A stretch of DNA of 49,340 bases from Candidatus Magasanikiibacteriota bacterium (GTDB lineage Bacteria > Patescibacteriota > Patescibacteriia > Magasanikbacterales > JACTTX01): contig JACTTX010000001.1 in assembly GCA_015661005.1 (NCBI GenBank), forward strand, positions 1-49,340, in the 5' to 3' direction. The translations under genes were made by a program, and so were the position numbers. How positions within the stretch are numbered: the stretch's first letter is position 1; the number at the start of each line of letters is the position of its first letter. Positions 1 through 49,340 of the stretch are shown here, piece after piece. The notes under the pieces were generated by a model. It searched no databases. It was not told where the DNA came from and worked only from the letters and a program-made list of their open reading frames with translations.

Positions 1-5
1 TCTCC

Positions 6-314
6 TTGGCCTTCTTGTCTTTTGCCACCAGCTTTTTCTCTGGAGAACAAGAAACGTTTCACCATAAATTAGAGTTAGGCGTCCTCAAAGATAAAGGTTA
101 TGTCGAACTAATCTGGCCAGAGATTAATTTGGGCGATGGTGATTTTTATTGTCTCGCTCTGTATTTACATGAACAAAATAAGCTTAAAAACCTTATTATT
201 CCCAATCGTTTAAAATTTTCTGCGTTATTAAAATGGGATGTATTTCATTCGTATTTAAGATTTATGAACGATCTTGAAAACAGACTTTCCTATAAAAAGA
301 AAAAGGCCCCATAA
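6..314 (+). CDS. C-terminal part of a hypothetical protein, probably continuing beyond the left window edge
   Basis: Open frame reaching the window edge, ends TAA, followed by a hairpin. Confidence 0.45.
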   Translation: MAFLSFATSFFSGEQETFHHKLELGVLKDKGYVELIWPEINLGDGDFYCLALYLHEQNKLKNLIIPNRLKFSALLKWDVFHSYLRFMNDLENRLSYKKKKAP

Positions 315-345
315 GGACGAAACCTTATAGGGTTGACTTTTCCAT
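297..345. terminator. Hairpin, putative terminator
   Basis: CCCCATAAGG-ACGAAA-CCTTATAGGG (one mismatch) flanked by A-rich and T-rich tracts. Confidence 0.5.
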
Positions 346-423
346 TGGTGATGAAAATAGTATAGCAAGCGCCCGCAAAAAGTCAATAGTTTATCCACAA
401 AGCTAAAAAATCCCCTTACGACT

Positions 424-1551
424 ATGCCGCTCGCCATTGATGTTTCCCGCGCGAATCGCGGACAAAGAACTGGCGTGGAGTGGTTTGTTTTTTTTGTTAC
501 CGATGGGCTCAAAAAAATTGTGCCGCCGGAGACGGAGGTGGTTTTGTATTCAGAAACGCCCCTCGCCGGTGATCTTTCAAAATTGCCGCCGCGCTGGCGT
601 TCCCGCGTTCTCCGCTGGCCGCCAAAAAAATTTTGGACGGTTTGCCGTTTGTCATGGGAAATGCTGTGGCACAAACCGGAGGCGCTTTTGATTCCGGCGC
701 ACGTCCCGCCGTTTTTTGCTCCACCCCGCACCATCATGGTCATTCACGATATCGGACATCTTCGTTTTCCGGCCGCTTATTCTTGGTTTGAGCGTTGGTA
801 TGCGGATTGGACAATCAAGCGCGCCAAGAAAAACGCGTGGCAAATTATTGCGATTTCCGAATTCACCAAAAAAGAATTGATGGAGGTTTACGGATTTTAC
901 GCCGAGAAAATCGCCGTGGTTCCGCTGGCGGCTGATCAAAAATTTAATCGGCCGAAAATTTTACTGGAAAAAATTGCCGCCGTAAAAAAAAGATACGGCT
1001 TGGACGGCGCGCCATACTTTTTATACGTCGGACGGTTGGAGAAAAAAAAGAACACGGCGTTTTTAATTCGCGCTTTTGATGAGTTCAAAAAAATGGGCGG
1101 CGCCCTGCGGCTGGTTCTGGTCGGCAAGCCGGGCTTTGGATATGAAGAAACAGTCGTCGCCATTGACGCCAGTCCCAATCAAAAAGACATCATTGAGCTT
1201 GGTTACGTTCAGGCGGATGATTTAGCGGCGCTTTACGCGGCCGCGGCGGCGTTTTTATTTCCTTCCCTTTATGAGGGTTTTGGGATTCCGGTTTTGGAAG
1301 CGTTCGGAAGCGGGACGCCGGTCATTGCGAGTACAAGCGGCGCGATTCCGGAAGTCACTGGTAACGCCGCCATCCTTTTGCCACCGGATGATTTACTGGC
1401 TTGGGTCGGCGCCATGCAGAAAATTCTGGATCCGTCTTTGGCGACGGCTCTGCGGGAGAAAGGCCGGGAACGCGCGGCCGCTTTTTCTTGGGAAAAGACG
1501 GCTCGTGGTATACTGGCGGAAACCTATGTCGGACGCATCCACAATCTTTGA
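424..1551 (+). CDS. Glycosyltransferase family 1/4 (GT-B)
   Basis: 375 aa; FLYVGRLEKKKN, LFPSLYEGFGIPVLEAFGSGTPVIAS motifs typical of GT4. Confidence 0.9.
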   Translation: MPLAIDVSRANRGQRTGVEWFVFFVTDGLKKIVPPETEVVLYSETPLAGDLSKLPPRWRSRVLRWPPKKFWTVCRLSWEMLWHKPEALLIPAHVPPFFAPPRTIMVIHDIGHLRFPAAYSWFERWYADWTIKRAKKNAWQIIAISEFTKKELMEVYGFYAEKIAVVPLAADQKFNRPKILLEKIAAVKKRYGLDGAPYFLYVGRLEKKKNTAFLIRAFDEFKKMGGALRLVLVGKPGFGYEETVVAIDASPNQKDIIELGYVQADDLAALYAAAAAFLFPSLYEGFGIPVLEAFGSGTPVIASTSGAIPEVTGNAAILLPPDDLLAWVGAMQKILDPSLATALREKGRERAAAFSWEKTARGILAETYVGRIHNL

Positions 1552-2512
1552 TGATCTTGTCGGGAACGAGCGAGCCAAAAACATTTTGGAACGCGCATTT
1601 TTGCACTGCACACTTTCCCACGCTTATCTTTTTGCCGGGCCAAAAAGCATCGGCAAGTTCACGGTGGCGTCCAAACTGGCGCAGGCGCTTCTTGGTGTTT
1701 CCAATCTCACCCTGCATCCGGATTTTCGGTTCGTCCATCGCGAGCATGATGAAAAAACCGGCAAAATGCAACGGGATATTTCCGTGGAACAAATCAGGGA
1801 GTTGATTTCCTGGGCATCCGGTTCGGCGCAGGCGGCCACCAATATTAAAATCGCGATCATTGACGAGGCGGAGAGATTAAACGTGGCCGCCGCCAACGCC
1901 ATTCTCAAAACATTGGAAGAGCCAAGCGGCAACGCTCACTTTTTTTTGATTGCCGCTGATGAAGAAATTTTGCCGACCACCATTCGCTCGCGCTGTCAGC
2001 TGGTCCGTTTCACCAATGCCCGGGACGCGGAAATGGAAGCGTTGGCGGAAACACTCGGACTCGCCAAAGATGACGCGGCCAAACTTTTACCGCTCTCGGC
2101 GCAAAGTCCGGGTCGCTTGGTGCGGTTGGCCACGGACGCGGAATATCAGGCGCGGCAGATCAGGGAAGCGCAAAGATTTATGGAACTTAAAACCCTGCCG
2201 CTCCATGCCCGCTTCCAGGCCGTGAGTGATTTTTGGGACGCGGATGGAGATCACATGGAATCAAGAGACAGATTGGGAGAAGTTTTGGGATTGTGGATGC
2301 TGATGACTCGCAAATCATTGGCGATGGGTGAGGCAAAATCGACGTTCTTGATTGGAGAACACGTCGATTTTGTCTCACCCATCGCCAAGCAAGATGGCCA
2401 TTTGCTTCCTTTTCTAAAACTTCTCACCGAATCGCGCCTTGATTTGCGCCACAATGTTCATCCAAAATTTATCATCAATCAATTATTAATTGCCATGTCT
2501 TATGAAAACTAA
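1526..2512 (+). CDS. holB: DNA polymerase III delta' subunit-like ATPase
   Basis: ATG at 1526 (MSDASTIFDDLVGNERAKNILERAF); LSHAYLFAGPKSIGKFTVA, AAANAILKTLEEPSGNAHFFL, TTIRSRCQ motifs. Confidence 0.88.
   Translation: MSDASTIFDDLVGNERAKNILERAFLHCTLSHAYLFAGPKSIGKFTVASKLAQALLGVSNLTLHPDFRFVHREHDEKTGKMQRDISVEQIRELISWASGSAQAATNIKIAIIDEAERLNVAAANAILKTLEEPSGNAHFFLIAADEEILPTTIRSRCQLVRFTNARDAEMEALAETLGLAKDDAAKLLPLSAQSPGRLVRLATDAEYQARQIREAQRFMELKTLPLHARFQAVSDFWDADGDHMESRDRLGEVLGLWMLMTRKSLAMGEAKSTFLIGEHVDFVSPIAKQDGHLLPFLKLLTESRLDLRHNVHPKFIINQLLIAMSYEN
2318..2388 (+). repeat. Conserved-centre palindrome (family A), copy 1, inside holB
   Basis: TTGGCGATGGGTGAGGCAAAATCGA-CGTTCTTGATTGGAGAACACG-TCGATTTTGTCTCACCCATCGCCAA. 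Confidence 0.97.
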
Positions 2513-3578
2513 TTCTTATAAATTGGGCGCGATTTTAGCGGGCGTGGTTTTGCTCGGCCAAGGATGCGTTTTTGGCGGCGCCAAACCAACGGCCAATGAC
2601 GGCGGCGTTTTCAAGTCCGTGAATAAAGGAGAAGCGTGGGCGCAGAAAGTGGCGGTGCCGACGGTGACCGGACAAAAGGTTTATATTGCCGGTGTTGATA
2701 TCATTTCACTCAATGTTGATCCGCAAGACAGTAAAGCAATTTACGCCGGCACTTTGCAAAATGGTTTGTTTTACACGTTGGACGGCGGGGAATCGTGGTT
2801 GCAGTCAAAGGATGCGGCGGTTAAAGCCGGACGAGTGGCGTCTGTGGCCGTTGATCCCAAAAATAAATGCATCATCTACGCCACGGTCGGGAACGCCGTC
2901 GTTAAAACCACGGATTGCTCGCGCACTTTTGGGAAAGCGATTTTCACTGATGAGCGGGCCGACGCTAGGATGAATTCCGTGGCGGTGTCTTATGCCGACA
3001 GCAATGTGATTTTAGCCGCCGGTTCGGCCGGCGACATTCGTCGCAGTACGGATGGCGGCAAGAGTTGGACGGCCGTCTTTCGGCCAAAAGGCGATGTCGC
3101 GCGTCTCTTAGTTTCACCGGCGAATAGCACGCGTGTCTATGCGGCCACGCGCGAGAACGGTATTTTTCGTTCCGACGATAACGGTGAAACGTGGGTTGAA
3201 GTTACGCCGGACATCAAAAAATTCTCTAACGCCACTTTTTACACCACCGGCGCGATTGATCAGAAAAATGCCGATCATGTGATCATTGCCACCAGATATG
3301 GCTTGTTGGAAACAACTGATGGCGGAGAAAATTGGGATTCCATTCCGCTGGTCACGGCGCCCGGGCAGACCTTGATTTTTGCCTTGGCCATAAACCCGCA
3401 GAACGCCAAAGAAATTTATTATGGAACACAAAATGTGTTCTATCGGACAGGCAACGGCGGCGAATCCTGGGAGACAAAACGAGTGCCGACAACCCGCGCT
3501 CTGACCTCCTTGCTGGTTGACCCAAAGGATGGTAACGTGGTGTATCTGGGCGTAACCTTTGTGGAGCAAGAACAATAG
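2502..3578 (+). CDS. Lipoprotein with BNR/VPS10-sortilin-type beta-propeller repeats
   Basis: Signal peptide with lipobox LGQGC; repeated DGG(E/K)SW motifs. Confidence 0.8.
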   Translation: MKTNSYKLGAILAGVVLLGQGCVFGGAKPTANDGGVFKSVNKGEAWAQKVAVPTVTGQKVYIAGVDIISLNVDPQDSKAIYAGTLQNGLFYTLDGGESWLQSKDAAVKAGRVASVAVDPKNKCIIYATVGNAVVKTTDCSRTFGKAIFTDERADARMNSVAVSYADSNVILAAGSAGDIRRSTDGGKSWTAVFRPKGDVARLLVSPANSTRVYAATRENGIFRSDDNGETWVEVTPDIKKFSNATFYTTGAIDQKNADHVIIATRYGLLETTDGGENWDSIPLVTAPGQTLIFALAINPQNAKEIYYGTQNVFYRTGNGGESWETKRVPTTRALTSLLVDPKDGNVVYLGVTFVEQEQ

Positions 3579-3621
3579 AAAACATAAAACATGAAACATA
3601 GAATACAGAATATAGAATGTG
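3573..3621 (+). repeat. Heptanucleotide tract (family C)
   Basis: gaaaaca taaaaca tgaaaca tagaata cagaata tagaatg tgg. Confidence 0.7.
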
Positions 3622-3639
3622 GAAGTGTTAGTTTTTGAT

Positions 3640-4194
3640 ATGCCTTTCGCGATTGATTCTCATCGTGTTGAATTTGAAAAGATTTTAGAGCATCTGAAAA
3701 TGGATTTGAGCACGCTCCGCACCGGACGGGCGAGTCCTTTATTGGTGGAGCAGGTAATGGTGGAAGCGTATGGATCCAAGATGCCTTTGAAAGGCGTGGC
3801 CTCCATTAATGTGCCGGATGCCAAGACCTTGGCCATTGACGTTTGGGACAAAGGATTGATGAAAGCCGTGGAGGAGGCCCTGCGTGCCGCCAATTTGGGG
3901 ATCAATCCGGTGAATGACGGCAAAGTGATTCGGATGACAATGCCGCAGATGACGGAAGAGACGCGCAAAAATTTGATTAAGGTGATGCACGGGAAATTGG
4001 AAGACGCGCGGATTGCCGTGCGTCAGGCACGGGAAGACGTGCGGCAGATAGTCAAGATGGCGGAAGACGGCGGAGAAATTGGCGAGGACGAGAAATTTGC
4101 GCTTCAGCAAAAATTGGAAGATATGGTCAAAGAGTATAATGAGAAAATTAAAACCATGGGCGAGAGTAAAGAGAAGGAGATTATGACCATTTAG
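3640..4194 (+). CDS. frr: Ribosome recycling factor
   Basis: 185-codon ORF; LRTGRASPLLVE, GKVIRMTMPQMTEETRKNLIK. Confidence 0.95.
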   Translation: MPFAIDSHRVEFEKILEHLKMDLSTLRTGRASPLLVEQVMVEAYGSKMPLKGVASINVPDAKTLAIDVWDKGLMKAVEEALRAANLGINPVNDGKVIRMTMPQMTEETRKNLIKVMHGKLEDARIAVRQAREDVRQIVKMAEDGGEIGEDEKFALQQKLEDMVKEYNEKIKTMGESKEKEIMTI

Positions 4195-4213
4195 GGAATG
4201 GTGGCTCTGTGCT

Positions 4214-5611
4214 ATGAAAAGTGACTTGGGAAAAAATGACCGGATGGATAAATTGGTTTCGCTATGCAAACGGCGCGGTTTTATTTTTCCGGATTCGGAA
4301 ATTTACGGGGGGCTCGCCAATTCTTGGGACTACGGGCCATTAGGCGTTTTGCTCAAAAATAATTTGCGCCGCGAATGGTGGAAATTTTTTGTGACGTCCC
4401 GCGCCGATATGGTCGGCGTTGACTCTTCCATCATCATGAATCCCAAAGTTTGGGAGGCCTCCGGCCATTTGGGAAATTTTTCCGATCCGCTGGTGGAATG
4501 TAAAAAATGTCATCATCGGTTTAGAGCCGATCATCTTTTGGAATCAACGGCCATTGAACCCAAGCATGAGAAAGAGCGGCCGCGGTCGGCCGCTCATATT
4601 AAATGTCCGGACTGCAGTGGGGAACTGACGGAAACAAAACAATTTAATTTGATGTTCAAAACTTTTATTGGTCCGGTGGAGGATGCGGGATCAGCCGCGT
4701 ATTTGCGTCCGGAGTTGGCGGCCGGTATGTTCACCAATTTCAAAAACGTTTTGGATTCCCTGCGTTTGCGTTTGCCTTTTGGGATTGCCCAGAGCGGACG
4801 CACTTTTAGAAATGAAATAACCACCGGCAATTTTATTTTTCGCACGCGCGAGTTTGAAATTATGGAGTTTGAATATTTTATCCGGCCTGAAGAATGGCGC
4901 GAGCATTTTGAAAGATGGTTGATGGAAATCAAACGTTGGTGGACGGAGGTGGTGGGCGCGGATATGGGCAATTTTTATTTTCATGAAATTCCGGACGGAG
5001 AAAGGGCGCATTATTCGGAGCGAACGGTGGACATTGAGTATCAATATCCTTTTGGTTTGAAGGAATTGCACGGCCTTGCTTACCGCACGGATTTTGATTT
5101 GAAAAGGCATATGGAGGCGAGCGGCGTTGATTTGTCGTATCGGGATCCGGTTTCCGGCGAAAAATTTATTCCTCATTGCATTGAGCCGACTTTTGGTTTG
5201 GATAGAATGGTTTTGGTGACTTTGCTTGAACACTTTGAGGAAGTTGAGGGCGGCCGTAGCGAGGAAGGGGAGAGTAAACATGAAAAAGAAATCGTTTTGC
5301 GCTTGCCCCGCGCCTTGGCGCCCATTCAAGCGGCGGTTTTTCCACTTTCCAAAAAAGAACCTTTGACGCATTTGGCCGGGGATTTGGCGCAGGAGTTGCG
5401 CGCCGTTGGATTTTCCACGCAGTATGATGAAACCGGTTCTATCGGCAAGCGTTATCGCCGTCAGGATGAAATCGGCACGCCTTTTTGCGTAACCGTGGAT
5501 TTTGAAACGCTTGAAGACAAAAAAGTGACGGTGCGGGATAGGGATTCCATGGCGCAGGAGAGAGTGGGAATTGGTGAAATCGTGGGTTATTTCAAGGAGA
5601 AATTTGCTTGA
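4214..5611 (+). CDS. glyS: Glycyl-tRNA synthetase (dimeric type)
   Basis: LCKRRGFIFPDSEIYGGLANSWDYGPLG, PELAAGMFTNF, FRNEITTGNFIFRTREFEIMEFEYF. Confidence 0.95.
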   Translation: MKSDLGKNDRMDKLVSLCKRRGFIFPDSEIYGGLANSWDYGPLGVLLKNNLRREWWKFFVTSRADMVGVDSSIIMNPKVWEASGHLGNFSDPLVECKKCHHRFRADHLLESTAIEPKHEKERPRSAAHIKCPDCSGELTETKQFNLMFKTFIGPVEDAGSAAYLRPELAAGMFTNFKNVLDSLRLRLPFGIAQSGRTFRNEITTGNFIFRTREFEIMEFEYFIRPEEWREHFERWLMEIKRWWTEVVGADMGNFYFHEIPDGERAHYSERTVDIEYQYPFGLKELHGLAYRTDFDLKRHMEASGVDLSYRDPVSGEKFIPHCIEPTFGLDRMVLVTLLEHFEEVEGGRSEEGESKHEKEIVLRLPRALAPIQAAVFPLSKKEPLTHLAGDLAQELRAVGFSTQYDETGSIGKRYRRQDEIGTPFCVTVDFETLEDKKVTVRDRDSMAQERVGIGEIVGYFKEKFA

Positions 5612-5692
5612 AAAAAGATTATTTGACAACCTTTTAAGGTTGTTTATAGTGCGGATAGCGGAGCGTCCCACTCCAAAAGTCAATTAACCCGT

Positions 5693-5968
5693 ATGGATGA
5701 GAAGATATTGGCTTCGGAGAAGAGGATGCTGGCGGCTATGGACGAGACGATCTTGGCATCGGAGAGTCGTCTGCGCACGGATTTTATTGAGTTCATCAAT
5801 GCCAACATTCTTCCGCAGTTTGAGAATTTGGTAACCAAAGATGATCTGGACCACGCCATGAGGCGCGTTGATGTAAAATTTGATTTGCTCACCGGTGCCT
5901 TGGCCGAGTCGGACGTGCTCTCAAGAAAACAAGCGCGCGTACTTGAGGCCTATCGTATTGTGCATTAA
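5693..5968 (+). CDS. Small coiled-coil hypothetical protein
   Basis: 91 aa ORF followed by a strong terminator. Confidence 0.6.
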   Translation: MDEKILASEKRMLAAMDETILASESRLRTDFIEFINANILPQFENLVTKDDLDHAMRRVDVKFDLLTGALAESDVLSRKQARVLEAYRIVH

Positions 5969-5983
5969 AGTGTCGGTTATTCC

Positions 5984-6026
5984 AAAAAAGCCGCGTCCCT
6001 GATATAATCGGGACGCGGTTTTTTTG
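5984..6026. terminator. Bidirectional Rho-independent terminator
   Basis: AAAAAAGCCGCGTCCC-TGATATAATC-GGGACGCGGTTTTTTT. Confidence 0.9.
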
Positions 6027-6048
6027 TTTAGCCGGTTGATTAACGTTT

Positions 6049-7152
6049 ATGCCTTTTTTGGGGTTTCTTGCAAAAAAATTGCCGTATGTGGAAACGGACG
6101 GAGAAAATCCCTATGCTTTGGGTTTGGCCATCGGCCGCGCCTCTCGCGAACAAACAGCGCGTGTTGTCAGTAAAAATAAATCATTTTACCCGCGCTATCG
6201 GAAAAAATCTTGGAACGAGTTGGTGGTGGCCGCTAAAAAACTGCTTCCCGCCAACATCAAGTGGGCTCCGGCCTACGTTGAAGAGTTGGGCGGTTTGGCC
6301 GAAGGCGCCGGTGTGCCTTTTGAAATCATCTGGCTCATGAATGTGGAAGAGGAAATTGTTGACCAGGGAGAAATTGTTGGTGAATATATTTTGCCGCCGT
6401 CAAACAAATCTCCGGCGGCCGTCAGTCCGGAACGCGGCCATTGCAGCACCATTTTAGTGAAACGGCCGCGCGGCTTTTTGCTCGGCCATAATGAGGATTG
6501 GTGGGGGCATTATTCCGGGGCGCTCGTTATGGTGAAAGTCAAGCGCCAAAGCGGCACGAATTTTTTGGGTTTGAGTTTGGTCGGCGCCTGTCCGGCGTCA
6601 TTGGTTGGTGTGAATGATCAGGGCGTCGCTTACGCCGGAAATTCCATTGACGTTGGCGTTAAAAGCGGTGTTTGTAAAAATTTTTTGATGCGCAAAATTG
6701 TTGATTGTGAAACCAGCCAGCAGATTGTGGAGGCGCTATCCGTCAAACCGCGAACGCTTGGCAATAATGCCATGTGCATTGTCGGCAGTGAGCAAAAAAT
6801 GTTCTCCGTTGAATCAACACCGGAGGAAACGCGAGTTTTAAATTCGGGCGTCCGATCATATATGTTGCACACCAATTTTTTACTGCACCCTGAATTATCC
6901 AACGCCCGGGAAGACAGCCGCCTTGGTCCGCACCTGCGTTACGCTCATATGGAATATCTGCTCGCCAAACAAAATGAAAAAATTAATGAAGATGATGTCC
7001 GCGGTATTTTGGGAAGCGAGCACGTTTTTCAGCGCGCCAAGTTCTGGTTGGATGATCAAACGGTGGCCAGCGTTATTGTGAGTGTCCCGGAAAATATTAT
7101 GAAAGTTCGGAATCCCTCGCAAGGGGAGAAGTATGTGACGTATACCTTATAA
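6049..7152 (+). CDS. C45/acyl-CoA:6-APA acyltransferase-like NTN hydrolase
   Basis: GHCSTILVKRPRGFLLGHNEDWW, NDQGVAYAGNS motifs. Confidence 0.75.
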   Translation: MPFLGFLAKKLPYVETDGENPYALGLAIGRASREQTARVVSKNKSFYPRYRKKSWNELVVAAKKLLPANIKWAPAYVEELGGLAEGAGVPFEIIWLMNVEEEIVDQGEIVGEYILPPSNKSPAAVSPERGHCSTILVKRPRGFLLGHNEDWWGHYSGALVMVKVKRQSGTNFLGLSLVGACPASLVGVNDQGVAYAGNSIDVGVKSGVCKNFLMRKIVDCETSQQIVEALSVKPRTLGNNAMCIVGSEQKMFSVESTPEETRVLNSGVRSYMLHTNFLLHPELSNAREDSRLGPHLRYAHMEYLLAKQNEKINEDDVRGILGSEHVFQRAKFWLDDQTVASVIVSVPENIMKVRNPSQGEKYVTYTL

Positions 7153-7176
7153 ATCGCTACGTCAGGGGTCACTCTC

Positions 7177-7289
7177 AAACGCAAAGCGTTTAGAAGTGTC
7201 CCCAATAGATATGTAAACGCAAAGCGTTTAGAAGTGTCCCCAATAGATATGTAAACGCAAAGCGTTAGAAGTGTCCCCAATAGATATAT
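7177..7289. repeat. Three tandem copies of a 38-bp unit containing a hairpin (family B)
   Basis: AAACGCAAAGCGTTTAGAAGTGTCCCCAATAGATATGT at 7177, 7215 and 7253 (third copy lacks one T). Confidence 0.95.
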
Positions 7290-8550
7290 GTACCAACAAT
7301 TAAATCTAAAAAATTCCGGCCGCCTTCTGCTCATTCCGTATCAGGACACCAAAGCCGCCACGGTGTACTGTATGTTTCCGGTTGGTTCCAGATATGAGCA
7401 CAAAAAAATTGTCGGCGTTTCTCATTTTATTGAGCACTTGATGTTCAAAGGAACAAAAAAACGTCCGACAACTTTGGATATCTCGCGGGAATTGGACGCT
7501 CACGGCGCCGAGTACAATGCTTTCACCAGCAAGGATTATACCGGCTATTACATCAAGATTGACGCGGAGCAGATGCCGCTGGCGCTGGATATTCTTTCGG
7601 ACATGCTCTTTCATTCTAAATTTGAAGGTGAAGAAATTGACAAAGAGCGCGGCGTCATCATTGAGGAGCTTCATATGTATGAAGACAATCCAACAATGCA
7701 CATTGACACTCTTTTTGAGGAAACGCTTTACGGCGATCATCCTTTGGGCTGGCGGATTGGCGGCTGGCCGGAACAAATTAAAGCCGTAACGCGTGAAGAA
7801 ATAATTTCTTATCGCGATAAATTTTATGATCCGGCCAAGATGGTGGTGGCCGTGGCCGGAAAATTACCCGCTGACGCTTTGGCGCAAATTGAAAAAACTT
7901 TTGGGGCGGTCGGTGGCGGTAAGACGGCGGTGGTGAAACCGGAATCGTGGAAAGAGCTTGGCGCCGAGCGCATTTTTATCCAGTACAAAGAAACGGATCA
8001 AACGCATATTGCGCTCGGAATGCCGGCTCTGTCTTATGAACACAAAGATTTACCGGCTTTGAAATTGTTGACCGTGATTTTGGGCGGCACGATGTCTTCA
8101 AGGTTGTTCATTGAAGTGCGGGAGAAACGGGGGTTGGCGTATTCTGTTCGCGCCGGCGTGGAATCTTATCATGAGACCGGAAATTTTTCCGTGCGCGCCG
8201 GTTTGGACAAAAATCGTTTGGAGCAGGCGCTCACGGTGATCATGAACGAACTCAAAAAAGTGAAAGAGTCAGGCGTTACCAAAAAAGAATTCACTGACGC
8301 CAAAACCAATTTTCACGGCCGACTGGTTTTGGAGTTGGAAGAATCCAATGCTTTGGCGGATTTTTATTCTCGCCAAGCGTTGTTAATGGAGAAAATTAAA
8401 ACGCCGGAGGAGAAGCTGGCGGAAATTGACGCCGTCACCATTGAAGACGTGCACCGGGTGGCTGGAGAGATTTTGGACTTTAAGAAATTGCGGATGGCGG
8501 TGATTGGCGGGGTCAAAGATGCAAAACCGCTGGAAAAAATTTTGTTTTGA
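7288..8550 (+). CDS. M16 family zinc peptidase (pitrilysin/MPP-like)
   Basis: HFIEHLMFKGT (HxxEH), RGVIIEELHMYEDNP, GLAYSVRAGVE. Confidence 0.93.
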   Translation: MYQQLNLKNSGRLLLIPYQDTKAATVYCMFPVGSRYEHKKIVGVSHFIEHLMFKGTKKRPTTLDISRELDAHGAEYNAFTSKDYTGYYIKIDAEQMPLALDILSDMLFHSKFEGEEIDKERGVIIEELHMYEDNPTMHIDTLFEETLYGDHPLGWRIGGWPEQIKAVTREEIISYRDKFYDPAKMVVAVAGKLPADALAQIEKTFGAVGGGKTAVVKPESWKELGAERIFIQYKETDQTHIALGMPALSYEHKDLPALKLLTVILGGTMSSRLFIEVREKRGLAYSVRAGVESYHETGNFSVRAGLDKNRLEQALTVIMNELKKVKESGVTKKEFTDAKTNFHGRLVLELEESNALADFYSRQALLMEKIKTPEEKLAEIDAVTIEDVHRVAGEILDFKKLRMAVIGGVKDAKPLEKILF

Positions 8551-8563
8551 AATATCGTTCTTT

Positions 8564-9313
8564 ATGAAATACATCCTTGCCAATTGGAAAATGTATTTGC
8601 GCGAGTTTGAACAAGCGGCTCTTTGTCGCCGCGCCAATCTTATCAAGTACGACGCCAAGAAATTGCGGCTCGTGCTGTGTCCTTCGCACTTTGCCTTGCC
8701 TTACGCTAAAAATTTTGTGAAAAAACCAAATGAGTATGGCGCGCAAAACTTTTTTTGGGAATCGCGGGGAGCATTTACCGGAGAAGCGTCACCGCAAGAC
8801 CTGACGGATTTTAAGTGTCATTATGTGATTATTGGCCACTCGGAACGGCGCACTCTGCTGAATGAAACGGATGGAATGGTGAGAAAAAAAGTAGCGGCCG
8901 CGCTTTCCGCCAAGCTCACGCCCATTCTTTGTGTTGGTGAAACGCTGGATGAACGCAACTCCGGTCATGCGCTGGAAAGAGTGCGAGAGGAGTTGCGCGA
9001 GGATTTAAAAGGATTGACAGCGGAGGAAATCAAACGTATCATTGTGGCTTACGAGCCCGTCTGGGCGATTGGCGCCGGACAGCCGATTGCGCCGACGGAG
9101 GCCGTGGAAATGCACCGGCGAATTCGGGAAACGATTGGAGAAATTGTTCATGGCGCTGTGCCGCAGGCCGTGATTTACGGCGGATCCGTTGACGCCAAAA
9201 ATGTCCGCGATTTTATCATTGCCGAAGGCGTTGACGGTTGTTTAGTCGGCGGCGCCAGCACCAAGTTTGATTCGTTGAAACAGATTGTGGATATCGTTCA
9301 AAAGTATTCGTAA
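8564..9313 (+). CDS. tpiA: Triosephosphate isomerase
   Basis: YVIIGHSERR, AYEPVWAIGAGQPI, VIYGGSV, VGGAS. Confidence 0.95.
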   Translation: MKYILANWKMYLREFEQAALCRRANLIKYDAKKLRLVLCPSHFALPYAKNFVKKPNEYGAQNFFWESRGAFTGEASPQDLTDFKCHYVIIGHSERRTLLNETDGMVRKKVAAALSAKLTPILCVGETLDERNSGHALERVREELREDLKGLTAEEIKRIIVAYEPVWAIGAGQPIAPTEAVEMHRRIRETIGEIVHGAVPQAVIYGGSVDAKNVRDFIIAEGVDGCLVGGASTKFDSLKQIVDIVQKYS

Positions 9314-9355
9314 GCATTTGTATCATTAGCGCCCATTCGTATATTTGTATCGTTT
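9306..9355 (+). repeat. ATTNGTAT-type spacer repeat (family D), copy 1
   Basis: ATTTGTATCATTAGCGCCCATTCGTATATTTGTATCGTT, alignable to 32687-32727. Confidence 0.7.
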
Positions 9356-10264
9356 ATGGCATTTAACATTATCCCCCTCATCATCATAATAATTTCTTTG
9401 GCCGGAATTTTGGCGATTGTTGTGCGCAAGTTTCCGCAACTGGCCGCTTTGGACGTGAGCACCATCAGCGGCGCCGTGGAACAGGAAAAAAAGCGCGCTC
9501 TTTTGATGCAAAGAGTTAAACGCCAAATCGGCGGCGGTTGGGAAAAATTTTTGTCAATGCTCGGACCGGTTGGCAGAAAAATTTTCGGTGTGCAGGAACG
9601 TTTCCGGGCGTTTGTTAATCGCGTTGCTGATAAATACCGGATGCTGGAACAGCTGACCAAGAAAAAAGCGGCGCTGATGATGACACCCAAAGAGAAAAAA
9701 TCCGCGTTGGAAATTTTATTGGATGAAGCGGATGCTTTGCGCAAAGAGGAAAAATTTGAAGAGGCGGAAAAAAAATATGTGGAGGCGATAGCGCTCGCGC
9801 CCAAAAGCGTCCGCGCTTACAAGGGATTGGGGAAACTTTATTTTGAAACGGAGAAATGGCCGCAGGCCAAGGAAACATGGGAATTTGTTTTGAAGATCTC
9901 CACCACTGAACCGCTGGCGTATGCTTATCTCGGGCGGATTGCCAAAGAGCGCGGCGAGTGGGAAACGGCCGCCAAATATTTTGAGCAGGCCGTGGCCTTG
10001 GATGACAGCTTGATCAAGCGATGGTTGGATTTGGCAGACGTTTACAAAACGCTTGGAAAAATGCCGGAGGCCGTGGCGGCTGCCAAAAAAGCGGTCGTAC
10101 TGGAACCGGCCAATCCGCTGGTTCTTGATAATTTGGCGGAGATCAGTATACTGTCCGGTGATCGTAAATCCGCGGTGGCGGCGGTGCAAAATTTGCGCGA
10201 TGCCAATCCGGAGAATGCGAAGATCAATGAGTTTGAGGAGAGAATTAAGGGGATGGGGAAGTAG
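9356..10264 (+). CDS. TPR-repeat protein with N-terminal membrane helix
   Basis: N-terminal hydrophobic segment, then several TPR-like units. Confidence 0.8.
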   Translation: MAFNIIPLIIIIISLAGILAIVVRKFPQLAALDVSTISGAVEQEKKRALLMQRVKRQIGGGWEKFLSMLGPVGRKIFGVQERFRAFVNRVADKYRMLEQLTKKKAALMMTPKEKKSALEILLDEADALRKEEKFEEAEKKYVEAIALAPKSVRAYKGLGKLYFETEKWPQAKETWEFVLKISTTEPLAYAYLGRIAKERGEWETAAKYFEQAVALDDSLIKRWLDLADVYKTLGKMPEAVAAAKKAVVLEPANPLVLDNLAEISILSGDRKSAVAAVQNLRDANPENAKINEFEERIKGMGK

Positions 10265-10405
10265 GAGGAAAATCGCCGATGTAGTTGTTCCTCGTCCCCT
10301 GTGGGGACTCGGAACGCTACATGGCTCGCTCGGAAGAAGTTCGTCTGTCCGCGTACCGAAACCTTCGCGTTTCGTCCGCGATCAGCCAAACTTCTTCTCT
10401 CACTC

Positions 10406-10481
10406 GCCGATGTAGCTCAGCTGGTAGAGCAACTCCATGGTAAGGAGTAGGTCCGCGGTTCGATTCCGCGCATCGGCTCCA
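10406..10481 (+). tRNA. tRNA-Thr (GGT)
   Basis: Cloverleaf GCCGATG...CATCGGC, anticodon loop ATGGTAA, CCA encoded. Confidence 0.95.
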
Positions 10482-10598
10482 GAATTTTTAGCAAGTGTGC
10501 CAGTTTGTACTTGTTTGGGTGGTTCTCCTGCGTGCGTCGGGGTCCACACGGCGTTCAGAACAAAAATTCGAGCAAGTCCGTCGTTTTTGTTATTTCTT

Positions 10599-10685
10599 GG
10601 GTGGTTCGCATAGCGGCAATTGCTCCTGGCTGTAGACCAGGCGGCCTTACGGCCTACGGGGGTTCGAGTCCCTCACCACCCACCA
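10599..10685 (+). tRNA. tRNA-Tyr (GTA)
   Basis: GGGTGGT...ACCACCC, anticodon loop CTGTAGA, long variable arm, CCA encoded. Confidence 0.95.
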
Positions 10686-10772
10686 CCTTTCAGTTTTTTG
10701 GCTGACTGGTTCCAACATTAAATTGCGCTTTTATTGTATATCTGTTATATTTGTCGTTAGTCGCCGGGCCTC

Positions 10773-10848
10773 GCCACCTTAGCTCAGCTGGTAGAGCAAC
10801 GGTTTTGTAAACCGTAGGTCCGGGGTCCGAATCCCCGAGGTGGCTCCA
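10773..10848 (+). tRNA. tRNA-Thr (TGT)
   Basis: GCCACCT...AGGTGGC, anticodon loop TTTGTAA, CCA encoded. Confidence 0.95.
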
Positions 10849-10862
10849 TTAAACATAAAACT

Positions 10863-11018
10863 ATGTCCCAAGAAAATCTCATCAGATTAGAATGCGCAAA
10901 CTGTAAGCGCGTTACGCACTTCTCCACCAAGAATAAAAAGAAGGTGAAAGCGCGTTTGGAGCTCAAGAAATTTTGCGTTTGGTGCAAAAAACACCAGTTG
11001 CACAAAGAAACAAAATAA
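10863..11018 (+). CDS. rpmG: 50S ribosomal protein L33 (absent from the supplied ORF track)
   Basis: Manual translation MSQENLIRLECANCKRVTHFSTKNKKKVKARLELKKFCVWCKKHQLHKETK*; two CxxC pairs, L33 pattern. Confidence 0.9.
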   Translation: MSQENLIRLECANCKRVTHFSTKNKKKVKARLELKKFCVWCKKHQLHKETK

Positions 11019-11025
11019 ACACGAT

Positions 11026-11871
11026 ATGTCCTTTTTCAAACGTCTCGCCCAGAGCATCGTGAACATTAATTCATACCGTGACAGCCATAAAGATCAGAAG
11101 TCGGCGTGGCAGTATTTTTTAATGTTTTATCTGGTGGTGGCGTTTTTGATGACGTCGTTTTTTGTCATTCAAGGTTTCCGTGTTTTCGGTCAAGCGCTCC
11201 GCGATTTTGAAACCAATGCGCCGGATTTCATTGCCCGCACTGAAGGTGAGGGTTGCGGCCAAGCGGCGGCGGCCAAAGCGGACGCCTCTAAAAGCGCCAC
11301 CACGGAAGCAACTGTCGGCGCCGCGTGCAAACTGGTGATAGAAAAATTATCAATGCCGTACGTTTACAAAAAAGATGATTTTGTCGCTGTCATTGACACC
11401 ACCGGCAAGATCGCCAATATACCGGATGACGCCACCCTTTTTGTGAACGCCGACGGCTTTATGTATCGTGAGCCAAACAGAGGCAACAGATCATTCAGTT
11501 GGGCCGGCGCCAAAAAATTTGAAACGAGCAAAGCCCAAGTGGTGGAACGCGTCCGCTCGTTCCGCGGTGTTGGCGGCGCGGTTTTGGCGCTGGTATTCTT
11601 TGTTGTCATCTATGTAGGAATAATGGTCTTCCGGATTATTTTTATTGCTTTTTGGTCGCTGATTGGACTCATTGTTGTCAAAATTCGCAAACAGGCGCTC
11701 TCTTACTCTGATCTTTTGGCCAACGCCATCTACGCTTTAACCACGGCGGAAATTGCGTATCTACTGGAACGGCTCACCAAATGGCGGATCCCGTTTCTTT
11801 TCACGGTAATTTTTCTCATTTACTTTTTCCTCGCGATTAGAAAGCAGGGGAAGATAGAGGGTGGAGAATAG
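11026..11871 (+). CDS. DUF1189-like membrane protein
   Basis: 281 aa; FFKRLAQSIVNINSYRD N-terminus and C-terminal TM helices. Confidence 0.6.
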   Translation: MSFFKRLAQSIVNINSYRDSHKDQKSAWQYFLMFYLVVAFLMTSFFVIQGFRVFGQALRDFETNAPDFIARTEGEGCGQAAAAKADASKSATTEATVGAACKLVIEKLSMPYVYKKDDFVAVIDTTGKIANIPDDATLFVNADGFMYREPNRGNRSFSWAGAKKFETSKAQVVERVRSFRGVGGAVLALVFFVVIYVGIMVFRIIFIAFWSLIGLIVVKIRKQALSYSDLLANAIYALTTAEIAYLLERLTKWRIPFLFTVIFLIYFFLAIRKQGKIEGGE

Positions 11872-11905
11872 AGAATGGAAGTTGGAGACTGGCGAATGGG
11901 AAGGC
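11850..11905 (+). repeat. Degenerate heptanucleotide tract (family C)
   Basis: Reads in 7-mers: gatagag ggtggag aatagag aatggaa gttggag actggcg aatggga. Confidence 0.6.
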
Positions 11906-11960
11906 ACAAATAGCGTTCTTGATTGGAGAACACGCTATTTGTGCCTTCCCATTCGCCAGT
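11888..11960 (+). repeat. Conserved-centre palindrome (family A), copy 2
   Basis: ACTGGCGAATGGGAAGGCACAAATAG-CGTTCTTGATTGGAGAACACG-CTATTTGTGCCTTCCCATTCGCCAGT. Confidence 0.97.
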
Positions 11961-11987
11961 AGCAGTTCACCATTCGAGCATTCCACC

Positions 11988-12581
11988 ATGCCTCGTTCTT
12001 TACCCAACGTCATCCGTCTGCTCATCCTCGGCGATCTTTTCATGTTCTCCGGCTTCGGGCTGATTGGCCCGATTTTTGCCGTTTATGTGAGTGATCGCAT
12101 TCCCGGCGGCTCCATTGCCGCCGCCGGTTACGCGGCCACAATTTTTTTGCTCACGGAAACACTGCTCAAAATCCCTATCGCGCGATTTACGGACAAAGAT
12201 AAAGGATACAAACGGGAAGCTCTAACTTTGCTCGTTGGCACCCTGATTGAATCTTCGGTCCCGCTCCTTTATTTGACGAGCAATACAATGTGGCAAATTT
12301 ATTTGGCGCAGGTCGTTTACGGCGTTGGTTTTGCGCTCGCTTATCCGGGTTGGATGACCATGTTCACCCGCCATGCCGATCGCGGCCATGAAGGTTTTGA
12401 ATGGAGCGTTTATTCCTCGGCCGTTGGAATTGGCGCGGCTTTTGCCGCCGCGATTGGCGGCACGGTGGCCCAGACCTTTGGCTTTTCCGTGCTTTTTTAT
12501 TTTGTTTTTTTGGCCGGGATTACGAGCAGTTTGTCATACGCCCTGCTTTTGTGGTATACGTTGAGGAATGGTGAGAGGTAA
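11988..12581 (+). CDS. Half-length MFS transporter-like membrane protein
   Basis: 198-codon ORF from ATG 11988; MFS N-domain-like (LGDLFMFSGFGLIGPIFAVYV, RFTDKDKGYKR). Confidence 0.7.
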   Translation: MPRSLPNVIRLLILGDLFMFSGFGLIGPIFAVYVSDRIPGGSIAAAGYAATIFLLTETLLKIPIARFTDKDKGYKREALTLLVGTLIESSVPLLYLTSNTMWQIYLAQVVYGVGFALAYPGWMTMFTRHADRGHEGFEWSVYSSAVGIGAAFAAAIGGTVAQTFGFSVLFYFVFLAGITSSLSYALLLWYTLRNGER

Positions 12582-12585
12582 ATAC

Positions 12586-12659
12586 GGGGGCGTGGTGAAG
12601 TGGTATCACAGAGGTCTCCAAAACCTTTATCGTGGGTTCGATTCCTACCGCCCCTGCCA
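12586..12659 (+). tRNA. tRNA-Trp (CCA)
   Basis: GGGGGCG...CGCCCCT acceptor, anticodon loop CTCCAAA, T-arm GTGGG-TTCGATT-CCTAC, CCA encoded. Confidence 0.9.
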
Positions 12660-12718
12660 GTTGCAACAAGTCAAAGCTTTGCTTAATTTGACAAAAGTTG
12701 ATTCTTATGATTAACTTA

Positions 12719-12738
12719 AGATGAACTAAAGTTCATCT
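12719..12738. promoter_or_regulatory. Putative TA operator palindrome
   Basis: AGATGAACT-AA-AGTTCATCT, perfect 9-bp arms directly abutting the antitoxin ATG (12739). Confidence 0.6.
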
Positions 12739-12960
12739 ATGAAAAATTTCATTCCATTAAAAGAGTTTCGTCAAGATGTGGCGAAGTATGCCGGGCGTAT
12801 CACTAAGGGCGAGACACTTATTGTGACCAAACGATCCCTGCCGCTTTTTCGCATCGTTCCTGTCGAGGAAGAAGGGTGGGAGACGGTGATTGATTTTACT
12901 AAGTTTCGTAAAGGCGGCATCCCGGCAAGCGAACTTTTGAAAATACTCAAATCTCTTTGA
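12739..12960 (+). CDS. Antitoxin, Phd/YefM-like
   Basis: 73 aa upstream of RelE-like ORF; IPLKEFRQDVAKYAGRITKGETLIVTKRSLPLFRIVP. Confidence 0.75.
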   Translation: MKNFIPLKEFRQDVAKYAGRITKGETLIVTKRSLPLFRIVPVEEEGWETVIDFTKFRKGGIPASELLKILKSL

Positions 12961-12963
12961 TGT

Positions 12964-13209
12964 ATGGCCGATCGGATTTTCAAGATATTGCGGCGATTGT
13001 CGTCAAAAGAACAAAAACAATTGACGGATGTGATTAGACTAATACAGGATAACGATTTGATCGGGCATGATTTGAAAAAACTTAAAGGACGAGATGATGT
13101 GTATCGCTTGCGTAAGGGCGACTTTCGGATCATTTTTCGTCGGATGCCAAATTCGGAAAACATTATCATTGCCGTGGAACGGCGATCGGATAACACATAC
13201 AGATTCTAA
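12964..13209 (+). CDS. RelE/ParE-superfamily toxin
   Basis: 81 aa; LKKLKGRDDVYRLRKGDFRIIFRRMPNSENIIIAVERRSDNTYRF. Confidence 0.8.
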   Translation: MADRIFKILRRLSSKEQKQLTDVIRLIQDNDLIGHDLKKLKGRDDVYRLRKGDFRIIFRRMPNSENIIIAVERRSDNTYRF

Positions 13210-13242
13210 ACAAGAGATGTTCCGCCTGCACTTCGTAATGAA

Positions 13243-13278
13243 AAGAACCCGCCTGGCGTTGTGGCCCTGCGGGTTCTT
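13243..13278. terminator. Hairpin between convergent genes
   Basis: AAGAACCCGC...GCGGGTTCTT perfect 10-bp stem, 8 nt past the minus-strand stop codon. Confidence 0.75.
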
Positions 13279-13285
13279 CGTTGTG

Positions 13286-14167
13286 TTATCGCTCGCGGAA
13301 ACGTAGCTGACCGTCGCCGCGGCGGAAGATGTTGTGGAAGAGGAGTCGGGGATTGCCCTCATCATCATCGTTCAACGACCAAACGATCCGCAACTCCTGG
13401 TTCGCTCGTGCCGTATTGGCGCCTTTCGGAATGATTTCGGCCACTTGGCGTTTGTAACGTCGGCAGACCAGTCCTGAAACTTCATGTCCAAGTTTCGACA
13501 GAAGTCGTACGGCCTTGGCGACCTGCTCTTGTTCGGCCTTATCCAACCTGTGAAAAGCGAAGAGGAATTTCGGTCCGTATGTGATTCTACGTTCGCCGTA
13601 AAATATGCTGACCCGTGGCATATTTGACGGAACGCTATCCGATTCCTCACTTGGCGCTGGCGGTTGATCGGTGGAAAGTTCCCGATTGGTGTTTTTTTCT
13701 TCGGCTCGCCGCAGAGCGCTCTCAAGCTGAAGGATTCTCTCTCTCGCTTTTGCGAGCCGTTCAAGCGCGCTCGCGAGCCCCACCTGCTCGGCCCGCTCGC
13801 CAAGTCGCCGTTCCAGCTCTTCGCAACGTCTCGTCAAGATCAGTGGCCAAGTTAGCCCTTCTTCCAGCAACCATATGAGCGGTTCGTTCTCCCGCATCGC
13901 GCGTCTGAACTGGTCACTCGATATTTTTTCCGTGCCGCTAAGACACAGGAATGCCTGTCGGTAAAGATTGGCATCGTGGCGAATGAGCGTTGGATCCGCG
14001 TTGATTCCCAACTCGGCTAACTCACCCTGGCAAGCCAATTCTGCGTCTGGCGGGAGCAAGTAACTCTCATTCAGACGCGATACGATCACGTCCCGACGCC
14101 GTCGCACGGCGGCGCCGGTTGTGCGAACGTACTTGGCAGACAAACTAAATAAGTCAAACGGTTTCAT
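13286..14167 (-). CDS. Hypothetical protein: coiled-coil region plus possible C-terminal RelE-like domain
   Basis: 293 aa; strong SD (AAAGGAGG) before ATG; heptad-like ERLAKARERILQLESALRRAEEK; C-term ELRIVWSLNDDDEGNPRLLFHNIFRR. Confidence 0.7.
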   Translation of the reverse strand: MKPFDLFSLSAKYVRTTGAAVRRRRDVIVSRLNESYLLPPDAELACQGELAELGINADPTLIRHDANLYRQAFLCLSGTEKISSDQFRRAMRENEPLIWLLEEGLTWPLILTRRCEELERRLGERAEQVGLASALERLAKARERILQLESALRRAEEKNTNRELSTDQPPAPSEESDSVPSNMPRVSIFYGERRITYGPKFLFAFHRLDKAEQEQVAKAVRLLSKLGHEVSGLVCRRYKRQVAEIIPKGANTARANQELRIVWSLNDDDEGNPRLLFHNIFRRGDGQLRFRER

Positions 14168-14247
14168 TGCGGCCTCCTTTGGTTAACCGTGGCGTAAAGT
14201 GTAAGTTGCAGGTGTGAAATTGTCAAGTCCGAGTCCGTGCTGTCAAA

Positions 14248-14292
14248 CGGAAATTAAAATGTCCTAGTTTGCGGGAAATTAAAATGTCCTAG
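14248..14292. repeat. Short direct repeat
   Basis: CGGAAATTAAAATGTCCTAG at 14248-14267 and CGGGAAATTAAAATGTCCTAG at 14272-14292. Confidence 0.9.
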
Positions 14293-14491
14293 CCGGGGGT
14301 CGTTAATTGTTTAAGTACCGTCGGCGGGTATTAATGTGGTAAAATCATTGCTCTTTTTGAGCAAGGTGTTTCATCCAGACGTAAATGAGGATTATCTGCT
14401 TTAACGGTGCATAACTTTTGGCTTGACCGGGCAAAATGGGATATAATACTCAAAAAGCGCCATTTAGCGCAAACATTTATTCATTAATTTT

Positions 14492-15178
14492 ATGAAAAAA
14501 AATCTTAATAGTTTTGAACGCCTGATTCGCGTTCTTTTGGGATTATTCTTTCTTTTTGCGGCCTGGCAGTTTTATAAGTCCGCGTCGGCGCAAATTCTCT
14601 CTGTGCTCTTTGCCATTTTCTCTCTGGGAGAGGCCGTTACCGGCAAATGCGGTTTAATGAAACAAATGGGGGTTCACGAACCCAATGACAAGTATAGCGT
14701 CGCTGGTCTTGGGTTAATGGGACTTGGGGCCATTCAGGCGGTTATTGCTTATGAATGGTGGTCGGCCGGTTGGGAAAAAATTTCCAGTCCTAAATTTGTG
14801 GATGGGATTCAAGGAACGCTCGGATTTTTTGCCGGTCAAAATCCGTTTCCATGGTATAAAAGTTTTCTTCTGGGCTTTGCCAGTCAAAACGCCAAAGCAT
14901 TCGCTTATACCGTGGAATGGAGTCAGATCGCGATTGGCATCGTGCTCATTGTTTCCACCTTGGTCTTCCTTTATGTTTCCAGCGCCGCAATCCGCCGTCT
15001 GGCTTTAATTGCTTCGCTCATTGCTCTTTTGGGCGGACTGCTGATGAATGCTAATTTCTATCTGGCCGCTGGCTGGACCGGTCCAGGGGCGCGAGCCGTC
15101 AATGTTCTAATGTTTTGGGTGCAGATATTGTTAATTTATGTTTGGGTGAAACTTCTTGCTCAAAAAGAGCAGAGATAA
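14492..15178 (+). CDS. Membrane protein: DUF2892-like N-terminus plus DoxX/DoxD-like C-terminus
   Basis: FERLIRVLLGLFFLFAAW; EWWSAGWEKISSPKF...NFYLAAGWTGPGARAVNVLMF. Confidence 0.6.
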   Translation: MKKNLNSFERLIRVLLGLFFLFAAWQFYKSASAQILSVLFAIFSLGEAVTGKCGLMKQMGVHEPNDKYSVAGLGLMGLGAIQAVIAYEWWSAGWEKISSPKFVDGIQGTLGFFAGQNPFPWYKSFLLGFASQNAKAFAYTVEWSQIAIGIVLIVSTLVFLYVSSAAIRRLALIASLIALLGGLLMNANFYLAAGWTGPGARAVNVLMFWVQILLIYVWVKLLAQKEQR

Positions 15179-15207
15179 TTCCACGTTTTTAAATCTAAAA
15201 AACATCT

Positions 15208-15504
15208 ATGCCTAAAAAAACCACATCTTTAAATGAGGCCGTGCTCCTTTCTTTGGGGCTGGCGGCGCTCGCCCGCGAACGCGCGGAAAAATTAATCAGC
15301 GCACTGGCCAAAGAAGGGAAGACGGCTTGGAATAATCAAGCCAAACTGCGGGCGGAAATTGCCAAGCGCGGAGAGAAGGAATTGCAAGCGCTTCTGAAGA
15401 CCGCACAGAAGGCGGCGGATGACGCTCTTAAAATGATGAGCGCCACCACGCAGAGAGAGTTTAATGCTCTGCGGAAAAAAGTTGGCGGCGCCAAGCGGAA
15501 ATAG
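15208..15504 (+). CDS. Phasin-like (PhaI/PhaF-type) helical protein
   Basis: 98 aa, Ala/Lys-rich amphipathic helices: ALARERAEKLISALAKEGKTAWN. Confidence 0.55.
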   Translation: MPKKTTSLNEAVLLSLGLAALARERAEKLISALAKEGKTAWNNQAKLRAEIAKRGEKELQALLKTAQKAADDALKMMSATTQREFNALRKKVGGAKRK

Positions 15505-15553
15505 GATGTCGCCCAAAAAGACCTAACCAACTTATTCATTTAATTCATTTTTT

Positions 15554-15859
15554 ATGAAAGGATCAATCTCAAAACACGCGGCCTTTCTCGGTTTCTTTAT
15601 TGTGATACTTTATGTCGTTTGTTTGGTCTGGGGTTCATTCCTCTCGGAGCCGGTTTTGGTTGAATTACATACCAACCTTTTAAAGCTGGCTTTCCCCGGC
15701 TTCAAAGGTTATGATGCCATGAGTTTGGTTTTGGGCGGCGTCTTGAGTTTTGTTTACGGTTTTGTGGCCGCGCTTATTTGCGGAGGATTGCATCGTGGCT
15801 GTTGCAAGGGAATGGGCAGCGAAGCCGGAAAAATGGAAAAGTGTCCGGATTGCAAATAG
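15554..15859 (+). CDS. Small membrane protein with Cys-rich C-terminus
   Basis: 101 aa, TM segments, CGGLHRGCCKGMG...CPDCK. Confidence 0.6.
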   Translation: MKGSISKHAAFLGFFIVILYVVCLVWGSFLSEPVLVELHTNLLKLAFPGFKGYDAMSLVLGGVLSFVYGFVAALICGGLHRGCCKGMGSEAGKMEKCPDCK

Positions 15860-15868
15860 TTCGCGAAT

Positions 15869-16288
15869 ATGTCCAAGCTTGTCAAGATTTTGATCGGACT
15901 CGCGGCGGCGGTCGGTCTGATTGTTGGTGTTGCTTTTTGGGCAACCGGCGGCATTAAAGAAGTTGCTCTGAAACAGTTAGCGGCTATCTCGGCCGGTGAC
16001 TATGAAACGGCGTATGCCTTGAACGCCGTTGATCTTCGCCGTGTCGTGACTCGCGATGATTTCAAGAAATACCTTGATGATCACCCGGCGCTCAAAAATA
16101 ATAAGAGCGCCTCTTTTTCTTCACGATCCGTCCAAAATAATGTCGGTCGGATGAGTGGGACTTTAATTGCGACTGACGGCGGAAAGGCAAAGGTGGAATA
16201 CTGGCTTATCAAAGAAGCCGGGACTTGGACGGTTTTGGATATCAAGATCGGGGATGGCCAAGGGGCGGCAGAATTGTCAAGTTATTAA
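15869..16288 (+). CDS. Membrane-anchored hypothetical protein, DUF4864-like
   Basis: N-terminal TM; AISAGDYETAYAL...FKKYLDDHPALKNNKSASFSSRS. Confidence 0.6.
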   Translation: MSKLVKILIGLAAAVGLIVGVAFWATGGIKEVALKQLAAISAGDYETAYALNAVDLRRVVTRDDFKKYLDDHPALKNNKSASFSSRSVQNNVGRMSGTLIATDGGKAKVEYWLIKEAGTWTVLDIKIGDGQGAAELSSY

Positions 16289-16323
16289 CAATGTGGTGCA
16301 TTGAAAACTTGACTATTTGAGAT

Positions 16324-17976
16324 TCATTCCGCGTTTTTGCGCAGTTTCATCAAAACAATAAAAGAGAGAGCGGCGGCAATAATGACGCCGGCAAACCCCA
16401 ACGGCACGCCGATAATTTTTTGCACGCCTTCCAGATGGAGAAGCACCGCTGTCGCTAGGAGATCAGCGACTAAAATCAATGAGAGAATTCTGATATCGGC
16501 CTGGCGATCAATTTCTTTTTTGATCGCGCTGAATTCAGAGGTATCAAGCTTGACGCCAAATTGTTCCTGGCGCGCGAGTTTAATGAGCGTTCGCGCCGCT
16601 TCCGGCAGTTCCTCAAAGAAATTGGCGGAGTCCAAGAGTATTTCCCGTCCCTGTTGCAATAATTTTTCCGGCTTGAATTCAATGGCCATGATGCGTTGAA
16701 GATACGGCTGGAGCGCTTTCCCAATATCAAACTTCGGGTCAAGAAGCAGAGCCGTGCTTTCCATGGTCATCACCGCTTTGGCGAAAAGTAAAATATTCGG
16801 CGGGAAAATCACGCCGCGGCTGGCGCCGACAATGACGGTTTTATAAAATGCTGTGGAGATACGTTCGCCGACGGTTGGGCTGTAAAACCATTTGTCCAGA
16901 ATGGCGGAAACATCTTGCTTAAAACCGTTCACGTCCGCGGCTTCATTGGTCTTGGCCAAGTGGAGTAAGTGTTTGACGACGCCTTCTTCGTTATGTTCCA
17001 AAAAATTTACAAGACAACTGATCAGCTCGCGGCGTATCGGCGTCTCCAAATGTCCGACAATGCCGAAATCGTGCAGGCAGATGACATTCTTTGGTTTCAG
17101 AAAAAAATTTCCGGGATGGGGATCGCCGTGAAAAAAACCGAATTCAAAAAATTGCCGGAAAACAATTTCCGTGCCCAATTTGGCCACCGCCGTCCGTGAA
17201 CATTTGATGGCGCGATAACGCGAAAAATCATCAATGGGGATTCCGTGGCTGAATTCCGTGGTGAGCAGACGCCGCGTCGTCAGGTTCCAATGCACCGCCG
17301 GAATATAAACCGCGGGCTCATTGGCAAAGAGCGCCCGGAAATGTCCGATATTGGTGGCTTCATTCGCGAGATTGAGCTCACGGAGAGTCCATTCGGCAAA
17401 CTCTTCAATGATTTTGATCGGCTGAAAGGGGCGGGCGGCGGGGAGATGTTTTTCAATTTGTGTCGCCAGCCAGCGCAAAAGGAGAATATCTTCTTTAACG
17501 AGCTCTTCAATTCCCGGGCGCAGAATTTTTACCGCCACCATCTCTCCATTTTTCAAAACCGCGCGATGCACTTGCGCGAGCGACGCTGATCCGGCCGGCG
17601 CGGGATCAAATTTTCTAAAAAATTTGGTGAGCGGCGCCTGCAGTTCCCGTTCAATGGCCGCCGCGGCCGCCACGGAGGGAAACGGCGCCACCTCATCCTG
17701 AAGATGCCGCAACTCCTGCGCCGTTTCCAACCCGATCAGATCAGCGCGGATGGAAAGCATCTGCCCCAGCTTCACAAATCCGCCTCCCAATTGCTCCAAA
17801 GCCAGCCGCAGATTTTTTGGCAGATCGTTTTCATGAGCGGCGCGGGACAATCGCGTTCGGAGAGGAATCAGATGGCGCATTTTCATGGCGCGGATCCAAG
17901 TCCCGAATCCCAAATGATAAAAAACGCCGACAATCTGTCGGATACGCCGTAGATGCACGGGCCGAAAAATGAACAT
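16324..17976 (-). CDS. ABC1/AarF/UbiB-family atypical kinase
   Basis: GGGFVKLGQMLSIRADLI, PAGSASLAQVHRAVLKNGEMVAVKILRPG, FFHGDPHPGNFF, LHDFGIVG. Confidence 0.93.
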   Translation of the reverse strand: MFIFRPVHLRRIRQIVGVFYHLGFGTWIRAMKMRHLIPLRTRLSRAAHENDLPKNLRLALEQLGGGFVKLGQMLSIRADLIGLETAQELRHLQDEVAPFPSVAAAAAIERELQAPLTKFFRKFDPAPAGSASLAQVHRAVLKNGEMVAVKILRPGIEELVKEDILLLRWLATQIEKHLPAARPFQPIKIIEEFAEWTLRELNLANEATNIGHFRALFANEPAVYIPAVHWNLTTRRLLTTEFSHGIPIDDFSRYRAIKCSRTAVAKLGTEIVFRQFFEFGFFHGDPHPGNFFLKPKNVICLHDFGIVGHLETPIRRELISCLVNFLEHNEEGVVKHLLHLAKTNEAADVNGFKQDVSAILDKWFYSPTVGERISTAFYKTVIVGASRGVIFPPNILLFAKAVMTMESTALLLDPKFDIGKALQPYLQRIMAIEFKPEKLLQQGREILLDSANFFEELPEAARTLIKLARQEQFGVKLDTSEFSAIKKEIDRQADIRILSLILVADLLATAVLLHLEGVQKIIGVPLGFAGVIIAAALSFIVLMKLRKNAE

Positions 17977-18046
17977 ACTACTACGTTCATCATAGCACGA
18001 AAAGCGCTGGTCGTTGAATAATTGTCTGGCTGTCCCGCTGTCATTT

Positions 18047-18055
18047 TGTTATACT
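18047..18055 (+). promoter_or_regulatory. Extended -10 promoter candidate upstream of the pilus operon
   Basis: TGTTATACT (TGn-TATACT), 68 nt before the response-regulator ATG. Confidence 0.4.
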
Positions 18056-18122
18056 GACCAAGTGTCCTTTCTCTGCTCCGACGGGGTAGGGGTTTTGTGC
18101 GGTTTCGCGCTAAGCGTCCTTT

Positions 18123-18497
18123 ATGCCTTCAAAAATTTTGGTAGCCGAGGATGATAAGTTCCTCATGAAGGTGTACCAATCAAAATTGGGTAAGGAAGGT
18201 TTTCAAGTCATTCCGGCCATGGACGGCGATGAAGCCGTTCGTTTTGCCACGGAAAAACATCCGGACCTCATGCTCCTTGATTTGATCATGCCGAAGAAAA
18301 ACGGTTTCACCGCTTTGGCGGAAATGAAACAGGATAAGCTCCTTAAAAACGTACCGGTGATTATTCTTTCCAATCTCGGACAAGATGATGACATCAAACG
18401 CGGACTTTCCTTGGGCGCGGCTGGATACTTAGTCAAAGCCGAGCACTCGCTGGAGGAAGTGGTGCAGTTGGTGCGAGAAACATTGGCGCGGAAATAG
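18123..18497 (+). CDS. CheY-like response regulator
   Basis: AEDDKFLMKVY, LMLLDLIMPKKNGF, VIILSNLG, GYLVKAEHS. Confidence 0.92.
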   Translation: MPSKILVAEDDKFLMKVYQSKLGKEGFQVIPAMDGDEAVRFATEKHPDLMLLDLIMPKKNGFTALAEMKQDKLLKNVPVIILSNLGQDDDIKRGLSLGAAGYLVKAEHSLEEVVQLVRETLARK

Positions 18498-18515
18498 TGT
18501 AAAACAGGAGATAGT

Positions 18516-20213
18516 ATGCCCCTTCAATTCACCGAACAAGAACTAAAAAAAATTCTGGTTGAGCCGGAGTTCATTTCCGACAAACAATTTTCCATTGCCA
18601 AAGCCGAAGCTGAACGCGATAACAAAAACATCATTGACGTTATCGTCGCCCGCAATTATTTGCCGGATGAAAATTTGGGGCAACTTCTTTCTGACGCCAA
18701 AGGATACCCCTTTGTTGATCTTCGCAAAACCGTGGCCAGTGATATTCTCCTCAAACTTGTTCCGGAAAATGCCGCTCGCGCTTTGCGCGCCATCCCTTTT
18801 GAACTGGGCAAAGACGGCTTGCATGTGGCCATGGCTGATCCGGAAGATTTAGGCGCGATTCTGCTTTTGGAGAAAAAAACCGGCGATAATGTTGTGCCGT
18901 ATTTTGCGACGGAACGAGACATCAGTGAATCATTGGACCGCTATCGCCGCGGACTCCGTGAAGAACTTAAAGATATCATTGCCGCCGCCGCCAAAACTGC
19001 GGCCTCGGGTGTAGAACGGGAAACGCCGGTCATCACCGTGGTGGATAAACTTTTGGAATACGGTTATGTCAATAAGGCCTCGGACGTTCATATTGAGCCC
19101 TTTGAAGACAAGACGCTGGTCCGTTACCGCATAGACGGCATCTTGCATGATATGGTTAATCTCCCAAAAAATATTCACGATTTTGTGGTTACGCGCGTGA
19201 AAATTCTTTCCAAGCTCCGTACGGACGAGCATGCTTCCGCCCAAGACGGCAAACTTCAATTCAACTCCGATGGCCAGCGCGTTGATGTGCGCGTGTCGGT
19301 CGCGCCGACGGTTCTTGGAGAAAAAGTCGTGATGCGCATCTTAGCGGAGAAGGCGCGCCGTTTCACCTTGGAAGAGATAGGTTTAAGCGAGCGGGATTTG
19401 GTAGTTATGCGCGATCAGATGAACAAACCATGGGGAATGATTCTGGCCACCGGCCCGACCGGCTGCGGTAAGACCACCACACTTTACGCCATGCTTCAGA
19501 TTTTGAATACGCGCGAGCGCAATATCTCCACCATAGAAGATCCGGTTGAGTACCAGATGACCGGCATCAATCAGATTCAAGTGAATCCCAAAACCAATCT
19601 GACTTTTGCCTCCGGCTTGCGTTCCATTTTGCGCCAGGATCCGAATATTATTATGGTCGGAGAAATTCGCGATGCCGAGACGGCCGGCATTGCCGTGAAC
19701 GCCGCTTTGACCGGACACTTGGTGCTTTCCACTTTGCATACCAATGACGCGCCCACCACTTTGCCGCGCCTTCTTGATATGGGCGTTGAACCGTTTCTGG
19801 TTGCCTCCACCGTTAACGTTGCTATCGCCCAGCGTCTCGTTCGCAAAATATGTTCGCATTGCATTTTCAGTTATAATCCGAATGAAGATGAAATGCGAAT
19901 GCTTAATCGTGATCCGAAAATTGTCGCTCTTTTCAAAAAGGCCGGCGCCAAGGAAGCCAAATCAACCGTTCTTTATCGCGGCAAAGGATGCGCCGTTTGT
20001 GGCCATACCGGCCACCACGGACGCTTGGCGCTTTTTGAAGTTATGGTCATCAGTGAAAAAATGCGCAAGCTGATTGTTGATCGCGCCGATGCCGATCAGT
20101 TGCGCGTCGCGGCCGTCGCCGAAGGAATGACCCTGATGATTGAGGATGGCGTCAAAAAAGTGCTGAATGGTGAAACGACGCTTGAAGAAGTATTGCGAGC
20201 GGTCAAAGAATAA
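18516..20213 (+). CDS. pilB: Type IV pilus assembly ATPase
   Basis: GPTGCGKTTTLYAML, DPNIIMVGEIRDAETA, STLHTNDAPTTLPRLLDMG. Confidence 0.95.
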   Translation: MPLQFTEQELKKILVEPEFISDKQFSIAKAEAERDNKNIIDVIVARNYLPDENLGQLLSDAKGYPFVDLRKTVASDILLKLVPENAARALRAIPFELGKDGLHVAMADPEDLGAILLLEKKTGDNVVPYFATERDISESLDRYRRGLREELKDIIAAAAKTAASGVERETPVITVVDKLLEYGYVNKASDVHIEPFEDKTLVRYRIDGILHDMVNLPKNIHDFVVTRVKILSKLRTDEHASAQDGKLQFNSDGQRVDVRVSVAPTVLGEKVVMRILAEKARRFTLEEIGLSERDLVVMRDQMNKPWGMILATGPTGCGKTTTLYAMLQILNTRERNISTIEDPVEYQMTGINQIQVNPKTNLTFASGLRSILRQDPNIIMVGEIRDAETAGIAVNAALTGHLVLSTLHTNDAPTTLPRLLDMGVEPFLVASTVNVAIAQRLVRKICSHCIFSYNPNEDEMRMLNRDPKIVALFKKAGAKEAKSTVLYRGKGCAVCGHTGHHGRLALFEVMVISEKMRKLIVDRADADQLRVAAVAEGMTLMIEDGVKKVLNGETTLEEVLRAVKE

Positions 20214-20225
20214 TTTTTTCCCTCT

Positions 20226-21422
20226 ATGGCTCTTAAAAAACACTTAACAATCAAATCATCGCTCGCCGAGTTGCCAAAATCAACCACGGTCGTTCCGGGG
20301 CGCAAACCTTCCGGCGGCGCCTTTGATCAGTTCCGGCCGCCGAATAAACTGAAGCAAGCGCTGGAATGGTTTCTCTCGCACGGCACGGTTTCGCATTTGG
20401 AAAAACTTCTTTTCACTAAAAATCTTTCGGTGATGATTCGGGCCGGCATTACACTGGTTGACGGGTTGGCTATTTTGCAGGATCAAGCCGTCGGCAAGTT
20501 CAAAAAAATTCTGACGAACATTTTAGCGACCGTCGGTTCCGGTCAGCCGCTCGCCATGGCGCTTGCCAAGTACCCGCGAGTTTTCTCGCCAGTTTTTGTC
20601 CAGGTGATTAGGACCGGTGAGGCATCCGGCACATTGGATTCATCATTAGAACAGCTTGCCGTCCAGCTCACCAAAGAGCAGGAACTGCGTCAACGGGTGA
20701 GGAGCGCCATGATGTACCCAACCTTGGTTCTGGTGGCCACCGTTGGACTGGGTTTTGCTTTGGCCTACTTTGTTTTGCCGCAACTCTCCAATCTGTTTCT
20801 AAGTTTGAACATTGACTTGCCGCTCTCCACCAAAATTCTTCTTTTTCTGGCGCGATCTTTTCAGCGATATGGCTTGTGGATCATCGTCGGTTTTGTTTTA
20901 ATCGTGATGGCGTTTATTTGGCTTTTGCGGCAAAGATTTGTTAAGCCGATTACTCATAGAATCATTCTGGTGACGCCGCTTTTCAAAAGTTTAAGTTTGA
21001 AAATTAATATGGCGCGATTCTGCCGCACCCTCGGCACTCTCCTGCAATCCGGATTGCCGATTGATCAAGCGCTGGCCATCACCAGCGAGGTGCTCACCAA
21101 TTACGTTTATCGCCAAGCCGTCAAAGCGGCGATGCCCATCATTAACCGCGGCGATCCGCTGTCAATTGGACTAACGCTCCACCCGCGCCTTATCCCCAAG
21201 TTTGTGAGTCGGATGGTTGGCGTGGGGGAACAGACCGGTTCCATGGAAAAAACCCTTTTGTATTTGGCTGATTTTTATGAGAATGAAGTGGACACGGCAA
21301 CAAAAAATCTTTCCACGGTGGTTGAACCGCTTCTCTTAATTGTCATTGGGTTTGTCGTCGGCTTTGTGGCCGTTGCCATTATTACGCCGATTTACAAAGT
21401 GACGGCGTCAATTAAGAGATAA
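20226..21422 (+). CDS. pilC: Type IV pilus inner membrane platform protein
   Basis: LLFTKNLSVMIRAGITLVDGL, VGVGEQTGSMEKTL, TSF domain pattern. Confidence 0.95.
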   Translation: MALKKHLTIKSSLAELPKSTTVVPGRKPSGGAFDQFRPPNKLKQALEWFLSHGTVSHLEKLLFTKNLSVMIRAGITLVDGLAILQDQAVGKFKKILTNILATVGSGQPLAMALAKYPRVFSPVFVQVIRTGEASGTLDSSLEQLAVQLTKEQELRQRVRSAMMYPTLVLVATVGLGFALAYFVLPQLSNLFLSLNIDLPLSTKILLFLARSFQRYGLWIIVGFVLIVMAFIWLLRQRFVKPITHRIILVTPLFKSLSLKINMARFCRTLGTLLQSGLPIDQALAITSEVLTNYVYRQAVKAAMPIINRGDPLSIGLTLHPRLIPKFVSRMVGVGEQTGSMEKTLLYLADFYENEVDTATKNLSTVVEPLLLIVIGFVVGFVAVAIITPIYKVTASIKR

Positions 21423-21452
21423 GAGCTCAAGGCCGCTCACCGTATCTATCCC

Positions 21453-21908
21453 ATGACAATAAAAAAAATTCTTTCCGATCAAAAAGGAATGACGATGCTT
21501 GAAATCATTCTTGTTTTGATACTTTTTATGGGGTTGGTTCTTTCCATATTTCCGTCATTTTTCGGATGGTTTCGCGCCAGTTACTTGGACGCCGCCCGTT
21601 ATGGTTATGTGAACGCCCTGCGTCGCGCGCAATATCGCGCCTTTTCTCAAGATAGAGAATCGGCTTGGGGCGTTGATATTACCACCAGCACCATCACTCT
21701 TTTCCGAGGAACAAATTTTGCAACGCGCAACACGGACTTTGACGAAACGACTGATCTGTCCGCCGTCGGTTCTTTAAGCGGCCCAACACGATTTATCTTT
21801 CAGACCTTTACCGGCAAACCGGACACAACCGGAACGACCACCATTCAGGCAACCGATGGGACGTCTTTAAACATTTCCGTAAACGGCTATGGACGGACTG
21901 ATTTTTAA
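21453..21908 (+). CDS. Prepilin-like protein
   Basis: GMTMLEIILVLILFMGLVLSIFP class III-like signal. Confidence 0.75.
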   Translation: MTIKKILSDQKGMTMLEIILVLILFMGLVLSIFPSFFGWFRASYLDAARYGYVNALRRAQYRAFSQDRESAWGVDITTSTITLFRGTNFATRNTDFDETTDLSAVGSLSGPTRFIFQTFTGKPDTTGTTTIQATDGTSLNISVNGYGRTDF

Positions 21909-23259
21909 AAATAGGCGCGTTCAGGGTTTTTCATTGATTGAAGTCATTTTGGGTCTGGCCGTGCTGGCGCTCATGATGACCACGATCATTACTCTGGTCG
22001 TTTGGAATACGTTGACCAATAGCGAGGCCTCGCGGAAATCAGTGGCCGTATCTTATGCCTTGGAGGGTTTGGAGGCGGCGCGGCAGATTCGCGATCAGTC
22101 ATTCGCCTACATAACGCCAGGCAACCACGGTGTAACCACGAGCACCGGCCAATGGGCTTTTTCCGGCGCGAGCAATTCTCTTGATGGCGGAAACTATGTT
22201 CGCACCGTGCGGGTAAATTTAGTTGACGCTGATCGGGCGTATGTAACTTCTTCTTCAACGTATCCGTCAATCACCGGTATCAGCCGCGAGGTGGCGCTGG
22301 CCAGTTATCTCAATAATTGGCCAAGGGCGCAAAACGTTCAAGTCGTTTTTGTCGGCGACTGCGCCGTTGGAAATGACGTTTATGTTTCCGGAAATTATCT
22401 TTATGTCGCGATTAACACGGCCGGTGGAGGGTTACTGATTTTTGACGTTACTGATCCGCAACTGCCATCGTCAATCGCTACGGTCAACGTTGGGGGGAAG
22501 GCCAAGGGCGTGCATGTGAGCGGAAACTACGCTTATGTGGCGGTTGATAATGCCAGCGCCGGTTTGGCGGTCGTTGACGTAACCAATCCAGCCACACCCT
22601 CTCTGGTCGCAACCCTCAATATCGGCAATATAGGCAACGGTATTTTTGTATCCGGAAATTATGCCTACATCGCGCAAAATTCCGTATCGGGCGGTCTCGT
22701 TGTTATAAACATCACGAATCCTTTAGCTCCGAGCTTGGCGGCAACCGTTGATGTTCAGGCGCGAGGCAATCGTGTTTTTATTGACGGCAATTATGCTTAT
22801 GTGAGTGTGGCGAGCGCAATCAAGGGCTTGGCCATTGTGAATGTGACAGCGCCGACCGCGCCGGTTTATTTGAACTCCACGAATGTGGGTGCGTTCGGCA
22901 CCGGTATTTATGTTGCTGGCGGGTATGCTTATGTTAGCGCGGCCAGCAACTCAAATGGTCTGGCGATCGTTAATGTCAGCAATCCTTTGGCGCCGTCGCT
23001 TACGGCGCAAGTTGATGTTCAAGGGAGCGGTCAAGGCGTTTATTTAGACGGGACTGGACACGCTTATGTCGGCGTGGCCTCGCAGACAAAAGGTCTGGGC
23101 ACAGTTACCGTTACTGATCCGACTAATCCGTCTTTCTTGTTATCAAATGATCTTGACCCGGCAACGGACGGCACGGATACGTTTGTGAGCGGCAATTATG
23201 TGTACATTTCCAGTTCCAATAATAATCACTGTTTTGCCGTCAATAACATCATTTTATAA
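21889..23259 (+). CDS. Prepilin-type N-terminus fused to LVIVD-like beta-propeller
   Basis: GFSLIEVILGLAVLALMMTTII followed by repeated V(Y/F)VSGNYAYVA...GL(A/V)VV(D/N)VTNP. Confidence 0.85.
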   Translation: MDGLIFKNRRVQGFSLIEVILGLAVLALMMTTIITLVVWNTLTNSEASRKSVAVSYALEGLEAARQIRDQSFAYITPGNHGVTTSTGQWAFSGASNSLDGGNYVRTVRVNLVDADRAYVTSSSTYPSITGISREVALASYLNNWPRAQNVQVVFVGDCAVGNDVYVSGNYLYVAINTAGGGLLIFDVTDPQLPSSIATVNVGGKAKGVHVSGNYAYVAVDNASAGLAVVDVTNPATPSLVATLNIGNIGNGIFVSGNYAYIAQNSVSGGLVVINITNPLAPSLAATVDVQARGNRVFIDGNYAYVSVASAIKGLAIVNVTAPTAPVYLNSTNVGAFGTGIYVAGGYAYVSAASNSNGLAIVNVSNPLAPSLTAQVDVQGSGQGVYLDGTGHAYVGVASQTKGLGTVTVTDPTNPSFLLSNDLDPATDGTDTFVSGNYVYISSSNNNHCFAVNNIIL

Positions 23260-23260
23260 T

Positions 23261-23758
23261 ATGCGGCGCGGTTTTACTCTAATTGAAGTGATCATCTATG
23301 TGGCGATGATTAGTTTATTTATGACCGCGCTCGTAACTTTTGCCGTCAATGTAATGCTCGCGCGCGCCAAAAATAATTCTATCAGCGACATCAATCAGGA
23401 GGCGCGCCATATTTTGCGTCGGATGGAAACGGCAATCGTCAACAGCAAATATATTTTATCGCCGGCCACCAGCACCGCCGCCGCGTTTTTTCAATTGCGG
23501 ATGGCATCAAGCACCCTTAATCCGACAAGTTTTGAAGTATCCAATGGCGCGGTGGCAATCAAAGAAGGGAATGGAGCAACGACCACCTTGACCTCATCAA
23601 GAGTAACTTTTGATGCTCCTTATTTCTATAATCTTTCGGTAAATACCACGCCCACCTTGCGTCTGCAGTTTAGATCCGGCCTCACTGATCCGAACAATAG
23701 TTCTGATTTTATTTATGCCGTTTATTGGGACACGTCGGTAACAGCGCGCAAAAATTGA
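23261..23758 (+). CDS. Prepilin-like (PilW/minor pilin type)
   Basis: MRRGFTLIEVIIYVAMISLFM; ATG at 23261. Confidence 0.85.
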   Translation: MRRGFTLIEVIIYVAMISLFMTALVTFAVNVMLARAKNNSISDINQEARHILRRMETAIVNSKYILSPATSTAAAFFQLRMASSTLNPTSFEVSNGAVAIKEGNGATTTLTSSRVTFDAPYFYNLSVNTTPTLRLQFRSGLTDPNNSSDFIYAVYWDTSVTARKN

Positions 23759-23761
23759 AGT

Positions 23762-24169
23762 ATGACATTCTTTCGGCAATCGTGGTATCCTAAAGGAGCG
23801 GCGGCGATTATTTCCATTATTCTTGTTGGCGCCGCAGTTTTGACAATTACCGTTTCGGCAAATCTGATTGGCATCCAGGAAACGCAGAATGCTTTTGTTG
23901 GTGAAAAATATGAAGAAGCGGCCGCGGCCGCCGACGGGTGTGTGGAGTGGGCGCTTCAAAAGTTAAAGAACAGTTCGCAATACGGCGGCAATGAAACGCT
24001 GACCATTGGGAACGGCGCCTGTCAGATTGGCGCGGTGACAAAAAACGGTCAGCAACGCACCTTTAGCGTCTCTTCCACCGTGAACACTTTTAGTGTTAGG
24101 GAAAATATTGATCTCTCCAAAGTTAATCCGGACATTAGATTCAATTCATGGCAACGCGTCTCTCCATAA
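23762..24169 (+). CDS. PilX-like minor pilin assembly protein
   Basis: GAAAIISIILVGAAVLTITVSAN; EEAAAAADGCVEWALQKL. Confidence 0.65.
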   Translation: MTFFRQSWYPKGAAAIISIILVGAAVLTITVSANLIGIQETQNAFVGEKYEEAAAAADGCVEWALQKLKNSSQYGGNETLTIGNGACQIGAVTKNGQQRTFSVSSTVNTFSVRENIDLSKVNPDIRFNSWQRVSP

Positions 24170-24200
24170 GGGACGGCCCCGCCCGAGGCATCTGCAAGTT

Positions 24201-25256
24201 ATGCTCCAGCTCGTTCCCGAACAAGCCGTTGGTCTTGATCTCTCTGACACGTCCATTGAAATTGTGGCCGTCAGAGAGTTTTTGAATTCCGTCAAGGTTA
24301 CGGGCCTTGGCCGCATTCTTCTTGAGCCGGGCGCGGTCTCGCACGGGGACATTGTCCGGCCGGATCGCGTCATGCCCCTGCTCCAAAATGTCTTTGCGAG
24401 CGCCCGGCCAAAACCAATTGCCGAGCGGGGCATCACCATGATTATTCCGGAAACGCATCTCTATTCTACCATCGTCTCTGTGCCATCTGATGTAGCCAAA
24501 AAAGACGTTAAACAAATCGTGCGAACAAGCGGTACCGAAAAAATTCCGTTAGTCCGTGAAGAATTTTGGGACGCCTGGTCCGAACCGCTCTTTACCGATG
24601 ACGGCGCCGTGGTAAATTATTTTGCCGTCCCGGCGAAGATTATCACCAGTTACCAAAAACTCGCCGAGGTCTCCGGCTTCAAAGTCCGTCAATTTGTCCC
24701 CGAACAGCTGGCTCTCTTGAACGTTGCCATCAGTGATCTGCCGGAAGAGCCGCTTTTGATTTTAGATTTTGGCGGCGAGCGAACGATGCTCATGCTTGTG
24801 GATAAGAGCGGGGTGGTCTTAAGCGCCTCTTTGGCCGTTGGCGGCAACCATTTGACTCGCGCCATTCAAAAACAGTTGGGTAAAACGCTTAAGGCCGCTG
24901 AAGAAACTAATATTGAAAATGGGCTTGACCCGGAAGCCCTCAAAGGCAAGCTTTTTCTCATTTTACAAAGGGAAATTCAGCCAATTATGAAAAAAATGAC
25001 GCAGATGATGGCCTATTATGAACGTCGTTTTGGCGTCCAAATTTCCAAAATTATTTTGACCGGCGGCGGAGCCCAGCTCAAAAGTTTTTCCGAGTATGTC
25101 CAGAGCAACACTGGTAGGACGGTGGAGCGCGTGGCCTCGTGGCTTTCATTTGATCAGGCCTTTCCCATGCTGTATACTGGAGCATTGGGTGCGGCTCTTC
25201 AGCACATTGGTTGGGGAGTTATGAAAATTAGTCCGTTTGAATTTTCTTACGATTAA
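24201..25256 (+). CDS. pilM: Type IV pilus assembly protein PilM-like
   Basis: VGLDLSDTSIEIVAV; LILDFGGERTMLMLVD; ILTGGGAQLKSFSEYVQ; ATG at 24201 preferred. Confidence 0.88.
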   Translation: MLQLVPEQAVGLDLSDTSIEIVAVREFLNSVKVTGLGRILLEPGAVSHGDIVRPDRVMPLLQNVFASARPKPIAERGITMIIPETHLYSTIVSVPSDVAKKDVKQIVRTSGTEKIPLVREEFWDAWSEPLFTDDGAVVNYFAVPAKIITSYQKLAEVSGFKVRQFVPEQLALLNVAISDLPEEPLLILDFGGERTMLMLVDKSGVVLSASLAVGGNHLTRAIQKQLGKTLKAAEETNIENGLDPEALKGKLFLILQREIQPIMKKMTQMMAYYERRFGVQISKIILTGGGAQLKSFSEYVQSNTGRTVERVASWLSFDQAFPMLYTGALGAALQHIGWGVMKISPFEFSYD

Positions 25257-25266
25257 TGATTTTTTT

Positions 25267-25743
25267 ATGGTTAAAGGGTCTACCGTCAGAGGTTTTACGC
25301 TGATTGAGTTGATTATCGTCATGGCTATTCTTGCTGTTTTAGCATTGATTGTGTTTAACGGCATTGATCCCCAGAGGAGAATTCATGCCGCCAACAACAC
25401 CGTGCGCGCCGTGAACATTAATTCTATTTTAAATGCGTATTTGACGTATATCGCGGACAATAGAGGAGCGCATGTAACTTCCACTTCCTCGGGCACAACT
25501 TATATGATTGGTCAGATTGGTGGGTCCACTTCCGGTTGCACCGCGTCTTCAACGTCGGATATTGTGGTTTTAACCGGTCTTGTTGACACTTATATCACGA
25601 GCATTCCTTATGATCCGGTGAACGGCAATAGTAATTCCACAAAGTATTATTACTATAAGAGTCCGAACGGCCGGGTTACCATTGGCGGCTGTACACCAGA
25701 GTCAGAGGGGACAACAACACCGGTCATCAGTGTTAGCCGGTAG
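25267..25743 (+). CDS. Prepilin, paralogue 1 of tandem array
   Basis: GFTLIELIIVMAILAVLALIVFNGIDPQRRIHAANN. Confidence 0.92.
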   Translation: MVKGSTVRGFTLIELIIVMAILAVLALIVFNGIDPQRRIHAANNTVRAVNINSILNAYLTYIADNRGAHVTSTSSGTTYMIGQIGGSTSGCTASSTSDIVVLTGLVDTYITSIPYDPVNGNSNSTKYYYYKSPNGRVTIGGCTPESEGTTTPVISVSR

Positions 25744-25755
25744 AGGAGAGGTATA

Positions 25756-26259
25756 GTGAAACAACTTTCAAGGTCGGCAGTTTTTATGAATCGTTCATTT
25801 CTTCAGGCCGGGTTCACTTTGATTGAACTTATTGTTGGGATTTCAATTATAGCCATTTTGGCGTTGATTATCTTTGTGGCCATTGACCCCTCGCGCCGCA
25901 TTAAGGCCGCCAACAATACCACCCGCGCATCGCACGTGAACGCCATTCTGAATGCCTATCTAAACTACGTGGCGGATAACAAAGGGACGCATGTAACTTC
26001 AACTTCTTCCGGAGTTACTTATATGATCGGCACCGGCGGCGGCTCCGGAACCTGCGCGGCCAGCACCACCTCGGCTAAAGTCGTGCTCACCGGAGTTGTG
26101 GATTCATATCTCACAACGTTGCCTTATGATCCGGTAAGCGGTAATAGTGAGGAGACACGTTACTATTATTATAAAAGTCCGTACGGTCGCATCAGGGTTG
26201 GCGCCTGCGATCCGGAAACAGAAGGCACGTTGACCCCCTCAATTAGCGTTCAGCGATAG
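25756..26259 (+). CDS. Prepilin, paralogue 2 of tandem array
   Basis: GFTLIELIVGISIIAILALIIFVAIDPSRRIKAANN. Confidence 0.92.
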   Translation: MKQLSRSAVFMNRSFLQAGFTLIELIVGISIIAILALIIFVAIDPSRRIKAANNTTRASHVNAILNAYLNYVADNKGTHVTSTSSGVTYMIGTGGGSGTCAASTTSAKVVLTGVVDSYLTTLPYDPVSGNSEETRYYYYKSPYGRIRVGACDPETEGTLTPSISVQR

Positions 26260-26312
26260 TTTCCCACAGGCCATAGTTCTCCACAGTTTTTTAGGTTCAG
26301 TTATGGATCTTA

Positions 26313-26321
26313 TGATATAAT
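26313..26321 (+). promoter_or_regulatory. Extended -10 promoter candidate before pilin paralogue 3
   Basis: TGATATAAT (TGn-TATAAT) in the 117-bp gap between paralogues 2 and 3. Confidence 0.55.
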
Positions 26322-26376
26322 ACATTTCGGGTGGGGATAACTTTAAACCTTTAAAACCATTTATTAAGAAAAATTT

Positions 26377-26850
26377 ATGAGCGAAAAGTTCTTTAAGAAA
26401 GGTTTCACGCTGATTGAATTAATCATCGTGATGGCCATCATTGCCATTCTGGCCTTGATTATCTTTGTCGCTGTTGATCCGTCAAGACGTATTCATGCCG
26501 CCAATAACGCCAACCGCGCCAGCAATGTCAATGCCATTTTGAACGCTTATCTAAACTATGTTGCGGATAACAAAGGGACGCATGTAACTTCAACTTCTTC
26601 CGGAGTTACTTATATGATCGGCACCGGAGCCGGCGCCGGAACTTGCGCGGCAACAACCACTTCAGCCAAATTAGTGCTGACTGCGCTCGTGGACAACTAT
26701 ATTTCCTCAATCCCTTATGATCCGGTAACGGGAAATTCGGACGAAACCCGTTACTGGTCGTATAAAAGTCCTAATGGCCGTGTCACCGTTGGCGCCTGCA
26801 ATCCAGAAACAGAAGGAACAACAACGCCGATTATCAGCGTTCAAAGATAA
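26377..26850 (+). CDS. Prepilin, paralogue 3 of tandem array
   Basis: GFTLIELIIVMAIIAILALIIFVAVDPSRRIHAANN. Confidence 0.93.
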   Translation: MSEKFFKKGFTLIELIIVMAIIAILALIIFVAVDPSRRIHAANNANRASNVNAILNAYLNYVADNKGTHVTSTSSGVTYMIGTGAGAGTCAATTTSAKLVLTALVDNYISSIPYDPVTGNSDETRYWSYKSPNGRVTVGACNPETEGTTTPIISVQR

Positions 26851-26878
26851 TTAAAATTAATAAATAACAAAATAACTT

Positions 26879-27352
26879 ATGCTTAACATAAGAATTAAGA
26901 AAGGTTTCACGCTGATTGAATTAATCATCGTGATGGCCATCATTGCCATTCTGGCCTTGATTATCTTTGTCGCCGTTGATCCGTCAAGACGTATTCATGC
27001 CGCCAATAACGCCAATCGCGCCAGCAATGTCAATGCCATTTTGAACGCTTACTTAAACTATGTTGCTGACAATAAAGGCACGCATGTAACCTCCACAACT
27101 TCCAATGTGGCTTATATGATCGGTCAGGGTAGCACCGGCGGGACCTGTGCCGCAACCGCCACAACCTTGAAAATTGATTTGCGCTCTTTGGTTGACAATT
27201 ACATTTCCTCAATTCCTTATGATCCGGTAACCGGTATGTCCACGGAAACGCGGTACTACTATATTAAAAGCACAAACACCCGTGTGACGATTGGCGCCTG
27301 CGATCCGGAAGCAGAAGGCACAACGACTCCGGTCATCTTTGTACAAAGATAA
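26879..27352 (+). CDS. Prepilin, paralogue 4 of tandem array
   Basis: Same N-terminus as paralogue 3, divergent C-terminal half. Confidence 0.93.
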   Translation: MLNIRIKKGFTLIELIIVMAIIAILALIIFVAVDPSRRIHAANNANRASNVNAILNAYLNYVADNKGTHVTSTTSNVAYMIGQGSTGGTCAATATTLKIDLRSLVDNYISSIPYDPVTGMSTETRYYYIKSTNTRVTIGACDPEAEGTTTPVIFVQR

Positions 27353-27370
27353 TTTTGCGGGGAGAGAAAT

Positions 27371-27395
27371 GGGGACAGGTTTAGAAACCTGTCCC
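27371..27395. repeat. Family B hairpin
   Basis: GGGGACAGGTTTAGAAACCTGTCCC. Confidence 0.8.
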
Positions 27396-27429
27396 TTTGC
27401 GTTATTGATGTGCTATACTTGATGAGTAT

Positions 27430-27957
27430 TTGTTGTTTATGCGTCTTCAGAGTTCATTGTTGGCTATCGTGAAATTGACGCGACAAAAGACAGGTTCACC
27501 AAAGGGCTTTACCTTGATTGAGCTCATTATTGTTGTCGCCATGATCGCCATTCTGGCGGTCATAATTTATGTAGCCGTTGATCCCGTGCGCCGCATTCAT
27601 TCCAGCAACAACGCTACTCGCGCGGCAAATGTGAATGCCATTTTGAACGCCTATCTGAATTATATTGCCGATAATAAAGGCGGCACACCTTTTGGCACGA
27701 GCGCGGCGACGCGTTATATGATTGGCACCGGTGCAGGAGCGGGTAGTTGCACGGCCGCGGCCACGAGCGCGCATTTGGATATGTCCGTTGGTTTGGTTGA
27801 TCGTTACATTGCTTCAATTCCCAAAGATCCGGTAAATGGCACGGATTCGGACACGCTTTATTATTTTTATCGCAGTTCCACTGATCGCGTCACGATTGGC
27901 GCCTGCGGCCCGGAAGCAGAGGGCGGAACCACGCCGGAGATAATCGTGACCAGATAG
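27430..27957 (+). CDS. Prepilin, paralogue 5 of tandem array
   Basis: GFTLIELIIVVAMIAILAVIIYVAVDPVRRIHSSNN. Confidence 0.92.
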   Translation: MLFMRLQSSLLAIVKLTRQKTGSPKGFTLIELIIVVAMIAILAVIIYVAVDPVRRIHSSNNATRAANVNAILNAYLNYIADNKGGTPFGTSAATRYMIGTGAGAGSCTAAATSAHLDMSVGLVDRYIASIPKDPVNGTDSDTLYYFYRSSTDRVTIGACGPEAEGGTTPEIIVTR

Positions 27958-27975
27958 GACTGTTAACGGCTTCCA

Positions 27976-28668
27976 ATGCATCCGCTTCTCACCGTTGAAC
28001 ATCTTTCGGTGAAGTTTGGTCAGAACGTCATCGTGGATGATGTGTCTTTTAGTATTTTTGAAGGGCAGGTTTTGGCCTTGGTCGGACCAAATGGCGCTGG
28101 CAAGACCACTTTGATGCGCGCTGTGCTGGGGCTTGTCCCTTACGAAGGGCAAGTAGAATGGCATGAGCCCGCGGCGCTCGGATTTGTTCCCCAGCGACTG
28201 GACTTTGACCGCACCGTGCCTTTGACGGTGACTGAAATTTTTATCGCGATGCGCGGCCGCGCGATTGACGTGCCAAAGGCCCTATCCCTGCTCGGCGCCT
28301 CCCATTTGGCGGCGAGTCGCCTTGGCGATCTCTCCGGTGGCGAGCTTCAGCGGGTGATGCTCGCGCTCGCCTTGTCCGGCAAGCCGAAAATGCTTTTTTT
28401 GGACGAGCCGGCTTCCGGGATTGACGTTGGCGGCGGGGAAACAATTTACAGTTTGATCCATGATCTGGCGGAGCGCGGCCGGATCACGGTTTTTTTGATT
28501 TCCCATGATTTGGATGTTGTTTTCAAATTTGCCGATGAAGTGCTTTGCATCAACAAGAATATGCTATGCCGCGGCGTGCCGACTAAAGTTTTGACGAGCG
28601 GCACCTTAAAACAGATGTACGGAGAACACGTCAGTCATTTCAGTCACGGGCATCATCGCACACACTAA
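27976..28668 (+). CDS. Metal ABC transporter ATPase (ZnuC/MntB-like)
   Basis: VGPNGAGKTTLMRAVLG, LSGGELQRVMLALAL, MLFLDEPASGID. Confidence 0.9.
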   Translation: MHPLLTVEHLSVKFGQNVIVDDVSFSIFEGQVLALVGPNGAGKTTLMRAVLGLVPYEGQVEWHEPAALGFVPQRLDFDRTVPLTVTEIFIAMRGRAIDVPKALSLLGASHLAASRLGDLSGGELQRVMLALALSGKPKMLFLDEPASGIDVGGGETIYSLIHDLAERGRITVFLISHDLDVVFKFADEVLCINKNMLCRGVPTKVLTSGTLKQMYGEHVSHFSHGHHRTH

Positions 28669-28682
28669 ATTTTCGGCCGTTT

Positions 28683-29480
28683 ATGAATCCGTTGATTTAT
28701 CCATTTTTCGTTCGCGCTTTGATCGCCGGCCTGGCTATTGCTTCCACCGCTTCACTTTTGGGCGTGTTTGTGGTGGCGCGGCGAATGGCGTTTTTTTCCG
28801 ACGCCATTGCGCATGCTTCATTGACTGGCATTGCCCTCGGATTGCTTTTGGGAATTCATCCCTTGATTGGCGCCATCATTGTCTGCATCATTGTCGCTTT
28901 AGCCATGGCGCGGATGGCGCGGGAAAAAATTTCCATGGATACGGCCATTGGCGTTTCTTTTTCGGTCGCCATTGCCGCCGGTGTCATTCTTCTGCGTTCG
29001 CTCAAAGGGTTTCGCGTGGATCTTTTTGGTTATCTGTTTGGCGACATCTTGGCGGTGGATAAGATTGATCTGATTGTTTCAATAATTCTGGCCGTCGCCG
29101 TTTTCACGGCGCTCGCGGTCATCGGCCGCAAACTTTTACTTTTGTCTTTTAATCGTGAAATGGCGGCCGTCTCCGGTGTTAATGTTATTGTTTTGGAATA
29201 TGTTTTTATGGCGCTTTTGGCGGTAGCGGTGGCGATTGGAATAAAATTGGTGGGGGTGATTTTGATAGGATCATTGATGATCATTCCGGCGGCGACCGCC
29301 AAAAATATTGCTTCGTCTTTTCGCGGGATGATGAGCTGGTCAATTTTTTTAGGTCTGATTTCTTTGCTGGCCGGATTATTTTTTTCTTTTTGGTTTGACA
29401 CGCCTTCCGGCCCGACGGTTGTCATGATGAGCGCTGTCCTGTTCTTTTTTTCACTATTTTTGAAACGGACACGATGTTGA
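28683..29480 (+). CDS. Metal ABC transporter permease (ZnuB-like, ABC-3)
   Basis: AIASTASLLGVFVVARRMAFFSDAIAHASLTGIALG. Confidence 0.9.
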   Translation: MNPLIYPFFVRALIAGLAIASTASLLGVFVVARRMAFFSDAIAHASLTGIALGLLLGIHPLIGAIIVCIIVALAMARMAREKISMDTAIGVSFSVAIAAGVILLRSLKGFRVDLFGYLFGDILAVDKIDLIVSIILAVAVFTALAVIGRKLLLLSFNREMAAVSGVNVIVLEYVFMALLAVAVAIGIKLVGVILIGSLMIIPAATAKNIASSFRGMMSWSIFLGLISLLAGLFFSFWFDTPSGPTVVMMSAVLFFFSLFLKRTRC

Positions 29481-29573
29481 TTTTGGAATTGGCGAAGCGC
29501 TACCAAACAAGACGCATATCGCCAATTCCATTCTTGTGCAAAACCTCGCGGTCTGCTATCATCGTGACAGGGT

Positions 29574-30692
29574 ATGTCGAACACCCCTCTGACGCCATTT
29601 AAGACGGTAGAGGAGGCCGTCCGATTCTATGAGGCCGTTTTTGACGGCTTAAGTGAATCGTTCTTGGTCGTGGATAAGGATTGGACAATTATTTGCATCA
29701 ACCAGAGCGCCATACCAACAGGAGCCAATCGCGGCGAATATTTAAACCAAAATTTGTTGGATAAATTTCCCCATTTGCGGAACGAGGGGGTGATGGAGCG
29801 GATAGAGCGCGTTTTTGCGAGCGGGGAAGCGAACATTGAACTTTACGTGCGGCGGACAACGGCCGACGGCTTCACCGGATATTTTCATCGGAAACTTTTG
29901 CCGCTCAAGATTCACGGCCTCGTTGAGGCCGTTATTTTTATTGTTGATAATGTCCACGAGGAGCGTTTGGCCCAACTCCATGCCAAAGACGCCGAGTTCC
30001 GGTATCAGCAGATTGTGGAGACAATGAATCTAGTTTCTTTCCGTTGCGACGCCAGCGGCAAGTTCACCTATATCAATAACGCCGTCTTGGCCGTTTTTGG
30101 TTTTTCGCCGCCGGAAATGTTGGGAACGCCTTTTTCCCAATATGTTTTTCCGGATGACATCGGGACAATGTGGCGCGTTTTTTGGCAGATTGTTAATCAA
30201 GACAAGCCGTTCGGAAAAATGGAGAATAGAATCATCGCCCGCGATGGCGCCATCAAATATATGCGCTGGAATTTTCATCCGGTGTTTGATCGCGCCGGAA
30301 AAATTGTCGGCTCGCAAGGCGTTGGTGAAGACGTAACCGATCAGCAGGCGTATATTTCCGAGGTGCTGGCCTCAAGGGAAAAGTATCGCGGACTGTTTAA
30401 CACCGTGCCGTCACCGTTGATCATTATTAAAACGGACGGGGAAATTGTGAACGTCAATCGCGCGGCCTGCAAATTTTTGCGTTACCCGCAACAAGAATTA
30501 TTAAAAAGAAGTGTGCGCGATTTTGTGAGCGAGGCCCACATCTTTGAGGACTTGTGGCAAAGGTTGCATGAGAAAGGCCGGGTGCAGGAGACCTTGACGT
30601 TTATGCGCGCCGATCAAAGCCGTGTCCGCGTGCCGACGCATGGCACGCGTTTCGGCAGATACTTGGCGCTGATTTTACAGCACGAGGTATAA
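29574..30692 (+). CDS. Multi-PAS-domain protein without an evident output domain
   Basis: Repeated PAS-like segments (FRCDASGKFTYINNAVLAVFGFSPPEMLG; GEIVNVNRAACKFLRYPQQELL). Confidence 0.8.
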   Translation: MSNTPLTPFKTVEEAVRFYEAVFDGLSESFLVVDKDWTIICINQSAIPTGANRGEYLNQNLLDKFPHLRNEGVMERIERVFASGEANIELYVRRTTADGFTGYFHRKLLPLKIHGLVEAVIFIVDNVHEERLAQLHAKDAEFRYQQIVETMNLVSFRCDASGKFTYINNAVLAVFGFSPPEMLGTPFSQYVFPDDIGTMWRVFWQIVNQDKPFGKMENRIIARDGAIKYMRWNFHPVFDRAGKIVGSQGVGEDVTDQQAYISEVLASREKYRGLFNTVPSPLIIIKTDGEIVNVNRAACKFLRYPQQELLKRSVRDFVSEAHIFEDLWQRLHEKGRVQETLTFMRADQSRVRVPTHGTRFGRYLALILQHEV

Positions 30693-30701
30693 TAGACAGG
30701 C

Positions 30702-30877
30702 GGGAAGGTCATTCCTGTTCGCGAGACATGGGTTTGCGCCACCTTAATGAAGTATCGGTGCGAAAGCAATGTGCAAATGACGTTCTTGATTGGAGAACAC
30801 GTCATTTGCACATTGCTTTCACGAACAGACAGACGGAGGCGCGGGACCCGTGTCGAGCGAACAGGAATGACCTTCCC
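30702..30877 (+). repeat. Conserved-centre palindrome (family A), copy 3, extended arms
   Basis: Outer arms GGGAAGGTCATTCCTGTTCGC / rc; inner arms GAAAGCAATGTGCAAATGA / rc; core at 30781-30801. Confidence 0.95.
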
Positions 30878-30885
30878 TCTTATTC

Positions 30886-32016
30886 ATGCCGCAAAACCAG
30901 CTCTTTAAAGGCGTAACATTGTTGACCGGCTCCATCATCGGCGCCGGCGTTTTTGCGATTCCCTTTGTGGCGGCCCGAGCCGGATTATGGTTGACCGTTT
31001 TTTATATTGTGGCGCTCGGGTTGGTGATGCTCACCATGAATCTTTTGATCGGCGAGATTGCTCTGCGCACGCGAGCCGTTCGCTTTCTTTCCGGTTTTGG
31101 CGCGCAATATTTAGGACGCTGGGGAAAAGGAATTCTTCTCACCACTTTTTTATTTTTAGCATGGTCGGCTATGCTCGCCTATATGATCGGCGAGGGGCAG
31201 ACCTGGTCTGCGATTTTTGGCGGGCATCCGGATGTTTGGTCATATTTTTTTATTGCGCTCGTGGCGGCGGTGGTCTTTTTTGATTTGAAAGGCGTGACGC
31301 GCGTGGAAATGGCGGCGAGTACCTCCGTGATGATGCTCATAATTCTGCTGGCGTTGGTTGCCGGGCCGCGTGTGCAGGCGGTCAATTTAAGCGGTCTAAA
31401 TTTTTCAAAATTATTTTTGCCGTATGGCGTGGTCTTATTTGCGCTTTCCGGTTTTCACGCCGTGCCGCACTTGGAAGGATTTTTTCATGGCCATCAAAGC
31501 AAAATTCGCGCCGCCATCATCTGGGGAAGTTTGATTCCAATCATTCTCTTCGCGCTTTTCACGATTGTTGCCGTCGGTGTGACCGGTTTGAACACCACGG
31601 AGTTGGCCACGGTTGGGCTCGGTCGCGCTCTGGGAACGGGCGCGATGGCGATTGGAAATTTAATTGCCGGTTTGGCAATGTTAACAGCCGGCATTTCCGT
31701 GGCTTTTTCCACCAAACGGCTCTTTGAATGGGATGTTGGCGTCGGGCGCGAGTGGGCCTGGGTTCTAACTTTAGCGGCGCCGCTTTTGATTTTTATCCTT
31801 GGCGTTCGTTCTTTTGTGACGGTGATTGGCGCCGCCGGCGCGGTTTTCAGTTCTTTGGAAGCGATTCTTTTGGCGATCATTTATGTCCGCGCCCGCCGAC
31901 ATGGAGACATTGAACCGCATCGTTTTGCTTTGGCGCACGGAGAAATTTTGGCGGCGGCGGTGATCATCGTGTTTGCGATTGGCGGCGGACTTTCTCTTTT
32001 GCAACTTTTTAAATGA
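30886..32016 (+). CDS. Amino-acid permease (aromatic amino-acid/APC-like)
   Basis: LLTGSIIGAGVFAIPFVAARAGLW and ~11 hydrophobic segments. Confidence 0.8.
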   Translation: MPQNQLFKGVTLLTGSIIGAGVFAIPFVAARAGLWLTVFYIVALGLVMLTMNLLIGEIALRTRAVRFLSGFGAQYLGRWGKGILLTTFLFLAWSAMLAYMIGEGQTWSAIFGGHPDVWSYFFIALVAAVVFFDLKGVTRVEMAASTSVMMLIILLALVAGPRVQAVNLSGLNFSKLFLPYGVVLFALSGFHAVPHLEGFFHGHQSKIRAAIIWGSLIPIILFALFTIVAVGVTGLNTTELATVGLGRALGTGAMAIGNLIAGLAMLTAGISVAFSTKRLFEWDVGVGREWAWVLTLAAPLLIFILGVRSFVTVIGAAGAVFSSLEAILLAIIYVRARRHGDIEPHRFALAHGEILAAAVIIVFAIGGGLSLLQLFK

Positions 32017-32050
32017 TTGGGCGCGGCGCAAATTGCGGCGATGTAAAAAA

Positions 32051-32079
32051 GCGAAACTCGAGCGTTGGCCCGAGTTCGC
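32051..32079 (-). terminator. Rho-independent terminator for the minus-strand orphan gene
   Basis: GCGAACTCGGGCCAACGCTCGAGTTTCGC followed by TTTTTT on the minus strand. Confidence 0.85.
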
Positions 32080-32097
32080 CCCCTTGGTTCAGTTGTT

Positions 32098-32604
32098 CTA
32101 AGCGTGCGCCTGAGTTCCGACGCACAAGAAAATGCCGTTCTGTCCCTCATTCAGCCACGGCGGCGCTGGTGCCTGCGGTTTCTTCCGCTTCAAATGCCTG
32201 ATGAGATCCGCGCCTTTGTCCGGCAGTGCGAAGAGCGCGATGTCCGCCGTATGATGCTCACCATCTTGCCTGCGGGCGACGATCAGACGCCACCTTGTTT
32301 TTTCGTCAGGGCAGATATAGCCCTGTTGCGCCGAATCGCGTCCTTGCCGCACAACGATGATGATCAGTTCGGCCTCTTCGCACTGCATACTGATTCGCGC
32401 TTGCCGCGAATAGATGCCGAGCACACGCGCTCCGTAGGCAGACAACTGATTTGCCCACTTCATCCGTTCTTGCGGACTCCACTTCTCTCGGCGGGCGTGG
32501 GCGGACAGGTTTGCTTCCGCTTCTAACACGCCGCAGACCAGCTCGTAGGTGATGAACGCCAATCCATCGTGTTCATCTTTATCTTGAATCAGAGATGCCA
32601 GCAT
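32098..32604 (-). CDS. Hypothetical protein (orphan)
   Basis: 168 aa from ATG at 32604 preceded by SD-like AAGGGGG; own terminator. Confidence 0.65.
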   Translation of the reverse strand: MLASLIQDKDEHDGLAFITYELVCGVLEAEANLSAHARREKWSPQERMKWANQLSAYGARVLGIYSRQARISMQCEEAELIIIVVRQGRDSAQQGYICPDEKTRWRLIVARRQDGEHHTADIALFALPDKGADLIRHLKRKKPQAPAPPWLNEGQNGIFLCVGTQAHA

Positions 32605-32686
32605 GTTGCCCCCTTGTTTGTTGGTACTGCTTGAAAAATAGTAGCAAGCGCAGGCCATGTCGTCAATCCTTTACCTTGGCGCCGAT

Positions 32687-32727
32687 GATTAGTATAATTA
32701 GTGCACATTAGTATATTGGTATCGTTG
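32687..32727 (+). repeat. ATTNGTAT-type spacer repeat (family D), copy 2
   Basis: GATTAGTATAATTAGTGCACATTAGTATATTGGTATCGTT. Confidence 0.7.
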
Positions 32728-32729
32728 TT

Positions 32730-33440
32730 ATGAACTTTCTTGCCCACCTTTGGACGGCCTATCTTTATGAGCCCTTGCTCAATTTTTTGATTTACCTTTA
32801 TAACACTTACGCGGATCATAATCTCGGCAAGGCCGTTATTCTTCTTACCATTTCCTTGCGCCTCATCCTTTTGCCAATCAACATTATTGCTGAACGCAAC
32901 AAGGTGCGTTATGAGATGCTCAAGGAAAAAATTCGCCTGATCCGTTCAGAATTTCCTAAAGATCCGGTGGCCACCAAACTTCACGTGCGGGATTTGGTGC
33001 GGAAATATCGCATCAGCCCGTGGGCCAAAACAGTGATGCTCGGCATTCAAGGTTTGGTTTTGGTTCTGCTTTATCAGGTTTTCATCTCCGGTATTCGCGG
33101 GCAACGTTTGCAGGCCGTTCTTTATTCGTTCATTGATTATCCGGGAAAAATCAATACGGAATTTTACGGCGCCAATATCGGTGAGCAGAATTTTTATTGG
33201 GCGTTGGCGGTCGGAGTTGTGCTTTTTGCGGAAATTTGGATTGAGTTTAGGATGAGCAAGGAAAAAGTGGTGTCCAAGGATATGTGGTATTGGATTTTGT
33301 TTCCGGCGGTGTCGGTGATGATCCTTTATTACCTGCCAATGGTCAAATCCATCTTCATCTTAACAACCTTGGCGTTTTCATATATAATGGTTTTTGCGCG
33401 CCGCTTGTTTTGGAGTACGGCAAAAAGCGGACATAAATAA
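32730..33440 (+). CDS. yidC: YidC/Oxa1-family membrane insertase
   Basis: AVILLTISLRLILLPINIIAERNKVRYEMLKEKI; TM pattern. Confidence 0.8.
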   Translation: MNFLAHLWTAYLYEPLLNFLIYLYNTYADHNLGKAVILLTISLRLILLPINIIAERNKVRYEMLKEKIRLIRSEFPKDPVATKLHVRDLVRKYRISPWAKTVMLGIQGLVLVLLYQVFISGIRGQRLQAVLYSFIDYPGKINTEFYGANIGEQNFYWALAVGVVLFAEIWIEFRMSKEKVVSKDMWYWILFPAVSVMILYYLPMVKSIFILTTLAFSYIMVFARRLFWSTAKSGHK

Positions 33441-33450
33441 CAGATATAAA

Positions 33451-33488
33451 GGGGACACGTCTAAGGGCTCTGCCCTTAGACGTGTCCC
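33451..33488. repeat. Family B hairpin
   Basis: GGGACACGTCTAAGGGCTCTGCCCTTAGACGTGTCCC perfect inverted repeat. Confidence 0.9.
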
Positions 33489-33501
33489 ACGGAAAGTTCA
33501 T

Positions 33502-34095
33502 ATGGCTGAAGAATCACTGGATAAATTAATGTATTCGTTTGTGGTGGAGGATGTTTTGAAGGGTGTTTTTATTCATGTGCCGCCCGGATATGTGGCGACG
33601 GTTTATGATTTAGGCCGCGGTGTTTTGAAAAAGGTCTTGACACCGGGTTTGCATTTGAAAGTGCCGTTTTGGCAGAGAGCCAAACTTTTTAATACGCAAA
33701 CGCTGGAATACAGCATCTCCAAAAATTTTGATCCGGAATTAAACGTGCGCCGTTTAGGTGACGAGCCGGTCAGCGCTTCCACCTCGGACGGCAAAAAGAT
33801 TTTAATTGAAGGCACGGTGCTTCTGCGTTTGGACATTCATCAGATTCCGGCCATCTGGCAGAACATCGGGGAGGACTTTGTTGATAAGATTGTCCGGCCA
33901 ACCATTCGTTCGCGTTTTAGGTTGATTGCATCGCGCCACACTTATGCGGATATTGCCTCCAGCAAAAGAGATGAGGTGGAACAAGAAATGAAAGAAGAAT
34001 TGGAACGGATTTTTTATCCTCGCGGAATTTTTGTGGAAAATGTTTTGCTTTCGGAGCTGGGCGGCGGGAAAGGGAAGAGGGAAGAGGAGGATTAA
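33502..34095 (+). CDS. SPFH/Band 7 (prohibitin-like) protein
   Basis: PPGYVATVYDLGRGVLKKVLTPGLHLKVPFWQRAKLFNTQTLEYS. Confidence 0.85.
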   Translation: MAEESLDKLMYSFVVEDVLKGVFIHVPPGYVATVYDLGRGVLKKVLTPGLHLKVPFWQRAKLFNTQTLEYSISKNFDPELNVRRLGDEPVSASTSDGKKILIEGTVLLRLDIHQIPAIWQNIGEDFVDKIVRPTIRSRFRLIASRHTYADIASSKRDEVEQEMKEELERIFYPRGIFVENVLLSELGGGKGKREEED

Positions 34096-34098
34096 ATT

Positions 34099-34344
34099 AT
34101 GGCCAAGGCGCGCACAAAAAAAATTAAGTTTCGCCGGTCATTATTTTGGGATGTTAATCCGGCCAAGATTGACCAAAAAAAGAACGCACGTTACATCATT
34201 GAGCGCATTCTTGACTTCGGGAATACTGATGAAGTGAAGTGGCTTTGGAATAAATATCCGGTGGCTCTGATTAAGGACGTGGTCAAAACTTCACGCGCGC
34301 TCCATCCCAAATCACGCGCTTTATGGTCATTGATGCTACGGTGA
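34099..34344 (+). CDS. Antitoxin-like partner of AbiEii-type protein (DUF6922-like)
   Basis: FWDVNPAKIDQKKNARYIIERILDFGNTDEVKWLW; overlaps the following ORF. Confidence 0.7.
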   Translation: MAKARTKKIKFRRSLFWDVNPAKIDQKKNARYIIERILDFGNTDEVKWLWNKYPVALIKDVVKTSRALHPKSRALWSLMLR

Positions 34345-35006
34345 AGTCGTGCGACGCGGAAAATATTCGGCTGGAAAAACTTCCACGTGTTACCCGGAAA
34401 GCTTTTTTGGAGTGCATCAAATTACCTTGGCTCGCCAAGGATTGGTATCTCGCTGGCGGCACAGCTCTGACGTTGAGCGTCGGACATCGTCAATCAGTTG
34501 ATTTGGATTTTTTTACGGAACGCCGTTCCTTTAACGAAGATGCTTTAGAGCGCGATTTGTTCGCTACTGAACATTGGGTGACGACCCATCGCGAACGTGG
34601 TACGCTCTATGGCGTTTTTTATGGCGCTAAGATAAGCTTCATTGCTTATCCTTTTTTTGTTCCTTCAAAAAAACGTGTTCGATGCGGCTCAGTACATATT
34701 TTGACACCGGAAGATATTGCCGTAATGAAAATTGTGGCTATTAGTCAACGCGGCAAGAAACGTGATTTTGTTGATCTCTATTGGTATTGTACGCGGCGTG
34801 AACCATTAGCGGATGTGATTCTGCGGACATTACATCAGTATGTAAAACAGGAGAAAAATTTACCTCACATTCTCAAAAGTTTGGCGTACTTTGTTGACGC
34901 CGATCCGGATCCGATGCCGGAAATTTTTTTCAAAGCAACGTGGAAAATGATAACTAGTTTTTTTACTCGCGAGGCCGAGACAGCCACGCGCCAGCTAATC
35001 GGTTGA
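34323..35006 (+). CDS. AbiEii/AbiGii-family nucleotidyltransferase toxin-like
   Basis: LAGGTALTLSVGHRQSVDLDFF NTase motif; RDFVDLYWY. Confidence 0.88.
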   Translation: MVIDATVKSCDAENIRLEKLPRVTRKAFLECIKLPWLAKDWYLAGGTALTLSVGHRQSVDLDFFTERRSFNEDALERDLFATEHWVTTHRERGTLYGVFYGAKISFIAYPFFVPSKKRVRCGSVHILTPEDIAVMKIVAISQRGKKRDFVDLYWYCTRREPLADVILRTLHQYVKQEKNLPHILKSLAYFVDADPDPMPEIFFKATWKMITSFFTREAETATRQLIG

Positions 35007-35031
35007 CAGTTATTTTTTAGCACTCTATACT
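35003..35031 (+). promoter_or_regulatory. hrcA operon promoter
   Basis: TTGACA - 17 nt - TATACT; -10 lies inside CIRCE. Confidence 0.88.
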
Positions 35032-35043
35032 TCCGAGTGCTAA
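35017..35043. promoter_or_regulatory. CIRCE operator
   Basis: Perfect TTAGCACTC-N9-GAGTGCTAA. Confidence 0.98.
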
Positions 35044-35067
35044 TGTTGGCATACGGCAAATTACGGT

Positions 35068-35745
35068 ATGGATGAGCGAAAAAAGGCGATTTTACGCCAT
35101 GTTTTGAAGATGCACGTGTTGACCGGCGAGCCGGTCGGTTCGGAGTTCCTGGCGGAGACCTGCGGGCTTGGCGTTTCTTCGGCCACGGTGCGCAGTGAAC
35201 TTTTGGCCTTAGAAGACGCCGGTTTGCTTTCGCATCCGCACACTTCAGCCGGACGCGTGCCCACTGAAGCCGGCTACCGTTTTTATGTGGAGGAAATGAT
35301 GTCGCCCGCGGTTTCGGAAAAAGCGGCGCGATCTCTGCGCTCTTCATTGCGGCGGAGCGCTCGCTTGGACACTTACAAAGAAATGGCCAAGACGCTTTCG
35401 GAATTGACGGATGCGGCAGTGATGGTGGGATTGGATAGTTCCTCGTTCTTTTACACCGGCTTGTCGCGGCTTTTTCAGAAACCGGAATTTAATGATCGCG
35501 AATTTCTCTCCGGCGTGGCGGAAGTGATTGATCGGTTTGATGAAATCGCGGAAGAATTGTTTGAACTGGCGGAAGCAACGCCGCGCGTGCTTTTGGGCGA
35601 AGACAATCCGCTCGGAGAAATGTGCGGCATGGTGATTGTGCGGATCGGTTCTCGGCGTCGCGCGAAAGTTTGTGGCATCTTTGGACCGATGCGGATGGAT
35701 TATGATCGCGCGGTCGGATTGTTAAAGGTATTAAGTGAAATATGA
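35068..35745 (+). CDS. hrcA: Heat-inducible transcription repressor HrcA (short form)
   Basis: Adjacent CIRCE; TGEPVGSEFLAE...SSATVRSELLALEDAGLLSHPHTSAGRVPTEAGYRFYV. Confidence 0.93.
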   Translation: MDERKKAILRHVLKMHVLTGEPVGSEFLAETCGLGVSSATVRSELLALEDAGLLSHPHTSAGRVPTEAGYRFYVEEMMSPAVSEKAARSLRSSLRRSARLDTYKEMAKTLSELTDAAVMVGLDSSSFFYTGLSRLFQKPEFNDREFLSGVAEVIDRFDEIAEELFELAEATPRVLLGEDNPLGEMCGMVIVRIGSRRRAKVCGIFGPMRMDYDRAVGLLKVLSEI

Positions 35746-36203
35746 CGGAAGAAAAACAACAAACAACAGACAACAGAGAACAGGAATATTTAGACGGCTG
35801 GAAACGGGCCAAAGCGGATTATGAAAATCTGCTTAAAGAGGTGACGAATGAACGTTTGCAAATGGGAGCGTTTGCGCTCGCAAAAGTGGTGGAAGAATTC
35901 TTACCGGTTTATGATCACCTTAAAATGGCCATCAAGGCGGCGCCGACCGGGGACGGCGAGGCCTTAAAAAATTGGCGGGACGGCATTACTCATATCGCAT
36001 CGGAATTTGCGGAGGTGCTGAAGCGCTTGGGGGTTCAGGAAATAATCGCGGCCGGAGAAAAGTTTGATCCGGCTATTCATGAAACAGTTGGCGAGTCAGC
36101 GGCTGGCGGTGTTGAAGCCGGAACGGTTATTCGTGAGTTGGAAAGCGGGTATCGCGTGAACAATCGTGTTATTAAACCGGCTAAAGTCATCATTGCTAAA
36201 TAA
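35742..36203 (+). CDS. grpE: Nucleotide exchange factor GrpE
   Basis: LDGWKRAKADYENL; operon context; GYRVNNRVIKPAKVIIAK. Confidence 0.93.
   Translation: MTEEKQQTTDNREQEYLDGWKRAKADYENLLKEVTNERLQMGAFALAKVVEEFLPVYDHLKMAIKAAPTGDGEALKNWRDGITHIASEFAEVLKRLGVQEIIAAGEKFDPAIHETVGESAAGGVEAGTVIRELESGYRVNNRVIKPAKVIIAK
35752..35787 (+). repeat. Heptanucleotide tract (family C) inside grpE 5' end
   Basis: caaacaa cagacaa cagagaa caggaat periodicity. Confidence 0.55.
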
Positions 36204-36225
36204 TAAATAACCGACAACAAAATAT

Positions 36226-38163
36226 ATGCCAAAAATTTTAGGAATTGATCTCGGAACGACTAACTCCTGTGTTGCCATTATTGAAGGCGGCCAGCCCAAG
36301 GTTTTGGAAAACAAGGAAGGAATGCGCACCACGCCGTCAATGGTGGCTGTTTCCAAAAATGGGGAGCGTCTGGTTGGCTTGCTCGCCAAGCGCCAAGCCG
36401 TGACCAATCCGGGCAACACTTTGTATTCCGTCAAACGTTTGATTGGACGGCGTTTTGATGATGCGGAAGTTCAGCGCGATTTGAAAACAATGCCGTATAA
36501 AATCGTGCAAGCCGGAGCCGGCGTCAAGATCACGATGGGCGACAAGGACTACACGCCGCAGGAAATTTCCGCGATGATCTTGCAGAAATTAAAATCTGAT
36601 GCCGAAGAGCGATTGGGCGAGAAAATTACCGAAGCGGTCATCACCGTGCCGGCGTATTTTGACGATTCGCAACGCCAAGCCACCAAAGACGCCGGAGAGA
36701 TTGCCGGTTTGAAGGTGAGTCGCATCATCAACGAGCCGACGGCCGCGGCTTTGGCTTATGGATTTGACAAAAAGAAAGATCAAAAAATTGCCGTCTATGA
36801 TTTGGGCGGCGGGACTTTTGACATTTCCGTTTTAGAGGTATCGGCGGACACGGTGGAAGTCAAAGCCACAAACGGCGACACCCATTTGGGCGGTGATGAT
36901 TTTGATCAGGTTATCATTAAACATATCAATGACGAGTTTATGCGCGATCAGGGCGTTGATCTGTCCAAGGATGATTTGGCGCGTCAGCGCGTTAAAGAAG
37001 CGGCGGAGAAAGCCAAGATTGAATTATCAACGGCGATGGAAACGGAAATCAATCAACCGTTCATCAGCCAAGGGCCGGACGGCGGCCCGCGGCATTTGGT
37101 TTTGAAATTATCGCGCGCCAAATTGGAGGAATTGGTGGGCGGATTGGTTCAGCAAACCTTGGGGCCGGTGCGCAAGGCGCTGGCCGATGCCAAACTTTCC
37201 GCCGGCGACATTCAGGAAATCGTGATGGTCGGCGGAATGACGCGCATGCCTTTGGTTTTGGAGACCGTGGAAAAATTTTTTGGCAAGAAGCCGAATATTT
37301 CCGTGAATCCGGATGAAGTGGTGGCCGTTGGAGCGGCCGTGCAGGCCGGTGTGCTTCAAGGGGAAGTCAAAGACGTTTTGCTTTTGGATGTAACGCCGCT
37401 CTCTTTGGGAATTGAAACTTTGGGGAATGTGATGACGCCTTTAATTACGCGCAACACCACCATTCCCACGGCCAAATCGCAAGTGTTCTCAACGGCCGCG
37501 GATAATCAGCCATCGGTGGAGATTCATGTTTTGCAGGGAGAACGACCAATGTCCGGCGACAATAAAACATTGGGGCGGTTTATTTTGGACGGCATTCCGC
37601 CTTCTCCGCGCGGTGTGCCGCAAGTGGAAGTGACTTTTGATCTTGATGCCAACGGCATTTTGTCTGTGCGCGCCAAGGATAAAGCCACCGGCAAAGAACA
37701 GAAGATCACCATCACCGCGTCCAGCGGCTTGAACAAAGATGAAATTGAAAAGATGAAAAAGGATGCGGATCTGCACGCGGCTGAAGATGCCAAAAAGCGC
37801 GAACTGATTGAAGCCCGGAACATTGCCGAAGCAATGGTTTACACAACGGAAAAAATGCTTCGCGATGTTGAGGAGAAAAAAATAAAAGTTTCTGACGCGG
37901 ATTTGGCGGCCGTGCGTGAAAAAATGGAAGTCGTTAAGAAAATTAAAGACGGAGAGAATGTTGAGGAAATTAAGCGGGAGGCGGAGGCGCTCTCGCAAGC
38001 GGCGCAAAAAATCGGCGCGGCGATGTATAGTCAAAACGCGGCCGGTGCGGCCGGTGCTGGCGCGGGGGTCGGAGGCGCGCCGGACGGGGATAAACAAAAA
38101 CAAGAAGACAAAAAAGAAGAGGGGCCGGGCGCCGGGCCAGTTGAGGGCGAGATCGTGAAATAA
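36226..38163 (+). CDS. dnaK: Chaperone DnaK
   Basis: [45 protein letters not shown]. Confidence 0.98.
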
Positions 38164-38194
38164 ATTGTGGAATAAGTCGGGAGAAGAAAATAAT

Positions 38195-38476
38195 ATGAGT
38201 GAAGCGCGCAAACGTGATCAAAATTCCTACCGCTATATGGTTGGCGGCGGAATTTTGACGTTGGCCGGCGGCTCGGCGATTGCCAATCGTGTCATTGAAC
38301 ATTTTAAGGCGGCGTGGTGTGACGAGACAACGGTCGGAAATTATTCTTGCCAAGGCGTAGCTTGGCCGCTTTACGGTTTGGCGCTGGCCGCGGCCATTGG
38401 GATGATGTTTCTTTTATATTTTGTCGGACTGGTTCGCGATGAAAAAGAATTAACGAAGGATTGGGATGAGGATTAA
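38195..38476 (+). CDS. Two-TM hypothetical protein inside the dnaK-dnaJ operon
   Basis: ATG at 38195; MSEARKRDQNSYRYMVGGGILTLAGG..., ends 1 nt before dnaJ. Confidence 0.75.
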   Translation: MSEARKRDQNSYRYMVGGGILTLAGGSAIANRVIEHFKAAWCDETTVGNYSCQGVAWPLYGLALAAAIGMMFLLYFVGLVRDEKELTKDWDED

Positions 38477-39589
38477 ATGGCCAAAGATTATTATTCAACA
38501 TTAGGTGTTCGGAAAGAAGCGTCGCCGGATGAAATCAAGGCGGCGTTTCGTCGTTTGGCGCACGAGCACCATCCGGATAAAACCGGCGGTAGCGCTGAAA
38601 AATTCAAAGAGATTAACGAAGCGTATCAGGTTTTGGGGGACGCCGGAAAGCGCAAACAATATGACCAGTTTGGCCCGGGATTTGATCAAGCCGGTGGTGG
38701 ATTTGGCGGCGCGGGCAATGGTTTTGGCGGTTTTGATTTTTCACAAGGATTTGGCGGCGGCCAAGGGATTAATTTTGAGGACTTGGGTGATATGTTCGGC
38801 GGGCTCGGGGATCTTTTTGGGATGGGCGGGGGGCGTTCCGGCGGCCGCGGGCGCGGGAAGCCCAAAGGCCGGGATATCGCCGTTGATTTGGAATTAGATT
38901 TTAAGGAGGCGGTGTTTGGCGTGAATCGTGAAATAAGTTTGTATAAAACGGTTGTTTGCAAACATTGTCACGGTGACGGCGCCGAACCGGGAAGCAGTTC
39001 TAAAGAATGCGTTGAATGCGGCGGCAAGGGGCAGGTGGCCAAAATGCAGAGAACAATTTTGGGAAATATTCAAACGGTTGTAACTTGTGAAGTTTGCAAC
39101 GGGGACGGAAAGATTCCGGAAAAAAAATGCCGCGATTGCGGCGGCGCTGGTGTCAAAAAAGATGATTCGCAAATGGAAGTGAAAATTCCGGCGGGCATTG
39201 ATGACGGCGAGGCGATCAGATTGAGCGGTTATGGTGAAGCCGTTCCGCACGGCGGCCGGGCCGGGGATCTTTATATCACGGTGCATGTGCGTCCGGATTC
39301 GCGTTTTGAACGCCGCGGTCCGAACATTTACGGCGTGGCGCGGGTATCTTTTGCCACGGCGACGCTCGGCGGCACGGTTAAAACGGAAACGGCTGACGGC
39401 TTGTTGGAGATCAAGATTGCCGAAGGCACGGAGTCCGGCGCGGTGATCCGTTTGAAAGGTCACGGTGTTCCGAATGTGCGTGGTGGACAACGCGGCGATC
39501 ATTTTGTGACGGTGCAAGTAACGACACCGCGCAAGTTAAGCCGTCGGGCGAAGGAGTTGATGAAGGAATTGGAGCAGGAGATAAAATGA
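38477..39589 (+). CDS. dnaJ: Chaperone DnaJ
   Basis: J-domain with HPD, G/F region, four CxxCxGxG zinc motifs. Confidence 0.97.
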   Translation: MAKDYYSTLGVRKEASPDEIKAAFRRLAHEHHPDKTGGSAEKFKEINEAYQVLGDAGKRKQYDQFGPGFDQAGGGFGGAGNGFGGFDFSQGFGGGQGINFEDLGDMFGGLGDLFGMGGGRSGGRGRGKPKGRDIAVDLELDFKEAVFGVNREISLYKTVVCKHCHGDGAEPGSSSKECVECGGKGQVAKMQRTILGNIQTVVTCEVCNGDGKIPEKKCRDCGGAGVKKDDSQMEVKIPAGIDDGEAIRLSGYGEAVPHGGRAGDLYITVHVRPDSRFERRGPNIYGVARVSFATATLGGTVKTETADGLLEIKIAEGTESGAVIRLKGHGVPNVRGGQRGDHFVTVQVTTPRKLSRRAKELMKELEQEIK

Positions 39590-39602
39590 TATATAATAGA
39601 AG

Positions 39603-39755
39603 GGTGTGAATATGTGTTTTGTGAGACAGCCCGCAGCCGGGCGGGCTTGGTGTCGTTCGCGCGCAGGGCGAACGACGAGCCCGGCGAGGACTAATAAGCG
39701 AGCGCCGCCGCTGGAGCGGCGCGAAGCACTGTCGAACAAAATACATATTCACACC
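39603..39755. repeat. Cloverleaf-like nested inverted repeat
   Basis: Closing arms GGTGTGAATATGT(G/A)TTTTGT.../rc; internal stems AGCCCGC/GCGGGCT, GTCGTTCGC/GCGAACGAC, GCGCCGC/GCGGCGC. Confidence 0.85.
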
Positions 39756-39763
39756 GTCTAAAC

Positions 39764-40321
39764 ATGTCCCTTTCTCTTTCACAATTAACTGACTTCGCCC
39801 GGACGCTCAACTGGACTAATCCCACTTGGGATTTGTTCATCTTGGTTTTTTTTGCCGTCGCCACCGTTCTTTACGGCGCTTCGCTCGGCCGCGATCGGAT
39901 TATCGTGATTATGGTGGGTCTTTATATGGCGCTCGCCGTTGTCACCAACGTTCCTTTTGTGAAAGCGTTTAACGCCACGCTGACCGTCAACAAAAATTTT
40001 ATCGTTCACTTCACGGCGTTCATCGGACTTTTTGTCGTATTATTTTTTCTGCTTTCGCGAAGCGCGTTGCTACGGGCTTTTGGAACGGGGGGTCATGCCG
40101 TTTCCAGTTGGTGGCAGGTGATGCTTTTTAGTTTCTTGCAAGTGGGATTGCTGATTAGCATTGTCCTGTCATTTTTACCGATGACCGCTTTGCAAAATTT
40201 TTCTCCCTTGACACGTTTGATTTTTCAGAGTGATACTGGACGCTTCGTTTGGATTGTGGCGCCGATTGCCGCGATGGTTCTTTTTGGCGGTCGCCGCCGC
40301 GCCGAGCGGTTTGAAGAATGA
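39764..40321 (+). CDS. Multi-TM membrane protein (CvpA-like topology)
   Basis: 185 aa, several TM helices, ATGA overlap with sigma-factor gene. Confidence 0.6.
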   Translation: MSLSLSQLTDFARTLNWTNPTWDLFILVFFAVATVLYGASLGRDRIIVIMVGLYMALAVVTNVPFVKAFNATLTVNKNFIVHFTAFIGLFVVLFFLLSRSALLRAFGTGGHAVSSWWQVMLFSFLQVGLLISIVLSFLPMTALQNFSPLTRLIFQSDTGRFVWIVAPIAAMVLFGGRRRAERFEE

Positions 40322-40812
40322 ACAAAAAGGATTTCGGAAAATTTTACGACGAGCATTTAGACAAAATTTATCGGTTTGTATTTTTTCGCGTCGGACGCAA
40401 CCATGAACTGGCGCAAGATTTGACGTCCGAGATTTTTGTCAAAGCCCTGACGCATTTTTATTCTTATGATCCGAAAATTTCGGCGAGCGCCTGGATTTAT
40501 ACCATTGCGCGTAATCACTTGGCCAATTATTTTCGTGATGTCAAAAGCGGTGTGCCGTTGGAAGAAATTGAAAACTCTTTGCAGTTTTTTCACGATGGCG
40601 TGTCGCATATGGAAAAATCTGATGTCGCCGGGCGCGTGCGGACGGCTTTGCTAAAGTTGGCGCCGGAGAAGCGACGGATGGTGGAGATGAAATATCTGGA
40701 AGGATTTTCCTATGCGGAAATCGCGGAAATTGTTGGCGGAACGGAAGGGAGCGTCAAAGTGGCGAGCCACCGCGCGCTCAAAGAATTACATCGGTTTTTG
40801 GCGGCGCCGTAA
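40318..40812 (+). CDS. RNA polymerase sigma-70 factor, ECF type
   Basis: FYRFVFFRVGRNHELAQDLTSEIFVKAL region 2; YLEGFSYAEIAEIVGGTEGSVKVASHRALKEL region 4. Confidence 0.92.
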   Translation: MNKKDFGKFYDEHLDKIYRFVFFRVGRNHELAQDLTSEIFVKALTHFYSYDPKISASAWIYTIARNHLANYFRDVKSGVPLEEIENSLQFFHDGVSHMEKSDVAGRVRTALLKLAPEKRRMVEMKYLEGFSYAEIAEIVGGTEGSVKVASHRALKELHRFLAAP

Positions 40813-40843
40813 CTTTATCCACAGCTTTGGGTATCATATTTAG

Positions 40844-40906
40844 AAGGTGTCACTCTCAAAGGGGTCAATTATAAATTAGAAGTGGCGCCTTTGAGAGTGA
40901 AACCTT
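40844..40906. repeat. Inverted repeat related to family B
   Basis: AAGGTGTCACTCTCAAAGG ... CGCCTTTGAGAGTGAAACCTT; shares GTCACTCTCAAA with 7169-7179. Confidence 0.8.
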
Positions 40907-40910
40907 ACCT

Positions 40911-41552
40911 ATGAAATTTTTCTTCTGGAAACAACGGAATAACGCCGGGCCGGTCGACGCTTTTACGCGTCGGCTGAAGCGACAGTTGCTTGAACGGCAT
41001 GCCGCTTTGTATCCCGAACGTCCGCGTTTTGCGCTCGTGCCGATGATCCGTTATGGCATGGCGCTTTCAATGGCCGTAATTTTTGCTTTTTCCGCCACTG
41101 GCGTCTACGCTTATGAAAATCCGGACGTCAATGAGGAACACCCGCTTTATTTTATGAAACGGGGGATTGAGCGGGCGGAAGAAGTGATCGCGGCGCGTTC
41201 ACCGGAAACGGTCGTCGTTTTTCACGAGAAACAAATTAAGCGGCGATTGGCGGAAATTGAACGGTTGAAAACTAAACAACGTCCGGCCGCGCGCGCGGTG
41301 CGGGAAGCACAGGATAATTTTGATCGCGTGGAAGCGGCGCAGGAAAAAATTGTTGAGCCAAAAAAACGCGAACGAGTAAAAAAATTCCTGGAAGAAGTGG
41401 AAAAACGAGATGAGTTTAAGGAAAAAAGAGAAGAACGTTTGGAAAAAAAGAAGAGACAGATTAATCAACGCAAAAAAAAACAAGATGAAAATTCTGACGG
41501 CGGTCGGGTCGAGTCGCCGGAGGAAAAACAACACACAGCAGATGACAAATAA
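40911..41552 (+). CDS. DUF5667-like membrane protein (putative sigma-linked protein)
   Basis: TM segment then ENPDVNEEHPLYFMKRGIERAEEVIAARSPET. Confidence 0.7.
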   Translation: MKFFFWKQRNNAGPVDAFTRRLKRQLLERHAALYPERPRFALVPMIRYGMALSMAVIFAFSATGVYAYENPDVNEEHPLYFMKRGIERAEEVIAARSPETVVVFHEKQIKRRLAEIERLKTKQRPAARAVREAQDNFDRVEAAQEKIVEPKKRERVKKFLEEVEKRDEFKEKREERLEKKKRQINQRKKKQDENSDGGRVESPEEKQHTADDK

Positions 41553-41577
41553 CATATAACACACAACAAAAACATTA
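41523..41577 (+). repeat. Heptanucleotide tract (family C)
   Basis: aacaaca cacagca gatgaca aataaca tataaca cacaaca aaaacat. Confidence 0.6.
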
Positions 41578-41583
41578 AATTAT

Positions 41584-42291
41584 ATGAAAAATTTTACTTA
41601 TAGATTAGTGACGTTGGGGGTGGTGGCATCAATGGCGTTGGTGGCCACACCCGCCTTGGCTCAAGATACCGCCTCAACCGTGGCGCCGGTGGTGACCACA
41701 TCTTCAGAAGTGGTCAAGGCGCCGCGTCATGAAGTGCGTGTGGATGGAGAATTGACGGCAATCAGCGGCAATGATTTGACGGTTAAAGCCGTGAAAGTTT
41801 TGCCGAAGAATAAAAAGTTTGAAAAGTATCCGCAAAAAGACGGAACGGTAATTGTTCATCTGACTGATAAAACGGTTATCGTGCGTAAATATTGGGGGCG
41901 TTCAACGCTCGCCGAGCTTGAAGTTGGCGACCAGTTAGTAGTTTTTGGAAAGCTCAATAATGACGGCGCCATGAACGCACGTCATGTGCGCGATCTATCC
42001 ATCTATAAACTTTTCCGTCCGGCAATGGGAAAGGTGGAATCAGTGGACGCGGTCAGCAATAAGTTTATGTTCTCCGTCAAAGACAAATCATACGTTGTTT
42101 TTGTAACAGCGAGTACGCGCTTCACGAAACGCGGTCAGAAGCCCACCTTTACCGATCTCAAAGTTGGCGATGATGTCCAAGTCCGCGGCGTTTTCCGCAA
42201 AGCAATCAATGAAGTGTTGGCGGATAATGTGCAAATTAAAGCGGTGAAACCGGTTGACATTCCGGCGGCGATTCCCACGCCAGTTCAGTAA
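41584..42291 (+). CDS. Secreted DUF5666-like protein
   Basis: Signal peptide; repeated GELTAISGNDLTVK.../LEVGDQLVVFGKLN.../LKVGDDVQVRG. Confidence 0.75.
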   Translation: MKNFTYRLVTLGVVASMALVATPALAQDTASTVAPVVTTSSEVVKAPRHEVRVDGELTAISGNDLTVKAVKVLPKNKKFEKYPQKDGTVIVHLTDKTVIVRKYWGRSTLAELEVGDQLVVFGKLNNDGAMNARHVRDLSIYKLFRPAMGKVESVDAVSNKFMFSVKDKSYVVFVTASTRFTKRGQKPTFTDLKVGDDVQVRGVFRKAINEVLADNVQIKAVKPVDIPAAIPTPVQ

Positions 42292-42319
42292 AACGCCAAT
42301 CCAGAAAATTACGGAATTA

Positions 42320-42353
42320 AAAAATCCGGCGGCAGAAATGCCGTCGGTTTTTT
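42320..42353. terminator. Rho-independent terminator
   Basis: AAAAATCCGGCGGCA-GAAA-TGCCGTCGGTTTTTT. Confidence 0.88.
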
Positions 42354-42377
42354 GTCCGTCAATTTTTGCGTGTGCCA

Positions 42378-42800
42378 TCATTTGCTTTCTTCCAGATGCC
42401 GGTCCAGCGCCTCATTCACCATCATGTCCGCTTCTTTATTCTTTTCCCGCCGCACATGCGTGAATGAAATTTTTTTAAAACGCGTCGTGATATTCCAAAT
42501 TTTTACAAAAAGCGGCGCCAAGTTAGGATCGCGCACGCGATATTCCCGATTCATTTGTTTGACTAAAAGTTCCGAGTCCAAAAAACATTGCACTTCGGCG
42601 GCGCCAAGCTCCGCGCATTTTTCCAAAGCGGACAAAAGCGCGCGATACTCGGCCTGATTATTGGTGGTTTCTCCAAGGTAGCGGCCGTACTGTTCAATCG
42701 TGCGGCCATCGTGATTTTTAATAACAACGCCAAGAGCGGCGGGGCCGGGATTGCCCCGCGCCCCGCCGTCGGTAAAAGTGATCAGCGATATTATTTCCAC
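42378..42800 (-). CDS. Ribonuclease HI-like protein
   Basis: FTDGGARGNPGPAALGVVI, ETTNNQAEYRALLSALE, HVRREKNKEADMMVNEAL. Confidence 0.9.
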   Translation of the reverse strand: MEIISLITFTDGGARGNPGPAALGVVIKNHDGRTIEQYGRYLGETTNNQAEYRALLSALEKCAELGAAEVQCFLDSELLVKQMNREYRVRDPNLAPLFVKIWNITTRFKKISFTHVRREKNKEADMMVNEALDRHLEESK

Positions 42801-43207
42801 ACGGCAAGAATCGTGCCGACAATGCCAAAGGCAATCACCGTATAACCGTTGGTCAACAAATACCAACCAAGTTTACGGCTCTCAAAGAGAACGGCGCTTG
42901 ATGTGGTGGTGGCCACAAAACCGAGCCAGGACCATATGCCAACCAAGGCGCCGGCCATGGCGGTCTTGGCGCCAAGCGCGCCCACCAAATACGCCAGGAC
43001 GTAACTCGTCACGAGCGCCGAAATCAACATCCCGACATATCCCTTCCAAGCATCTTTCTTTTTTTCTTTCATCATCTCAGCTGTTACGCCAACGTACTTC
43101 ATCCACAGCCGACCAAAAAACAGCGGGGCATACCAGATGGCGCCAACAATAACCATAGCGACGGCGCTGACCGCCACCGCCAACCAATTAATGAGAACGA
43201 CGGGCAT
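42791..43207 (-). CDS. DUF1761 membrane protein
   Basis: IVGAIWYAPLFFGRLWMKYVG. Confidence 0.8.
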   Translation of the reverse strand: MPVVLINWLAVAVSAVAMVIVGAIWYAPLFFGRLWMKYVGVTAEMMKEKKKDAWKGYVGMLISALVTSYVLAYLVGALGAKTAMAGALVGIWSWLGFVATTTSSAVLFESRKLGWYLLTNGYTVIAFGIVGTILAVWK

Positions 43208-43301
43208 AGAAAAGGGGGGTTAGATCAATAATTTAGAGTATAAAAATATGGATATGGAATGATGGTGTGGTATTAAGGATGTTCACCCCAAATTCCAGAT
43301 A

Positions 43302-45041
43302 TTAAATTGTTCGCACATCAATCAACCGACACTCAATTTCTTTGAACCCGTTCCATTCATTTTCATCGATTTCAAAAGCCAGATCAGCGCGGGTTCCCGG
43401 TTTCAGTGTATCATAGAGTCCGCCAAAGCCAAAGCCAATCATTTTTTGCACTTTGCCGTTTTGCTTCACGATCAGCCGCAAGTGTTTTTTTGTGCTACCG
43501 ATTTGCGCGGCATCAATAATTTCACAATCGTGGGCGACAAAACGCGGTTCACTGTTGCCAACGCCGAACGGCTCAAATTTTTTGAGCTGGTCTAAGAGAT
43601 CCCAAGAAAGATCATTAAGCGCGAGTTCAGTATCCAGCTCAAGTTTCGGCGCCACGGGCCCGGCGGAGAGCGACGCGGAAACCATCGCGCAAAGAGCGGA
43701 CTCAAAATCAGGCAGAACTTCCACGCTGGCGAGCGTAAAGCCGCAGGCCTGCGGATGGCCACCGAATTTTTTGAAAAATTGCGGGATGGTTTGGATGCCG
43801 GCAATCATATTCCACTCGGGAATACTGCGGCCGGAACCGACAATCGCGCCGTTCACTTCTGCCATGGCCATGACCGGCCGGTAAAATTCATCCTTGAGTT
43901 TGCTGGCGACCAGTCCAATGATGCCCACTGACCACGATGGTTCAAAAACACAGATCAGCGGACGTTCATTGAGGCCGCGTTCAGTGATCAAAGCGCGGGC
44001 CTGTCCAATCATTTCTTCAGTGAGTTTTTGGCGATCGGTGTTATTGCCGTGCAGAGCGGCGGCTTGAAGAGCGGCGGCTTCCATATTTTCTTCCGTTAAA
44101 AGATCGAAAGCGGCGCGGGCGTGGCGCATGCGTCCGGCGGCATTGATACGCGGGGCAATTTGAAAACCGATTGTTTGCGAAGTGACGGTGCGTTTGATAA
44201 CGCCGTTTTCATCAAAGAGACCGGCGGTTTTCATGAGCGCGGCTAAACCGACGCGTTTTGTTTTGGCAATGACCGTGAGTCCAAAACGGGTGAGGACGCG
44301 CGTTTCACCGAGAAGTGGCACCATATCCGCAACGGACGAGATGGCGACCATGTCCAAAAGCCACTTTTCAAATCCTTCACGGGAAATGCCAGAGGGAAGA
44401 CGGGTTTTGTTTTCCGCTTCCTGCAACATGGCTTGAGCCAGCTTGAACGCCACGCCGCCGCCGGAAAGTGTTTTGTCCGGATAAGTTTCCGTCGCGATTT
44501 TAGGATGAAGAATGGCAAAAGCCGACGGGAGCGCCGGGGGAATTTGGTGATGATCAGTCACGATGACGTCAATCCCGCGGCGGCGCGCTTCCGTAATTTC
44601 TTCAACATTGGAAATTCCACAATCGCAGGTGATGATAATTTTGGCGCCAGTTTCCGCCAGCGCGGTGACGGTGTTCAGATTTAGTCCATAGCCGTCCGTT
44701 TCCCGATGTGGCAAGAAAACCTCCAAATTGGCGCCGAGCATTTTTAAAGTGGTGTAGAGAATGACACTGGCGGAAACGCCGTCAGCGTCATAATCGCCGT
44801 GAATCACAATTTTTTCTTTTTCGTCAATTGCGCGGAACAACCGTTCCACCACAAGCGGCATATCGCGAAACAAAAAAGGATCATGCGTGTGCGTGACGTA
44901 GTTTGGATTTAAAAATTGTCGGCACGCTTCCGCCGTCTGGAAACCGCGATTCCAAAGCAACTGCCGAACGACCGGCGGAAAATCAGGAAGAGCCGCGGAA
45001 AATTCCGGCGGATGAACCGGAGAGACGAACCATTGTTTCAT
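43302..45041 (-). CDS. recJ: Single-stranded-DNA-specific exonuclease RecJ
   Basis: IVIHGDYDADGVSASVIL, VIVTDHHQIP, APRINAAGRM, GGHPQACGFTL. Confidence 0.95.
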   Translation of the reverse strand: MKQWFVSPVHPPEFSAALPDFPPVVRQLLWNRGFQTAEACRQFLNPNYVTHTHDPFLFRDMPLVVERLFRAIDEKEKIVIHGDYDADGVSASVILYTTLKMLGANLEVFLPHRETDGYGLNLNTVTALAETGAKIIITCDCGISNVEEITEARRRGIDVIVTDHHQIPPALPSAFAILHPKIATETYPDKTLSGGGVAFKLAQAMLQEAENKTRLPSGISREGFEKWLLDMVAISSVADMVPLLGETRVLTRFGLTVIAKTKRVGLAALMKTAGLFDENGVIKRTVTSQTIGFQIAPRINAAGRMRHARAAFDLLTEENMEAAALQAAALHGNNTDRQKLTEEMIGQARALITERGLNERPLICVFEPSWSVGIIGLVASKLKDEFYRPVMAMAEVNGAIVGSGRSIPEWNMIAGIQTIPQFFKKFGGHPQACGFTLASVEVLPDFESALCAMVSASLSAGPVAPKLELDTELALNDLSWDLLDQLKKFEPFGVGNSEPRFVAHDCEIIDAAQIGSTKKHLRLIVKQNGKVQKMIGFGFGGLYDTLKPGTRADLAFEIDENEWNGFKEIECRLIDVRTI

Positions 45042-45127
45042 AGCGCCGGCGCGATCGTGAAAAAAATCATGCCGCCGACCATGACGAGCACTATCACAAA
45101 CCAGGCCTTTTTTTGCCAACGTTTCAT
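45038..45127 (-). CDS. 29-aa single-TM microprotein overlapping the recJ start
   Basis: Manual translation MKRWQKKAWFVIVLVMVGGMIFFTIAPAL*; ATGA overlap with recJ. Confidence 0.45.
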   Translation of the reverse strand: MKRWQKKAWFVIVLVMVGGMIFFTIAPAL

Positions 45128-45145
45128 AAAGTGTCAAAGAGTGCG

Positions 45146-45290
45146 GCGCAAATGTCGTTCCTGTCCTATGTTGAATAGTTACCGGCAAATGTCGTTCCTA
45201 ACTGGCGTTGAATAGCAACTTGCAAATGACGTTCTTGATTGAAGAGCACGTCATTTGCAAGTTGCTATTCAACACGCACGTCATTTGCGC
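45146..45290 (+). repeat. Conserved-centre palindrome (family A), copy 4, with tandem half-copies
   Basis: Inner perfect arms 45207-45273 around CGTTCTTGATTGAAGAGCACG; GCAAATGTCGTTCCT units at left. Confidence 0.92.
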
Positions 45291-45315
45291 TTAACTCCCT
45301 TTTTTAAATTCCGAA

Positions 45316-47175
45316 CTATCTCTTCAGCACCGCTAAATACGTTTCGGCCGGAATATCAACGGAGCCGCGGCCCAGTCCCATCATCTTCTTTTTACCTTTT
45401 TTCTGCTTTTCCAGCAACTTGCGTTTGCGGGTAACGTCGCCGCCGGACATTTTCTGCATGACATCTTTGCGCAAGGCGGAAAGCCGCTCGGCGGCAATGA
45501 CTTTTCCGCCAATCGCGGCCTGCAATTTTACTTCAAACATCTGTTTCGGCAAACTCTCTTTGAGTTTTTCCACAATGACGCGGCCGATTTTGTACGCCTC
45601 ATCGCGCCAAATGATTTGCGCCAAGGCCTCCACCACCTCTTCGGCCACCAAAATGTCCAAACGAACGACATCAGTCAGCTCATAATTTTTCAGTTCGTAA
45701 TTCAAGGACGCGTAACCGGAGGAAACGGACTTCAAGCGATCATAAAAATCCACCAGAATGGACGCGAGCGGCAATTCATAATGCAGAAGAGCGCGCTCGC
45801 CCAAGAATTCCATTGTCAAATATCGTCCGCGTTTTTCAGAAACCAATTGCATGATTCCGCCCAAAAATTCTTTGGGCGTGATGATGTCAGCCCGCACCCA
45901 GGGCTCTTCAATTTCTTTAAGCCATGAAGGGTCGGGGAGTTCCACCGGACTTTTTATAATAATGACGTCGCCGTTGGTTTTGGTGACGCGATAAGCCACG
46001 CTCGGCGTGGTGACAACAATATCCATTCCGTATTCGCGCCGCAATCTCTCTTGCACAATTTCCAGATGCAAAAGTCCCAAGAGTCCGACGCGGAATCCAT
46101 AACCCAAAGCCGCGGAATGTTCCGGTTCATAGGCCATGGCCGCGTCATTTAGTTTCAAACGCTCCATCGCGTCCCGCAAACGGGCGTATCCGTCTCCTTC
46201 TTTGGGGAAAATTCCGGCAAAGACCATTGGTTTGGCGGCTTGATAACCGGGAAGCGGGTCAACATGGCTGTGGGCACCCGGTTCCGCGGGACTTGCGGCA
46301 ATGGTGTCACCAACGGAAACCAAGGAAATATCTTTGACGCCGCTTACAACGTAACCAATTTCTCCGGCGCTTAATTTTTTTACCACCACGAGCTTGGGCG
46401 TGTAGACGCCAATCTCCATCACTTCGCTTTTGGCGCGGGAGTGCAGAAGCTCCACGGTGTCGCCCGGTCTGATCAGGCCGTCAACAACGCGCACGGAAGC
46501 CACCACTCCTTTGTAATCATCATAACGCGAATCAAAAATCAGCGAACGAAAAGGCGCGGCGGCATTGCCGGCGGGCGTCGGTACGCGCTCTACTATGGCG
46601 TCTAAAATTTTTTCCACGCCTTCGCCGGTTTTTCCGGAAGCGAGAATGACATCGTCATCACGGCAACCAATCAGTTCGCAAATTTCTTTTTTTGTTTGTT
46701 CAATTTGGGCGTTCGGCAGATCAACTTTGTTGACTACCGGAATGATGGTTAGATTTTGTTCCAAGGCCAGATAAAGATTGGCCAAGGTCTGCGCCTGCAC
46801 GCCTTGGGTGGCGTCCACCAACAATAACGCGCCTTCAACCGCGGCTAATGATCTGGAGACCTCATAATTAAAATCCACGTGCCCGGGCGTATCAATTAGG
46901 TTCAAGATATATTCATCATTTTCATCTTTTCCTGCATCCGATTGTTTTGTTGTCTGTTGTTTGTTGTTTGTTATCTGTTGTCTGTTGTAGACCATTCGCG
47001 CCGGCTGAAGCTTGATGGTGATCCCGCGTTCGCGTTCAATGTCCATCGTGTCCAGCATTTGCTCTTTCATTTCTCTTTTGGGAACCGTTCCGGTAAATTC
47101 CAAAAGACGGTCGGCCAAGGTTGATTTCCCGTGATCAACGTGAGCAATAATGCAGAAGTTGCGGATGTTATTCAT
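45316..47175 (-). CDS. lepA: Elongation factor 4 (LepA)
   Basis: IAHVDHGKSTLADRLLE, LNLIDTPGHVDF, KMMGLGRGSVDIPAETYLAVLK. Confidence 0.97.
   Translation of the reverse strand: MNNIRNFCIIAHVDHGKSTLADRLLEFTGTVPKREMKEQMLDTMDIERERGITIKLQPARMVYNRQQITNNKQQTTKQSDAGKDENDEYILNLIDTPGHVDFNYEVSRSLAAVEGALLLVDATQGVQAQTLANLYLALEQNLTIIPVVNKVDLPNAQIEQTKKEICELIGCRDDDVILASGKTGEGVEKILDAIVERVPTPAGNAAAPFRSLIFDSRYDDYKGVVASVRVVDGLIRPGDTVELLHSRAKSEVMEIGVYTPKLVVVKKLSAGEIGYVVSGVKDISLVSVGDTIAASPAEPGAHSHVDPLPGYQAAKPMVFAGIFPKEGDGYARLRDAMERLKLNDAAMAYEPEHSAALGYGFRVGLLGLLHLEIVQERLRREYGMDIVVTTPSVAYRVTKTNGDVIIIKSPVELPDPSWLKEIEEPWVRADIITPKEFLGGIMQLVSEKRGRYLTMEFLGERALLHYELPLASILVDFYDRLKSVSSGYASLNYELKNYELTDVVRLDILVAEEVVEALAQIIWRDEAYKIGRVIVEKLKESLPKQMFEVKLQAAIGGKVIAAERLSALRKDVMQKMSGGDVTRKRKLLEKQKKGKKKMMGLGRGSVDIPAETYLAVLKR
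46941..46990 (-). repeat. Heptanucleotide tract (family C) inside lepA
   Basis: Minus strand: caacaga caacaga taacaaa caacaaa caacaga caacaaa acaatcg. Confidence 0.75.
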
Positions 47176-47176
47176 A

Positions 47177-48796
47177 TCACTGCGGCGTTCCGACGTCTGA
47201 CACGTCCGTTGGCACGAATTGTTTGCGCACCAAACGCGAGCGCACCGCGTCCACCAGCACTTTAATTTCTTCGCTCTTCAAAAGCAAACCGGCAATGACG
47301 TAAACGGCGAGCCCTACAATTCCCGCCACCACGCCTTGCGTAAAAATTCCGGCGAAAGTGTCTAAATTCAAAACATTGCCGAGCCGCGTTTTCACGATTT
47401 GCGCCACCACGGCCATGACCACGGCCGCGCCGCTCATTTTGAAAAGCGAATGCAAGAGCGCCATGGTTTCCAGTGTCCCGATTTTTAATCGCAACGGCGC
47501 CCACAGCAAAACAAAATTCAAAATTTGCGCGATGGAATACGCGCCGGCCAAACCAATGACGCCCCAGCGGGCCAGATAAATCGCGGCCAAAGCGCCGAGA
47601 CCATTGGCAATCAGGGAAGCAAAAAATGGTGTCCGCGTGTCTTCCAGCGCATAAAAAGCGCGCGCAACAATTTGCACCATACCTTGCGCAAACAAACTCA
47701 TCGCAAAAAAAGCCAGGGCGTTGGCGGTGGCAATGGTGGCCGTCCAATCAAAAGCGCCGGAGCCGTAAATAACCCGAACAATTTGCGCGCGCAAGAGAAT
47801 GAGTAGAATGGAAAGAGGAATCATGAAGAGCAATATCTGCCGGATGGTGCCGACCAAAGTTTTTTTGAGCGCGGGAATATCACGACGCGCCGCCGCTTCC
47901 GTCAAACTGGGAAAGGCGGCGACGGCGTAAGAAACGGCAATGATGCCCAGCGGCACGGACTGCAAATTATTGGCCAGATTGAAAACGGCAATCGTGCCGC
48001 GCGATAATTTTGAACCAATGACCGTGATGACCAACAAAAAAATTTGGGAGGTAGCCAGCGCTAATGTCCGCGGCACCATCAGCGTCATTATTTTTTTAAC
48101 CAGCTTGTCCCGCCAATCAAAAAGCCAACAGAGGCGGAAGCCAATACCGCCAAGTGTCGGCAGTTGCACGGCCAAATGCAGAGCCGCGCCAAGGACAACG
48201 CCCCAGGCCAAACCGGTTGGCCCGAGCAGAGGAACAAAAATCAGCGCGCCAAAAATAATTCCCAAGTTGTAAAAAATCGGCGCCAAAGAAAAAATTAAAA
48301 ATCTTTTGAGCGCTTGCAGGACGCCGCCGACAATTCCGGAAAGTCCCAAAAGAATCGGCGCCAACATCATGATGCGGCTGAACGCCACCGTCATTTGCAT
48401 TTTGGCGTCATCAAAGCCGGGCGTCAGGAGACGCATGGCAACCGGCGCGGCCAAAGCCAGGGCCACCGCCAAGGCGCCCAAAGCAACGACAAAAACCGAA
48501 ATGAGTTTGTTGGTCAACTCCCAGCCGCGTTTGGGGCCGTCATTATCTTCTAAAAAAACGCGGGTGAAAACCGGAATGAAACCGGCGGAAAGCGCGCCTA
48601 AAATTAAAAGATTGAAAAGCAAATCCGGAATGCGGAAGGCGGCATAATATGAATCCAAAATATCGCCGGCGCCAAAAGTGTGCGTCAGCACGCGATCGCG
48701 GAATAATCCAAGCAGGCGCGACAACAAGGACGCGGCGCCCAAGATGATCGCCGCGCCGGTTATTGTGTTTGATTGTTTGCTGATGAAACGGAGCAT
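47177..48796 (-). CDS. murJ: Lipid II flippase MurJ-like
   Basis: AAIILGAASLLSRLLGLFRDRVLTHTFGAGDILDSYYAAFRIPDLLFNLL. Confidence 0.93.
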   Translation of the reverse strand: MLRFISKQSNTITGAAIILGAASLLSRLLGLFRDRVLTHTFGAGDILDSYYAAFRIPDLLFNLLILGALSAGFIPVFTRVFLEDNDGPKRGWELTNKLISVFVVALGALAVALALAAPVAMRLLTPGFDDAKMQMTVAFSRIMMLAPILLGLSGIVGGVLQALKRFLIFSLAPIFYNLGIIFGALIFVPLLGPTGLAWGVVLGAALHLAVQLPTLGGIGFRLCWLFDWRDKLVKKIMTLMVPRTLALATSQIFLLVITVIGSKLSRGTIAVFNLANNLQSVPLGIIAVSYAVAAFPSLTEAAARRDIPALKKTLVGTIRQILLFMIPLSILLILLRAQIVRVIYGSGAFDWTATIATANALAFFAMSLFAQGMVQIVARAFYALEDTRTPFFASLIANGLGALAAIYLARWGVIGLAGAYSIAQILNFVLLWAPLRLKIGTLETMALLHSLFKMSGAAVVMAVVAQIVKTRLGNVLNLDTFAGIFTQGVVAGIVGLAVYVIAGLLLKSEEIKVLVDAVRSRLVRKQFVPTDVSDVGTPQ

Positions 48797-48813
48797 GGCT
48801 TTTGTCGGTTTAT

Positions 48814-48884
48814 CGGGGACAGTTCTAAAGGGGACACTTCTAAACGCAAAGCGTTTAGAAGTGTCCCCTTTAGAACTGTCCCCG
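48814..48884. repeat. Nested family B palindrome
   Basis: GGGGACAGTTCTAAA[GGGGACACTTCTAAACGC AAA GCGTTTAGAAGTGTCCCC]TTTAGAACTGTCCCC. Confidence 0.95.
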
Positions 48885-48888
48885 ATTG

Positions 48889-49340
48889 TTAAAAATCAAC
48901 GGTCAGTGAAACATAATCCGTTCCGCGATCGCGGCTCGCGTCTTCAACGTAAAGCGTGGCCGTAACGCGCCCATCCGGACTTTTGAATTCAATGGTGGTG
49001 CGCTCCGCATCCACCATTTGCGCCGGGCGGGAGGCGTATTTCACTTTGGCAAATTCGGTTTGGTAGTAACAGAAAATCTTCTTTGGTAATTTCTTTGGTG
49101 ACGGTAACCCGTCCAGTTTCATCAACACGGCGCACGGTTTTTGTGGCCGGGCTGATTTTTAAAAATGGCGAGAGAATCAGTTTGGGGAGAAAAGTGGCAA
49201 TGGCCAAACTGCGGCGCTTACTGCCGCCGGAGATGAAAGTTATTTTTTGAATATTTTCTTTGTCGTAAAGATGGACGTCGGCGGGAAAATTTTCCGGCAC
49301 ATCTTTGAGGGTTTTGGAACCGCTCGTGATGATGATGCCG
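48889..49340 (-). pseudogene. Partial hypothetical protein split by a frameshift (or a sequencing error)
   Basis: Minus-frame GIIITSGSKTLKDVPENFPADVHLYDKENIQKITFIS...KEITKEDF continues in another frame as CYYQTEFAKVKYASRPAQMVDAERTTIEFKSPDGRVTATLYVEDASRD. Confidence 0.5.

Follow-up and report, generated by a model that had tools for sequence, protein, structure and literature searches.

How can a repeat keep its centre constant when its arms differ from locus to locus and yet match each other within each locus? The question is raised by a palindrome at position 11888 of the window, the 49,340-nt stretch of a Candidatus Magasanikiibacteriota genome analysed here (contig JACTTX010000001.1, positions 1 to 49,340). 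An earlier note, made from the letters of the DNA, had grouped it with three further loci around a common 21-nt core that pairs with itself and leaves an asymmetric bulge on the 3′ side. We find this core (core A) at all four places, exactly in copies 1 to 3 and with 2 mismatches in copy 4, against a chance expectation of 0 (Table 1). Each copy folds into a single hairpin with a 2-nt bulge on the 3′ side, as the note had described, with a DNA ΔG of −26.8 to −38.3 kcal/mol (z −9 to −14). The arms measure 28, 29, 22 (+32 outer) and 29 nt and are 91–100% complementary, and loci 3 and 4 are nested palindromes of two levels.

Table 1. Palindromic copies and an adjoining repeat tract in the window.
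Feature	Position	Strand	Description
Copy 1	2318..2388	+	71-nt palindrome, core A at 2343-2363, in frame within holB-like ORF 1271-2512
Period-7 degenerate tract	11844..11887	+	Purine-rich (GGTGGAG AATAGAG AATGGAA GTTGGAG), entering left arm of copy 2; from sequence and period-7 autocorrelation over all copies
Copy 2	11888..11960	+	73-nt palindrome with perfect arms, core A at 11914-11934, intergenic
Copy 3, two-level palindrome	30702..30877	+	Outer arms 30702-30733 / 30846-30877
Copy 3, inner level	within 30702..30877	+	Arms 30762-30783 / 30799-30820, core A at 30781-30801
Copy 4, outer left units	45148..45206	+	Two tandem 37-nt units, arm plus CGTTCcTG half-cores
Copy 4, inner level	45204..45276	+	Core A variant at 45230-45250, arms 45207-45235 / 45245-45273
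Copy 4, outer right half	45274..45290	+	ACGCACG TCATTTGCGC, completes outer palindrome

Across the draft genome (870 kb, 44 contigs) core A occurs in 48 copies at ≤3 mismatches, while a reversed control pattern gave 0. A covariance model trained on 37 copies returned at least 124 matches, both strands counted, among 150 scored of 672 candidates. About two dozen of these carry a second core, CGTTCTTGTTCTAAGCAACACG (core B), which is equally a member of the family. After removal of duplicates 78 cores could be read, and 67 of them have paired arms (41 with core A and 26 with core B). Units of 116–193 nt are 88–98% alike between loci, most flanks differ and one subfamily has sharp element ends; the family thus shows the many dispersed copies, sharp ends and unrelated flanks of a MITE-like element. 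An artefact of assembly or amplification might be suspected in a draft of 44 contigs, but many loci lie within long contigs, and artefacts would not share a core, as these copies do alongside subfamilies with common flanks. We consider such an origin most improbable. The family is mostly intergenic, with only 4/67 copies inside ORF calls (simple ORF calls), and the convincing case among these is copy 1 in holB. There the element lies within a linker of HolB; its insertion at this site is not proved, the linker being variable in length.

The arms and the core have diverged to very different degrees. Between copies the mean difference is 10.3/22 positions (~47%) in the arm and 1.1/21 (~5%) in the core, and the conserved part comprises the core and the adjoining AAATG / CATTT. 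In an ungapped alignment of 41 copies the core is nearly invariant, as are AAAT at −6 to −3 and A at −18, and the remainder is variable. The arms had been described as locus-specific and self-complementary. Complementarity within each locus holds; between loci the arms retain some relatedness, with GAAtaG at about −20 to −15 and AAAT in common and a division into subfamilies. Divergence within the arms is concerted. In 37 aligned copies 91.9% of cells are paired and 25/32 pairs have changed on both sides, with 304 double-changed cells compared with 97 ± 7.5 in shuffles (0/500 shuffles reach 304). The covariation score of 0.635 (shuffled, 0.172) is lost when the partner is shifted by 1 to 3 columns. 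Neither of the two outcomes that the earlier note had named as counting against it, few other copies and arms that do not covary, was therefore observed.

Concerted change of this kind could mean that selection keeps the arms paired in a structured RNA, for instance a hairpin of a UTR or 3′ end whose apical loop is conserved. The mostly intergenic location and the conservation of loop and bulge agree with this, as does the orientation of the palindromic copies, whose core is co-directional with the genes in 30 tandem contexts and opposite in 9 (p = 0.001); outer cores have no such bias (10 vs 8). However, convergent and divergent contexts are equally frequent (11 each), so placement is unlike that of a terminator, and the only Rfam matches at gathering score in the window are tRNAs. 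Moreover, the pairing itself does not resemble that of an evolving RNA stem. When the position adjoining the core is excluded, 1285 of 1365 cells in 65 copies are Watson-Crick (~94%), with 24 G-T, 10 A-C and 46 other cells; complementarity is thus reached without G-U intermediates. A stem that evolves through G-U pairs favours transitions, whereas among the symmetric differences between nearest-neighbour copies 68 are transversions and 64 are transitions, and a further 65 changes are one-sided. The scarcity of wobble pairs and the equality of transversions and transitions argue against stem evolution via G-U, and we regard the RNA explanation as unlikely. The orientation bias of the core toward neighbouring genes still leaves room for a selected function.

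The earlier note had offered a mobile or template-switch-maintained palindrome, or a structured RNA or DNA element. We favour the first of these, both of its parts together; the second is disfavoured on its RNA side by the pairing data above. Thus, we propose with moderate confidence that the family is a genome-specific, non-autonomous set of short dispersed palindromes of REP/MITE-like kind, mobile, and with arms homogenised by template switching during replication. Under this model the arms (22–29 nt) would drift outside the conserved part, and switching of template within the hairpin at the fork would re-match them (quasipalindrome correction). Template switching, or recombination between the arms, would also invert the core in situ. 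Palindromes do sit in the apical loop of other palindromes, and the family would spread by transposition, as the dispersal, the shared units and the nesting suggest. In published work, template switching between inverted repeats is recognised by homogenised arms together with an inverted spacer (PMC8604942, PMC8794818). Since both are present here, template switching would account for the concert of the arms and for the inversion, although an inverted core could also arise by arm recombination. The conserved core is not explained by template switching alone.

Inversion of the core can be seen. At L008 and L013(+) the palindrome is inverted relative to flanks in common with L009, L016, L026, L059 and L060. 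Moreover, about 30 copies have one palindrome within the core of another. With an outer core recognised at up to 2 mismatches in 8, so that a few calls may be chance, inner and outer cores have the same orientation in 17 of 31 nested copies, opposite orientations in 13 and both in 1. When the inner palindrome is removed, the outer core of several copies is ~21 nt long and split 14|7 (by eye), and L134 is nested at three levels. Several smaller features accompany these. Both arms of L002, L020 and C33:18331 have an equal 1-nt change in length (by eye). Adjacent symmetric changes number 104 against 86 expected, a slight excess among pairs that are not independent. A G.A mismatch often occupies the position adjoining the core, and correction apparently stops short of that position.

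A dyad could also be selected as a DNA–protein binding or exchange site, for a recombinase or a chromosome-organising factor, with arm exchange at the core yielding chimeras. AAAT is nearly invariant beside the core on both arms, L001, L017, L027 and L031 are indeed chimeras with arms of two types, and GC skew on the element strand is >0 at 33/44 loci. Skew and gene direction do not separate replication from transcription as the cause of the orientation bias. Chimeras are few, however, and a binding site has no need of mirrored arms of 22–29 nt outside its conserved positions, which makes such a site a doubtful explanation. A third route to matching arms is snap-back copying, in which new copies arise from one arm and the core, and the core folds back and primes synthesis of the second arm. 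Perfect arms, a core that self-pairs with a fixed bulge, and the outer palindromic arms of L025 and L032, which differ between the two loci, are compatible with it. No direct intermediate was seen, and the arms share a family consensus, which indicates that they travel with the core; we consider this route quite improbable. A related reading, that the element transmits its self-folding core and one arm, that the other arm is regenerated by fold-back synthesis and that older copies are entered at the loop by younger ones, also seems to us unlikely; if it held, each copy would be palindromic by construction.

The flanks of the copies have a degenerate period-7 signal, with lag-7 identity of 0.320 on the left and 0.302 on the right compared with 0.252 in the window. 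Degenerate heptad tracts (GAATAGA/GAATGGA/GAAGCTG-like), at 11844-11887 and in the flanks of many copies, lead into the arms. One such tract apparently continues into an ORF at its C-terminal end (L120, C26:25521-26207).

Lastly, we sought the family elsewhere. Searches of 85 further genomes from the order, of 380 sampled from the phylum, and of GTDB contigs, IMG/VR, phages and plasmids gave no convincing copy. The core matched in 6/95 genomes searched as relatives, its own included, and the other matches have 3 mismatches and lack palindromic arms, as does the single core match in the GTDB 220 contigs (L056, Anaerolineae). Model R1, run over the order and the phylum sample, gave only a weak palindrome in G070 (L082, G070:C161), with similar arms (AATAGTAACTTGTAAATGG) and a different centre. 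These results speak for a narrow range among the genomes searched, which include no other member of the same taxonomic family, and for a palindromic repeat family without a match in those collections. No empty site was seen in these genomes. Palindrome density is 12.6 per 100 kb in its own genome, in stretches chosen around copies, and 1.7–3.7 per 100 kb in the relatives G012, G034 and G022, which have no large family.

Among known systems, Rickettsia palindromic elements are dispersed palindromes conserved along the element. The present family is alike in its dispersal and in one in-frame genic copy but is conserved mainly in the core, a distinction drawn from description, not sequence. REP/BIME palindromes mobilised by RAYTs (PMC3733652) and REPINs (PMC3116915) are likewise short, intergenic, many-copy, genome-specific and sometimes genic, and two RAYTs are encoded in this genome. 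However, the foot of a REP stem bears a conserved tag, GTAG or CGTC, that is left unpaired, whereas in 41 copies here no conservation is seen at positions −21 to −26 and 41 to 46, and the conserved part is the apex. Most REP stems are 6–9 bp, compared with 22–29 bp here. Mobile hairpins of organelles (sponge RHE, PMC2800124; Volvox palindromes, PMC2670323) also spread through intergenic DNA; they belong to other lineages, and the likeness drawn here concerns their spread. Quasipalindrome template switching (PMC8794818, PMC8604942) offers multi-site compensatory change, arm homogenisation and loop inversion, described at single loci or in rRNA, whereas tens of parallel copies occur here in one genome. 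Such copies supply many parallel natural cases in which template switching could be measured. Compensatory change is usually taken to prove an RNA structure. In this genome, tens of paralogous hairpins covary strongly and bear marks of arm copying at the DNA level (few wobbles, transversions equal to transitions, inverted cores), a caution for RNA discovery by covariation.

The earlier note had looked to an HUH/Y1 or other transposase with linked copies. The genes between neighbouring copies, where recognisable, are ordinary and include no transposase (by eye). The two RAYT genes lie on contig C32 and have no copies of the family at their flanks. Their terminal repeats (GGGGACAC-type or related) are of the GGGGWSAS type and unrelated to the palindromes, unlike the REPs of RAYT systems, and model R1 finds no copy in the RAYT loci. 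An IntI/XerA-like integrase was also considered as the recombinase of the core A and core B hairpins, and its own attC-like sites differ from them in sequence. With both the RAYT repeats and the attC-like sites different, no enzyme is tied to the family. Integron attC sites resemble the hairpins in complementary arms of divergent sequence and in extrahelical bases, but they have conserved R boxes at the foot and a variable apex, whereas here the foot is variable and the apex constant, and the core palindromes form no cassette array. The earlier remark that a constant centre with variable arms is the opposite of attC is thus right for this family; the integrase's attC-like sites are a different matter.

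A second palindrome family (GGGGACAC/GGGGACAG...TTCTAAA and relatives) is present at 48812-48886, 33452-33488, 7177-7289 and 40844-40906, and resembles the terminal repeats of the two REP-associated tyrosine transposase genes on C32 (L100, L101). The repeats of L101 agree with GGGGWSAS, the motif described for TIR-flanked RAYTs (PMC3733652). The integrase (L135/L157, C19:9976-10830), closest to IntI4/XerA, stands beside a 67-nt attC-like palindrome (TTCGGCAAAA...TTTTGCCGAAC). This palindrome is found at C8, C19 and C44 (L169, L170, L171), ≤15 nt from the contig end in C19 and C44. Counterparts of the integrase in other families of the order reach 64% identity, compared with ≤37% for HolB of those families. 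As judged from these sequences, an integron-like array and transfer are possible. Immediately past the integrase stop codon (L135 1440-1465, − strand) are two copies of GCACGGCATTTG, which resembles the right half of the core palindrome element (ACACGgCATTTG).
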